Source: Physcia stellaris (lineage: Eukaryota; Ascomycota; Lecanoromycetes; Caliciales; Physciaceae). Taken from it: a stretch of DNA of 64,000 nucleotides. The stretch lies in the NCBI GenBank assembly GCA_018902385.1, contig JABSSW010000055.1:229823-293822 (forward strand). The letters run 5' to 3'. Positions 1 to 64,000 of this stretch are shown here, piece after piece. The notes beneath the pieces are model-generated. The model was not told where the DNA came from. It worked only from the letters and a program-made list of their open reading frames with translations, and ran no database searches. The translations under genes and the position numbers were made by a program. Position 1 is the first letter of the stretch. Every line of letters begins with the position of its first letter.

Positions 1-209
1 ACAACTAAACAATCATGGATAGTAGAGCTTCCTCTAGTCTTGAGTTGGAAGTTTCGATGAAATAGATCTCGCATTTGCGAATCATTCAATCCTCACTAGA
101 CTCAATATTGTCCGTTGGTTGGGGGAGTTGATGTTGCTGATTGAGGTTGCTCGAACGGATTTTTGCAAAGATTTCCCATCAAACTTTCCCCGCCTCTCCC
201 GCCTCACCA
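1..209. other. 5' flank of aldehyde dehydrogenase gene
   Basis: No gene is seen here. An in-frame upstream ATG at 141 would add 23 residues to the aldehyde dehydrogenase. The ATG at 210 is preferred because it places the hydrophobic anchor right behind the start. Confidence 0.4.
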
Positions 210-2421
210 ATGGACAGCTTCAACCTCATCCTTCATAGCGTGCCTTTGACTGCCCAACAACTGCTAGCACTCCTTACCGCTGCCCTGTGTTCCTTTATCA
301 TTCATCGATTGATCTTCGCTGCCGACCATGAAGCGCCAATCGAATACTCCATTCCCATCCCTGAACAATGCTTGCCGAAATGGGAAAGCCGCGTCTTAGA
401 GCAGCCAGACATAAAGGCAGGCCCAGCCTCCCACCGTCCTCTGAGCCGTTCTACAGAGCTTATGTAGTAACAATGCTTAGATCCCCGGATCGAGCGCCAT
501 ACAATGCTACTGCCCCGCAGACGGCCGACTGCTTGGTCTGGTCAACCCAGCCGCACCTGATGGCATCGACCGAGCCATTGCAAAAGCAAAGGATGCACAG
601 ATAGAATGGGCAAAGACAGATTTCGGACAGCGAAGGAAGGTTCTGAGGACATTGTTGAAGTAATAGCCGAGTTCCTCCCGGCTTGAACAGACGCCAGGCT
701 GATTAGGGTGTTGGCTTCAGGTTCATCCTCGACAATCAGGAGACCATTGCTACGGTAGCATGCCTCGACTCTGGCAAAACAAAGATTGATGCTATACTGG
801 GCGAGATACTGGTCACGGTTGAGAAGCTGAAGTGGACGATCAAGCATGGCGAGAAGGCGCTTCGGCCGGAGAAGAGGCCTACGAGCTTCCTCATGATGTA
901 CAAGAGCAATGAGGTCAGATGGGAGCCATTGGGTGTGGTAGCAGCATGCGTGAGCTGGAAGTAAGTCCTTAGAGAATACCTCTAAGTTGGCAACGGCTGA
1001 CCATATTGTAGCTATCCTGTATGGATCAGTGCTGTTCCCCTTGCGAGTCCACGCTGATAGCTGGTGCCGCAGTTCCACAACTTCATGAATCCTATCATAT
1101 CCTCCCTCTTTACCGGGTCAGCGATCGTCGTCAAGGTCTCTGAACAGACTGCTTGGTAAGTGGTCCTCCATATTCCCTCTTGGTATTAAGCATAGCCAAG
1201 AAGCAGGGCAAACCATGGATTGAACCTTTTCACACTCTCCTCACGCCTCCCAAAGATGGCGTCTATCGTATTTCCAAATCTGATGCTAAATCAACTCTCA
1301 GGTCTCTCGCCTACTTCACCACCGTCGCCCGCACCGCTCTCACCGTATCCGGGCACTCTCCACACCTTATCCAGCCGATCGTGTGCTGGCCTACCACCGC
1401 CCCTCATCTAACCTCCCACCCCTCAATCGCACACCTAACATTCATCGGATCGCGCCCCACCGCACACCACATCGCCTCCTCAGCCGCAAAGTCCCTAACC
1501 CCCCTCTGCCTCGAACTAGGCGGCAAAGACCCAGCCCTCCTCCTCGACGACATCCCCGCCTCCCGCCTCCCCTCAATCGCCTCAATCCTCATGCGCGGCG
1601 TCTTCCAATCCGCAGGCCAAAACTGCGTCGGCATCGAGCGCATCATCTGCCTCCCACACACCTACAACCATCTCCTCGCCCTCCTGGAACCGCGCATCCG
1701 CGCCCTCCGCGTCGGCAACGCCCTCAAGGACCCCAACGAAGTCGACGTCGGAGCAATGATCTCGCCCTCCTCCTTCGCCCGCCTCGAAACCCTCATCTCG
1801 GACGCCGTCTCCCAGGGCGCGCGCTGCCTCGTCGGTGGCCAGCGCTATAACCACCCGCTCTACCCCTCCGGCCACTATTTCGCCCCCACGCTCATCGTGG
1901 ACGTGGACCCCTCGATGGCGATCGCGCAGGAAGAGCTCTTCGCGCCAATCTGCGTGCTCATGCGCGCTCCGACCCTCTCGGCCGCTATAGATATCGCAAA
2001 TTCCACGCCGTACGCGCTCGGAGCTTCGGTGTTCGGGGAACGGAAACAGGATCTGGAGAGGGTGGTGAGGGAGGTGAAAGCGGGGATGGTGGCCGTGAAT
2101 GATTTCGCGGTGTTTTACGCCGTGCAGCTGCCCTTTGGCGGCGTGGGCGGGAGCGGGTATGGGAGGTTCGCGGGCGAGGAGGGATTGAGGGCGCTTTGTG
2201 GTGTTAAGAGCGTTTGTAGGGATCGGTGGTGGTGGGCGGGCGTGGTGGCGGGGCGAGGGTCGGGATGGGGCATAAGGACGCAGATCCCGGCACGCTTGGA
2301 TTATCCCATTGCGCAAGGCGCGAAGGCGTGGGGCTTTGCGAGGGGGATTGTGGAGGTTGGGTATGCGGAGGGCTGGACGAGGGGGTTTAGAGCCGTTGGG
2401 GAGATTCTGAGGAATTGCTGA
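210..2421 (+). CDS. Membrane-anchored aldehyde dehydrogenase, MSC7-like
   Basis: NAD(P)-dependent aldehyde dehydrogenase of the fungal MSC7-like type, expected to oxidise aldehydes at an internal membrane; the substrate is unknown. Inferred exons are 210-416, 481-659, 721-960, 1012-1018, 1073-1155 and 1302-2421, which join without a phase error into 611 residues. An N-terminal hydrophobic segment (about residues 14-31) is a likely membrane anchor. The family signature IQCYCPADG follows. LELGGKDP supplies the general-base Glu310, and GQNCVGIERI carries the nucleophile Cys347. Two splicing oddities are visible: intron 1 (417-480) has a GC donor, and exon 4 is only 7 nt (CTATCCT), which restores the conserved SWNYPFHN. 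The coding sequence from 1302 is strongly GC-rich, unlike exon 1. Family assignment is firm; the exact aldehyde is not. Confidence 0.9.
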
Positions 2422-2840
2422 AGTATGTAGTCGCGAATTTCGATCCGTGCTTATTTGTCATGGTTCACACGAAGCAGAAAACATCGATCTCGATTGGTGA
2501 CAGGAAGGAAGCATGAGCCACTAATCTAAGGTATCGTAGAGAGTAGAGGGGAATAGCACGCACGCACGCAACAACCACCCGCAACACCTCCGGGACTAAC
2601 TATCCATGCCGAGGGGAATAAAAAGGGACATACAAAAGGCTGATTATTGGTATCATCGCAGAAAAACACCCAGAAGAATGTTATTCTTCCCATTACAACA
2701 ATTGCACCCCGCTCCCCGTACTGCAGCACCGTCTATCTTTCCATTTTTTGTGTTTCGTTGATGCCACTCTCTCTCCCATGTTCCTTGACCCTTCGGAGTG
2801 TACTTGCCCCAAATAAGAAGAATCTACACTCCTCGCCCAA
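2422..2840. other. Convergent 3' intergenic region
   Basis: This lies between the 3' end of the aldehyde dehydrogenase gene and that of the convergent small-protein gene. It has a short CACG repeat near 2560. No coding signal is seen on either strand. Confidence 0.4.
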
Positions 2841-3363
2841 TCAGCTCTCACGCTCTCCCATCGTGAGTTCAAGGACAAGACACCACTCACCCCTCATCAA
2901 GTGCACAAAAACCATCCCTTTGTGTCTCGAGAGAGAGGGACACACAGGGGAGGAAAGGCTAGACGGCGCTTCTCCCCCCGCGACGACGGCCCCGCCGCGG
3001 CCGCAGGTGAGGCAGGAGATGATGATGTCGAAGAGGGAGACGATGCCGGCGATGATGGCTTGGAGGACGGAGCCGATGCCGTTTACGATGGCCATCAGGC
3101 AGGCGCCGATGGTTTGGAAGATGGATTTGATCTGGTTGGGGGTGGGGGTTAGTGAGGGATTTTGAGGGGGTGGTGATGGGGAGTAGGGGATTGTGCTTGT
3201 GGAGGGTGAGATCAGATGTCTGCTGCTAGGATGCTGAAGCATTGAAGCTCAGTAGCTAGCTGTCTGATCTGGAGCACCCATTGCTGGGTCGGTTTTATGG
3301 TGATTGCACTTGAAGCGCACCGGATAGAGGGTTTGGACTTACACAAGATACGACGGCACCCAT
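2841..3363 (-). CDS. Small conserved fungal hydrophobic protein (MGAVVSC family)
   Basis: A small protein of a family widespread in filamentous ascomycetes; its function is unknown. Exon 1 (3363-3343) encodes MGAVVSC. A GTAAGT donor at 3342 and a CAG acceptor at 3132 define a 211-nt intron, and exon 2 continues IKSIFQTIGACLMAIVNGIG and then FDIIISCLTC. The central part is one or two amphipathic or membrane segments. From the family I expect a short Arg/Gly-rich tail. Here the reading frame runs on for 52 residues of Ser/Gly-rich sequence to a stop at 2841. The neighbouring frame directly after CLTC reads PRRGRRRGGRSAV and stops, which looks like the true tail after a one-base loss. The N-terminal Gly2 followed by Cys suggests lipid modification (inference). 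Confidence 0.65.
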
Positions 3364-4102
3364 CTTGAATGATTTGCGCCGGTAGCGATTCTTGAGCTGG
3401 TGCTAGGTATGTAGAGGTTGGTTTTGAGAGGGTTGAGCTTGAGGGATGCGGTTATGGATGCTGAGTGTGGTGACAGAGCAGGGGATTGTGATAAAGGTGT
3501 GGAAGAGTCGGGATTGAGTGAGGAAGAAGGTTTGTTTTGAAGTGCAAACAAAGCTTAAGTATCTGTTTCCCTGTAAGTCCTTCCGGTGTCAAGCCTAAAT
3601 TACACAGAGGAAAGAGCGACCTTGTGTGCCGACACCCCTCACTTTCAAGTACAAATGTGTGTTGTGAGTGAATGAAGGGTCAAACAGGGAAGAATCGAAA
3701 GTGCAATTTCCTGAAATTGTTTTGGACGTGGCCCATGCTTCTTATATTCACCCTGCATCACGCGGCAGACACGTCATGTCGGTGCAAAACGTCAACATCT
3801 CACAAAGTCTCTTTTGAGCGTGTTCGCGGGGACTGATGGGAGCGCTTATGGGTCAGACGATGCGTGTCGTTGAGCAATTACTCCACTGGGATAAGAGAGA
3901 TGAAGCAAGGTCCGTGAGACGAGCCCCTTGGCGCGTCGTTGCACCACTTGCACAGCCACTTTTCAGCCACTTTTATGTCGATCTTTGCATAGCTTGCGCC
4001 ACGATACTTTCGTGAGCTTGGCAAGAGTAGAGCTTTGATTGGCTGGTGGTGGCCGTTGATCAGAAGCTAATGATTAGTGCTGTCGATCGCTGTGGCTGAT
4101 CG
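3364..4102. other. Intergenic region between divergent genes
   Basis: About 740 bases between the divergent small-protein gene (minus) and the F-box-like gene (plus). It should hold both promoters. No conserved RNA or ORF is recognised. Confidence 0.4.
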
Positions 4103-5722
4103 GTGGAGACCCGATTTGCCGATGCTCTCTTCCACTCCCAGACGCTGTATCATACGTACAATTGTCCCTTGGCCAGCTTGGCTAGAACCTCACGTCGTCT
4201 GGCACGAGTCATGCCAGGATCAAATGACTTGACGCCTGTTCGGATACGCGGCAAGAAACAGCACAGCAAGCCTGTTGATGCCGGTCCCGGCTCCTCGACT
4301 ATCGTCCATCGAACATCCTCCCAGCCGTCTTCTCCTTTGCCCGGCCGCTCAAGACGGACCCGCAAAGGACGCCTCCAAGATGTTGGGCTATCGTCTTCAC
4401 GGCCTGACACATCGTCAGCAACCTCCCCTCTCGAACGTCTGCCTACGGAATTGCTCGAAGATATATTCTTCCGATGTCTCAATCTCAGCCTGCCTCGTGC
4501 TTCGCTTGCACTTGGGCAACAGCTCGCTTCATACCATGTCAAAAGCAAACTTTACGCCTTGGCATTTTCCGGAGTACCACTGTCTCGCGTTGGTTATCGC
4601 TTAGAAGCGGAAAGTTTCCTAATTGACATTTTAAAGATTGGAAACGACGAGCAAGGACTAATATCGAAATTTCAGTCCGATGTACTAGCGTTGAGATGGA
4701 TGACTCCGACCTTTCTTCGGCATTCAATGGACCGACTTCTCATCAAGACAACGGTGATGGCCTTTAATGAGCTGGACATTGGGTGGATAAAAAGTGAAAA
4801 CGCCATCGTCGAGAGCTCTTCTTCTCAATCACTGACCGAGGCCATGACCGAGTTCTACAAACTTGCGAGATCTAGAACAGACTCAATACTTTCAAACATC
4901 GACGCCGAGAGCGGGCGGTGGTGTTACGAAACCAATAAAGAGGAGGTGTCTTTCAACTTGAGGCTTCAGCAAAGCTTCCCACATTCTGTAACCATCCGAG
5001 TTTGTACTTCTGGTCTCAACTTTGATACTGGGCCTCATCCTCTCCGTACGAGAGTCATAAGCTTTAGGCAGCTGCTATATTGCCAAGGGGGTTGTCGCAT
5101 ACCACAGAAGTTACTTCACGGTCCGTGGAGCATCCCCAAATGCGCAATGCTCGCACAACTTGTAAAATCTGGCTGTCGGCTTGATCAATCTGGGAGCACA
5201 ACCGATGAAGAAGTTGCCAGCCAAGGTCTCAAAGATGCAATTGCTCAATCTTTCATTCGTGCCATTGTCACTCTTGTTGGTTCAAGACGTGATCGCAAAG
5301 AAATATATGACGACACTGGATGGGGACGTAATCAAGGCGACATTAGAGAACGTTTGAAGTATTTCCATACGTCTTATGTAGGTGTCTCGGTCACTACCGA
5401 ACATCTGAAGTTCGCTCTCGACAATAATAGCTCAATGGAAGTTCTCGAGTGTTTGATCGATGCTATGCGTAGCAATATTGATTGGCAAGATGAAGAAATC
5501 CGGGAATACATGTGGGAAACCAATGATGACAGACGGTCCTTCTTGCGCAGTAGATGCTGTGACGACAACGACATCAAGAGATACATCTTGGAAACAGGGG
5601 TGGAACCGGATTTTTACGACCAAGCCGAGATCCCGTCGGCCTCTTGGATCCGCAGCAAGCCCTCGTGGCATGGGGAACGCGAGTTTCCGGGATACATGGA
5701 AGCATACTTCATGACTGCCTAA
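4103..5722 (+). CDS. F-box-like hypothetical protein
   Basis: A single-exon gene of 539 codons. After a basic, low-complexity N-terminus (KKQHSK, SRRTRKGR), residues about 108-160 contain SPLERLPTELLEDIFFRC. This is a fungal F-box-like signature and is followed by LPRASLALGQQLASYHVKSK, as in a large group of fungal F-box-like proteins of unknown substrate. By family knowledge it could act as the substrate adaptor of an SCF ubiquitin ligase. The rest has no domain I can name and is rich in Arg/Asp. A shorter start at Met 4211 (MPGSNDL) would drop 36 residues. It keeps an ordinary codon mix and shows no breaks. Confidence 0.7.
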   Translation: METRFADALFHSQTLYHTYNCPLASLARTSRRLARVMPGSNDLTPVRIRGKKQHSKPVDAGPGSSTIVHRTSSQPSSPLPGRSRRTRKGRLQDVGLSSSRPDTSSATSPLERLPTELLEDIFFRCLNLSLPRASLALGQQLASYHVKSKLYALAFSGVPLSRVGYRLEAESFLIDILKIGNDEQGLISKFQSDVLALRWMTPTFLRHSMDRLLIKTTVMAFNELDIGWIKSENAIVESSSSQSLTEAMTEFYKLARSRTDSILSNIDAESGRWCYETNKEEVSFNLRLQQSFPHSVTIRVCTSGLNFDTGPHPLRTRVISFRQLLYCQGGCRIPQKLLHGPWSIPKCAMLAQLVKSGCRLDQSGSTTDEEVASQGLKDAIAQSFIRAIVTLVGSRRDRKEIYDDTGWGRNQGDIRERLKYFHTSYVGVSVTTEHLKFALDNNSSMEVLECLIDAMRSNIDWQDEEIREYMWETNDDRRSFLRSRCCDDNDIKRYILETGVEPDFYDQAEIPSASWIRSKPSWHGEREFPGYMEAYFMTA

Positions 5723-6186
5723 CGTCAACATTTGAGCAAGCAGGACGGTGCCCAGTTTTTTGTTGCTCCCCATCTATCTTTCATTTTCGCCGAAGCACAT
5801 CAGCAACACCATCCTTCTATTCTAGGCATATGACGATATTTGTACTTACCCTCCAGTCTGCGAACTCCCAACACCTACATCTCCAATGCATCTCGTGTAT
5901 AATCTCTAATATGGCATGTTTTGCTTACGGTTGGAATGCTCTGGGCAATCCATACAATACGAGTCGCACGTCAGCAACGGGTGATAGCGAAAACGAGCCA
6001 CACAGCATTTTTACGATAAACGAGAAACCCTTTGTCCCTGCGGTAGCACTCCATTTGATAGTCATCCCATCTCATGGAGAATACAGTTTGAGATGATAGA
6101 AACATGAGATAAGAAAGACGTACGAAAGATGCTATACTATCGGGCTCGACGAGGGTTTGAAGCCGGCACTGACTATAATTCCGATT
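5723..6186. other. Intergenic region
   Basis: The 3' flank of the F-box-like gene. Only short, unconvincing reading frames are present, and nothing is recognised. Confidence 0.35.
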
Positions 6187-6315
6187 TCAGACAAGGCGGT
6201 GTACGTCACCGAGCTTATCTTTGAAGAGGAGCGTCTGATCATTGGCACCGGTAGGTAGAGCTAGGACAAGGTTCGCGACGAGGGCCATGAAGGGGATGTA
6301 GGTGACGGACTTCAT
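6187..6315 (-). CDS. Possible small secreted peptide
   Basis: A 42-residue frame beginning MKSVTYIPFMALVANLVLAL with a stop at 6187. The start has a basic residue followed by a hydrophobic core and the small residue LALPTG, as in a signal peptide. About 20 residues of mature peptide (NDQTLLFKDKLGDVHRLV) would remain. No cysteines are present. An additional downstream exon cannot be excluded. It lies divergently from the NCS1 permease, 350 bases away. I do not recognise a family; only the signal-peptide-like start supports the call. Confidence 0.3.
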   Translation of the reverse strand: MKSVTYIPFMALVANLVLALPTGANDQTLLFKDKLGDVHRLV

Positions 6316-6664
6316 GATGTAAAGACATTGATGGCTCTTTAGAAATACAAGATCTGTTATTCTCGACAATTTTTGCATTTCTCCTGCGCCAGATCATCGT
6401 CTTGCATTTCCGTTTTCATTTCCTCGGTGCTCGGTGCTCGTGAGAAACTATTGGGTGTCCATATGTATATTGCGCCATGCATTCTGCACGATGACGATAG
6501 CGCGTCATGAGGAATATACTGATCGACTTGTGGTAGATGATACCAAGTATGGAGCCTCTTCATCTCTCATTGCCATTGTTTTATTTATCATTTCTAACTC
6601 CTGGCATCTGGAGACTTTTTAGGAGATAGCAAATTGTTCTCACTAGGGATTTTCACGCGACTGA

Positions 6665-8682
6665 ATGGACAAATTGAAAAGGTTCCACGACCGCCACTTA
6701 CTTCTTCACCCCGAACCAGGGTCGTTCTCTTCTGAAGCTCAGCTTGCGCGATGGAGTAACAAAGATCTTGACCCAGTACCTCGATCGCAGAAGAAGTGGG
6801 AGTGGTATCATGTTGGCGGCTTCTGGATCGCAGAAGGCTTCTCCGTTGGCCAGCTGCAGACTGCCTCGGCAAGCGTTGCAGTTGGTCTTAATCCTGGCCT
6901 TACTCTGGTTGCTTACCTAATTGGCAACTTGATGGTGGCTGTTCCTTGCTGTGCTAGTGGTTATATTGGGTCAAAAGTGAGTCCTCGGCTTTATCCACTC
7001 ATGCCCTTCCTGGATTCTGATACGTCCCGACCATGTGCAGTATGATTGTTATCTATTAAGTGCTGACTTTGGAACAGTATTCGATCAACTTCCCCGTTAT
7101 ATCAAGAGCGTATGTGAATCCGACAACAGTTATTGCTATAAGCTGCTAACGGACTCTACAGATCGTTCGGCCTCTGGGGCTCTTATCTTCCTATAATCAT
7201 CCGGGCAGCGGTCGGTCCAATATGGTACGGCATTCAGTCTTACCTTGGTAGCCTTGGAGTTCAACGCATGATCGAAGCGATATGGCCATCATTTACAACA
7301 TGGCATACGAGCTCGATACCAGCCAGCGCAAGTATCGATGCACCTGGCATACTTAGCTTCACGATCTTTTGGTTGCTTTCACTACCTTTACTTTATCTCT
7401 CAATTCCCACACTACGATGGCTCTTCCTTGTCAAAATCGTTCTTGTGCCATTCATTTGGGTTGCACTCTTTACCTGGGCTTTGACTGCAGCTGATGGTTT
7501 TGGCCCACTTCTAACGATGCCAAGTAAAATCGAAAATGGATTGTCAGTTGGCTACGCCTTCTTTTACGGTATTACGGCAGCATCTTCAAGTGCCAACACG
7601 TTCTCGATTAATATGCCAGATATTACGCGATACGCACACAACCCTCGCTCCTCTACCTTGGCTCAAGCAGTCTTCCTACCTGTTTTTCTCACGCTCACAA
7701 GCATTCTCGGAGTAACTCTAGCAGCGACTTCGCAGGTACTGTACGGCCAGGTGCTTTGGAATCCCGTAAGCATTTTTTACTTTACTTTGCATTCCTTGAG
7801 TAATGTGACAATCCAGAGTCATCGGAGAAGTTTGCCAAAAGCGGCTGAAAATTGACTGTTGAAAGGTCATTGTTACCTTTTTTAAAGCAACGTACTGATT
7901 CGAAAATCCTAGCTCGACATGGTGAAAATGTGGGACAATCGAGCTGCAAAGTTCTTTGCCGGACTCATATTTGCGTTCGTCAACATGGGAAATATCATTT
8001 CAGGCAATTCTGTCCCTTTTGGCAACGATGTCATGGCTTTATTCCCGCGATATCTCACCATTAGACGTGGCCAATACCTCTGTGCTATCCTGGCATTTGC
8101 AATCTGTCCTTGGAAGATCGAAGCCAGTGCATCGCGGTTCCTCGCATTTCTCAATGGCTACTCTATCTTTCTCGGACCGCTTGCGGGCGTAATATTGACC
8201 GACTATTATATTGTGAGGAGAATGGCGCATTACAACGTCTACAACCTGTACAAGCCTCAGGGCATATACTGGCATTGGAATGGTGTCAACCTACGCGCAG
8301 TTGCTGCGTTCTTGGTTGGCATGCTTCCGCAATTACCCAACCTTGTCTACCAAATCGATCCAAGCGCCACCAAACTATCACGGGGCTACATCGACTTTAC
8401 ATCAATGTCATGGCTGGAAGCTGTTTTGTTTGCTGCGTAAGCCATTCCTCTACCCTCTAGTAACGAAATGGAATCCTTCTTACGGGCTTCGTGCGCTGAT
8501 GACATTACAGTTTTTCGTATTATTCACTATGCCGCCTGCTACCGTTTGAATTACGAACAGAAGAAGAGGACAAAGCTGCATGGGCTATCGAAGGTAGTTC
8601 TCCGAATTCGCCTCCATCAGCGGACAACGACCCGGAGAAAAGGTCAGACTCTACCACAATACAAGGAGCATATTCTGTTTAG
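6665..8682 (+). CDS. NCS1 family permease (uracil/allantoin type)
   Basis: A plasma-membrane proton symporter of the nucleobase-cation-symport-1 family, related to FUR4/DAL4-type uracil, allantoin or uridine permeases. Exons 6665-6976, 7078-7109, 7162-7765, 7913-8436 and 8511-8682 join in phase to 547 residues, the usual family length. Visible motifs are GGFWIAEGFSVGQLQTASAS at the first membrane segment, SINFPVISRASFGLWGSYLP (helix 3 region), NMPDITRYA and NISGNSVPFGNDVMALFPRY, each typical of the family. About 12 hydrophobic segments are present. The C-terminal cytosolic tail is acidic and Ser-rich (ELRTEEEDKAAW), suited to ubiquitin-controlled turnover (inference). The 147-nt intron before LDMVKMWDNRAAKFFAG has a TACTGAT branch-like site. 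The precise substrate cannot be read. Confidence 0.85.
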
Positions 8683-9415
8683 TTAAGGAGATGTGTTTGC
8701 ATTGAGTTGCTAACCCCGTAGCGATTCGGGGGAAAACTGTTTCATACCAGATTGTAACATCGACGAATTGAACCAGGAAATGCCATCACCGCTTTACGAG
8801 AGCTTCATGCGATATGACGATCGATTTCTCTTGGACCGCACCGGACTTACGTTGTAGCATGCTGCTGCCGCTAAACATCTACACTCTAGTAGATCTCCGA
8901 ACTAACCCGAGACGCTTAACCCTTTCAGCATACTCGTAGTCGTACTCATACCTCGTCTAGGCCCTACGAGTGACGGGCCTTTCTCCACACTGGCTTTTAG
9001 GAACTTGACCCTATCAGTTTCGAAGCATATAACCGCCGATCGATTCCTTCAAACAAGATTTCGTCATTATCCGAGGCCAAAGCCTATCACTCGACCCCAA
9101 TTTCAGCCTTCAATGTGAGATGTCTTACCTTATGCAAGCTAAAACCACATGCCAAACGGCACATCTATAGAAGATGGTTGGATGGCAACTGCAGTAGTCA
9201 AGAAGTGCACATACCGAGCGCCTCCCGCGTACGATACTGATGTCATTGTACATTCAAACTACCCATAACCTCGACTTCGCTCCTCTCAAAGATGGCTTAC
9301 TTTCGAAACATCCCCGGATCCCACTTTATTCAACCCTGCTGGCTGTGACGATTCATGCAATTCAAGGCCAGTATCTTTGAAAAGTCTCACCAGCCGGTAT
9401 CTGTCTTATAAACTT
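8683..9415. other. Intergenic region
   Basis: About 730 bases with no convincing reading frame on either strand. It holds the terminator of the permease and the promoter of the A-domain gene. Nothing else is recognised. Confidence 0.35.
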
Positions 9416-11475
9416 ATGGATCCTATTGTGACGGCATCAAAGAACGCTCCAGAGCAAACGAAGGAGCTCTGGGCAGGCCATGGAAACCTATCTTCATATG
9501 GATACTCTGACGAGAGCATCACCAGCCTAGGTGCACTGATTGAGTATTCCGCCAAAAGGTACCCCGGAGAGGCAGGCTTCTACTATCCTATCTGATACTG
9601 CCTATGCTTCAATAACGAGGGATCTTTTCCATCAATTGACCAATGTCATTGCTGCCGAATATAGCCGCGTCTTGTATCGAACGCTCGTTGACGCCAACGA
9701 AACGAAGACCCAGCCTACAGTGGCCTTATTCGGTCATGGAAATACAATGGAATACTATATCACGCAGATGGCGCTACAAAAGCTCAACATACGCACGCTT
9801 CTGCTCGGGGATAAAATTCCACCAGAAGCAATGTGCAGCCTCATAGAGCGTTGCAGTGCTCTAGCACTCATTATCGAATCTGGGCTATCCTTGCGTACCC
9901 AGGACTTACGTCAGATACCTATGATTGAAGACCCCTTCAGCCGAGCGGAAAATCCATCTCAGCGCCAAGAAACTCTCCGCTTCGATGACGGCCAAGATCA
10001 GTGGGAGCGTCAGGTCTTTATATTCCACTCCACTGGTTCCACCGGCCCCCCAAAGCCTGTAATTCACACAAATGGCAGTATCCTCACAATATCGAAGAGG
10101 CATCGCCTCTTCCTGGACGTTCTCTTCAGAAATTGTTTGCTGATGTTTTCGCTGTGCGTGCCCCAGTCCCAATAAATCCGGCTCTCCTATCCCTTTCACA
10201 GGCCCCATTTAGCCATACCGATAAGCTGAAGTACCGAGCTAATCCTGCCTCTTTCACAGCCACGCAGTAACAGGCTTCGCGTGCGTCATCCCCTCCGGTT
10301 ACGCTTACAACATCCCAACCACCTTCCCGCCCCGCTCCCTATCTCTTTCGAACTGCTCCGCCTCAGCAATTGTTGATACCCTCTCCCTTTTCTCTGCCCC
10401 TTCGTCCGAGGAACAACGGCCGGAGATCGACAGCATATCCACCAACCCAAGCCACATCGTCGGCCTTTACCACCATATCCGCTCCACAACGAAAGACTTC
10501 ACCCCGCTGCGCCAACTCAAACTTGTTGATTTTGCCGGCGCCCCCCTAGATCGATCCGTGCTACAAGGACTAGTAAAAGAAAGAGTGAATGTGAAGCAAT
10601 ACTACGGTACCTCGGAGCTAGGGTCACTTCTCCGAACGTATCCGAACGATATCTCAAACAACGAGATAGAAAAGATGAGAATCATGTGGCCTGAGGGGTC
10701 TGGGTTGGTTATGGAACCGCTTGGCCAGGGACTTGAAGCCGGAGACGAACTTCCGATAAAAGACGTCGGGAAAGAGCGAAAGCAGGGGCAAGACAACGAC
10801 AAAGAGCAAGAGCAAGAACCAGAACGACGACAAACCGGCAACGACAGAGACACTTTATACGAGTTGATAGCCTACCCATCTTTCCCCGCCGCGGCCGTCC
10901 TCTCGGGCCCCTCCTCCCACACCGGCCTCCCCCCTCCGAACCCTTCCGCACAAACGATCTCTTTCCGCGAAGTACCACCCAAGGGAAGCGGTTATTACGT
11001 GCTGGAAGGACGGAGAGACGACATCATTTCGGTGAAGTGGGGAGGCAGTGTTAATGCCGCGGCTATTGAGCAGAGAATCATAGGCGCGGACCCGGGGATC
11101 AAGAACGCGCTTTTGATACGGCCGGGCGATGCGGCCAAGATGGGCTTGCTGGTTGAGGTCCATCGCGATGTGTATGCGGGGGAGAGGGGTAGCGATCGGA
11201 TGAATGAGGAAGGAGTCGAAGAAGATGCGAGCGTGCATGAGAAGGAAGTGCGAGAGTGCGTGCGGAGAGCGGTGGAGAGGGTGAATACGGACCTGTTGGA
11301 GTGGGAACGTGTGCAGATGGGGATGATCAAGGTGCTCGATCGAGGGACGAGGTTGCCGGTGACGGGGAAGGGGAATGTCAAGCGTAAAGAAGCGGAACGG
11401 GTGTTGGGGAAGGAGATTGATTTAATCATGCAAAGCTGTTTCCAATCTCTGGTTATCAGCAACCTCCCTTGTTAA
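9416..11475 (+). pseudogene. Stand-alone adenylate-forming (A domain) enzyme, frameshifted
   Basis: An acyl/aryl-AMP-forming enzyme related to the A domain of NRPS-like reductases. The frame starts at MDPIVTASKN and is interrupted near 9593: the sequence up to AGFYY reads in one frame and SDTAYASITRDLF in another, needing +1 or -2 bases. It then runs to an intron (10154-10259, GTGCGT donor, TTTCACAG acceptor) and resumes HAVTGFACVIPSG to 11475. Core motifs are FHSTGSTGPPKPVIHTNG (phosphate-binding A3), YYGTSELGS (A5) and LPVTGKGNVKRKEA (A10 lysine). A Lys/Glu/Gln-rich insertion (about 10760-10850) lies between A5 and the C-terminal subdomain. No carrier or reductase domain follows, so this is either a standalone ligase or a remnant. 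The frame change may be a real mutation or a base error. Confidence 0.7.
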
Positions 11476-12681
11476 AATCCTCTCCAGAAAGCCGACCAAG
11501 AAACCACTAATCTCTTCCCCTCGTCCTCCACCCCTTTATACGCTGTCTTTTGATTTTGTGTATACGTAGTTTGCGCCTAGGCATTACCTCGCTAGCGCTT
11601 TGACCCCTACACAATACACTGTCTTTGTCTCCCAACACCCCAATTACACTTCACCCACCCCCCGGCCTTTCCGCCAACAGAGAAATCGGCAACGGAGAAA
11701 CCGCTTGGGTGGGTGACCCAGACCCAGACCCCGATCCTCGAGAATGCCAGAAAAAAGTCGAAATCAATGTTTTCGTTCCTAGGTACGGGGCTATGCGGAT
11801 TTTCAATTTTTTTCGTTGTCATTCGGGGTTTTAGGTTTTTGGTGTGAAGCGTACTTTGATGATATACATATAGGAGATGATGGGGCAAGTGATGGATGGG
11901 GTTCAGGAGCTGGAGATGAGAGGTTTGGAGTTGTGTAATGAGGTTTTTTTTTGGGGGGGAGTTGTGGTGAGAAAGGGATGGATATCGTGATTTGAGCTGG
12001 GCCAGGACGATTGAGGGAAAATACGGTGTGGGGAAGGTAAGAGAGTGAGTCTTATACAAATAGATTCACAGATTCCAGTTCTGCAGAATCTCCATCTCCA
12101 TCTACCAAACACCTAGTCGAATCCTGGATCCCTTATAATTTCCCCCACCCCCCCCAACAAAAAAAGAAGAAAAAAGGAAAAAAAAGGCAACCTCATTACT
12201 AATTTCACTAATCGTGTCTGGCATGAATTAAGTCAAGGACCTGCTCTACTCTATTTAGTAATATATGGCGGGTTTCACTAGGAGCTCAAGAGGTGGGAAT
12301 TACTTTAGAGGGAATTGAACGAGGCGTGGCAGGAAAGTGGAAATGAGAGATTGAATCTGAGATGCGCTGAGGGATGTGGGTAAGTATCCATCCTGTAGAG
12401 CGAACATGATAGGCATTTTGTTTGGTTTTCAGTGGCTTGGAGTAACTCGATTGACAAGGAAGGAGGTCAATTTCATTACGAACTGTACAAATGAGATCTA
12501 GTATCATGCAACGCGTGTCTATTCACGCCCAATTTTCTCATTTTCATGCCCCTCTATCACGTCTTCACCAGATGCCTCAAAACTCCATTACATACTCCCT
12601 TTTACCTGAACCGCAGGCGACGTTGCGTGTCTATGTGCATATCTCTCTACCCTTAACGATTCCTTTCTTTTGTGGGGAAAA
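11476..12681. other. Convergent intergenic region with homopolymer tracts
   Basis: About 1.2 kb between the convergent A-domain and NEW1 genes. It contains T/G and C/A homopolymer-rich stretches near 11940-11960 and 12140-12190. Open frames here are Pro/Ser-rich and composition-driven. No gene is called. Confidence 0.4.
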
Positions 12682-15600
12682 TTAATTCTCATCATCCGTA
12701 TCAGGCGGATGCGGTGTCCCCTTTTCACCATTAGCTATCTCCAAAACACAAAGCCGGAGCGATCAAGAAAACCCACCTTCGGACTATTCAGCCATTCAAT
12801 ATGCCTCAACCGCCTCCTCACCTCCCGCTCTTTAAGCTGCCCCCTCGTCAACTTCGTCCTCTTCTTCCTACTCTTGAACTTCAAATCCCCCCCCTCCTCC
12901 GCGCCGCTATTCACCGCGCTCGCACTCGCGCTACTAACCGCGCTACTAGCGGCGCTGCTCCCCGGCCGACTATCCTCAAACCGATCGAGCGCGACAGCCA
13001 AATGCCCCTTTTGGGTAAGCCGGCCGTCGGCAACGTGCCACTGCTCAGGACACAGCGCGCCGACGAACTCCTCGTTGTGGCTAATCATCACCACGCCGCC
13101 GCGGTAATCCCTTATCGCGACTGCGAGCCCGCCGAGGGAGTCGCGGTCCAGGTAGTTGGTCGGTTCGTCGAGGACGAGCAGGTGCGGGTTATTCCACATT
13201 GCGCCCGCGAGCACGACTTTCACTTTCTGGCCGCCTGAGAGGCCGCTGATTTCGTTGTGGTTCGCGATGTCCGGGTCCAGGCCGATGTCGTCGAAGTGTT
13301 TGGCGATTACTTTGGGTTCGAGGGTGCGGAAGCCGAGGCCTTCGCGCGAGGCTTCGTGGTCGTCGAATTCTTGGATTAGTTTGGAGAAGCCGTGCGAGAG
13401 GAGGGTTTCGCGGGAGACTTGGGTGTTGTGCTTCGGGAGCATGTTTACCCATTTGCTGTTTGGGGGTTTGTTAGCATGTAGCATGGTGATGAGGGAAAGG
13501 ATTTGGGAAAAGAGTGGAAGAGGCCGAAGTAAATTTCAGTAGGTGGAGATGAGGATCGGGCTTACACTTCGTATTGAAAGGATTTCTTCCACTTCTGTCG
13601 TCCCATTAAGTTCTCAATCCGTCGGCCGCCTTTGCCATCGCCCAGATCAACCATTTTGTCCATTTGCGCTTTATCTTCCGGTGTGAGGACGCGGGTTTGC
13701 TTCATGAGGACTTCTCGGTCGTCGCCGTTTGCGTAGCGCCATTGCAGATATTGGTTGGGTGTCTTCTCCATATGCATCTCAACGTGCTCCAGAGCATGCT
13801 GCTTAATGTAGCCGATACGGAGGTTGGGATGCTTTTGGACGGTACCCTCTTGAGGAATGGTCTCGCCCGTCAGCAATTTGATCAGGGTTGATTTACCCGC
13901 CCCATTAGCGCCTATGATTGCGGTTCGCGATGAGAGTGTAAGGGAGCAGGTGACGTCTTGGAGCGAAGGTTTCGTGGCGGTGGGGTAGGTATATGTACAA
14001 TTTGACATTCGGATAATGGCTTTCGTTGAAGATTTGACACCAGTAAGCAGTCCTGGGTTGGGGAATTTGAATTGAACTTGGGATGCCGAGAGAGTGTAAT
14101 AGCTCTTTGCTTCGGGCTTCTTGCGGACAAATGCTGCAAGATTACCGGGGTAGCAGACAAGTTTCTTTCCTTCGTAGTGATAGATGTCAGTACAGACATT
14201 GTCTAAGAATCCTGAGTCGTGACTAACGATCAAGCTTGTGATTTCTGTGTGGCTTTTCAAGTACTCTTCTAACCACTTGACGTTGCTCACGTCGAGATGA
14301 TTGGTCGGTTCGTCGAGTAAAAGAACATCAGCACTCATGAGCATTGCTCGGGCCAAAGCAAGTTTCATCTTCCAGCCTCCAGATAGTGAGCCAACTTTCT
14401 CCTGCTGCCGACCTTCAGGACCAGCAGTAAACCCAACTTCGCTCAGGACTTCCGAAATTCGTTCTCGTCCACTTGCCGCAAGCTCTGGGTCTTTCGCGGT
14501 GAACTCGAGAATGCTTAGGTCCGCATCCTCGCCTTGATTATGCTCCACAAAGCACGTCTTCAACTGATCCTTGCTGGGAAAGCCCTCAAGCTTGCCTTCA
14601 GCAATACTGCGCATTAGAGTCGATTTACCGGCTCCATTGCGACCACAAAGACCATAACGATGACCTTTGTGAAGTGTGATGTTTGTATGGGACAGAAGCA
14701 ACATCCCACCATATGCCAAAGAGAAATCAGTGTTGACGATTTCAACTTCACCACTATCTACCTTTATGGGCTGACCGAATTTGCGGTGGTCTTCATCTAT
14801 GAAATGCTTTTGCAAGGCATTAGAGATCGCCTCCGCGGAGTCGTCCTTCAGCAATTGCTTTAGGTATCTACCACAGCACAAGTCGATGCGCGAAATTTCA
14901 CGAAGATTTACATCCTCTTTGACCATCTCAGAGACGTACTCTTTGGCGAGCGTCCAGATTGGGCCATCTCCAGGCTGACCAGACAGCCCGCCATGTGCTT
15001 TTACTTCTCTCTCGAGAACCCGAAGGACGTCGTCGGTCGTAGTGGGAGCAATTTGACCATTGGCAAGGTTACCATCATCGTCGCCCATGGCTTTCTTGAT
15101 GACATTGAGAGCTCGAGTAGCAAGCTCTCGAACTTCAGGAAGTGATGCTCTGTCCTTCACGCCTTGTACACCTGGCTTTAGTTTTGGTAGGAAAGTTCTC
15201 GCTTCGACTGGATCGTGAACTAGCTTGGTCAAGTTCTCTACTACCACCACAGTTTGGCGTAGGACTTCTTGTGATGTGTTAGGGGTGTTCAATGAGCGCT
15301 CGAGCAGAGGTGTAAGTAATGCGAGGACGGGAGAAGTGACAATAGCGACGAAAGTTGTTTGTGACAGGGCATGGATGGCTTTTTGTAAGGTCTCAGTCGA
15401 AGGATTCTGCATGGTCTTTATTAGGAGGGGTATCCGGGGCGCAACATCATCGTTAGATAGAAGGGTGGTAAGGGATGTCATAGTCTTCACGGCTTGCTTG
15501 CCAACCTATAAAATTGCGTCAGTATACCTTCAGTAGACGTATGAGCAGCGAGACTGTACCTCAGCCTTTAAGTCGTGCATGCCTGCTTCCACTACCGGTA

Positions 15601-16255
15601 TCAAACCGGCTAACTTCTTGCCCATGGATTCTCGGAGCAGATCTTTTAATTTCTCTTCCTCCTTGGATCCCATTCCCATTTTCGCTTTGTCCGCTGTCCT
15701 GGCCATGAGCTCGTACGCGCCCACCACCCCTTGCCATTTGCCAGTTCTCTTGCCTAAATATCGACATAGCAGAGGAAGAAGTCCAACGACTAGACTCTCG
15801 GCAGTCAGATTCGTAAAGAGGGCGTCCAAAGCATACTGCGCGGATTCTTTGACTTGCGCGCCCTTGTCGGCAAGGGCGTCAAGCGCAGGAACCACCATGC
15901 CTCCATCTTCTAGCAAGAAGACGACCTCAGATATGGGCTGCACGGGTATCAATCGCTCGAACAAAGCGCCTAGCAAGTTCATTGCACTTTCACGTCTTGC
16001 TCCATCCTTCTTGTCAGCTGCCCCTTTCTTGATGGCGTTGAGAATGCCGTAGATACCTAAGCCTCGAAAACCGATGGAATTGATGAGAAGAGTAGTCAGC
16101 GCATAGGCGGCATCAACCGATGATTGTGATGTTTTTGCCGTAAAGATAGTGTCGAGGAGGGAGGAGACTTCTTCCTGTGTGGGCGGCACACCGGAAGGGG
16201 TTGAGGATTTGACGAGCATAACGGGAACGGTGGGAGGAGATATCTGATGTGGCAT
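12682..16255 (-). CDS. NEW1: ABCF ATPase NEW1 (EF3-like translation factor)
   Basis: A cytosolic twin-ATPase of the EF3/NEW1 branch of ABCF proteins, which acts on ribosomes during translation termination/recycling (family knowledge). Exons 16255-15560, 15505-13566, 13455-12777 and 12720-12682 join in phase to 1117 residues. The order is N-terminal HEAT repeats (about residues 20-350), ABC1 with GRNGAGKST, LSGGWKMKLALARAML and LLLDEPTNHLD, then ABC2 with GANGAGKST, LSGGQKVKVVLAG and LVLDEPTNYLDRDSLGGL, with the chromodomain-type insertion between the ABC2 Walker A and signature motifs. The C-terminus, EREVRRRLRHIEWLNSPK plus GTPHPPDTDDEN from a 39-nt last exon, is the NEW1 type; EF3 itself ends in a Lys-rich tail. 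The Gln/Asn-rich prion segment of the yeast protein is not present at the N-terminus here. Codon use is ordinary. Confidence 0.88.
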
Positions 16256-17163
16256 CCTTTGATAGCGGAGCGTAAGAGACTACCAGGAGTATTCTATCCC
16301 AGTTGGAATGTCAAAAAAGCCTTTTGGCCCTCAAAAACGTTGAGACCAGATATTAGTGGAACCGCAAGGTAATTTATCCAAGCGCGTTGAAGCGAACATT
16401 CGTCGCTAAGAGATCCAGGTGAGTGGAGATGTTGTCGATGTTAAGTGAGTGACGAGCGGCCAGCTGGGGCTGTAAAGGCGGAGGATTTTGTATTGTGAAG
16501 TGTCAGCATGTGGGCGAGGAATATTAAAATAAATCCTCGCGGGCCGAGGACCGCTTTCGTCTGCAAGGCTGACGCCTCTTCAGGGTTTTGATCGAAGCTA
16601 AGATAAGCTTCTTCTTACCTTACCTTATCTATCCGTCGATCATTCACGTGCAAACAATAACTATTACATTGGCTGATGGGCAATTCATCGTCTTCATCTT
16701 TGCGTTCGCTCGACGACTACGCTGTCCTGAGATCAGTCTCACATACAGATTCGGTGGTGCGCTACAACAATTTTGCCCTCCGAAACTCTAGAGACATCGA
16801 AAAGCTCTTCCGTCATCTTACATGAGCTTGGAGATCCTAATCATATCCTTTGTTCCCCGATGTCTAGCAATCTGTAGCAGTATTCCAGCGCGAATGGTAC
16901 TTACTGAAAATAACCTTGCTTCGAATGCTCCAGAGAATGGGAGGCATTTTCTATACATAAAACCCGTGGCATATGTGGAACTGCTCCAACGACGGTTATA
17001 ATAAGGAATAGTCGTGAGAAACGTAATAGATGATCCCTATTAGATACGTGATAAGAGCCGATGCCTTTAGAACAAGAAATACAGGGATGTGTTTGCAGTT
17101 GGCTTGAGCAAGCGCAGACTTTAGGTTCAATATGAGCAGGCAATATACTGCTACAGGGTATTA
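16256..17163. other. Intergenic region (NEW1 promoter side)
   Basis: About 900 bases upstream of NEW1 and downstream of SRP101. Only short frames without coding character are seen. Confidence 0.4.
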
Positions 17164-19309
17164 TCAACTCATCAACATATCTACAGTACTATAAGATTGT
17201 CAACATTACGGCGATGAGGAAGGGTTGAGGGATATTGGACTTACCTTCTGACATTCAAGGTTCTGATATCCCCATAATGCTGGCCCACGCCCAGAAAAAG
17301 CACCGGAATCCCAGTGGCATGGACCATGCTCACTAGCGTGCCTCTCATATCGCCAACTGTATCGCATTTACTGATTATGAACCCATCAAGACGCCTTCCT
17401 TTCCCAAATGCATCGTTGAAACTTCGCGCCTGAGCAACACTGTCGCTGCCCACCAACGCCTCGCCAACCATAAGAATCTTGTCCGGCTGCGCAAAAGCGG
17501 CGAATTTCTCAAGCGACGACATGAGTCGGGCGTCGTTATGTCGCCGACCTGCGGTATCGATGAGTACGACGTCAAAATGCATCTGCTTTGCGTAGGCGAC
17601 GGCATCTTTTGCGATGTTCGCCGCATCCTTTCCGTAGCCTTTCTCATACAGCTCCACCTTCCCCAGGCTTTCTCTTTCGCTTAGCTCTTTCAGGTTTCGG
17701 GCGTGGACGCGTAATTGCTCGACGGCACCGGAGCGGAAGGTATCGCAAGCGGCGATGAGGAGGTTGAAGTTGTTTTGTAGAAGGTAGAATGCAAGTTTGC
17801 TCAAATTAGTGGATTTACCGACACCATTGACCCCTACTATGGAAATCACGTAGGGTCTAGGATTTGGTGATGATGACGTTACTGATTTTATGGAGCTAAG
17901 CAGATCGAGTGAGACTGTGGGAGTCAGGATTTTGGTAAGCGAAGCGGTCAAAGACTTGCGGATGGTCGCATCAACACCTGTGACTCGTTAGTATTCGGAT
18001 AGTATTGTCAGCCAGTGCAAAAGCTCACTCTCGAAGCTGCCTGTCTTGACGCCTACGAGTTCGCGCTCTACTCCTTCACATAATCGTACTGCTGCCTCCC
18101 TAGCAATATTCTTATTCAGGAGGTGCTCCTCTACACCTTTCATCGGCTTTTGTAGGTCGGCTTTAGTAAGCACCTTCCCGCCAACGACATTCCTGAACAA
18201 CCCGCTTATGGCATTGAGACTTGATTCTACCACTCCTGCTTTCTCTGTGTTTTGCGATCCACTGCCGTCTGATCGTTGCAGTATAGAATGGTTCTTGTCC
18301 CCTATATCAAAGTCCTTCAGAACATACTCGCCTTTGCGCGTTCTCACGCCGTGTGCACTTGAATCGATGGAATCCAAAGTGGGCCTGGATAGCGGATCTT
18401 CTACCTCATTCCCGTTGGGTGTTGCCGCAGAATAGTCTAGAGTCGCACCATCATCCTCGTCTGCAATGCCATCCGCGTCCCATTTTCTGCCCTTTTTCGC
18501 CGAAGCTTTGCTGTGTTTTGCTTTTCTTCGCGGGTCTTCATCACCGGATGATGCATAAGTATTTGCAACAGCTTTCCTAGCTCGTCTCGAAGCACCTTTA
18601 GGTCCAGAGTTCGCGGATAGTAAGTGCCCGGCCAATGGCGTTGTAGGACGAGAGCTATCGGGTGTAGCTATGGGCGTCGCATCTGTCGACGTCGCACTGC
18701 TAGAGGGGATTTTGTGCTTGCCCGGTACAAGTCCAGGAATGGGAGGTGGAGGCATTTCATTTTGAGCGCTATCGGAGCTTGAAGGGGGCGTAAGATCTTC
18801 TGAAGGTCTGTGAGGGGCAGCCTGCGAGCTATTCTCCGTAGATCTTTCTAATTCGAGTACTTGCTGATCGAAGTAGCTATCAAAGTCACACTCGACAATA
18901 CTCGTGTGAGGCTTTCTGAGCTGGTCTCTGTAGAGGTCCACAAAGATAATCTTGATGTTATCTAGAAGCTTATCGATCCATGAGAGATGTAAAAGTGATT
19001 GATAGACGGCCTATGGTAGAGGAATTCTGTTAGCCAGGATATCCGGGGAAAGCTGTCAGTGGGAAAACGCACAACGAAAATGAGACCCAAATCCTTTACA
19101 CTGGTCCACTTCAGCGTATATTTCTCCTTCTTGTATGAGGGATTCTTGGCCGATGTGGCATCATCTGCCACGTTTGCTCCGGGGAGCACTCGCTCCTCGA
19201 TGAAGACATCCTTGATAAAGCCATTGATGATGCTGTTGCTCACAGGCACGTACGATTTCGACCAAAGCACCACGCCTGAAGTGGTCAATATTTCGAAACT
19301 GTCCAACAT
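17164..19309 (-). CDS. SRP101: Signal recognition particle receptor subunit alpha
   Basis: The GTPase subunit of the ER-bound SRP receptor; it docks SRP-ribosome complexes for co-translational translocation. Exons 19309-19073, 19010-18029, 17977-17245 and 17188-17164 join in phase to 658 residues. The N-terminal SRX/longin-like domain begins MLDSFEILTTSGVVLWSKSY and binds the beta subunit. A Ser/Lys-rich charged linker (about residues 110-330) follows. The NG domain has ISIVGVNGVGKSTNLSKLA (G1), ACDTFRSGAVEQL, LIDTAGRRHNDARLM (G3), SKCDTVGDMRGT (G4) and VLFLGVGQHYGDIRTLNV. The last exon is only 25 nt and supplies the expected ending TVDMLMS. It is divergent from YIF1, another early secretory gene, with a 262-base shared promoter region. 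Confidence 0.93.
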
Positions 19310-19571
19310 CTTTCCAGAAATCGCAAAAGTGGGGGGCGACGATGCTCGAAACTAAAAGACCGGCGATTCGGCGAAACAAAAACCCTTGAAGACCAGAAGT
19401 GCACGGACCATAACTTTATTTACTTCGGTAGGCGACAGCTTGCAGTCCGAAGCCATTGAACAATTTCGGTGCTCACAGCATACACAGACAAGAAGCCAAC
19501 GGCCCTTGAGGCTTTATCCATTTTCACATTCGACTACCAAACGTGCTCAAGTCTATATCTTCCCCGCCGCC
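19310..19571. promoter_or_regulatory. Divergent promoter region SRP101-YIF1
   Basis: 262 bases separate the start codons of two divergently transcribed early-secretory-pathway genes. Shared control is plausible from the arrangement. No specific factor site is claimed. Confidence 0.4.
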
Positions 19572-20783
19572 ATGCAGCGAGGCTCGTACGCGCCTCCACC
19601 CGCAAATTCTCCCCCTCTCCATCATCCCGTTCCTCAGCATGTTTCCACAGTCCCAATGATGCGGTCACCACCCCCTCCTCAATCGCAACAAAGTTACAAT
19701 AATAGCCCTTATGGTGGGAACATGGGTCAACCGCAGCAGCAGAATGCAGGTCCTAATTTTGGGCCCGCTTTTGGTGGCTTCATGAACGATCACACAGCGC
19801 AGATGGGCTTTCAGATGGGCCAAAGCGCAGTGAAAGTCGGGCAAGAGTACATGGAACAAAACGTGAGAGCAGACCCAGTCCTTGAGAGATGAGTGTTCGG
19901 CTGATCAGCAACATCAGATAAACCGTTACATCCCTCTCCCAGCGCTGAAACACTACTTCAACGTCTCTACGCCCTACGTTCTTCGCAAACTTCTTCTCGT
20001 TCTCTTTCCATGGCGGCACAAACCCTGGTCCCGATCTCAAGCTCGACCGACGTCTTCCTCACCATCTCACGATCCATCAACTTACTACACCTTCCTTCCA
20101 CCTCGAGACGACATCAATTCGCCAGATATGTACATACCTGTGATGGCGTTCGTAACCTATATCCTACTATCAACTTTACTAGCAGGTTTGAGAGGGGCTT
20201 TCCACCCAGAGGTTATGGGTCTCACGGCTACAGCAGCCTTTGCCATAGTAGTGGTGGAGATTTTAGGCTTGAAGTTCGGCACGTATATTCTGAGTATCAG
20301 CAATGAGAGTCAGCTTCTAGACCTGGTTGCGTATTCAGGATACAAGTTCGTCGGGGTCATCATTACGCTGGTCGTTGCGGAGATCCTGAATAGAGGCGCT
20401 GGAACAGGAGGATGGGCAGGCTGGACGGTCTTCGTCTACACGTATCTGGCGAACGCCCTGTTTCTGGTATGCGGACGTATCTTTTCAGTCTCGTGTTCTC
20501 TGTTGGAAGTACAGCTTTTTTGTTCTGATATACGGAATCTCATTGGCTTACGGAGTTACCATGATTGCTGACTGAGGTGTTACAGATGCGCTCGCTAAAA
20601 TACGTCTTGCTCCCGGACCCGTCTTCTTCTGGTGGTGTAGGCATGCAAACCGTGGCTCGTTCGCAGCGAAACCGAAGAACACAATTCTTAGCGTTTTACA
20701 GCTGCGTGGTGCAATTGGTCTTCATGTGGATACTGACCCGGCAAGATAGTATGAGTGCGAAGGCTGTTGGCGTCAAAGCATGA
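19572..20783 (+). CDS. YIF1: ER-Golgi transport protein YIF1
   Basis: The Yip1-interacting multispanning protein of COPII vesicles, needed for ER-to-Golgi traffic. Exons 19572-19862, 19918-20466 and 20586-20783 join in phase to 345 residues, normal for the family. The N-terminal cytosolic part is Pro/Gln/Asn-rich (PPPPQSQQSYNN) and ends with FGPAFGGFMNDHTAQMGFQM and GQEYMEQN. INRYIPLPALKHYFNVST and YVLRKLLLVLFPW follow as the family core. After PPRDDINSPDMYIPVMAFVT come about five membrane segments, the last in FLAFYSCVVQLVFMWIL. The start ATG has a good context and is the first in frame before the conserved part. Confidence 0.93.
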
Positions 20784-21610
20784 AATTCAAAGATGTCTAA
20801 GTTAAGATAGAGTCAAGCGGATCCAGGCGACAACAATATAATGAATCGCGGATTATATAGCATACAAGACTATGTCCGATCCGTTGCTATGGGTCATATT
20901 GATTCACTCTAGTCTTGCCATCAACGCCTGAAGTTCCTGCAAGGCTAGATAGTCGCATTGCTCTTCGTCTTATGAGATAAGAATTGGAAATTTGATTCCC
21001 TAGGTCGCGGATTATGTACTGATATCATCCAACACAAAGAGATAGGTAGGCATATATTTCGTCAGGGACTTGAAGAAAAGGTGTCGATGGTTTGAGTTCC
21101 GCTGCCAGTCTGATTTTCTGCCTGATTCTTGGCGCTCGGAATTATTCCGCGTGCTCAATTCTCAACTCCAAAAACCCACGAAGCGTCGATCTACCATCAA
21201 ACAGCCGTCAGCTAGTCACCGTCCATGGTGTTCATCTTTTCATTCGGTGTACCCACCCTCCATACGCCTGAATGGTCGAGATCGGGTAGTCTTGGACAAG
21301 ATGGGAAATGGAAATGAGCTGGATGACTGCCAATACATCGATGTACTCGTACTCGTACACAGCCACAATTGGTGTAGAGCCTTGTCAATTGATTCGCGAC
21401 TTGGATCGGCAGAATCAAGTTGCCGCTGAAATCTGCCTCGCAAGAATCCTGTCGATTTTCCAGTCTCTCTTTCTTCATTCTTTTCTTTCCCTTCATGGCA
21501 GGGCTCGTTATTGTCTCTCTGACTCTCCATCCATGTCCATTGATCAGCAATTTTACTGCTATGCTTTGATTCTTCCGCCACGCCTTTAGCAGAAGACATG
21601 CTCTATCAAT
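20784..21610. other. Intergenic region
   Basis: About 830 bases. Several short frames overlap on both strands near 21.2-21.6 kb, but none looks like a protein family. No gene is called. Confidence 0.35.
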
Positions 21611-23075
21611 ATGTCAGACCCTTTATCGGTTGCAGCCGGCGTTGCAGGTGTAATCACGGCCGCAGCCCAAATTTCCAGGATATTGATCAAATTTACCAAG
21701 AAATTCAAAGACGCGCCTAGTGAAGCTTTCATGGTACTCGACGAAGTTACCCACACGGGCCAAATCATCTCGCAATTACAGTCATTCATTCTCGATACCG
21801 AGGCAGCTAGCCGATCACAGATCTGTTTGTTACACGTTGAATCAGTTGTCACAATAATCACGGGATGTGTTGCCACGTTCTCGGAGCTCCAAGGGCTTAT
21901 CAACGGACTATGCACGGATGAGATGACGGTCATGGACCGCCTCAAGTGGGCAAAACACGAGACTTCAATTGGCGCCTTAGGCTCAAGGCTGCAGACCCAC
22001 AAAGCCTCCTTATCCTTGATGCTTGATATTCTGAACGGGTGAGTATCGACCCAATGAATTCTCAATCAAGCTAACGGAATAAAGCAATACGATGCAAGAG
22101 ATTAAAAGCGTCGTCGACCGTCTCGACTCAAGAGTCGCGAACGACTACCAAGACATCTTGAAAAGGGTACAGGCACTAGAAGTCCAACAGAACTCGCAAC
22201 CCGATCAACTTCCCCTTCTGGAACAATCTACGGAATCTCCATTGCCCGTTCTGACCGTGCAGGAAGACATCCCTGAGGATGACAAGCTTGGCAAGAGACA
22301 ATCTCGACAGTCGTTTAATCACAGATTTGAACAAGATTTGTCCGGAAGTCGTGTGTATAGAAATATCCAATTTCGAGGATCGACGTCGTCACTTCTGACC
22401 ACGGACCAACCGGGGTCACGTTGGTCTACATTCTCAGGAATAACTATCGCGGAAGCCATGTCCCAAATGTCTGTCCTTAATTTAGCGATTACAACTTCGG
22501 AAGTCTTCTTTTCTCATCAGTACAGGATCCAGCCGCCTCCCTTGCCGCCAACGCGTAGAGTATCAGCCCAACTACCAAGATGGCGCGCACGACAAACGCT
22601 AGCCATCACTAGATCTAGACCCAGGCTTATTGTTGAACCGAAAGCAGACCCGTCTGTTGTTGGTGAGTTCTGTAGAAGGACTGGCGCTTCTGTCGAAGAC
22701 TTTTGCCTGGAGGTCTTGTATCTGGCCCTGAAATTCTACGCCAAATTCTCAAACATTTCAACTTTGCGGTTTCGCAAATCACTCCTCTATGCTTTGTCGA
22801 TATTCGATGGTGATGTCGAGCACTATTTCGGCTATGAGGAGCAACCTCTAGCAGTCTTTAACCAGCTCCAGTGCCGTGGGAGAAGCCCCAGGTTTATGAT
22901 CAGAAAGCGTGAGCCTCCGGCATTTGGATTTGATGAAGAGAAGATCACTGACAGCATTGGGCTTCTCAGCGAAGGATGGTGGATCTCTCCAGAAGTGTTC
23001 ATTGAGATAATGTGCAATAACCCTTCGCTGCTAGGGTCACAGGCAATGATCTACAAACTTCCGAACCAAACTTAA
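21611..23075 (+). CDS. Fungal N-terminal (HeLo-like/STAND-type) domain protein
   Basis: Two exons, 21611-22038 and 22085-23075, join in phase over a 46-nt intron to 472 residues. The start, MSDPLSVAAGVAGVITAAAQ followed by LIKFTKKFKDAPSEAFMVLDEV, is the helical fungal N-terminal domain found ahead of NACHT, ankyrin or prion-inhibition modules in fungal NLR-like proteins (family knowledge). A coiled-coil-like stretch follows (MQEIKSVVDRLDSRV). The C-terminal half (from about residue 280) has no ATPase or repeat motif and is not recognised. The protein is therefore a receptor-like N-terminus without a visible sensor or NTPase. A role in heterokaryon incompatibility or immune-type signalling is inference only. 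Confidence 0.7.
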
Positions 23076-23836
23076 CAGGGTAACACTTCTCACGACTACC
23101 TCTCGTGCTTATGCATATCTATTTTACTTTCTAGATCTATCCAAAGTCCGAGTGCGTCAGTAGATATCCGCCGAGGTCACGTACTTGGAAACTGGTTTTG
23201 GACCTGGTCAGATTGAACGCAATGTCGCTGTATCCTAGCCAAAAGGACATGATGGCGACAAGCCATTTGATCTGCTTTCAGTGCACTCTTTGAATGCTCA
23301 CGGCTACGGAGTAATGGACGAGAAACAAGCTTCGGCAAACAGTTGGGCCAGGCTAGCAGCCCTATGAGGAGTCGAGAACCCTGACTGCAATTAAGAGGTG
23401 GCCCGTGCATGATGCTTGGCACGATCGTTTCTCGTCAATCGACCATCTCCGAAAGCAGTTCTTGCTATTCAAACAACTACAGTCAAAGGCTCCCCCAGAA
23501 TTTGGGTGGATAAAGAGTGCAAGATGGTGTATCGAGAATCGCCAGTAATACAATGGATCTTATTCGATGGGAGTATCAAAAGGAATACAGGATCTAAAAA
23601 GGAAAATAGGATCTAGTTCCGAGATGCATTTCACTAGCCTTGGCAGCGACAACCCTGGCTCGTGATTGGACCCCGCAGTACCGATAAGCAGCTGCCAGGG
23701 AGCCCACGCATGCATTGCATGCTAACTTAAGGAATCCTGTCCCGTCCCTGTTGATGATCACCTTCTCTTCCATTTGCTGATACAACCTCACCTCCGCATC
23801 TCGGTCACTGACCTCTTGCTCACCCAAAAGCTCACC
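23076..23836. other. Intergenic region
   Basis: About 760 bases between the N-terminal-domain gene and the permease. Only unconvincing short frames are present. Confidence 0.35.
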
Positions 23837-25429
23837 ATGGCCTTCGATGCCACCGAGAAAGCGCCTCCGCACCACATCGACGACCATGGCATCAAGGGCG
23901 AGAGCGACGAAGGAGAGACCTTGGCAGTACTCGGTTACAAGCAAGAATTAAAACGCAATCGTTCCCTCTTCACCCTCCTCTTCCAGACTCTGGCCATTGC
24001 TGCCATACCTTTCGGTGAAGGTGGCCCTATCATCAGTGCCATCTATGGCGGCGGTCAGCTCTCCATCTTCGTTGGCTGGATCATCATCTTGATCCTCGAT
24101 GAGTGCGTCGCCGTATCGCTGAGCGAGTTGGCTTCTCGCTACCCAACTTCAGCAGGGCCCTACTACTGGTCCTTCCAACTTGCGAAAGCGCAGCATCGAA
24201 CGGTACTATCCTTCATCACCGGCTGGATATGGCTCATCGGCAATTGGACTATCACCTTGTCGGTCAACTTCGGTCTCGCTTCTTTGATATCAGCCACAGC
24301 CGCCATGTACCACCCGGATTTTGCCGCCACCAGCTGGCAGTTGTTACTGATCTTCTATGCTATCCTCCTGATCTCATTCATCATCTGTACATTCGGAAAT
24401 CGCTTCTTGCCCATGGTCGATACCATCTGCGCCGCATGGACAGCCCTCAGTATTCTCATAATACTGATTGCACTTTCCGTTAGCGCTAAGGCAGGACGAC
24501 ATAGCGCCAGCTATACTCTGGGCAACTATGACAAAAGCTTGTCTGGATGGGGCGGCTTTACCTTCTTCATCGGGCTTCTACCAGCAGCTTACACTTTTTC
24601 GGCAATCGGTATGATCTCGTCCATGGCAGAGGAGGTTGCGGATCCAACGATCAAAGTCCCAAGAGCCATTAGTCTCTGTGTGCCGGTTGGTGGATTCGCT
24701 GGACTTTTCTTCATTCTACCAATCTGTGCAACTCTTCCACCACTAGCAGACATTATTGGGGCCCCAGGAGGTCAAGCACTACCTTACATCTTTCACACAG
24801 TGATGGGTACGCCAGGTGGCGGTTTGGGGTTGATGTTCCTCGTCCTGGTACTTACCATGTTCTGCTCCATCTCCATCACGACAGCCGCTTCGCGTACAAC
24901 TTGGGCATTCGCACGCGACGACGCCATTCCGTTGGCAAGACTTTGGTCAAAGGTTAGCCCGAATCTGGGAGTACCGGTCTTCGCTCTTGCCCTTGTCACT
25001 GTTGTGCAGATGCTGCTCGGTCTTATTAACCTTGGCAGTACGAGTGCATTCACAGCTTTTGTGTCCGTTGGTGTGATGGCCCTGCAAATCAGCTACGCCA
25101 TTCCGATCGGTCTGAGTCTTTTCTCAGGCCGTGCTCAAGTCTCACACGCACGGTGGAAATTACCGCCCATCCTTGGGATGGTCGCTAATGCCGTTGCAAT
25201 TTGCTGGATTGCCTTCGAAACGGTTTTGTTCAGTATGCCAACGGCTCTGCCTGTGACCTCGGTGACCATGAACTATGCATCTGTAGTGCTCTGTGGTTTC
25301 CTGGCCATCGCCGCCTTTTGGTATGTGGTCTATGCACGAAGAGGTCAGTCATCCTACCACTTGTATCTAGGACTTTCCCATTGACGTTTGGTAGCCTACA
25401 AAGGTCCTCCGGCCTCTGATGGACTTTGA
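23837..25429 (+). CDS. APC-family amino acid/GABA-type permease
   Basis: A fungal amino-acid/choline (GABA permease-like) transporter of the APC superfamily. The start at 23837 has a good context (CTCACCATGG). Exon 1 runs 23837-25343; a 51-nt intron precedes the short exon 25395-25429, which gives the tail AYKGPPASDGL. Together they give 513 residues. About 12 membrane segments are visible. Family motifs are FQTLAIAAIPFGEGGPIISA, ELASRYPTSAGPYYWSFQLA, GWIWLIGNWTITLSVNFGLA and SMAEEVADPTIKVPRAISLC, the last being the conserved acidic-Lys-Pro-Arg segment. AASRTTWAFARDDAIPLARL is also typical. GABA, choline or another small amine could be carried; sequence alone does not decide. Confidence 0.85.
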
Positions 25430-26546
25430 AACGATAATTGACCTCGTGAAATATTCACGGAAACGGCTCATCAACATGTATTATTTTGATGTGAATAAGT
25501 TTGATATATTAACAGCACAGGCAACAGACCTGGGGAGTAAGGGGTGGGGAGCACGTGGCATTATTCTTCTAGCTTTGATTGTGCCATGCAGGTACTTTAG
25601 CCGCTGGAAGATGCGAACCCGATTATCCCGATAAGCATGATCTAGTTATTTTACAGTAGCTTGGCTGACAGTGCTAGAACGAGGTAGTCATCCATCCTTA
25701 CCTTAAATCCTTCTCTCTACTTTCCTCTTACTGTTCTTTGCAATCTTCTTGAGTCAAAATTGCTCTTATTCGTCTATTAATACGCTATATCACTGTCTCA
25801 TTCATGCAGAGGTGGATACATTACAATGGGAACGTGCCGAGACCATTTGGAATGAGCTCCATTGCGAATCCGGGCTATAGGTAACGAATCCGAGGCTGTT
25901 GTGAACCCAGCGAGAGAGGGGTTTTGTTGGCAAATTCGGAATATGCCGATGCTTAGGTCCACAAGATAGAGTCTAAGATTTCCCAGACTTTCTGTTAGCA
26001 TTTAAAACGGAAAGCATTGCCGGTACGCGAATCATCAAAGATTTTCGACGACAGCTCCACGAAAGAATGATGACATCGCACTACCTTCGGAGCTACGTCC
26101 TCCTTTCCCCTTTCCAACACTGTGGCTTGAGGTCTAGCACGCGGAGGTGTCTACATGTCGGCAGTAAGACACCCAAAAACCCCTACTTATTTGGTCTTCT
26201 TGTCCGCTATTGTGGGGCACACGTAGGGTTCCCAGCAACAGCCCCATATCCAGGAGAAATAACTGGCTCGGACGTGATGCTAATGCTCACTGGCGGAAGA
26301 CAAGATGGAGCTTGACCGCGATGGCGCTAGTGAGGGCGGTGGTTCACAGTCGAGGTCATGCAAGTGCGCCCTCTCTGCTTCTTGTGAGAGGCTGATTGTG
26401 GACTAACGATTACAAGTAGCATGGTGTCTCCCATCCGAATTTTGCGTGACTTTTCGCATCTTTGAGGATTCACGCTACATCTCATTGGTCGCTTCGATCT
26501 GCAGCCTCGGAACACGCCCTGCATACGAGTACTAGCGCCCTGCATC
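25430..26546. other. Intergenic region
   Basis: About 1.1 kb without a recognisable gene on either strand. Confidence 0.35.
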
Positions 26547-27334
26547 ATGCAACGAACGCCCTTCGACAGCTTTGGTTTCCCAGTGGACAATGAAAGGGCC
26601 AATACCACGTTCAGTCCGCAGCCACCTCATGCGAGTGCTGCGGCTGGACTTGGGTAAGTTTTTTTTTTTGCTAATGGGCCTGCAGGGCACGATCGTTGCT
26701 TCAGCCCTTGCGCCCTCTATCCACTTCGAGAGCCGCATCTGGAAAATCACGTCACGTGTGTTTGTTCTTCGGCTGTGAACTCACATTCGTCGACCCCATC
26801 TCTCTTGATCGTCATCAACAGAATGACCACTTCCAAAAGGTACCAAGCTATGGAGGCCAAATCCAGCAACATCGAGCTCCACGTACCTCTGTGCATTGGG
26901 AGCCCGGCTATGGCGCCGCCAATGCCAATGGCAATGCGACGATAGAGTCATATTGTAATGACTCTGTTTATGCCACATCGGCATACCAGGACTCACATAT
27001 AAGCTCTCAAGATCAGTCAACCTTGAATATTGACCATGCGAGTCTCCCAACCCACCCTGTTGACAGCGCTCGCCAGCTTTCGAGCCACGCTTCACCGACT
27101 ACTACTGCGATCCCTCTTGTAGCGCACAGCGCACCTCCCCAGCGTCATCACTGTCCTCACCATGGGTGCAACACAAGCACCGCTCGGCGTGGTGATCTCA
27201 GTCGTCACATGCTAACTCACCAAACCGGTCCTAAGGCCTTTGACTGCCCTTTTCCAACATGCAACCGCAAAGGCCTCCATGGTTTCGCAAGGAGCGATAA
27301 GATGTGGGAACACTATCGTACTATTCACCAGTAG
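26547..27334 (+). CDS. C2H2 zinc-finger protein with a 32-nt intron
   Basis: A predicted nuclear DNA-binding protein. Exon 1 (26547-26653) encodes MQRTPFDSFGFPVDNERAN onward. A canonical but only 32-nt intron (26654-26685: GTAAGT donor, T run, CTAAT branch, TGCAG acceptor) joins it in phase to exon 2 (26686-27334), for 251 residues. Three C2H2 fingers are visible: HVCLFFGCELTF with DRHQQNDH at about residues 58-83, HHCPHHGCNTSTARRG with SRHMLTH near residue 190, and FDCPFPTCNRKGLHGFARSD with EHYRTIH at the C-terminus. The region between fingers 1 and 2 is Ser/His/Gln-rich. Without the intron the finger frame has no upstream ATG. Targets are unknown. Confidence 0.7.
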
Positions 27335-27741
27335 GAGAGCAAAGTGCGATGATCAGGTTAGCAAAGGTACTACTTTGGTCAAGAGCTATGGCTGACTCTT
27401 TTCAGACTTTGAGAGTGCAATTGTTGCTGTTGTTTTCTGGTCTTATTCGTTCATCACACAGTCATTACGGAATCTGCACGAAGAACTCATGTCTCAGCTC
27501 ACGGCCTACTTTTTATATTTCATTTATTCGTTCATCACACAGTCATTACGGAATCTGCACGAAGAACCCATTATTTCTCAGCTCACGGCCTACTTTTCTA
27601 TATTTCGTTTGCCCACTTCGGTCGTTTCAATGTTTAGCTAGTTATCCCAATTCTTTGTCGCTACGCTTCCGAGCTCGACTTCGGTCGCCAAATTATCGTG
27701 ATCGGTATGCACATCCGAAAGCGAGTAGATAGCAGAATAGA
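27335..27741. other. 3' flank with tandem duplication
   Basis: Downstream of the zinc-finger gene. It holds an imperfect direct duplication (listed separately) and no gene. Confidence 0.4.
27443..27608. repeat. Imperfect tandem duplication, about 81-86 bp unit
   Basis: Two adjacent copies both begin TTATTCGTTCATCACACAGT and continue with nearly the same sequence through CTCAGCTCACGGCCTACTTT. The first starts at about 27443 and the second 81 bases later. Copy 2 has a few extra bases after the segment GCACGAAGAAC. They lie in the 3' flank of the zinc-finger gene, so this is probably a recent local duplication. Confidence 0.75.
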
Positions 27742-27900
27742 ATGTCAAAGAATCCAAACCCATCACGATCCAATGTCCTGGATGCTCTCAAACAATACGT
27801 GGGTGATTACCCAGGAGATGTGATATGGAAAAGTCACCAGGATATATTCGCGAAGGTATACCCAATGCCTGCCGAATCCACCATTTCGTATATCTATTAG
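27742..27900 (+). CDS. Short hypothetical ORF, possibly a gene fragment
   Basis: A 52-codon frame, MSKNPNPSRSNVLDALKQYV and on to the stop at 27898. The amino-acid mix (VLDALKQYVGDYPGDVIW) looks more like coding sequence than its surroundings. A GTATAC at the end of FAK could be a donor to an unseen exon. No family is recognised. It may be a fragment of a lost gene. Confidence 0.2.
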   Translation: MSKNPNPSRSNVLDALKQYVGDYPGDVIWKSHQDIFAKVYPMPAESTISYIY

Positions 27901-30900
27901 TAGCACGCCTTCGGGTCGATCAATATTCCATGGTCAAAGACCGTCCTGAGATGTCACCTCATTAGACCTTGGCCGGGGCGCCAAGCCTTCGGTAGATTTC
28001 CCCATACTTTATCCTCGCACGAATCTTGAAGATACAGAGTCCTCGGTAGTATTCCTACAATCATTATGCGCATCAAAGAACATGGCTTCAACAAGTCCCT
28101 CCCACATCTCCCTTTAAAAAAAAGGAAAAACCCAGCTCCGAAGTTCCATCTCGAATCCAAGGCCATTGCAGACGAAAGTTGCGATTGCAGATTCTCTTCC
28201 TTGCTCAAGCCATAGCATAATGTACCAGATCAAAAAAACTTTGACCCGCCACGAAGTTTTCCCAGCTTACATACCCAGGGTACCCTCCAGTGGCAGCACG
28301 AGAAGCCGGTACAAGAGATCCTACGGCTTTCATCTCTCATGATTAGAAGAAAGGGTTGCACCTCGTAGCATTAATTATTATAGGTCGAAGCTATCTATCA
28401 TTGAATTGCACCCCAAAAACAACGTCTAAATAACCAAGCGAGCAAGGGCGGATGATCAAAGTACGCGTATCCCGGAGTGAGGGTTGAAGTTTGTTCTGTC
28501 GTTGCTCGTACAGAGAGTTTTGTAAAGTGGTTCCGGGATGAGTATGATCCTTTAATTGGTAGTCACCACTCTGTAGCGTGGCTCTCGGTATCATACATAC
28601 AAGTCCTAGCCCTGGAATGGAGAATTATATACTCGCCCACTACTTCAAACTAAAAGAGATATTTCGATTGCAACAAGACAGATTCAGCGCCCTTCTCAAC
28701 ATACCTCCCAAAGCATTCTCGAAAGCAGACAGAGACCGCTACGTGGGCAGTTAGCGACCCAAGGACCCACAGTCTCGTAGCAGTGCATCTATACAACCAG
28801 CTCAGATTCAGCGATCCCCAAAAGTTTAAGCTATTGGTACCTATCGCTCGGCATCCTAACAACACCTCACCCCAGACCTCGTTCATGATATGGCGGACTT
28901 ACTTATTCAAGAGTTGAGATATGACGAAGTCTCTCATCCATTCATAAAGAGCACCGCAGTGCAACCCCGATGTCGCATCACTGGGGTTGTGCGGGTGTTG
29001 CAGTGTGGCCTTGAAGTTTTAGGCGGCTTTGGGATTGGCGAGGGGGATGCGGCGAGGAGTTCGTTGGTTGGGTTTATTGGGTTAACGGTGGGTGAACTTG
29101 GATCCAAGGTCAAAACGGTTTTGTTGCGCTCATTCGGGTATGTCTTTCTGTATTGGTGGTATTCTACGAGCGCGCAGATCCTGCGAAGAACGGTACGTTT
29201 CTTTGAAGGACCGTTTTTACTTGGGATTTGGTGGTTATAGATGGAGGTCTTGATCGTTATTTTGGTGCAGTGCTTTGCGGATGTGAACAGAATCGCGAAG
29301 AAAGAGGGGGATTTGTCTTTATTGCTTTGTGTTTCTTGGTCTTTTTGTTTAGTCATGGCAATCTGGGGGCAAAGATAGATTTCAACGAGTGGAGACTTTA
29401 ACCACGCCAGAAAGGCACCAAATTTACCTCAACCAAGCGAGCCCGACAACCGCGATGAATAATCATCGCATCGGCAAGCGGTCCACCACCAATCCGCTCG
29501 TTCGACTAAATGAGAGGCGCTTTCGGGATATAATCTATTGGAAGAAGTCGTTTGAATGATGGAGATCTGCAGTGAATGCCTGGAATAGAAATGACGACCA
29601 CAGCCCCGGAATGATAACGTTATACAGTCTAATCAGAGCGGCGTTGGATGCTATCGACCAAAGAGGTGGACACTACTCGAACCTGAATCTCGCTTGTCCA
29701 GGCTCACGACGCGGACCGTAGCTCTGGTTATCGAATATCTGACGTGGAGCTGGGAGCCATGGACGGGTTGGCCAGAGCGTGCCTTAGATTGAATCGAAGA
29801 AGAGATGTAAGGGAGCTGACCAGTAGTGTTTTCCACCATTTAAAGCCTCGCTTCCGGAGGGGTATAGAGAGAGAACCATCACGTCGCTAAATGTAAGAAC
29901 CGAGCATAGATCGGTCCTTTACACGTCAGATACCGTGCACTTGCAGGCTATCAGAAGCAATGCCATCTCACTCACTCAACCCGACATAGAAGTTGACATT
30001 GAAAATCAGCTTGGACGTTCAGATCCTTTCGTGATCCAACCCACTCTCGAGATTTCGAGACCCGTCCGATGAATTTTCCCTGTTCGGGGCCATAAAGATG
30101 ATAACACCACCATCTGGCACCCTTCTCAGAGACAAACCCTCGCGTCCATAATTGAGAATCAGTGAATACCCTTTTCTCAAGTATCTCGAAAAGCAGATCG
30201 GGAGCAAAATATATACTGAACCTGGGGCTCATCTCCACCTTCCAATCCTTAGCAGCTGATGGAGCCCCCTTCCGAAATGTGCGCTCGAATGCACGAAGCT
30301 GAGAGAAGTTTAGATTTACGCACTGCTCTGATTCTGGCTTGTTGCTAGACCTTGGTGGTTGAAGCGCTTAGGGGTTGGCTGGTGGTTTTCATTAGGTAGA
30401 AGGATGTATATAGCTTGCAAGGTCGATTTGATTCTGTCCGTAAAGTTGGAAAAGAATACTCTCCTATAGTACTTTCTAGGCGTCGTAGCTTACCTTAAGA
30501 ATCCTAGTCTAGATATAAAACCTTGTGCGCCCACTAATTCTAGATAAACTGTAAGTGACTGCGAGGGAGGGGACAGGATTGATTAGCTATAGTGACATGC
30601 ATGATTTAGATGTTACGCACATTGTAGTGACTTTTGAATCAAAGAAGGACATATCCCGAAACTAATCAGCGTCCCAGACTATTCGTCCGCTGCCAAACGT
30701 CCCCAGAACCCGCTGACATCCTTGTATTGATGGACTGTGCCGAAGAGAGTGTTATGGCAATTCATTCAGTAACAGCCTTCTAGGACGCAAGCTCACGACA
30801 CTCGGAGATAAGGATATTAAAATTTGGAGCTGGAGCCACTGATGATTTCTTTCCCGGGACTCATCCGGCGTGCAGCTATGTTTTGAATATTTGCATGCCT

Positions 30901-32008
30901 TGCAATGCCGATGTCCGAGATTGTGGATCATTGAGCTCGAGAGGTTTTTTTATCCTTTCGTCGATCTCAGAATCGCTATATTGGAAGGATTGACCACATA
31001 GCCGAGGAGGTGCGGAATGGAGCGATTAAAATTCTCAGCTTGGTTGATTTTGCGCCATTGAAGTCCCGTCATGTATAGATCTTACTTAACCAGGAGATCG
31101 TAAAGTGTTGGTAGTATATGAGATTCGTCCACTTGTTTACCCCTCTTTCTTCTGACACAATCAGTCCCTTGTCTAAGAGTCAGCAAAGCTGGTGGACAGA
31201 GATAGCTGCTACTTTTTCTGGACGCCTCAGGCTTCGAGTACCGCCTCTTCACCGCCACAGGCAGTAGACAGAGCTCGTGGGACCCTCTGATGGCCTATAT
31301 CAAAGAGCGTTTGAAAATTGTCTCTCCTCAAGCTATGTATACTAAAGTAGTATAAGCTTTTGTCTAGCTTGTAGACACGAATGGACGATGGACGACACAG
31401 GGAGCTATCATTATACGATCACTTCCAAATGCTGAACCCAATGGTAGTCGCTGTAAACAATGACCGGAAGAGCCTTGCCGCGTTTCTGAGCGAATTTTGG
31501 ACTCTCCTCAGTGGCAAAGATGATAAGAATTGACTGGAAGCTGTACACTCAGCGCGTTAGTTTATGTGTGATCCGGTTCGAAGCCATAGATCCAGACCCA
31601 AGGTTTTAATTAAGCTGCGTGCTCTGTGACTCAAATCTGCTCTTTTGCGTAATTACCCCGACTGAGTGTCGAGGCAGGGGGCGTTATCCAAGCATTTTTT
31701 GGGTCCTATTCAGTCTTCTGGCTAGAAGCTCGAGCGCTTTCCTACGCAATGCTTCGTTCATTCCATCCCGGGGGACTTGTACGGCGAGTTAGCCGATTTT
31801 TATGTCCTTCGGAACGATGCAGAAGTTTAGTTCGATCTGGTGGCCGAAGCCCTGATCTGTTGAAAAATTGAGGCCTTTGCCACTTTCAGATCATCGACAG
31901 GAACCAGACACGTGTCTCATATTTGGAACATGGAAGCCTCAAATAGCACTCAACTCCTTATGGGAGAGATGGATTAAGGGCTATGGTTGTCTGGTGTATA
32001 GAATAGTG
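27901..32008. other. Gene-poor region of about 4.1 kb
   Basis: No gene is supported. Frames such as 28890-29240 (plus) and 29972-30238 (minus, containing PRFSIYFAPDLLFEILEKR) are open but lack a start context, introns or a family match. The minus frame at 30.0-30.2 kb could be a decayed gene piece. Base composition is close to that of neighbouring intergenic DNA, so this is not part of the AT-rich compartment. Confidence 0.4.
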
Positions 32009-33626
32009 CTAGTAGATAGCTTGCTTCCCAACACCCCATCCAACTTTTCTGATACGGGCCCAAACGAAGAAGCCCAGTCCAGTCAGATAAGAAGCGCTTG
32101 TAAATATCGCTAAGCCAGTGTAGGACCCTCGTTCGCGCTGTAAGATAGCTCCTGCAACAGGTATGCCGACGAGAGTGCCTATCCCGACAACTGTGAAGCA
32201 AGTCGCGAAATACTTTCCATAATTGTCAGTCGTACACAGCTGACCCGCGCATACTGGCCCTAAGCTGATGTTACTCCCTGAAGCGAACCCGAAAATCAAA
32301 GCATAGGTAAGGAGAAGGCCCTCCACATCACGAATTTCAGTGGTCAGCGTAGCCGGTAACCAGAATGCCAGCGTTGATACCAAGCATAATCCTATCATAA
32401 GAATCATTGTATTGAACCTGCCTATCCTATCTGCCAAGAGGCCAGGCGCCCATCGACCGAAGAAAGAGCCTGCGTTCAAGATGGCCAAGAGCTGATAAGA
32501 CAATGCTTCGTCGATACCACTAGCAAGCGCAAACGAAGAGAGGTAGGTGAGAGGCACAAACAAGCCCCACTCGACTAGGAATATTGCAAGGGTCATGATC
32601 AGAAAAGTAGTATCCTGGAAGATCCTGAAGTCGGGTAGTAAATCTGCTTTGGAAATGCGTCGTGTGGGAAGACGAGATCCAACTAGGAGAGTTGCCACAA
32701 TTAGAAGAGCGAGGAATACGAATCCAAGAGTTCGTGTAGCCCAAGCAAATCCAACAGACTCAAATAGAGAAGAGAGCATCAGTGGGAAAATGATCCCGCC
32801 AAGGGAGCCTCCGCATGCAGCAATACCTGAGGCGAGCCCGCGACGGCGATGAAAGTAATGGCCCACAGAGGCAATGGCCGGACTTGACACGAGGGAAGTA
32901 CCGAGACCCCCCAAGATTCCAAACACGAGCATAAAATGGTAATAAGCTTTACCATCGATGTCAGCTTTTTGAGTGTACTGCAAGACTCATGATGGAAAAT
33001 GTGTTCGGGCAACGCAGCGCATTGAGAAACATTCGGTTGCACTGAGTGACGTCATATGCGTGATAGTGCGATAGCTCAACAACAGTCTTTAGTCGTCGAC
33101 AGTAGAGCGAGATAGGGTTGAACGTTGCATAGGACGAGAAGGAAAAGCACTTGAGAAGGATGGATGGAGATGTCAACAGACCTTTGCAGACGCCGAGCAG
33201 GAACATTGTCAAGACTAAGCATGTGCTTCCAGCACCCATCAAGACTTTTGGCCCCTGAGCATCAAATAGTGGACCCGTCTGGATACCACTGAAATATGCA
33301 ATGAACAGATAGACACCGAATATCCAACCGACATCGGCGGTGCTATATGACTTTAACTGATTGTGAGCCAGGTAGGTTTGAAAGGTTCCGATGGTGTTCA
33401 TAAGACCGAAGCAGCACATCATGCCGCACAAGGATCCTAAAACTGACAGCCATGCCCGGGTCCCACCCTCCGGGTACACCTTCTGACACTCGCCATCTGA
33501 GTTGTGCGATATACTTATTCTTGCACCTTCTTGATGGTGCATACAGTCCTCAGTGGTTGAGCCAAGATTAGAAGGTGATGGCTTTTGGGCTTCGATCGGC
33601 TTCACAGCCTGCGAGACCATTTTCAC
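32009..33626 (-). CDS. MFS transporter, monocarboxylate (MCT)-type
   Basis: A major-facilitator carrier of the fungal monocarboxylate-permease-like group. Exon 1 (33626-33182) carries a hydrophilic start, then YPEGGTRAWLSVLGSLCGMM, the usual entry to helix 1, and GTFQTYLAHNQLKSYSTADV. A 235-nt intron (33181-32947) with the non-standard donor GTCTGT restores the expected CKAYYHFMLVFGILGGLGTS in exon 2 (32946-32009). Further motifs are HYFHRRRGLASGIAACGGS (loop and helix 5) and FGRWAPGLLADRIGRFN (inter-domain loop). About 12 membrane segments and 460 residues fit the family. The long intron with a weak donor is the least certain part and could hide a small exon. The substrate is unknown. Confidence 0.8.
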
Positions 33627-34166
33627 TACATAAACAAAAGAAGATAGGGGAGAGCTATGTCCTTCACCACGGATGGTGTACGGTCATTGTACTAGACTGT
33701 CATCGGATATTTGTGTTGATTACTTGGGGGTTCTAGTGTTCAGGACTATGTAGTGAACAAGGCTGAAGGTGTCGTTGGAGCCTCGAGCTTGGACCCTCGG
33801 ACATTGGCGCCGGCGGTCCGGTCCGTGAGAGCTCGGCGCCAAGAGCTCTAAACCCGAGAGTTGCTGACCACCCTCTCTCTCGCCTCTGGAATCTCTGTAT
33901 CCAATCATCCTTCACTTCGAAGCGCCACCTTCGGCCTGAAACCTCTCCTTATCATGCATTTGCGGCGTAGCTGTGACGGCTAGACCAGTCCGAAACACTA
34001 TTAGAAGACAGAGGCACCCCGCCAGGAATCATGTTCCGGCTACGGGAAAAGTCGAAGGCTTTCCATGGACACCGAGCTTCAATTATGTGCAGTCTGCCAA
34101 TGAATTCCAGCCTTGCTCTAGTGGAATCCAGCGCTTCCCTACATATGAGCCTACTGGTGACCCGTC
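33627..34166. other. Intergenic region between divergent genes
   Basis: 540 bases upstream of both the MFS gene (minus) and the STAND-type fragment (plus). No feature is recognised. Confidence 0.35.
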
Positions 34167-35250
34167 ATGTCTGGCGTCGAAGTCGCTGGGGCAGTTATTG
34201 CCAACGCCTCCATCGCATTACAGCTCGCAGACGCAGCCCTGAAGCTGTACAATTTCTGGAAGGCTGTCAGGAATGCACCCAAGAATATGAGGGATTTGGT
34301 CCAAAACCTCCGGGTCCTAGAAGGCGTACTGAAGGCTATCCATACTGAGGAGAAGATGTTACCCGGTCCACACGAAGCTCTACCCACATACGAACCTCTT
34401 CTGGAGTGTCGACGCTATTTCGATGAGCTTAGGGCACTCGCTGAGAGACTGCAAATCGATATAAGCAGAGGCAAGATGCAGAGAACATGGCAATCATTGC
34501 AACAGTGATAAAATCATCGACATGCTCCGAATATTCGTCGAAAAAGCCAACTGTGACCCAAATCTTGAATACTTCGAGAATCCCTGCGGCAACAACTTGC
34601 TCTAAAGTCTTTGTAATTACCGCCGTGTGCTTGATCTCAGAGTCTTAACGCCAGTGATCCACTACCTCTTAACTCAAGAGACCTTTTGTATGGCGCCCAC
34701 TCCTAGTGCCGCTCAGCAAGCTCGCAGCTTCAATCCTTTGTCCAATATGCTTTATCACACTGAAGAAGAGGCTACCGCCCTTATGCGAGATCACGATATG
34801 TGCGTTATTCGCTCATTGATTCTCTCTAGTGCCTGGCTTCATAATAGAAACTCAGAGCGTCAGACGCTTACTCGTATTGCATGGTGGCGGTCAAGCATCG
34901 GACAGTATTCTCTTCCGTTCGCCCTGTTCAAGACTTCCAAGCCACCAGAAGACGCACGAGATCTATGATTATTTATTACAAAATGGCAACTTCGCTAGAG
35001 CTCTCACACAGTGTGATATTGATCTTTGGGACTTCGCCAGGGTTGAGGCAAAAGTCCTGGCCTCAAATGATAGGGATGAGCCGCTGCAGTATGTCACCCA
35101 TGCGTGCTACCATAGAAGGAACTGTGGTACATCCACTGAGCTCACCACTCGCCGTGGTGATGCTCCGAGGTCTTACCGACGACGCTCGCATCCGTTCTCG
35201 AACGACTGAGTACCGATGCCTACAGAACTCTTTATTTACTCAATGAAGAG
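34167..35250 (+). pseudogene. Decayed fungal N-terminal-domain gene
   Basis: The first frame (34167-34508, 113 codons) begins MSGVEVAGAVIANASIALQL and continues LKLYNFWKAVRNAPKNMRDL and FDELRALAERLQ. This is the fungal N-terminal domain that usually precedes NACHT or ankyrin modules. It stops after RTWQSLQQ. Coding-like sequence goes on in another frame (DKIIDMLRIFVEKANCDPNL, ankyrin-flavoured, to about 34600). It then continues in the frames 34627-34968 and 34829-35209, where IYDYLLQNGNFARALTQC resembles a repeat unit. No splice arrangement that I could find joins these parts. A decayed receptor-like gene is the best reading. A real short protein of 113 residues is the alternative. Confidence 0.45.
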
Positions 35251-35887
35251 GAGCCGGAGCAATTACCATAGGTTTCCGATTTTCTTCCATAAAGTTGTGG
35301 GTCAGGCTTAGGGACAACCGGACTACATTCGTAGGCTCTAGGTGATCACCCCGGACAAATTGATGCAAGCTCTCACATCGAACAGCAACAATGGCAGTGA
35401 TACCACGTCAACTGGGGCAAAGATAGTAGGGAATTCGATACGATCATCATTAAAGATAGTATGGTGAATGTTGAAAAATGATCTGTGGATGAGAAATCAT
35501 CACATCTACCTCTGCCTTCGGCCACCCCGAACCTACCCACCGGGTCTTCCCACTTAGTTGATATTGCATTGTTCCGAGCTTCATCCCCGCAAAGCCAAGA
35601 TGATCAGATTTACACAGAGCTCATGTAAGAATCTGACAAAGGACTGCTCAGACTATATCTTGGCTTCTCGCTGTTCGCTGGTGATAAGCTTCTGAAGATA
35701 CTATGAGAGCAATAGGTAGAGCACTAGGTTGAGTTGCGCCTTCCCGAATTGTAGTGGGTCCCAGTACCGTACAGGTTGACACCTCCTAAAGTCTATTTTT
35801 ACAAGACTGGATCGACGAAATAACTCTGCATCTATAGACTCGTTGACTTCCGTCCTAAATGAACACAAAAGATTGAAAGTGGTAGCT
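35251..35887. other. Intergenic region
   Basis: About 640 bases without a supported gene. An upstream exon of the following gene could lie here. Confidence 0.3.
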
Positions 35888-37107
35888 ATGGAGGTTACTA
35901 ATAATGTCGGCAATTCAGATTTGGCTTCAACGGACGAAGAAGAGCGCACTTCAAATTGGCTCATGCAGTGTAATGCGATATCTTTACATCTCCATCTTCC
36001 CTATTTCACCATAGAAGTGGAATGCGAGCGATGGACAGCCTCAAGGCCAAAATGTAAATCGGTCAGATGCAAACTGCCATTGCCAGCGATGGGGTACCGT
36101 GTCAGCCTGTCGGGGTCGATGTCTTTGATGACTTTCAGTTATGTGGGTAAGTCCTCTCGCCTCCACAACATCTTTTATGTCTTATCGATGTCCAGGATGC
36201 TCTACCACGATGACTCGGCACGGATATTTCCACGTAAAATGCATCGAAGAAATGCTGGATCTTAGCTCTCCAGCAGTACTTCCTCACATAGTCTTTGGCG
36301 ATAATCCCGAAAACTTGCACCAGCTGGACCTTGGAGCACTTGAGATATTGAAAGCCTGGTACAACCAGTGCGCGATGGATAATGAGATCAGTGCTGCTAT
36401 CAATGAAGAGCCGGCCCACAACAATTCCTTTGAGATCGACTCCTCACTTGATAATCTTCCCAGTACCCCGTCAGGTTTCCAGACCACAGACTCTGCTCCT
36501 GACGGCTATAAATGGGAAGGCCAAGTTCTGATACCACTTTCTACTCTTGAACGCAAAGAGAATACCGTTGGCAACAACGACGGCAGCTGGTGTAACAACA
36601 CCGATTCATTGTTTGTACCATGGGCGGAAAAAATCGTCAATAACGAGCTACCGCGCCTACCCAACAATGGAGGCTTCATTCTAGAAAAAGACGTTCTTTC
36701 GCATACTGGCAAACCGCCCATACGAGATAAAGAGGACAAAGTATGGCATATATTGAAGTACCTTCCGAGTCCAGCGCACTGGCGAGAAAAGCATACTTTG
36801 AGTGAGAGTTTAGACAGGTGGAACGGGGATAAGGTTGGTCAATAGCGCGCCGCCCTGCTTGTAATTCTAATGAGAATAATAGATTCATTTGCCGCCTCGG
36901 AAAAAGGGGCTTGAGCTCTCGGAGAAGGAAGCAAAAGAGCGCAAAGAGCGTCTTGGGCACGAGGTTGCAGCTAAGATCCAAGATTTGAGCAAGCGAGCAC
37001 CGAGAACCCAAGGTCTGACAGCCCGGGCGAAATTCCGAGGTGTGACACGTCCGTGGCAGCTAGGAACAAAGCGTCAACCCAGCAAGGACCGAGAACCTGA
37101 GGTCTAA
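35888..37107 (+). CDS. Orphan protein with PARP-type-like zinc-binding motif
   Basis: Three exons, 35888-36146, 36196-36833 and 36883-37107, join in phase to 373 residues over two 49-nt introns. Residues about 52-108 contain CKSVRCKLPLPAMGYRVSLS and then GCSTTMTRHGYFHVKCIEEM. The spacing of two Cys, then a Gly-rich loop, then His-x2-Cys resembles small zinc-binding modules of the PARP type (resemblance only). The middle is acidic and Asn/Ser-rich. The last exon is a basic helix (EKEAKERKERLGHEV) plus an Arg-rich tail. The first intron switches frame exactly so that the Cys/His pattern continues, which supports the model. The start at 35888 is the first ATG in frame, but a missing 5' exon is possible. 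Confidence 0.55.
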
Positions 37108-39993
37108 CACCTCGGCCGAGATGTACATTCTATTGAAACTTACTAGGGCTAATTCGGTCTGGGCAGATGAGTGTCGAATGCTTCGATATCATTACCGTAT
37201 TCATCGCTTGGCCATGCCATTGGAACAGAGTTAAATTTCCCCAGCATCTTGACCTGCACATATTTCAGGTCTCCCCTCTGGATGGCTGGCGCTAGCATCG
37301 GGTGCCTTGTCTTATCCTTTACCGTACATGGCCCTTTAGCCATTTGCGGCTATTGGGAACCACTATGAGCATATAAACATCAATATCACTAACGGTCAGA
37401 GCTGTATAAGGAAAGTACCCCACGTTGGTAACACTGCCGAATCGGTATACAAACACTTTTTTCTCTAGCGATGAGAGCTGTACGAGGAAAACCATACGGC
37501 AAATTCGCGCTCCTACGCAATGGCCATTCAAATCGTGCTTTTCTCGAGCGATTAAAGTTAGACAAGAAACCCCATAGCAACTTCGTGCCTCTGCCCAATG
37601 ACCTAATCCCCAAACTCTCCTTTAGTACCTAGATCTCTCTAAACTCCTTCGTCATCCTTTCGAGTTCTCTTTGGGTAGAGTCTGTAGATGGTGATATATG
37701 AAATATCCATATAGGCAATGATATCAGCTCGAAGACCCTCCTCCCCCTCTTCAGTGCTATCTAGCCAGCGACACTCGTCCAGACTAGACTTGGATGCTGA
37801 TGCAAGAATGACGATATGAAAGGGCTTGAAGGGTTGATTTTTGGTTAAATAGATAGTTAATGTTTCACTTCTTTCATTCCTCATCTTTGGTCCCTTATTT
37901 TTGTCCCACCCACCCACTTCTCCTTTGAGCCTTCTTCGACGTTGTTCAACTTTTAAGAAGACTTTGTTATCCACCTCCGTTGAAGCTTTGTTTTCCTTCA
38001 CTTCACAACCCATAACTCAATCCAAAACCCCCCAACCTTAAAAACAACTCCACTAAACCATCCCCTCCTAAAAAGGCCTACACCCCAACCAGACCCAAAC
38101 CCTAAGATTTCTGCATACATAGCATTAAAGGAGGTACGCAGCGTTAGCGAGATGAATGCAGTAAAAACGTCAAAACATAAATCCCACCGCTCTGATGCTC
38201 GGACAGGCGAGTACGATATGGCGATTCTCGATTGCTTTGATATGGGAAATTTCAAAGGGGTTGAGGACGGAATTCTGATGTATTTCGTGTTATACAGAAG
38301 GGGGAATTAGATGTCAGGGATTCAAAGAGTCCTAATTTTAGTATTAGGATGGGATGGGATGGGTGTTGAAGGTGTCTCTTGCCTTGGTTGGGTTTTCAGA
38401 CTTTTTTTTTGGGCTTGGGCTTGGGCTTGGGCTTGGGCTTGGGCTTGGGCTTGGGCTTGGGCTTGGGCTTGGGCTTGGGCTTGGGGTTTGGGGTCTGAGT
38501 TTGGGAATTGAGGTTGATAGAAGGGGCTATATATATGAAGTGATAGATAGTATGGAGAGGAGGGTATGGGGGCGGGGGTTATTTTGGCTTGAGATGTCGA
38601 GACTGGGGTTGGTGAATTTCGTGAGTGGGATATATAGGGATTTCTCTGATGGAAAACGAGACGAAAAGGAGGGGAAGGAAGGAACTATTCTTTCTACAAG
38701 GTGCAGATATTTTTCGAAAGTTCTCTTCCAGTAGATTTCCATCAAAATAGTTCTCTTTATCAACTACCGATATCTCGAAATAGGCTATCAATCAGTTGCG
38801 TCCCCGTGCACCGATTTACATCCTTCGTCTAGGGATCCTTACCTTCTTGTATGGCTCGGTTGCACTTTTCGTACCCCTTACCCCCCCCGCCCTTCATTTC
38901 CTTTGCCATTTTCTTTCTTCTCCTTCTCCTCCCACGCCTCCCTCATCGATCAAGCCCAAATCCCCAAAATATCGTATTGGACGACTCTACTTACCTCCTT
39001 CTCATCTCCGCCAAAAAGCTACAATACGAATCCTCCAGCCCGTTGATGCGCTGCGGAGAAGGTAGCGTGAGGTCGGATACTTGGATTGGTGGGAGTTTGT
39101 TGGGGGTTTGGTGTCGGGGTTTCGAAGCCTACTTCAGCTCAGTGGGGGAGGGATAGGCGTAGACACCGAGATAAAGATATAGAATCAAGATTGACCGCGT
39201 TGGAGCTAGAAAAAAAAGGTCAATGTGCGATGGATTCCGTGATTGCTTACTCTTACTCATACTCACCATCTCAATCCTTAATATCGTAATAACCATAATC
39301 CCGATCCGAGAACAAAATCGCTACCTCGACTATGCCCTCAAAAAATTCTACAGCCCTGATCTAGTTCCAGTGGTTTGAATGCTTTGAGTGGATATGGGAA
39401 TGTGGGAAGGGAGAGCTAGATCGAGATCTGAATTGTTATTCGATGGGAGGAGTGAGATAGGGAATCTGTATCAGGAGATCAAGTATGGAGACCTAGGAAC
39501 GGGGAATGGGGAATTGTGAATGGCGATTTTTGCAAGCACGTTGATACGGGAGCAGAGACATAGAATAGAAACAGGGAGAAGACTTTGGAAGAGGTTGTTC
39601 CAAGGGTGGGTAGGGAAATAAGTGTGGCAAGGCTTGATGTTCTTTTGAATTACATGCCTTGTCGAAGCTGAGGGTAGAGGGTAAATTCGAAAGAGGATCC
39701 GAAACCGGATTTTTTCCTTTCGCGGGAGTATAGATGAAGCGCTGAGTCCTGAGCTTATGGAAGTTGCTTAAGCTTGGGAAGTGGATGGTAAATCCACGAA
39801 GGTGATTGGATATCTGTGGAGCAATCAATCATCTTTCAAAGATCTTCAAGTACCAAACAGCAAACAGGTCGCTACCGACAACTCAACACCGCTCTAATGC
39901 TGTGATGCTAGCAGACCTCCAGAACGCCTCGAGCCCTGACCCGTTCATCCACAGAAGAGATCCCAGGTTCAACAATCCACACGCTGACAACAA
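37108..39993. other. Gene-poor region with microsatellite
   Basis: About 2.9 kb between convergent genes. It contains a hexanucleotide repeat (listed separately) and several purine/pyrimidine-skewed stretches. Open frames here, for example 37639-38013 on the minus strand, have no family match or clear start. No gene is called. Confidence 0.4.
38411..38484. repeat. Hexanucleotide microsatellite (GGGCTT)n
   Basis: About 12 perfect head-to-tail copies of GGGCTT, preceded by a T run and followed by TTGGGGTTTGGGG. It is strand-asymmetric: G-rich on plus, C-rich on minus. Confidence 0.95.
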
Positions 39994-41532
39994 TTATGAA
40001 ATCATCCACCAGCACCCACCAATAACCCCAATGAGCGTCAAAGTCGTCAATATCCCCGCACCCGCTCGATCCTTCCCAGTAATAGCACCTTTCGGCGCGG
40101 CGGGACTGCCTTCGTTCGACTCGCTCGTCCCCGCCGAGCTGTCGCCCTTACTGGTACCGCCCGTCTTATCCGACACCGGAGCCGACGCGTTGGTGATGAG
40201 GTTCGCCTGAATGACCGAAAGCGCGCCCATTTGCTGTCCCACGCCCGTGGTGCCATCGTACTTGGCTCCCTGGGTCCACTGCATCCCGCACAGCGTCCCG
40301 CTGGCGCCTCCTGAACATTGGAGCGCAGCTGCCGTCGCCGAGGCCTTGAGTCTCGGCATGATGAAGCCGTAGGTGAAGGGCGCCAGTTTGAGCGTTGCGG
40401 CCATCCAGCGGGAGAGGTATGCCTTGAAACTGTAGTTGTCGGTGTTACAGGTACCGTGTGGCTCGCACGCTTGTTCGTACATGACATTTGGGGGGTTCGG
40501 AGGTTGTGAGAAAAAGAGATCGGAGTGGTTGAGCATGCCGTTGATTCGTGTTTGCCAAAGTTGTTGCTCGGCTCCCTCAGTCTGGAGAGGGTGGTTAGCG
40601 GGTGTGAAAGACGAAGTGCAGAGCAACTTACCAGGTTGTACATATTCGCAGCACCAAGCAGGAAAACTCCAACGTTGTAGGTCCACTCAACTCTGTTCAC
40701 ATCAGAGCAGTTCAATGTGGTGTGAGCCCCGTCGTAGAAATGGTAATCTTGCGACAGTAATCCCGTATGTGATATCCAGTCATAGACTTTGTTCGCCCAA
40801 TCTGCATAGGTTTGGTTCCCAGTGTAGACCGCAAGGCGAGCGGCTAGATTGAAGAAACAGCCATTCGATATCGTATTCTTGTAGTCATAGCCGGTATTAA
40901 AGGCAAAGATCTGCCACCTGAGACCTCCATTGCAGAACTGCGTATCCCAACGTGCTGCTTGCCTGTTGAAGACGGCCTGGGCAAGAGCAAGCCATTGTGG
41001 TTGATCGGCAGGTGGATCGGGGTATTTTTGCTCTGCAGCCCCCATGACTGCCAGTGCCCAAAACCCTTGATCGTCATTTCCTTCGGTCTTGGTTTGGTTC
41101 GGGGTCATATAGTCATGTTCAGGGCCAGTCTGGAATAGTAATGCTTGGGTTGTAATCTCGTTGTATGCATCGTCACCCGTATAGTACCAGTAATCGACCA
41201 ATGTCCCAAACATGGCTCCTGCTTCCCACCAATAATACGGTTGAGGTAGATTGCCTGGAACGTCGCCGGTGTTATTCCCTGTGTAGAAGTGGACCAAATC
41301 CCATGCCACTTGTTTAGCGGCAGCTCTGACGGAGTCTAGTATACTGACATTAGCCATAATCCAGCTTAACAGAGGTGGTACCATGTATTTGGGGGCAGAG
41401 GTGTTCCTTACCAGGAGACTCCACGTCTAATTGGATCGCTGTGGCGAAAGTGCTCCCTAGCAGCATGAGAGATGCGTCGGCGAGCCATGAGTGTGATATC
41501 CTCCTCGACCGAGAGGCGGGGGAGAATCTCAT
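39994..41532 (-). CDS. GPI-anchored GH76 alpha-1,6-mannanase (DFG5/DCW1-like)
   Basis: A glycoside hydrolase family 76 cell-wall enzyme; fungal members are proposed to move GPI-mannoproteins from the membrane to wall glucan. Exons 41532-41412, 41335-40632 and 40581-39994 join in phase to 470 residues. A basic start and the hydrophobic [13 protein letters not shown] give a signal peptide. Motifs are [39 protein letters not shown] (the adjacent Asp pair is catalytic in GH76), [18 protein letters not shown] and [20 protein letters not shown]. The C-terminus is Ser/Thr/Gly-rich and ends with a hydrophobic tail ([19 protein letters not shown]), as in GPI signals. Several N-glycosylation sequons (NNT, NQT, NCS) are visible. 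Confidence 0.9.
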
Positions 41533-42831
41533 TTTATGTATTCCGGGGGGAAGTGAGATATGATCTGAATATGGCGAATGGGAGGTAGGGTAGTGAAGTT
41601 GGCTGGAGGTCGGACTTCAAGAGCCGCCAGTGCTCTTTCCAGTCCTCAAGCGTCAAGCCTTGATTATTACCACTAATATTATGCTGTGAAATGACGAAGA
41701 AAAGGCTCAGGAGCCTGATGTTTGGGAGGTGTTGCAGTGACAAAGTTTCCAATCGATCTATTGTAGGGGACTCAGGAGTGAACCATGGGGTACCTTTCTA
41801 GCGGGGAGACAGACAGTAGAATAAGGCGGACCGATGGAAAGGTGCAACGAGTGACTGCGAGCATATGTGAGTGTCGCAAAGGGTCGGGGAGTAGAGTGAA
41901 TGACAATAATTTAGAGAAGGAATTGGACTCTATTATTTCGTTGTGTAAGCAGTGTCCAGTAGTCTCCAGATGACGCGGCGAACAATTGGGTTGCCAGGGA
42001 CAAAGTGATCGACAGCTAACGCTCGATTAGGGTTAGAAGAACTAAACAGCTTTCAGCGACGACGGCAGTCTTTTCAAGGGTAGATGAGTGATAAGGTGTC
42101 TTTACGGGATATGATCATGTTTCGAGTGTGAGGGAAAGAGTTGTCTATGCAGAGGGGAAGCCCATCTCATAAAGATGCAAATCAAGTTTGTGATGGCACA
42201 CGACCTGTCTCGTTCGTGCATTAACAGTCGGTTACGGATACTAAGAATAGCTCAATACGAACTTTTTCCTGCTTGGTTGACGTGAGATCACAGGGAAGTT
42301 CAGGGAAAATCTCCGGTAATACCAAACAGATAGTTGGGTTTGCAAATATTCAATTTTAAGATCATAGACCTCATTATCGTTCATCCGTGTCGAGCTGTTT
42401 GCATCAAGGTGAAGTCAATAACGCCACACGCCACGAATGAATTGAGGCGCATAAGCTTAGTCAGCCGCGCTACCGATTACTGTCGCTCGTCACCTTTCTG
42501 GCTGGCAACAACACCGATTGACTCTGACCAAACCCCAACCACGACTGTCCTTTCTCTCCATCATTCATACCCACTCGCGAAACGTACCCATCATCAAAGT
42601 ATTGCTGAAACTTTATCATCAGACGCCATTCACACCTTTACTGCTTCCGAAGTACTGCCCCAACAAAAGAGCCTTTAGCGCTCCGAAGCAATCAAAGCCG
42701 GCGGCAACACTTCGACTTCACTTATTTGCGACCTGATCAATAACACCATATCCATCGACAGTACATCAATAAAAAGCTACAGCTAGAGGCACCCACCTAC
42801 CACTGAACCAGCAACGCCTACAACCATCACA
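41533..42831. other. Intergenic region between divergent genes
   Basis: 1.3 kb upstream of both the GH76 gene and the synaptobrevin gene. The stretch 42500-42831 is CT/CA-rich and probably holds the 5' leader of the latter. No additional gene is supported. Confidence 0.4.
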
Positions 42832-43589
42832 ATGGCCGGTCGCGAGCAGCCATACGATCCATACATTCCTGCCGGAGGTAGTGCACCAGGAGCAGGCAAT
42901 TCAGCACAAGATGGAGGCAACCAGCGAACAGCAGCTCTACAAGCGGTGAGTTGTGGTTACTACCATATGCTATGTTACCTACCTTGATGTGGCTACTGCG
43001 GTCGCGGAGCACGTTAGCCAGCGGGCCTCCACAGGTTCTAGCGAAGACCTCTCACTGGACCCGATCTTCCATGAGACTGTTTTCATCAACCAAGCACCTT
43101 TGGGGCATAGCTGGTTGCTACTGCAGCTTTGGAGCCCGCAGCTGAAGGTCACCGGAGCTGTCTCAACTTCTTCTCCGGTTTCCAGCCTTCTTGGCCCGGC
43201 TACTCGATCACAGCATCTTAATCCACATACATCTCCGTTGCAGAATCTATGCTAATTTTTCTCGATCAAATAGCAAATCGACGACACGGTCGGCATCATG
43301 CGCCAAAACATCACACGAGTTCAAGAGCGCGGCGAAAACGTCGACCGACTAGGCGACAAGACCCAAGGCTTGTCGGATTCAGCAGCAAACTTCCGCCGCG
43401 GTGCGAACCGAGTACGCAAGCAAATGTTCTGGAAGAACATGAAGATGAGGGTCTGGGTCATCATCGGCATAATCGTCTTGCTCGCTCTGATCATTATTCC
43501 AAGTAAGGGCTCAATTTATCGGCAAACAGCCGTAGTCGTGAGGGTTTGCGCTGACTGTGCTTTCAGTTGCGGTAGTCAAGGGCAAATAA
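42832..43589 (+). CDS. SNC1: Synaptobrevin, exocytic R-SNARE
   Basis: The vesicle SNARE of secretory and endocytic vesicles, pairing with plasma-membrane t-SNAREs. Exons 42832-42945, 43274-43502 and 43567-43589 join in phase to 121 residues. The start context CACAATGGCC is good. The variable N-terminus ([20 protein letters not shown]) is followed by the SNARE motif from [20 protein letters not shown], with the zero-layer Arg, through [20 protein letters not shown] to [15 protein letters not shown] single C-terminal membrane anchor ends IAVVKGK, supplied by a 23-nt last exon. Intron 1 is unusually long for this window (328 nt). Filamentous fungi usually have one SNC gene, so the symbol stands for the SNC1/SNC2 type. 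Confidence 0.93.
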
Positions 43590-45288
43590 GCGGTGTACAC
43601 GGGACATGGATGTTCAGGGCTACAGAGGGCTGGTACGTAGAAGAGGTGGAGGTAATGATAGAGGTTGCCTTCCTTGATCCTCGGCTCGGGTGCTGCAGCT
43701 GTAGCCTTTTCGCAAAGGTGATCCTTGGGCTTCACGTACCTCGATGCAGCGACAGCCTTGAACACATGGAGTTTGGGTACTTTGGTTTTTCTGCAAATTG
43801 CATACAATTTTCAATCCCCCCGAGCGCTTTTTCTCGAGGTCCCTCATCCTGCTGCATACATGGTAGTCTGATGGGGTTCATCTTTGAGCCGCGAATACGA
43901 GCACTTTAGCTAATGTACAGTTTGACTTGAGATTTATTCTGCGTCCTTTTCGTTTTAGTACCCTTTCGAACTTCGGTTCTACTTCTTCTCGCTGGCATCT
44001 AGGGATCCTTCCCAGGAACCACCTTCCGAAGCTCTGTTTGTCGCACCAAAATCAGGTAGGCATATGCGAATAGCGTTGTACGAACTCTACCACCCAATCA
44101 TAATTCCCCAGGCCCCTTGATAGACAAGAACCGTCCATCGCACTAATTACAACTTTAAGCCTACATGTAGGTATTGATCAAGGCCTGCCAAGTCCGGCAT
44201 CGGTCTTTTCACTTCACTGGAGGCCACGTAACTTATGACAGTCTACAAGGTAAGGCCATTCGGGGGTTTGATGTCCTTTTGTTTGATACAGCCTAGGGCG
44301 CTTACTAGAGGGATCGTCAAAGTTGTATGTATTAGAATAGAGTACTCTCAAAATTCCTGATAGCTTTTCTTGTGTAAAGCTGCCGCTTTTCCACCATGGA
44401 TCATGATTTCCAGAGTGGATAACAGCAGGGCAAATTCATGAGGGAGGTGTAAAAGGCAGTGATAGTAAAGACGGTCAGAGCGAGGATCCTGCGGATTTGA
44501 ATTCAGAATACATAAGATGGACGATGGGAGGGAGAATCAGTCTCACGGGTTGGTCTTGGCGCCAAGCTCGGGCTGAGTATGCGAGCTCGGCGAGTAATAG
44601 TATTTCAATCATTCTTCCATCTCCAAATCAATCCATTGCCATGAACCAATAGCTCCACTAATCGATCAAAAGCCAGCTCGCGGCAAGGCCGGTTTGAGCA
44701 CTGTTCTATACATGTGCCCTTCCCCCTCAGGGGCAAGCCGCTAAAAGCTCCAGCGTCCATTGAAGTCGACAATGCCTTGCAATTTTGGCTCCCAAAAGCC
44801 ACCTCTTTCTAGGTGTATCAATGAAAGCCTAATTTGACAAAGTTGTCCGGCAGAAGTGATGTCAGGCGAGGTCGCCGAAAGTATCGCCTTTGGCTTAGAG
44901 GCCTTGAAAGGAATGTAGGGAGACAATATCTTTTTTGTGTGTGCTATTCATCGAACGTGTCTTCACTCCTCATGTTTATACCTGTTCTGTGGGTAAGACT
45001 AATCATCCTTGAATTTTGAATGTGTTGTCTCTTCGGAAATTTTCAAACTTAGAGTGTGAGAAGCGAGCCGCTTGTTTTGTCTATCGCGTAGATGTGCGCT
45101 TCAGACTTTGCTCCATGACGGAACGGAATAAGGGTATAACCTCGTACATACTCTCGTCATCGAGGCCGAAAAACTAAATATAGCATTCGCACCTACTCAA
45201 CGAAGTTCCACGCTCTCCATGGCTTTATATCACTGAAATCAGCTTGTTAGTGTCCCGACCAGTCCGGAAGTGCCAACCCAGCCACAAG
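43590..45288. other. Intergenic region
   Basis: About 1.7 kb. Only short frames without family resemblance or splice logic are seen. No gene is called. Confidence 0.35.
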
Positions 45289-47054
45289 ATGCTCGGTCCT
45301 GTACTTCTGCTACTTGGTTTCCCCGTACTACATGCTTTCCCGGCGACTGATACACTCTTAGAGAAGCGGTCATTCTATGGAGACCCAAGGAGGAACATCA
45401 CCTGCCTCGGATCCTCATATAACTTGCGTCTACCTCCTGGAGTTAACGGCACCGATCCTAATGAGCTCACCATGCAACAGCTCTGCGCCAAGACCATATA
45501 TGGCGGAGCACCGGCTGGGCGACATTTAGGTGGATGGTGCTCAAGAGGCCTCCAAATCAAAGACGAGAGGGATCCAAGTTCAGACGATGATTCAGACGAA
45601 GAAATGGCCGCGAATTTTGAGGACCATCCAGACTTGACAGGCGTGAGCTTCGATATGAGTGACAATTCTCATGTCGATGAAGTCCTCATCGACCCACGCT
45701 TCCTTCTAGGCTGCTTTAACCGCTGTTTTTGCAATTACGGGGTTGCAGATTTGACAACACAGCCAAAACGGGACGATCCCAGTAATGCGGATACTTTTTT
45801 GGGGGAACAGTCCCATTATACAGGAGAGATCCGCTTAGATGTAGATGACTATTTGTCGACCAATGATAAGAGCAGTGACGGCCGTTTGGGAGACGTAGTA
45901 GTCGACACGGTTCAGCTCGAGGAGCTGATCGAGCCCAATGAAGAAGGGGTTTTGCCCTTACGATCACGCGCAATCCACCGTTGGGACTTAGTTTGGACGC
46001 TGGTAACTACATCACTTGTGAGGGTGACCTACCTACATTTCCTCTACCACAGCCATATCCTGTATCCGAGTTCAGGGACGCTCAAGAACTGTGCGCAGTT
46101 CAATGGTCCGGAGGGAAATCGTAAGTCTACCCTTCCCTCCCCCAATCTTCCCCGCTTCATTTCGCTCTCCCCAAGGCATAGCACAGCTTACTCTCCTTTC
46201 TCGCCACTAGAGGTGCAAACGCGGGCGGCTACTGTCATAGAAGCAACCCCAACGGCGCCTTCGGCGACTACAGCTACGAAAACTACGTCTTTTTCTCCGA
46301 CGAAATGACACCTCGCTACGAATACACCTGGGGCGGCGGCAACTTCTTCCTCGCCGCTTCAATTCGAACATACTGCTACGCGCACTGCTACTGCAATTCC
46401 GTCGGCAAAAGTAAAACCAGCCGCCGCAACTTTGCAGTGTGGCAGATGCTGCGCAACCACCAATTGGTATTGCACGGTGATGGTTCGATAGATTACGGGA
46501 CGCGGGGCCCGCTGTCTCGGGGCGTGTATCACAAGATTGCGGACGTGCTGCCGCCGCAGGATCCAAAAAGTGGGCCCGGAGGCGGCACAGCGGGGCCGTG
46601 TGGTGCCGACGGAAAGCAATTCTGTCCTGCGCCGTGGCCGAAAGAGCTGGGTGCCATCCCAAGGGCGCCGCCGATGTCGACTCAGATCCTGCCTCCTGCG
46701 CCGGGTCAGAGGAGGGATTTGACCGTGTGTGGCAATCAGTGTGAGAGCAACAAGGATTGCGGCTCTTCGCTGGATCTCTATGCTTGCGATTGCGCGTACC
46801 CGACGGCGGAGGATGCGAGGGTTTTGGGGCTGGATCCGGTTGCGCCGCCTTCGGTTTGCTTGGCGTTGGATAGGGTGCTGTTTGGGATGCTGGGTGGCTT
46901 GTCGGGGAGGGATTTGGATGGCGCGGAAGTGGATGGGGAGAAGGTATCGAAATATGTTGATGAGGGGGGCAATTTGTATCGGTGTCGGTGCAATAGTACC
47001 TATATTGGGAATGAATGCTGTGGGGTGGCGGATGGGATGGTGTGGTTGGACTGA
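45289..47054 (+). CDS. Secreted protein with two cysteine modules (one frame break)
   Basis: A predicted extracellular protein of unknown function. MLGPVLLLLGFPVLHAFPAT is a clear signal peptide, and LLEKRSF suggests a Kex2-type KR site. Module 1 reads NITCLGSSYNLRLPPGVNG, QQLCAKTIYGG, GGWCSRG and then LGCFNRCFCNYG after an acidic Asp/Ser insertion. Module 2 repeats the pattern: YITCEGDLPTFPLPQPYPVS, ELCAVQWSGG, GGYCHRSNPNGAFG and RTYCYAHCYCNS. A C-terminal Cys-rich part (CGNQCESNKDCGSSLDLYAC, CRCNSTYIGNECCG) follows. A 90-nt intron (46121-46210) is in phase for module 2. Between the modules, near 45950, the frame must shift by one base to pass from EEG into DAGNYITC; no splice pair explains it. 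It is therefore a real frameshift or a base error in a G run. Confidence 0.6.
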
Positions 47055-50000
47055 TGGAGATGTAGGTTCAGATGTGGATGTTTTGGATTTGGGGTTCCTG
47101 GTGCATGGGAGGTGTGCTTTTGCAAAGTGGAAGATACCCAATTATGTCCGTGAATTATCACTTTGATTCATTTTTCACGCCCTCTTATCCCCTGATCCGT
47201 GACGAGCATGGAGAGAGGTTATGCTTTCGAAAACTCCAGGACCCAAGGCTAAAACCTCCCCTCAAATACCCCAGACTTCATCTATCCCCACCCACACAAA
47301 ACCCAACCCCACAAAACCCCCTCACATCCTCTAGCGCGCCAAAAAATCACCCAACTGACACAACCCTTTCCAATCCCACCTTTCCCCCCACCTCTATCCA
47401 CAATGCCACCAAGAAACCCCCTCCCCTTCCCCTTTTACTCACTCAACCTTCTCCCCTTTACCAAAAACCACAAGTAGTAAACAAATCTCCCTAAGATCAA
47501 CTCCTCGTCCTGCCCATCGATAATATCCATAGGTATGCCAGATTTCGACGGTCGGGATGGGATTTTGATAGATGGTGATTGAGTACTTGGGATTTGGGAG
47601 ATGCGGTGCGTTGAGCTGGGGACTGAAGGGGTTGGAGGGTTTAGCGATGGGAGGGGAGGGGAGGGGGAGGAGGGGGGGGAAGGGGGTGGCTTCTGGGGAT
47701 TAGTGGGAGATTTTGGGTGGATGGGTGATGAGGGAGGAAGGGGAAGAAGGAGATAGGGTAATTGGGGCGGCTGGAGGGTGGTGGTGATGTAGAGGATGGA
47801 GATTGATGAAGGAGGATTAAGATATCCCTTCTTGGTCGGGGAATCGCGAATCAGGTACTACTAGTGAAAATAGATTTCTTTTATTTTGTCTTGAGTTTCA
47901 TCCTTTCTTCTCGTTTGCGTGGGATAAGGGGGGCTGATTTGGGGAAGTTGAGTCATGAAATTCTTTGGGTTTGGTTGATGAGCTTCGAGATCTACTTTCT
48001 TGATAGCTATATTCATTCCATCAAAGACCAATGGCTAATTATTCAATCCTTTATACATATTTCCATCAGCAGAGTCAACGACAAGCTCAGAAAATTGTTA
48101 CTAATGCCGTTCAGCAATCTCTCACACAGGGATCAAAAGAGGCGTATCTGAACAGGTTACTCTTTCTTTCATTTACAAAAATCAACGTCAAACATCAAAA
48201 TCTCGTTACGAATACCATCTACACAACCTCCTACATTTGACCAAGAAAAGCTATATTCGAACGAGTTACTCTTCTTTTGATTGAGGATCGGTTTTTTGGT
48301 TTTCTATTCTTGGGCGCTCTTTTTGAGGTAAAGATGAGATCCTTGAATTCCTCAACTACTCCTCTCTCTTATCCAAGAAGGAAGACTGCGCATCTACACT
48401 GCGGACGTGAAATTGAAATGCTATTCAAAATAAATAATAAACATATATAAACCCCTTTCGAGAATAACAAAGAAGCTTGTGTGCGGTCGTTCTCGTTCGA
48501 TTTCCTCTATCTCTTCTTCTTTGGTAATTTTGATAGGACTTAGACTAGGAATACTCTCATCTCTCGGGAGGGAGGTGTTTATGCTGTTTCTGCCTAGATT
48601 TTTTTTTGATGGAGGGGCATGGCGCTGGGACCGGAGTCATAAGAAGAGGAATAAGTGGAGAGATGATGGAGGATATTGAGCAGGAGCTTGAGTGGGAGAT
48701 TGATAGAGGGTGGGTGGAAGGGGGTTGGTAAGTCGTTATGGAAGCTTGAGGACGAAGAGAAACTTTACAGTTTGTTATGAGGAGGTAATGATTCGTGGAG
48801 TTTGACAAGTACTGGGTGTACCTCCTGACAATTGACATCGAGATATGGCTCTCTAGATGATGAGATGAGATGTAACGTTCCGGTAGCTCTTGATGGTATA
48901 TCATCAATATATTGCTTTTGAAAGCATATTCGTCTCTTACATCTGTGCTGAGTGTGTTGGATTATATAGAGCTGTGTCCACGAGAATGCCTCTTATGTTT
49001 CTGCGATCCTGTCCGTCCATCATTTGTTCTTCGAACATCAGTCCAGAATTAAAATGCTCGCACCTATATCCGCTCTAGGGACAACTTTCTAATGTCAGTC
49101 TAGAAATCACAGAAGGAGAAGTCGAGATGGATGAAGTCTTTGAAAATCATCGCTCACGCTCTTGCCGCGTCCAATTCAACTATCAAGATACTCGACGTAG
49201 ACTTTTTCGAAAATTTGATCGACATTTCTGTGTACTGTCGTGATTTCTCTAGAGAATGATGATGATTAAACTGTGTGAAGCTAATATTCGGCCTGCTGGA
49301 CAGGGGTGCTGATGCAGGGAAGGCGCATGGAGGCTCAATCGTCAGGGGAAATGCTCGGATCTTTTTGCTCGTTATATTGCAGGCGGTCGCTCATTGTTTT
49401 CTCTTTCTGTTTCTCATTCTTCGAAACGTTTTTTTTTCGCTCACCCGCTTTTGGGAGATCGTTTCATGTACATATCACTTCATAACTCGGTCGCGCTAGG
49501 TAGAGGAAGTTAGCCGGCGATGCTACTGCCCAGCAGAGCCCTTGTTGTGAGTGTTTCTTGCATAGGCGGTGCTCGCTGGCCGGGCCAACCACCAAAGTCT
49601 CTATACAGAAGCCTTCAGAGGCATTAGCGGATGAGCTGAATGAGCTACCATTCTGGATAAATGGAAACCTTTCGACGTTTATTGGGTAACGAACATGAAA
49701 ACAAGGCCTTCGGGATTGAAGAGCACAGAAAATTAGCGACACTAATCCTCAGCGTGATCCTGGTCTCGATTTTCAGGACCTCTGCACGGCTGGGGACCTG
49801 CTTGAGACGCCCGTTACCTGGCCTCGAAAAGTGGAAAGGCATAATCTGATGGAAGAGAAGGGTCGTTGACGACCATCAGCTTCAAAATCCTTAAGCCTTC
49901 TTGAATTATGGCACCCTCATCCGAAGACTCATATTCAGAAACTTGCTGATGTCTTAGTGATTACATAAAAATTGAGGCTGCCATACTTAATAACAAGACC

Positions 50001-50894
50001 ATTAAACCTGTACCTTGGCTATCAGCTAGCATCTTGTTGATTGGGAAGTCTTATTGGTTCATCCTCGAAAGGGAAGGAAAACCCTGGCGCGCGCAATCCT
50101 CCCACCGAATTATGATCTGAGGACAATCCCCAATTGAGCGGTTCCAAATCGTTGCAGATGAAATGAGGCAGCTGAAGGCTTTGTTTCACTCAAGAGTAGC
50201 GGAGTTAATTTGTTTCGCTACAGCTACATCCGCCTCGTAGAAGCTTGTGATCACCCTTTTCAAAACTGTCAGGATTCGTTTCGTTTTCAATATGTAGGTT
50301 GCGGATGTGGAGTCCTTCATTATTAAAACTCCACTGCCAATCTCATTGCAAATGGGCGTTACTATAAACCAAATTTTGTTAGGCATAGCAGCTTGCATGG
50401 TTTGAGTTTGGCTTGTGATCACTCTTCGCCCATGAGTCTCGTTATCCGATTAAGCCGCTTCGAATCAGGCACTGTGGTGTGCGGTCCAAAATTCTGTATG
50501 AATAGGAATTCGATACTTTGAATGAGCCGAACATGGTTATGGCGTGTGGTCTTGGATAAGAGATTTCTGAAATTGTCAAACAAGCCATGCGAATACCGGC
50601 AACCACATTTCTATACTCGAACAGAAGGTGTTCATGCTAGCGTCGATGGGGATGGGAATACATCGCCTCTTCCCAAGAAACATCGCGTTTTGGCAATTTG
50701 AGTCTTTCGAGTCTGAAATTAGAGACGGAATCAAGGTACGGTCTGGTTTGTGTGGTATGTAAGTATTCAACACTGCAGATGGTGGATCTTAAGGGTCGCT
50801 ATAAAATTCTTTCAAATTCTCTACGGCCTTGAGTGCGATGCCCAGAGCTCCGTCGTACATTCTGTACTGATAGCGTTTGTACCATCAGCGAGGT
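47055..50894. other. Gene-poor region of about 3.8 kb
   Basis: No gene is supported. 47200-47500 is C/A-rich and 47630-47800 is G-rich. The frames found in 48-50.6 kb are short and lack starts or family resemblance. Confidence 0.4.
47650..47690 (+). repeat. G-rich tract, potential G-quadruplex
   Basis: The plus strand has at least five runs of four or more G separated by one or two A (GGGGAGGGGAGGGGGAGGAG onward). This is a candidate intramolecular quadruplex by pattern. Confidence 0.5.
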
Positions 50895-52339
50895 TCATAT
50901 AAGTTTAGGATAATGGGGGTGGCTTACCCTGGTTGAACTCGTGTGATTGGAAATTTGCTTCACTCCACTGACGCGAATTCTACTAGTATCGCCCCGAATC
51001 TGAGCGTAAACCTCCATAGACTGGTAGATTGCAGCAAGGATCATTTTGTTCTCGTAACCGATCCGCCACCCAAGAGAATCATCAACTCTAAAGGTACGGA
51101 GGTTATGAAGACCAGTCGCTATTGTCATGTAGGCCATTGCAGGTTGAATTCGGAAGGAGTTTGGTAGGGAGATAGCATTATAATAAGAAGTTAATTCGAA
51201 GGTCTCCAAGGGGTGAGTCTGGTCTAGCTTCGAATTCATCCGAGATTGGCCCGTCGGGAGACGAAAAGTAGTGATGAAAAACCGTTCACTGATACAGGTA
51301 ATTGAAAGACTCAAATGGCGGATTGTGGGTACGAATAATGGGATTCTATCCAGATAATCTTGTTGATTCTTCGGCGACCAGTCGGCAACCTCGAAATACT
51401 GAAGTCTTTCATTGAAATTAAGCCACCTGTAGACAGTATTCGCGCTCAGTCCAGAACATCGCTCTATGGTCAAATGTGTAAGCCTTCTGGGAAATCTTTT
51501 ACGAAAGAGTGGATGGTTTGTGTTGATGTCTCCATTAAGAGATAGTTTTCGAAGTTGAGGCGGCCAGAGATATGAAGTGCCCCAATCATTGCCATTGCCG
51601 TAGCTTGATTGAGCTGGAAACCATAGAGTCTCAAGATTGCGTAGAGAATGAAGGGTTCGGAATAGATGACGAACGTTACAGGTTGGAGCTTGACTGAGAT
51701 CTAGAGTCCGAAGAGCCTCACATTTAGACAGGGTTTGTAGGCTACTGGGCCTGTTGTTGCGTTAGTGTTGTGACTGGATTTTGAGTTCCAAGTCTGACAG
51801 AAGTTGCAAGCCGGACAGATTCAACTGAGCTCGGGCCGCTACGTCATGAGACAACAATGTTTTCATGAAAGCAGGGAATGGAGTCCTTACGACAATAACG
51901 ATTTCGGGGCAATGAACGTTTCAAGCCTGTGTCGAACTCGATTCAAAAGTCTCTTCATCGGAATTTTGAGCGTACTTTTCCGAAACCATCCAAAATCTAG
52001 ACTATGGATAAGGTCCGCGAGTCCATTATTAGGCGTCTGTGCATTTGTCGGAGAACAGATTACATCGACAAATCGCCGGAAACGGCTCATATGGTTGTGG
52101 GGAGAGTTGTACAGGAAGCCTACTAGAGCGGCATACCAGCTTCGACAGACGAGACACATTGTATGGAGAGTAGGTCGTTGAAACGGGATAATTTCTTTAG
52201 CTTGATAATTGTATATCTCGTGGATGATTTCAACAGGTAAGACTGGAGCGTAGTGTTCGGGCTTCTCAGCATCGGCGGCAACTACGTCTGTTGAATCACG
52301 GCGGTCTATCAAGGATGGTCTGGGGGCGCATTTGACCAT
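50895..52339 (-). CDS. F-box protein with LRR-like C-terminus
   Basis: Exons 52339-51891 and 51741-50895 join in phase (TC|C) to 431 residues. The 149-nt intron has a GTAAGG donor, CACTAACG branch and CAGTAG acceptor. The N-terminal F-box is APVLPVEIIHEIYNY followed by HTMCLVCRSWYAALVGFLYN (about residues 30-80). The rest shows irregular leucine-rich spacing: LQTLSKCEALRTLDLS, LHSLRNLETLWFP, LRKLSLNGDI and RLTHLTIERC, as in fungal F-box proteins with degenerate LRRs. It probably serves as an SCF ubiquitin-ligase adaptor (family knowledge); the substrate is unknown. The intron contains open sequence in other frames, which is why an unspliced reading looks frameshifted. Confidence 0.75.
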
Positions 52340-53196
52340 GATCGTCCAGGAGATTTGGAGATGGTTCCCATTTAGGTTGATGGGTTTTGGACAGATCTCG
52401 AAGCCGTTTGGTCACCTCGGCAACCCCGATTAATGCAAAGTCTAGCTAGCGAGCCCTAAATTATTCAGGGTTAGAATGATCAGCCTAAACGCGACTTCTT
52501 GGCGTTTGGTTTTTCACCTTCCAGGCCCCCACCCATTTCGTTAAAAGTCAATGGAATGTGTTTTCATGTTGCGGCCAATCCTTTTGCAATCCACTGCAAG
52601 TCACAGTGGAAAGCTCTTCGTGCACCGTGATCATGGTGGGAAACTCTTGGTCGCCATCGACTTTGGCACCTTGGTGTACAACACCGTCGCCAGTTTAGGA
52701 ATTTTTTTAAGAGCTTACACCCTCGGTCGGGTTACTTCATCTGCCATTCGACCAGTCAAACTCAATGTCGGTAGTCCTCAAATCGAATCCAATTAACATG
52801 GTGCACCGCGAAAAGCGGATGGGTCTTTGGAGCCAGAACGGACGACCACATAGAGGCAGGCAAACTTGCCGAGTCCCATCGTGTTTCAACGATCAGGCTG
52901 GCAATACATCGCGTATACACTATTGACGAGTACTGAAGAGACAACGGAGAAACTGCTGAGCAGTGGCCTGAGATACTGGAACTCCCATGTACCCACTGAC
53001 AGCGCTGGTCTCATTACACACCCACGCAGAATCATGCTATGCCATTTCATTCTACCCCGTTGGACCTTGGAAGTTATCGCCTCTAAAGGCTGGAATAATC
53101 AAACAGACAGAACATCAACATCTGGGGATACCGAAACTATCTCGCTCTCAAGCTTGACATGATCCATTCCAAATTGCACCTAAGAGCCACTTTTGT
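52340..53196. other. Intergenic region
   Basis: About 860 bases between two minus-strand genes, holding the F-box gene promoter. No gene is recognised. Confidence 0.35.
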
Positions 53197-55206
53197 TTAT
53201 ATTGCCAAAAAAACAATTAATACGGCGCAGTACTTGTAACAACGTCAATAATCTCAAGACTCGCGACAGACGACCTATCTCATCAACTATTCACACCGGG
53301 GCATAAAAGTCAGAGATGAAAGTAAGCACTTACCCTGCAGAAGCCACGACGATCTCATGTCTCTTAGCCTTAGTCTTAGTAAAAGTCGACATCAGGACCG
53401 AAAAGATCATGATGAAGGCAAAGACCACAAAAATAATGATAGAAGTCTTCGAGATAGTCCCATCAACCGAAGCTTTAGAAAGCACCCAGACGAACAACAT
53501 CAAGAAGACTGGCACGACAATGAAGATGATCATTGCGACGCAAGTTGCGATGCGGGTGCGGTCGTAGTAATGTATCGCTTTATCGTCCGTCTTCTCTCTC
53601 GTTTCCTGGTTTGTATTAGACTTGCTGTTCAGTAAAGTAAGGATCAACGTATACCTGGCTGGTAAATAGGAACTATGATAGATAGTCAGCCTTTCTCTTC
53701 CGCCTTCTGCCTTTCTTCCATGTAGGAGTGGAGCGAGACAACGAACTTTAAGAAGCCTACACCGGCAAACCCTTAGCATGCGCTCCAAAAACCCATCGAG
53801 CCAAGCATGTTCTTTCCCTGGTCTTAAAGTAATAAGATCTTCTTTTTCATATATCCATCCGCTTTCTTCCTCAGGGAGTTGGCCTCCGTCTTTCTCCATG
53901 AAGCGAAAAACACTTCTAAGTTCTCTGGCCTTTGTGAATAAGGATTCAATGTCTCCCGATGGCGAAAAATCTCGCCTGATGGCTGGAGTTGGTAGGTCTG
54001 TTGATAACAAACATATCAGCACTCTGAAAATGCCCTTGAAAAGTTAAAATATTGACAACTAGCAAATCACATATTTTGTTTGTTAACTACGTTGAGTGGC
54101 TAGAAGAGAAAGACAATTCCAGGGAAGACTTACGCCCTGTTTTCATTGCATTGACAGATTCCATGGCTGCGATTGTTGAAGGCTCAATGATGAATACAGA
54201 TCTAGAGTGTGACACCTCCCTTGTTGAGACTTCTATGCTCGAATCACTGGCAGTATCACTGTCACCGCTATCATTGTTGAGCTCCTGTAGAAGTACTGAC
54301 GATTCGTCGTCGGCGGAGGGTACATCTTCCTCTATTCTACCCGCAGCAACAGCTTCTCGAAACCATGCGATGATAAACTGCCGGTTTTCGCTAATGGCCG
54401 CTGGAGATATCCCAACATCTTCCAGGTCTCTCCGCAATACATCCCACTTTTCCTGGTTGTTCCGAGCAACAGTATCAATTGTCTGAACCGATACGATTGA
54501 GCCCTCACGTCTCCCGGCACGGATTTCTGCGATAAACAGGTTAAGCCTCTTTTCTAGTCTTGCATGCGAGCAGCTATTGATAATTGAGTAACCTGCAGCA
54601 AGAAGACCTCAAACGAATCCACGTACGCATTGTTGACTGCATCAAGCATTGACACATTGGATATCAACCGCAACTTGATAGCGTCCATGTCATGAATTCC
54701 AAACCCTAGTCTGTCGAAAGTTCTTTGGGATTTGGTCCCTAGACTTTCGTATTTGAGAAGTAGCTCACTGAGGTCTTGTAGCACAGCATCACATTCTTTA
54801 CGGCACTTGGCTAGTCGTTCTTTCTGCTGAGAGGTGAGATCCTGCTGTGATAATAGTTCCTCTGTCTCTTTCAGCACAATATGCAAAGCGCCAACTTCGC
54901 TGCCGTTGAATTTACGTTAGCACAACCATCCTCATAGAAGCGTTGTCTTGCAACCTTTGCTTAGATAGCTACATCCAGAGTCTTATTTACTAAAGTCGTA
55001 TTCATGCAAGATAGCAGGAAACAAGGCAACTTCCTGAACAGAAAAGGGAAAGGCTTCTATCTCTATCGATACGGAAAGGATCATTCAGCAATAGCTCACC
55101 TAGACAGCTCTGCATAGTTTCCAGACGACTCTTTGCACCTCTTGTACACCTTCCAGCAGATCCCAACTACTGCAACGAAATCTCCGACGCTGAATCCAAA
55201 ACTCAT
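53197..55206 (-). CDS. Fungal N-terminal domain fused to DUF6594 membrane domain
   Basis: Proposed exons are 55206-55100, 54899-54615, 54573-54134, 53997-53334 and 53232-53197. The start MSFGFSVGDFVAVVGICWKV, then ALHIVLKETEELLSQQ and ELLLKYESLGTKSQRTFDRL, is the fungal N-terminal domain of NLR/ankyrin-type proteins. RLEKRLNLFIAEIRAGRREG and ISPAAISENRQFIIAWFREA are its usual linker. The second half is DUF6594-like: KTDDKAIHYYDRTRI, two strong membrane helices (IATCVAMIIFIVVPVFLMLF; IIIFVVFAFIMIFSVLM), then KRHEIVVASAG. The expected family ending YCAVLIVF is present at 53232-53209, but the visible splice pair (GTAAGT at 53333; AAG at 53233) joins it one base out of phase. The boundary 54614-54574 is also uncertain. 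If translated out of phase, the protein would end GTAPY. Confidence 0.55.
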
Positions 55207-55799
55207 TGCCAGGGATAGAATATACAGATTTAACAGTTGGAAGGCTGCCGAGATGATTAGACTTGTCTTGCACTACCGCCGTCTTTGATGATGCACTAAT
55301 TGTCCAATGCTCTGTCGCTATCGTACAATAGTGCGAAGTAAAGACCAGGCAAGGCTGAGGTACACTGGATGGCAACCAAAGGGTTCGAACCTTCAAGAGA
55401 GTACGAGGAGCAAAGTAGGAGTGCACCTCCGTGGATATTAGGCTGAACGGATCTGAGTGTGATTCAATGACCATACTAGAAGCAATGGGATCACGTTTGA
55501 ATGAGGGAGGGGCCATTCTGCTGGGCATTATGCAGGCAGTAGAGCGCTAGCTCGCGAAGACTTAAGGTATGGGCAACCGGACTTTACTCTTACCTCCATA
55601 CACTAAGCTCGCTTTGTCGGGCCGAAATCCGCTAGATGATTCAAAATACAAGGGCACCATGTTCATTTCACCGTCCGATCTCTACCTTTTCCAGCTTGTC
55701 GATAGATCATGACTTGACTGCGAAATCTGAACTTCTATAGAATCATAACATTCAAAAACGTCACACACGTCTCGATGCTCATAGTCACGCATAGTTTAC
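55207..55799. other. Transition to AT-rich compartment
   Basis: Normal-composition promoter-side DNA of the DUF6594 fusion gene. It ends abruptly at about 55800, where the AT-rich block starts. Confidence 0.5.
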
Positions 55800-56989
55800 G
55801 ACTATTTTCATTCGATTCGAAATATTTGCGCGAAAATCGTGTGATCAATGAAACGATTTTTTGATTTGTTTTCAAAATCAACGTTAATAATGCAATTATC
55901 AGTTAGTATGTTTGACATGATGTTTTGATTTCGCAAATTTCGATTTCGTTAATTTTGCATGCTTTTTGCATTGTTCACATCGTTATCGATATGTCACGTT
56001 TCGAAGTACGTATAACAACTTGTTGTTGATGTTTTTAATCATATACAAATATCAAACAACGAATACAGCTTTTTTTGTGTCTTCTCATCGCTTTCGCACG
56101 AGTTATTCATCGAAATCGAATTTTTATCGTTTTTTCATCAAAACGCTCAAATACGAAGCTCTTTTTCGAATTTCACATCGATTTTTACATATTTGAAATT
56201 CGAAACATTGAAAGAACAAATGAAAACATTCGAAAAAAAATTCGACAAAACGACGAAAAAGCGAAAAATGCTCAAAAAACACGTACAGAAATTGAAGCAT
56301 TTGATGACGATTTTGCAAAAAATAATCACTCAATTAAATGATTTTGCAAATATTATCGATTGTGTTCAATACGAAATAGCTGTAAACGAATCATTAAATT
56401 TTACTGAGTTTGATGTCATTGATGAAAACAATTAAAACAAATAAAATGATTTGAATCGCATATAAAACAATCAAATCGATTTGTGTTTATTTTCATTGTT
56501 TGTTGAAACATTGAACGTTTGTATTTGCAATACTCGCACGATTTTTTGATGTTCGAAAATCGTTTTTTTTCGTGAATATCAAATGCAAATCGTATGAATG
56601 ACAATTGATAATTTTTATTAACATAATTTTCTGCGCGAGTCGTATGAGTGTTATTTTTTGATGTAATATTTGATTTGTATTGATCATAATGTTTAAATTG
56701 TACAAAATTTTCGATAGCTAATCGTTTGATTCAATTTTCGTTTAATTCACGAACATTTGCAATGACTAGATTTCAAATCAATCGCATACGAAACGAACGT
56801 TGTGAAATGTGAATTTTTTTTTAATATGTTCTCAAAGCGTTCTGCACATGATTTAGACGTTTATAATGATCGCATTCAATAAAAAGAAAAACAAAAATAA
56901 TCAAATTCGTACATTGATTAATTGAATAAAAACATAATTTTTATTTAATTATGTCGATTTATATCGTTCATATAATTGTTATAATCAAT

Positions 56990-58600
56990 TGAATAAACAA
57001 AAAAATTCAAAAACATTTGATCGTGTTTTTTTCATATGTTGATCATTATATTTTTGAATTATTTCGAATTGTTACGAATCGATAAACGTTTACGTTGCTT
57101 TATAACGTATACAAAAAAATTGTGAATCGTAATAACGAATTGTATCAGATTTTTGTTTTGTCATATCAAACGACAAACGTTTAAATAAATTACAACGTTC
57201 GTTTGATAATTGAACGTAAAACGAATTGTTTTTCGTTTGATTAATTTTTGAAAATTTCGAATCAATTTTTATTGTTTGAACGAACAATATTGCATGTCGC
57301 AAAATTGTAATATCGCAAAACGTGAAACAAATTTGCGTTGATAAAAAAATTATCGCAATAAAATGTAAAAAACAATTCGATCGATAATAAAAACATCAAA
57401 TGTAAAATCGTTTTATTGATTTTGTTCAAAATTTTGATCATTTTTTGAATTTTTGCATGCAAATTTTTATGCATTTAATTCATTTAATGATTAAACAATC
57501 AAATTTTTCAAAACATGTCGAAACGTTTGCAAATTCAATTTTCGAATTGTTAAATACAAAAACATAACAATAATTCGTTTCACATAAGATCAGAACGTTG
57601 AAGTCAACAAAACATGATTTGTTTCGTATCATGACAATGTGTTTGTTACGATTTGTAAATCGAATCATTATTTCGTCAATTGCAACGAAAATAATTGATG
57701 TACAATAACGTCGAAAAAAACATTAAATCATCGAAACAATAAATTTTATTTTTCGAAAAATCGCGTTATAAATTGTTTGATTCGATTAAAAAATAAAATG
57801 TGAAAATAATTTTTCAATTGAGAAAATCGTAAAGTATTTTTGAATCGCATTATACAATGAATAAATTATTCGCCGTTTTTGATTCAATATTCGTTATTTT
57901 TAACGAATTTAATCATCGACATTATCATGAATCGTGTTTGAATAAACGTATTATTAATTAATTAGACGAAAACAATAAGTTTGCAAAAATAAATAAATAC
58001 AAAATGTTGAAATTGCAAACAATGTGCGACGTCAAATTTCAAATTACGTTAATTTCGACGTAAAATTAAAATATAATTCGTTGTTCGATCATATTATATC
58101 AATTATTTATTTATCAAATTTATTTGTCAAATTTATTTGTCAAATATGTTCGTAACATTATTTTTTTTTTCGCGAACGTCGTTTCGACGATTCGTCGTTG
58201 ATTCGAAACGAAAACGTTGTCGATTGTTTTGAACGAATTCAAAATTCGAAATTTTCACGATTATTATTTTTTGATTTTTTCAATATGTTGTATCAATTCA
58301 CAATTCAATAAAATCGAACAACAATTTTTGAAAATGATTTTGACACGATTCATTTTTTATGCGACGTAAATTTTGATTGTAAACAACGTCGAAACGATAA
58401 TAATGAAATTTAAAATTAAAAAAGAAAATTTTGAAACGAACGAATGAAATCAAAATGAATTCAAATTCAATTGCGATTTTCAAATTTTCATCGAACGTAA
58501 TTTCGATGAATATCAAAACGACAATTTTTTCGAAAACGACGACGATTCGCAAATGAATTTTGATCATCGATTTGAAAAATGAAAAAAATGATTTTGAATG
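56990..58600 (-). mobile_element. Degenerate piggyBac-type transposase
   Basis: Reading the minus strand, around 57700-57600 the frame gives VAIDEIMIRFTNRNKHIVMI followed by KSCFVDFNVLILCETNYCYV. This fits the first catalytic Asp segment of piggyBac (DDE_Tnp_1_7) transposases: DE-x-M, a basic GR-like stretch, then G-F/Y-K-x-x-x-LC. About 108 codons later, FYCDNFFINANLFHVLRYYN followed by CNIVRSNNKN matches the second-Asp segment (DN-x-F-x(3)-LF-x-x-LR, then G-T-x-R-x-N). The Asp codons are at 57677-57675 and 57354-57352. Stops interrupt all frames. The N-terminal part may reach to about 58.6 kb, and the outer limits are not defined. No terminal inverted repeats or TTAA borders were identified. 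Confidence 0.6.
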
Positions 58601-60929
58601 ATTTCGAATTTGCGACGATAAAATAAATTCGATGATAATCGTTTATTACGTCACGAACATTATCGAATTTATCGTTATCGACGTAATATCAAATTCGATT
58701 ATGCGATCAATTTGATCAATTGACACGATATTGAAAACGATCGTAACAATATCGAAATTGTAAAATATCGTTCATTTTTCATTCGAAATTTTCGTTAATT
58801 ACAACGAAATCGAATAATTCGTTGATTTGATTTTCGAAAAATTACAAAAATTTTTGCACAAAAATCAACAATGAAACACATCATAAATTCGCATTGTTTC
58901 AAATAATTCAAATTGATAAAAATTGTTCATACGTTTAAATATTTTGTATAAATCAAATTTTTGTCATCAAACTTGTCGAATGATTTAACGATTTTGATAT
59001 TTCGTCGATTCAAAAAAACGTAATTTTTTTCGACGTATTCGACGATTTTGCGATATTTGTTGATTTATGTCGTCATGCGTTTTTGAATTATTTCGACGTG
59101 AATTCGTATATAATCGAAAATGTTTTGCATTGTGTTTGTGATGTTTTTCGTTTTAACGATCAAAAATTGTTTTTTGTCGTGATATACGAAATAAAATTCG
59201 ATGAAAAATTCATACGTGAATGAAAATTCTTGTTGACGAAAAACGATGACAATTCAATAAATGCAAAAATCGCGTTATTGTTTGCAAATTCGATTATAAA
59301 TAATCAAACGTTTCAATCGTTTTGTATATAATTGCAATATTGTCGCAATTGTTTTTCGATGTTTTGATTGATTTTTTCGATTTGCTTATCAATTTTTAAA
59401 TGAAATATCGTGAAAAATTTACATTTGATGTCGAGAATTTTGCAAAAAGTTTGTTATACGAAAAACACGAATTGAAAATTTCGATTAAATGTTTTGAAAA
59501 AAAAACAAATCATGAATACGAAACACGTATTGAATGAATATTTTTGTTGTAATTTTAACATTCGTGTTTTCGTTTTTCGTTGTACAGAATACATAATGAC
59601 GTTTTTATTAAATTTGTCGATTATCGTGCAAATGACATTATGATCGTAAACGTCAAATAATTTCGTGATGAAATCAATAAAAATATTCGTTCAACGTTGC
59701 AAAAATATAATCAAAAAATGAATAATTCGTTTTTACGATTTTTGAAAATTTTAATTCGTTGACATTCGTGACAATTACGTACGTATCGACGAATTGTTTT
59801 GCGCATGTTAAATCAATAATAATCACGACGTAAAAAATTTTTCATGCGATTAAATTCAAAAAAATTCGATACGAAAAATGTGACGAACGTGCATCGAATT
59901 CAACATTTGACAAATTAACATCGTGTTAATATCGTTATTTTATCACATCGAATGTTAAAATCGAAAATCGTTTTGACGCATTCAAACGATTTAATTTTTT
60001 ACATATGTTTTTACAAATTTTCATGTATTTGCTTTTTATTTAAAAATTTTCGTGTAATTATGTATTAATTCAATCAATGCATAACATTTTACATTATTTT
60101 TAAATCATTCATTTTTTTCAAATTGTTCGAAATACGACAATTTATTCAATAAACAAAATTTCAAATTCAATCACGAAAATTTAAAACGTCATTTTCAAAA
60201 TTAAATTGAATAAAAAAATTCGATTTTATTCAACGAATCAACAAAAAAAACAAAAAATTCAATTCGTTTTAATGTTGTACAAAATTTTCAAAAAAGTGTT
60301 TATCGCGAAAATCGATGTATCAAATCGAATATATCGAAAAACGAATTGCAAAAATAATCGTCAAATTATCAATCAACAAACATTTATACGATAAATCGAA
60401 ATTCAACATTTATCGTTTTATCAAAAATTATTTATCATAATTCAACACTAATTATTTTATCGAAAATAACATTGATTTAAAATTGTTTTCGTTGTTTTTC
60501 ACGATCAAATTTTTAAAACACGATCATTTTTGAATATTTATTGTCGAATTCATTGAAACGAAATTTTTTTTCGTTAAAATTTCAATCATGTTTATTTTTA
60601 TCAACATTTTTTTTGTGATCATTTTTTCTAAATTTAAACGCAAAATTTTTAATCAAATTCAACAATTAACAATTTTTTCGAAAAATGATCAAATTATCGT
60701 CGATTCATTCAAATTGATAAAAAACATTTTTTTAAATTACGTTTTTTCGAAAAACGCAAATTACAATTCGAACGATACGAAACATACGATAAACATTTGT
60801 ATCGTCGAACAATTTCAACAATAAATTCGCAAAAAAATTTTCACGATATTGCAAATGTTAAATCAATTGAAAATCGATCGTGACGCGAAAATTCAAATTG
60901 TTTAAAATTAAAACGTTCACGTAAAAAAT

Positions 60930-63900
60930 TATAATTCGTTGATCAAAAATTTCGAAAAAATCGAAAAAAACAAAAAACACAATCGAGAAATCGTCAATTT
61001 ATTTCGACGAAAAAATAAAAATATAAATCAATTTAATGTCGATAAATTCAAATTCAACATCGAAAATAAAAAATTCAAAAAAAATAATCAAACGTTGCAA
61101 AACGAAATGAAAATTTTTCGAATGAATTTTACAACAACGTTCATTTTTCAAAATGATATCAAATTCAAAATCGAAAATGTTAAATTGATCAATCGTAATA
61201 TAAAATTACAAAATAAAATGAATTCATTAAAAATCAAAATATTATCGACGAATTTCACATCGTTCATCGATAAAAAAAACAAAAATGTGAAAATGATAAA
61301 TTTTTTCAAATTCAATGAAAATATTTCGAATTTTTTTTACGAAATTTGAAAACAATTCGTCAAAAACAAATTTATTGTCAATGTCGATTATTTCGTCGAT
61401 AAATATATCAAAACAACGATTTTTATCAATTGAATTGAAAACAAAATCAAAAAACATATTTTCGCAAAACGTAATGTCGATATTGTTTTTTTCAAAATTT
61501 TTCAAATGATTTTTGACGTTTTATTTTTAATTTACGCAAAAAAAAACAAAAAACGAAACATACGTAATAAATTCAAAATTTTTATCATGCGTATCAATCA
61601 ACGTTTTTCGAAATTTTTTTCGAAATTTTTGTTATTGTTCAATCAATTGTTTCATTATTCGCAACAAAATTTGACGAATGAATTTCGCGAAAAATTCATT
61701 TTTCAATTTCAACGAATCATTGTTAATAACGATCGATTTATCACGATCGAAAATTTGAAAAAATTGATTGAAAAAATAAATCAAAAATTTCATTTTTTCG
61801 AAATCACACGTTTCGAAAATTCGACATTTAAAAATATTTCACGAATTATTTTCAAAATATCAATTGTCAAAATCGTAATTCGTGATAACATGTTTAACGT
61901 CAAAAAAATCATGTTCGTCGTCGATCAAATTATCATGAAAATTTTTTATGATAAAAAAAACATCGATAAAAATTGTTATCGTTGTGAAAATTTCAATCAT
62001 TTGATACGAAATTTTTTTCTAAAATTATCGATATTTGATTATTCAAAAAATCAAACAAAAAAAACACTTTAACAATCAACGAAATAAATGAATTTTTTAA
62101 TGAATTTTCAAATCGAAATCGATTCAACTTTTTTTGATGATTATTTTAATGATATTAACAACGAAATTTTTCAATTCATGAATCGAAAACGTTTAAATCT
62201 TTTAAAATCGCGACGAAAATGTTGTTTATTTCAACAATGTCAAAAACATTCAACACGTTTAATAAATTTCAAAACAATTTTTAATAATTAAATGTACATT
62301 AATTTTCGATAAATACGAACATAATTTGCAAATTTTATTGATTACAAATGTTATTAAATACGTTTTTGTTGATAAAAAAATTGCGCAATTAATTTATGAA
62401 ACATTTTAAATAATTTTTGTGATTTTATTACGATCGAAATTCGTCAACGAATTCGATAATCGAAAAATTAAATTCATTATTCATGTTATTTATTTTACAT
62501 TTATTGTGCAAAATTATTTCGAAATCACGATTTTTATGTTCATTATCAAAATTGAAATTCATTTTTTAATATTAAATAAATTTTGAATAAACGTTTACGA
62601 AATCATTTTGAATATAAAAACGATAAAATTATTTTCAAATTCGATCGTTGTTTTCATTTCAAAACGTTCAAAATTTTGAAAATCAAAACGAACGATCAAT
62701 TTTTTAAAAAAATATATTTTTTATCGTCAACATTATCGATCAAACAATCGATATTGATGAATTTTCAAAATATCGAATTATTCAAAGACGATCAACGTCA
62801 TTTATGTCGAAAATTAATTTTTTTATCGTGAAAATTTCGAAAACGACGAATTTTTTTTTCAAAAACATATTGAATTTTAATTTTCGATATGTTATCGAAA
62901 AAATTGATAAAAAATATTTTTTTGTCAAATTTTCGAAAAAAAAACGAATTAAAATCATACGAGATTTTTAACAATTTATTTTCGTGAAAATTTTTTTCGA
63001 AAAAATCGAATTTAATCAAAAAATTTGTTCGACGATTTAATAAACGATTCAAAATTTCGATTTTCGATAAAAAACGACGAACAAAATTTCGATTTTGAAA
63101 CGTTTTTAAACGTCGTTTTTATCGACGTCGTTGTTTATCAATTTTTGACAAAATCGAAAAAAAAAAAAAATCAAAATCAAAACATTTTCGTTAATCATGA
63201 AAATATTAAACGAAATTATTGACGACGTTCAAAAAAATTTAATCAAAATAAAATTTGATTTCGATTTCGATTTCAAAAAAATTTTAAAATCATGAAACAA
63301 TTCGAAAAATTGAAACGAAAAATTTTTGATTTTTTTAAATGATTCGAAAACGTATTCAATTTCAAAAAAACAAATAAATTATTTTTTCACAAATTTTACG
63401 ATCACAAAATCGAATTGATCGAAAAACACGATTCAATTATTTCGAAATCGAATGTATTTTTATCGTTTAAAAAAATTCGAAATTTTTCAAAAATATTTTC
63501 ACGAAAATTTTTCAAAAAAAATTTATTAATTCAAACAAAACATTGTACGTATCGTTCATTTTATTCGTTGTCAAATCGAACGAACAATTTCGTTTTGTAT
63601 GAATTATCGAAAATTGAACGTTATAATCAAACACAACAATTATTCAATATCGTCATTTGAAAATTTTCGATTCGAATTATAAATTAAAATTTTTATTCAA
63701 ATTGGCTATTATATCGATTTTCAATAAATTTCGAAATTAATTCACAAATCCAGCACTTGATTATTTTTATATGCTCGTTAAACATTTACAAATATTCTGT
63801 ATTGTTTTTCGAATCGATCAAATTAACGATTAAACTGACAACATTATATAAACGATTGGTTATTTAATATATTAATCATTTTTGTCAAATATATTTAAAC

Positions 63901-64000
63901 GACATTTATTTACAACAAAATTCGACGAAAACATTTAACGACATTTCATTCAAATATAGAACACAACCTATAAAAAAATATCCATTAAAATCGCTTAACG
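60930..64000 (+). mobile_element. Degenerate Ty3-type LTR retrotransposon (gag-PR-RT)
   Basis: The plus strand, read through stops, gives a gag domain from about 61270 to 62072 (FSKFFSKFLLLFNQLFHYSQ and LTNEFREKFIFQFQRI resemble the retrotrans-gag core). A zinc-knuckle remnant CYRCENFNHLIRNFF lies near 61974-62020, with the last Cys replaced by Phe. A retropepsin-like region at about 62290-62720 has KYVFVDKKIAQLIYETF and, after a stop in place of Trp, a segment fitting the LG-x-x-WL-x-x-H motif. The start of the reverse transcriptase shows the family hallmark YDHKIEL at 63397-63417. Several internal stops are TGA where Trp is expected. Upstream, 60930-61270 is Lys/Asn-rich coil-like. LTRs were not found, and the element probably continues beyond the window. 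Confidence 0.65.

Follow-up and report, generated by a model that had tools for sequence, protein, structure and literature searches.

RIP in Neurospora crassa is reported to follow the preference CpA>CpT>CpG>CpC (PMC5496416), and a strong CpT component has also been recorded by RIPCAL in Neurospora Tad1 (PMC2621366). The portion of PMC4352252 available to us describes CpT signatures in the transposons of Botrytis, Sclerotinia and Magnaporthe (C-to-T change before T prevails in Magnaporthe and in one strain of Botrytis, and RID is present in one or two copies) and a CpG-type mutation of transposons in Microbotryum and Tuber. For Zymoseptoria tritici, a Dim2-dependent mitotic mutator converting CA to TA has been proposed (PMC8016269). 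A k-mer screen of 1,239 species concluded that RIP-like defences share a CpA preference (PMC12543289). For a signature with CpC ahead of CpT and CpA spared, we found no precedent in the open-access literature searched. Here we describe such a signature in the window, the whole 64,000-nucleotide stretch of Physcia stellaris DNA analysed.

Results

A CpY-Depleted Block at the Contig End

The window ends where the contig ends, and an AT-rich block reaches almost to that point. Its layout is as follows.

1 to 55700, no strand: gene-bearing flank of normal GC, without the signature (composition, profile, protein matches)
55744 to 63951, no strand: CpY-depleted, C-to-T mutated AT-rich block (top-scoring CpY-poor segment, dinucleotide counts, profile)
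55856 to 57922, no strand: older repeat, also present on C44 and C131 (alignment to other loci)
57923 to 58159, minus strand: dispersed repeat of ∼237 bp, probable LTR (comparison of 19 loci)
59750 to 59860, minus strand: Integrase_H2C2, the integrase zinc-binding domain, E 4.9e-11 (Pfam, frame with stops)

The flank encodes ALDH, an EF3/NEW1-like protein, SRP receptor alpha, an amino acid permease, GH76 and others, and the block edge lies ∼110 bp from where the alignment to C44 begins. The C44 copy of the older repeat stops at 57,922, so the sequence beyond this position is an insertion into that repeat. Of the 19 loci compared, the majority of them fetched because they carry the ∼237-bp repeat, 15 have matches starting at 57,916–57,923; this repeat is present twice, ∼6.5 kb apart, in both L019 and L020, and is probably an LTR. 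The integrase match lies in a stop-broken frame and is a remnant of a retroelement with minus-strand coding. On the plus strand, Pfam searches of the block returned only noise; in the window as a whole, neither Rfam nor tRNA searches found a match.

The first-pass annotation had described CT, CC, AG and GG as nearly absent from this block and CA and CG as common, a description borne out by dinucleotide counts, odds ratios and shuffles. Positions 55,800–64,000 contain 38 CT, 4 CC, 37 AG and 2 GG, and 501 CA, 473 CG and 409 TG. The odds ratios are 0.03 for CC/GG and 0.10 for CT/AG, a depletion that CA/TG, at 1.23, does not share. The CpG depletion that is the hallmark of CpG decay or CpG-type RIP is absent (CG 4.14), as is the TpA enrichment of classical CpA-type RIP (TA 0.47). 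CpY and RpG together number 81, versus a mean of 969 (minimum 896) over 1000 mononucleotide shuffles; in the gene part, six tiles of 8.2 kb hold 1980–2121 each, and a seventh, overlapping the block start, holds 1556. Between 57,001 and 63,700, A or G follows 799 of 811 cytosines. The block edges are less fully depleted, with a CpY fraction of 0.09–0.18 at 55.75–57.0 kb and 0.19 in the final 250 bp. The block's RIP indices (TpA/ApT 0.49; (CpA+TpG)/(ApC+GpT) 1.30; composite −0.81) are RIP-negative by the cut-offs quoted in the portion of PMC7882544 available to us.

The Signature Recurs across the Genome

Pooling 126.9 kb of AT-rich segments gives a C/(C+T) of 0.002 before C and 0.030 before T, compared with 0.48 before A and 0.50 before G. 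All 19 loci of at least 5 kb, one of which (L001) is part of the window, give values of 0.000–0.051 before C and 0.018–0.137 before T in their AT-rich bins. The AT-rich loci were mostly picked as copies of window repeats; among 40 systematic 1-kb samples, the signature is found in all three that are AT-rich and in none of the other 37. These data confirm that the signature is real and recurs over the genome, in every AT-rich stretch examined, being present in AT-rich repeat blocks and absent from sampled gene-bearing DNA.

Some duplicated DNA is free of it. Two pairs of near-identical duplicates, L035 and L036 (98.9% identical) and L033 and L034 (96% identical), are not AT-rich and have escaped mutation. 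A 4.5-kb flank common to C55 and C131 (∼87% identical) is without CpY bias, and C131 could be another haplotype. Since some duplicates escape, the process is episodic, now inactive or leaky.

Aligned Transposon Copies Reveal a 3′-Base Rule

Alignments of transposon copies display the substitutions directly. From L039 to L044, the 102 differences in 697 sites comprise 100 C>T, 2 T>C and no transversions. Sorted by 3′ base, these C-to-T changes affect 48 of 51 CpC, 51 of 77 CpT, 1 of 93 CpA and none of 78 CpG; sorted by 5′ base, the rates are 0.28–0.39. From L039 to L045, 126 of 135 differences are C:G to T:A. In four pairs (L039 to L052, L045 and L046, and L038 to L047) the changed fraction approaches saturation at CpC (0.95–1.00) and CpT (0.77–0.91) and is 0.04–0.10 at CpA and 0.03–0.10 at CpG. 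Hazards in three of the five pairs are 2.8 to at least 4.6 for CpC, 1.1–2.4 for CpT, 0.01–0.06 for CpA and 0–0.11 for CpG. There is no 5′ rule, as all four 5′ bases give rates of 0.28–0.55 over the five pairs. Both strands are affected, with interspersed changes (C>T 65 and G>A 35 in L039/L044; 72 and 81 in L038/L047). CpC is mutated earlier and more completely than CpT.

The C-to-T process at CpY proposed in the first-pass annotation is thus supported by aligned copies, by all AT-rich stretches examined and by the type of stop codon (below). Its view that the pattern resembles neither CpA-type RIP nor CpG decay also stands: CpA changes do not dominate the main process in aligned repeats, and the CpG count from L039 to L044, together with the CG odds ratio, rules out CpG decay.

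Between copies that are both already saturated (window to L025), 29 of 215 CpA, 7 of 270 CpG and 8 of 8 CpT have changed, a slow trickle favoring CpA over CpG in which the CpA count exceeds that of CpT because hardly any CpT remains. In L014 (82% identical to the window), 0.21–0.25 of CpA and 0.16–0.19 of CpG have also changed, among many other substitutions. The 3′-base rule is not seen among the intact Copia copies L035, L036 and L037.

Effects on coding sequence follow the same pattern. The best 60 matches of each of two reverse-transcriptase searches contain 332 TGA, 50 TAA and 3 TAG stops, in agreement with the earlier suggestion that Trp codons became TGA rather than TAG. Pro codons are absent from 10 of 10 AT-rich Copia fragments, and Gly and Trp codons from 9 of 10. 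Gln codons number 7–11, as in four intact Copia copies; transposon genes thus lose Trp, Pro and Gly codons, and Gln, the usual source of RIP stops, survives.

Candidate Genes

A search of the genome for RID and DIM-2 homologs, which the first-pass annotation had called for, found two RID-like genes, which are intact-looking paralogs, and one DIM-2-like ORF. There is also one match each to a MAT alpha-box gene and to Pre-SET, and eight to PF00383, one with four internal TGA. The chromo-shadow (HP1) search of the genome gave no match, with an uninformative control. DIM-2 or another enzyme could carry out CpY mutation.

Discussion

We consider it probable that the block is repeated (transposon) DNA mutated by a RIP-type defence, with C-to-T change on both strands before pyrimidines in the order CpC > CpT >> CpA, CpG. 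A RIP-like pathway with an altered 3′ preference, as first suggested, remains the best reading, with a putative RID-type enzyme. Duplication of DNA would be the trigger, and mutation may occur in bursts linked with sexual reproduction. We lean toward a RID-family methyltransferase, perhaps one of the two paralogs, having taken on the inverted rule through changed target recognition.

The strongest competing explanation, which we nevertheless regard as unlikely, dispenses with RIP: a DIM-2-type methyltransferase keeps repeats methylated at CpC and CpT in vegetative cells, and the methylated bases gradually decay to T, a mitotic mutator of the kind proposed for Z. tritici Dim2 at CpA. The genome has a DIM-2-like ORF, partly mutated copies exist (L012, L016 and L039), and the available portions of the sources describe a CpT preference for Neurospora DIM-2 (PMC13297926, PMC8016269) and 3′-context C-to-T change in mitosis driven by Z. 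tritici Dim2 (PMC8016269). However, from L039 to L044, 94% of CpC changed and the rest of the 697 sites, outside CpY, show three changes in all, a contrast that we estimate at several hundred-fold and that makes a burst likelier than slow decay.

An attack on the repeats by a dedicated, 3′-reading DNA cytosine deaminase, whether APOBEC/AID-like or of another type, is quite improbable. The known APOBEC/AID enzymes have their context set by the 5′ base, and neither the aligned copies nor the AT-rich segments have a 5′ rule; the flat 5′-base rates in five pairs, set against the strong 3′ rule, rule out a 5′-reading deaminase. PF00383 matches are present, one bearing internal TGA codons, but their number suggests ordinary metabolic and tRNA deaminases.

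UV-type damage, causing C-to-T change at any dipyrimidine, would account for CpC and CpT but has very little probability, as the effect is restricted to AT-rich blocks and the dipyrimidine TpC is spared when a purine follows (TCA 12/198 and TCG 4/129 versus ACC 64/67 and GCT 64/88 in aligned copies). Base-composition bias, assembly artefact or elements reading TGA as Trp can be dismissed with near certainty: drift can make AT-rich blocks and TGA is common in the frames, but nearly all differences between copies are C-to-T at CpY, the reverse-transcriptase families concerned also have stop-free members, and the loss of Pro and Gly codons along with Trp means that a code change is no explanation.

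The near-saturating, CpA-sparing process contrasts with the CpA preference concluded for RIP-like defences. It offers a natural contrast for asking which RIP component reads the 3′ base. This has been difficult to address, since catalysis by RID has gone undetected in vitro (PMC13297926). The sites favored by the known fungal system are spared, so standard tests would rate this DNA clean; screens built on RIP indices can overlook an entire mode, as the most heavily mutated sequence in this genome gives a negative score. If our reading is correct, the 3′ specificity of RIP is an evolvable property of the methyltransferase, genomes following this rule score RIP-free by standard indices, and RIP is under-counted in fungi.

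The locus shares with Neurospora crassa RIP (RID, DIM-2) the C:G to T:A change on both strands of repeats, up to near-erasure, and this genome also has RID-like and DIM-2-like genes. The order there is CpA>CpT>CpG>CpC, in contrast to CpC>CpT>>CpA,CpG in this fungus, and the least favored context of Neurospora, CpC, would be the most favored here. Z. tritici likewise has C-to-T change in repeats with a 3′-base rule, linked there to a methyltransferase, but the Dim2 target described is CpA rather than CpY. With Microbotryum and Tuber, a C-to-T bias in transposons is held in common, although CpG is the target there and is spared here. Botrytis, Sclerotinia and Magnaporthe resemble this fungus in C-to-T change before T and in having RID in one or two copies; in the available portion of PMC4352252, their CpT signature accompanies CpA and a CpC signature is not evident, whereas in this fungus CpC ranks first and CpA is spared.

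Loss of CpY from the AT-Rich Block

GC content drops to 23.6% in the window's final 8.2 kb, against 48–50% in the rest. The first-pass annotation described it as having lost CT, CC, AG and GG while retaining CA and CG, and the dinucleotide counts bear this out: CT (38), CC (4), AG (37) and GG (2) are scarce, whereas CA (501), TG (409) and CG (473) are abundant. CpY (C before C or T) and its complement RpG together number 81, against ∼969 expected from shuffled sequence. Between 55,831 and 63,700, the surviving fraction of cytosine, C/(C+T), is 0.000–0.048 before C or T, whatever the 5′ base, and 0.41–0.56 before A or G with a 5′ A, G or T. The top-scoring CpY-poor segment of the window spans 55,744–63,951, close to the contig end at 64,000, and contains the following features.

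55,856–57,922: older repeat, with copies on contigs C44 and C131; the C44 copy stops at 57,922
From 57,923: second element, opening with a probable LTR of ∼237 bp
59,750–59,860, minus strand: integrase zinc-binding domain

The mutated segment begins at 55,744, ∼110 bp ahead of the first C44-aligned base, with CpY fairly dense up to 55,802. The later half of the block (60,001–64,000) has a distinctly negative GC skew (−0.09 to −0.22), in contrast to 56–60 kb.

C131 (loci L010 and L011) is collinear with window positions 51,212–64,000, carries a CpY-poor segment in the corresponding position, and looks normal again just beyond the point matching the window's contig end. Its identity to the window is a mosaic, 78–96% across the normal-GC flank (500-bp bins), 91–92% at 56–57 kb and 95–99% over 57.0–64.0 kb, where transversions are far fewer, which suggests exchange between duplicates or haplotypes. 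C55 and C131 have 29 kept CpY/RpG sites in common, against 0.7 expected by chance, and therefore inherited a common mutated state.

Direction of Change and the 3′-Base Rule

The direction of change was read from copies of one Copia reverse-transcriptase fragment differing in GC content. From L039 (GC 0.43, already with four TGA) to L044 (GC 0.29), 100 of 102 differences over 697 sites are C to T, affecting 48/51 CpC and 51/77 CpT versus 1/93 CpA and 0/78 CpG, so that the proposed process on CpY, not CpA, is upheld. Three further copies compared with L039 give changed fractions of 0.96–1.00 (CpC), 0.81–0.91 (CpT), 0.04–0.10 (CpA) and 0.03 (CpG). Another family, from stop-free L038 to L047, yields 81/85, 57/74, 5/91 and 10/98 in the same order, and the window's older repeat, set against the less mutated C44 copy, 18/20, 27/48, 10/135 and 6/101 in the first kilobase and 0/1, 27/34, 21/136 and 7/107 in the second. 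Both strands are mutated, with the changes interspersed.

Partly mutated 500-bp bins of L016 (36–37% GC) retain 0.015 of C before C and still 0.30 before T, making the order of attack visible: C before C is lost ahead of C before T. The few leftover changes between saturated copies favor CpA over CpG (29/215 versus 7/270 from the window to L025; 35/221 versus 4/266 in reverse). In the older L014 (82% identical), 0.21–0.25 of CpA and 0.16–0.19 of CpG are changed, amid many other substitutions.

The coding consequences are those predicted from GG to GA and CC to TC. Relative to four stop-free fragments, the AT-rich Copia fragments (GC below 0.30, n = 10) keep Gln (7–11 in both groups) and lack Pro in 10/10, Gly in 9/10 and Trp in 9/10. 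From L038 to L047, Pro falls from 8 to 0, Gly from 20 to 0 and Trp from 5 to 0, with Gln unchanged at 7. RIP of the CpA type would instead break Gln codons. As anticipated, Trp codons became TGA rather than TAG: among the 60 top-ranking rows of the respective searches, some of whose stops are perhaps intronic, RVT_2 copies contain 224 TGA, 37 TAA and 2 TAG, and RVT_1 copies 108, 13 and 1.

Spread across the Genome

The genome around the window comprises 44.0 Mb in 147 contigs. In AT-rich bins of 19 loci of at least 5 kb, nearly all chosen as window-repeat copies or their surroundings and one (L001) lying within the window, C/(C+T) is 0.000–0.051 before C, 0.018–0.137 before T, 0.42–0.63 before A and 0.46–0.55 before G. 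Pooling 33 AT-rich segments (126.9 kb, including the window) gives 0.0019, 0.0298, 0.480 and 0.4985, respectively. In a less biased sample of 40 1-kb pieces, taken from 20 large contigs at preset coordinates, three are AT-rich and all three carry the signature (0.01 before C, 0.12–0.14 before T); it is absent from the remaining 37.

Two near-identical retroelement pairs, L035/L036 (C8, C42) and L033/L034 (C12, C5), have normal GC content and a stop-free scored domain. Pairwise comparison of the intact Copia copies L035, L036 and L037 reveals no 3′-base rule; of the 52 C/T-type transitions between L033 and L034, 37 are at CpY, a mild bias. Because near-identical duplicates remain unmutated, the process is not always on, and the defense may be dormant, slow or leaky.

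Candidate Machinery and Comparison with Known RIP

Since the change is one-directional, near saturation and limited to AT-rich repeat blocks, the C-to-T process fits RIP. The RID and DIM-2 homologs that had been proposed for searching have candidates: of the three genes hit by a PF00145 profile search of the genome (four matches in all), one is a DIM-2-like ORF on C3 and the other two, on C6 and C5, are RID-like, labels that we assign from motifs. The C6 and C5 genes are 36% identical over their aligned parts, and each has a PPCQ motif and a C-terminal QIGNAVPP (introns placed by eye). The genome also has one match each to the MAT alpha-box and to Pre-SET, and this gene set marks it as a filamentous ascomycete. 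A methyltransferase-type enzyme fits the 3′-base rule better than a deaminase that reads the 5′ base; which enzyme acts, and whether meiosis is needed, we can only infer. The top match to PF00383 (cytidine deaminase-like; G000:C64:178666-179121) contains four TGA and no other stop, reflecting either an intron or a copy of a deaminase gene that the same process has mutated.

In the open-access literature searched, which includes PMC12543289, no signature led by CpC with CpA spared was found; the signatures seen there are CpA, CpT with CpA, and CpG. The nearest published statements in that literature are these: in Magnaporthe and in one strain of Botrytis, CpT outweighs CpA (PMC4352252), CpT-to-TpT is dominant in alignments from known RIP-capable fungi (PMC7882544), and CpC-to-TpT double changes accompany classical CpA in Monilinia (PMC8959702).
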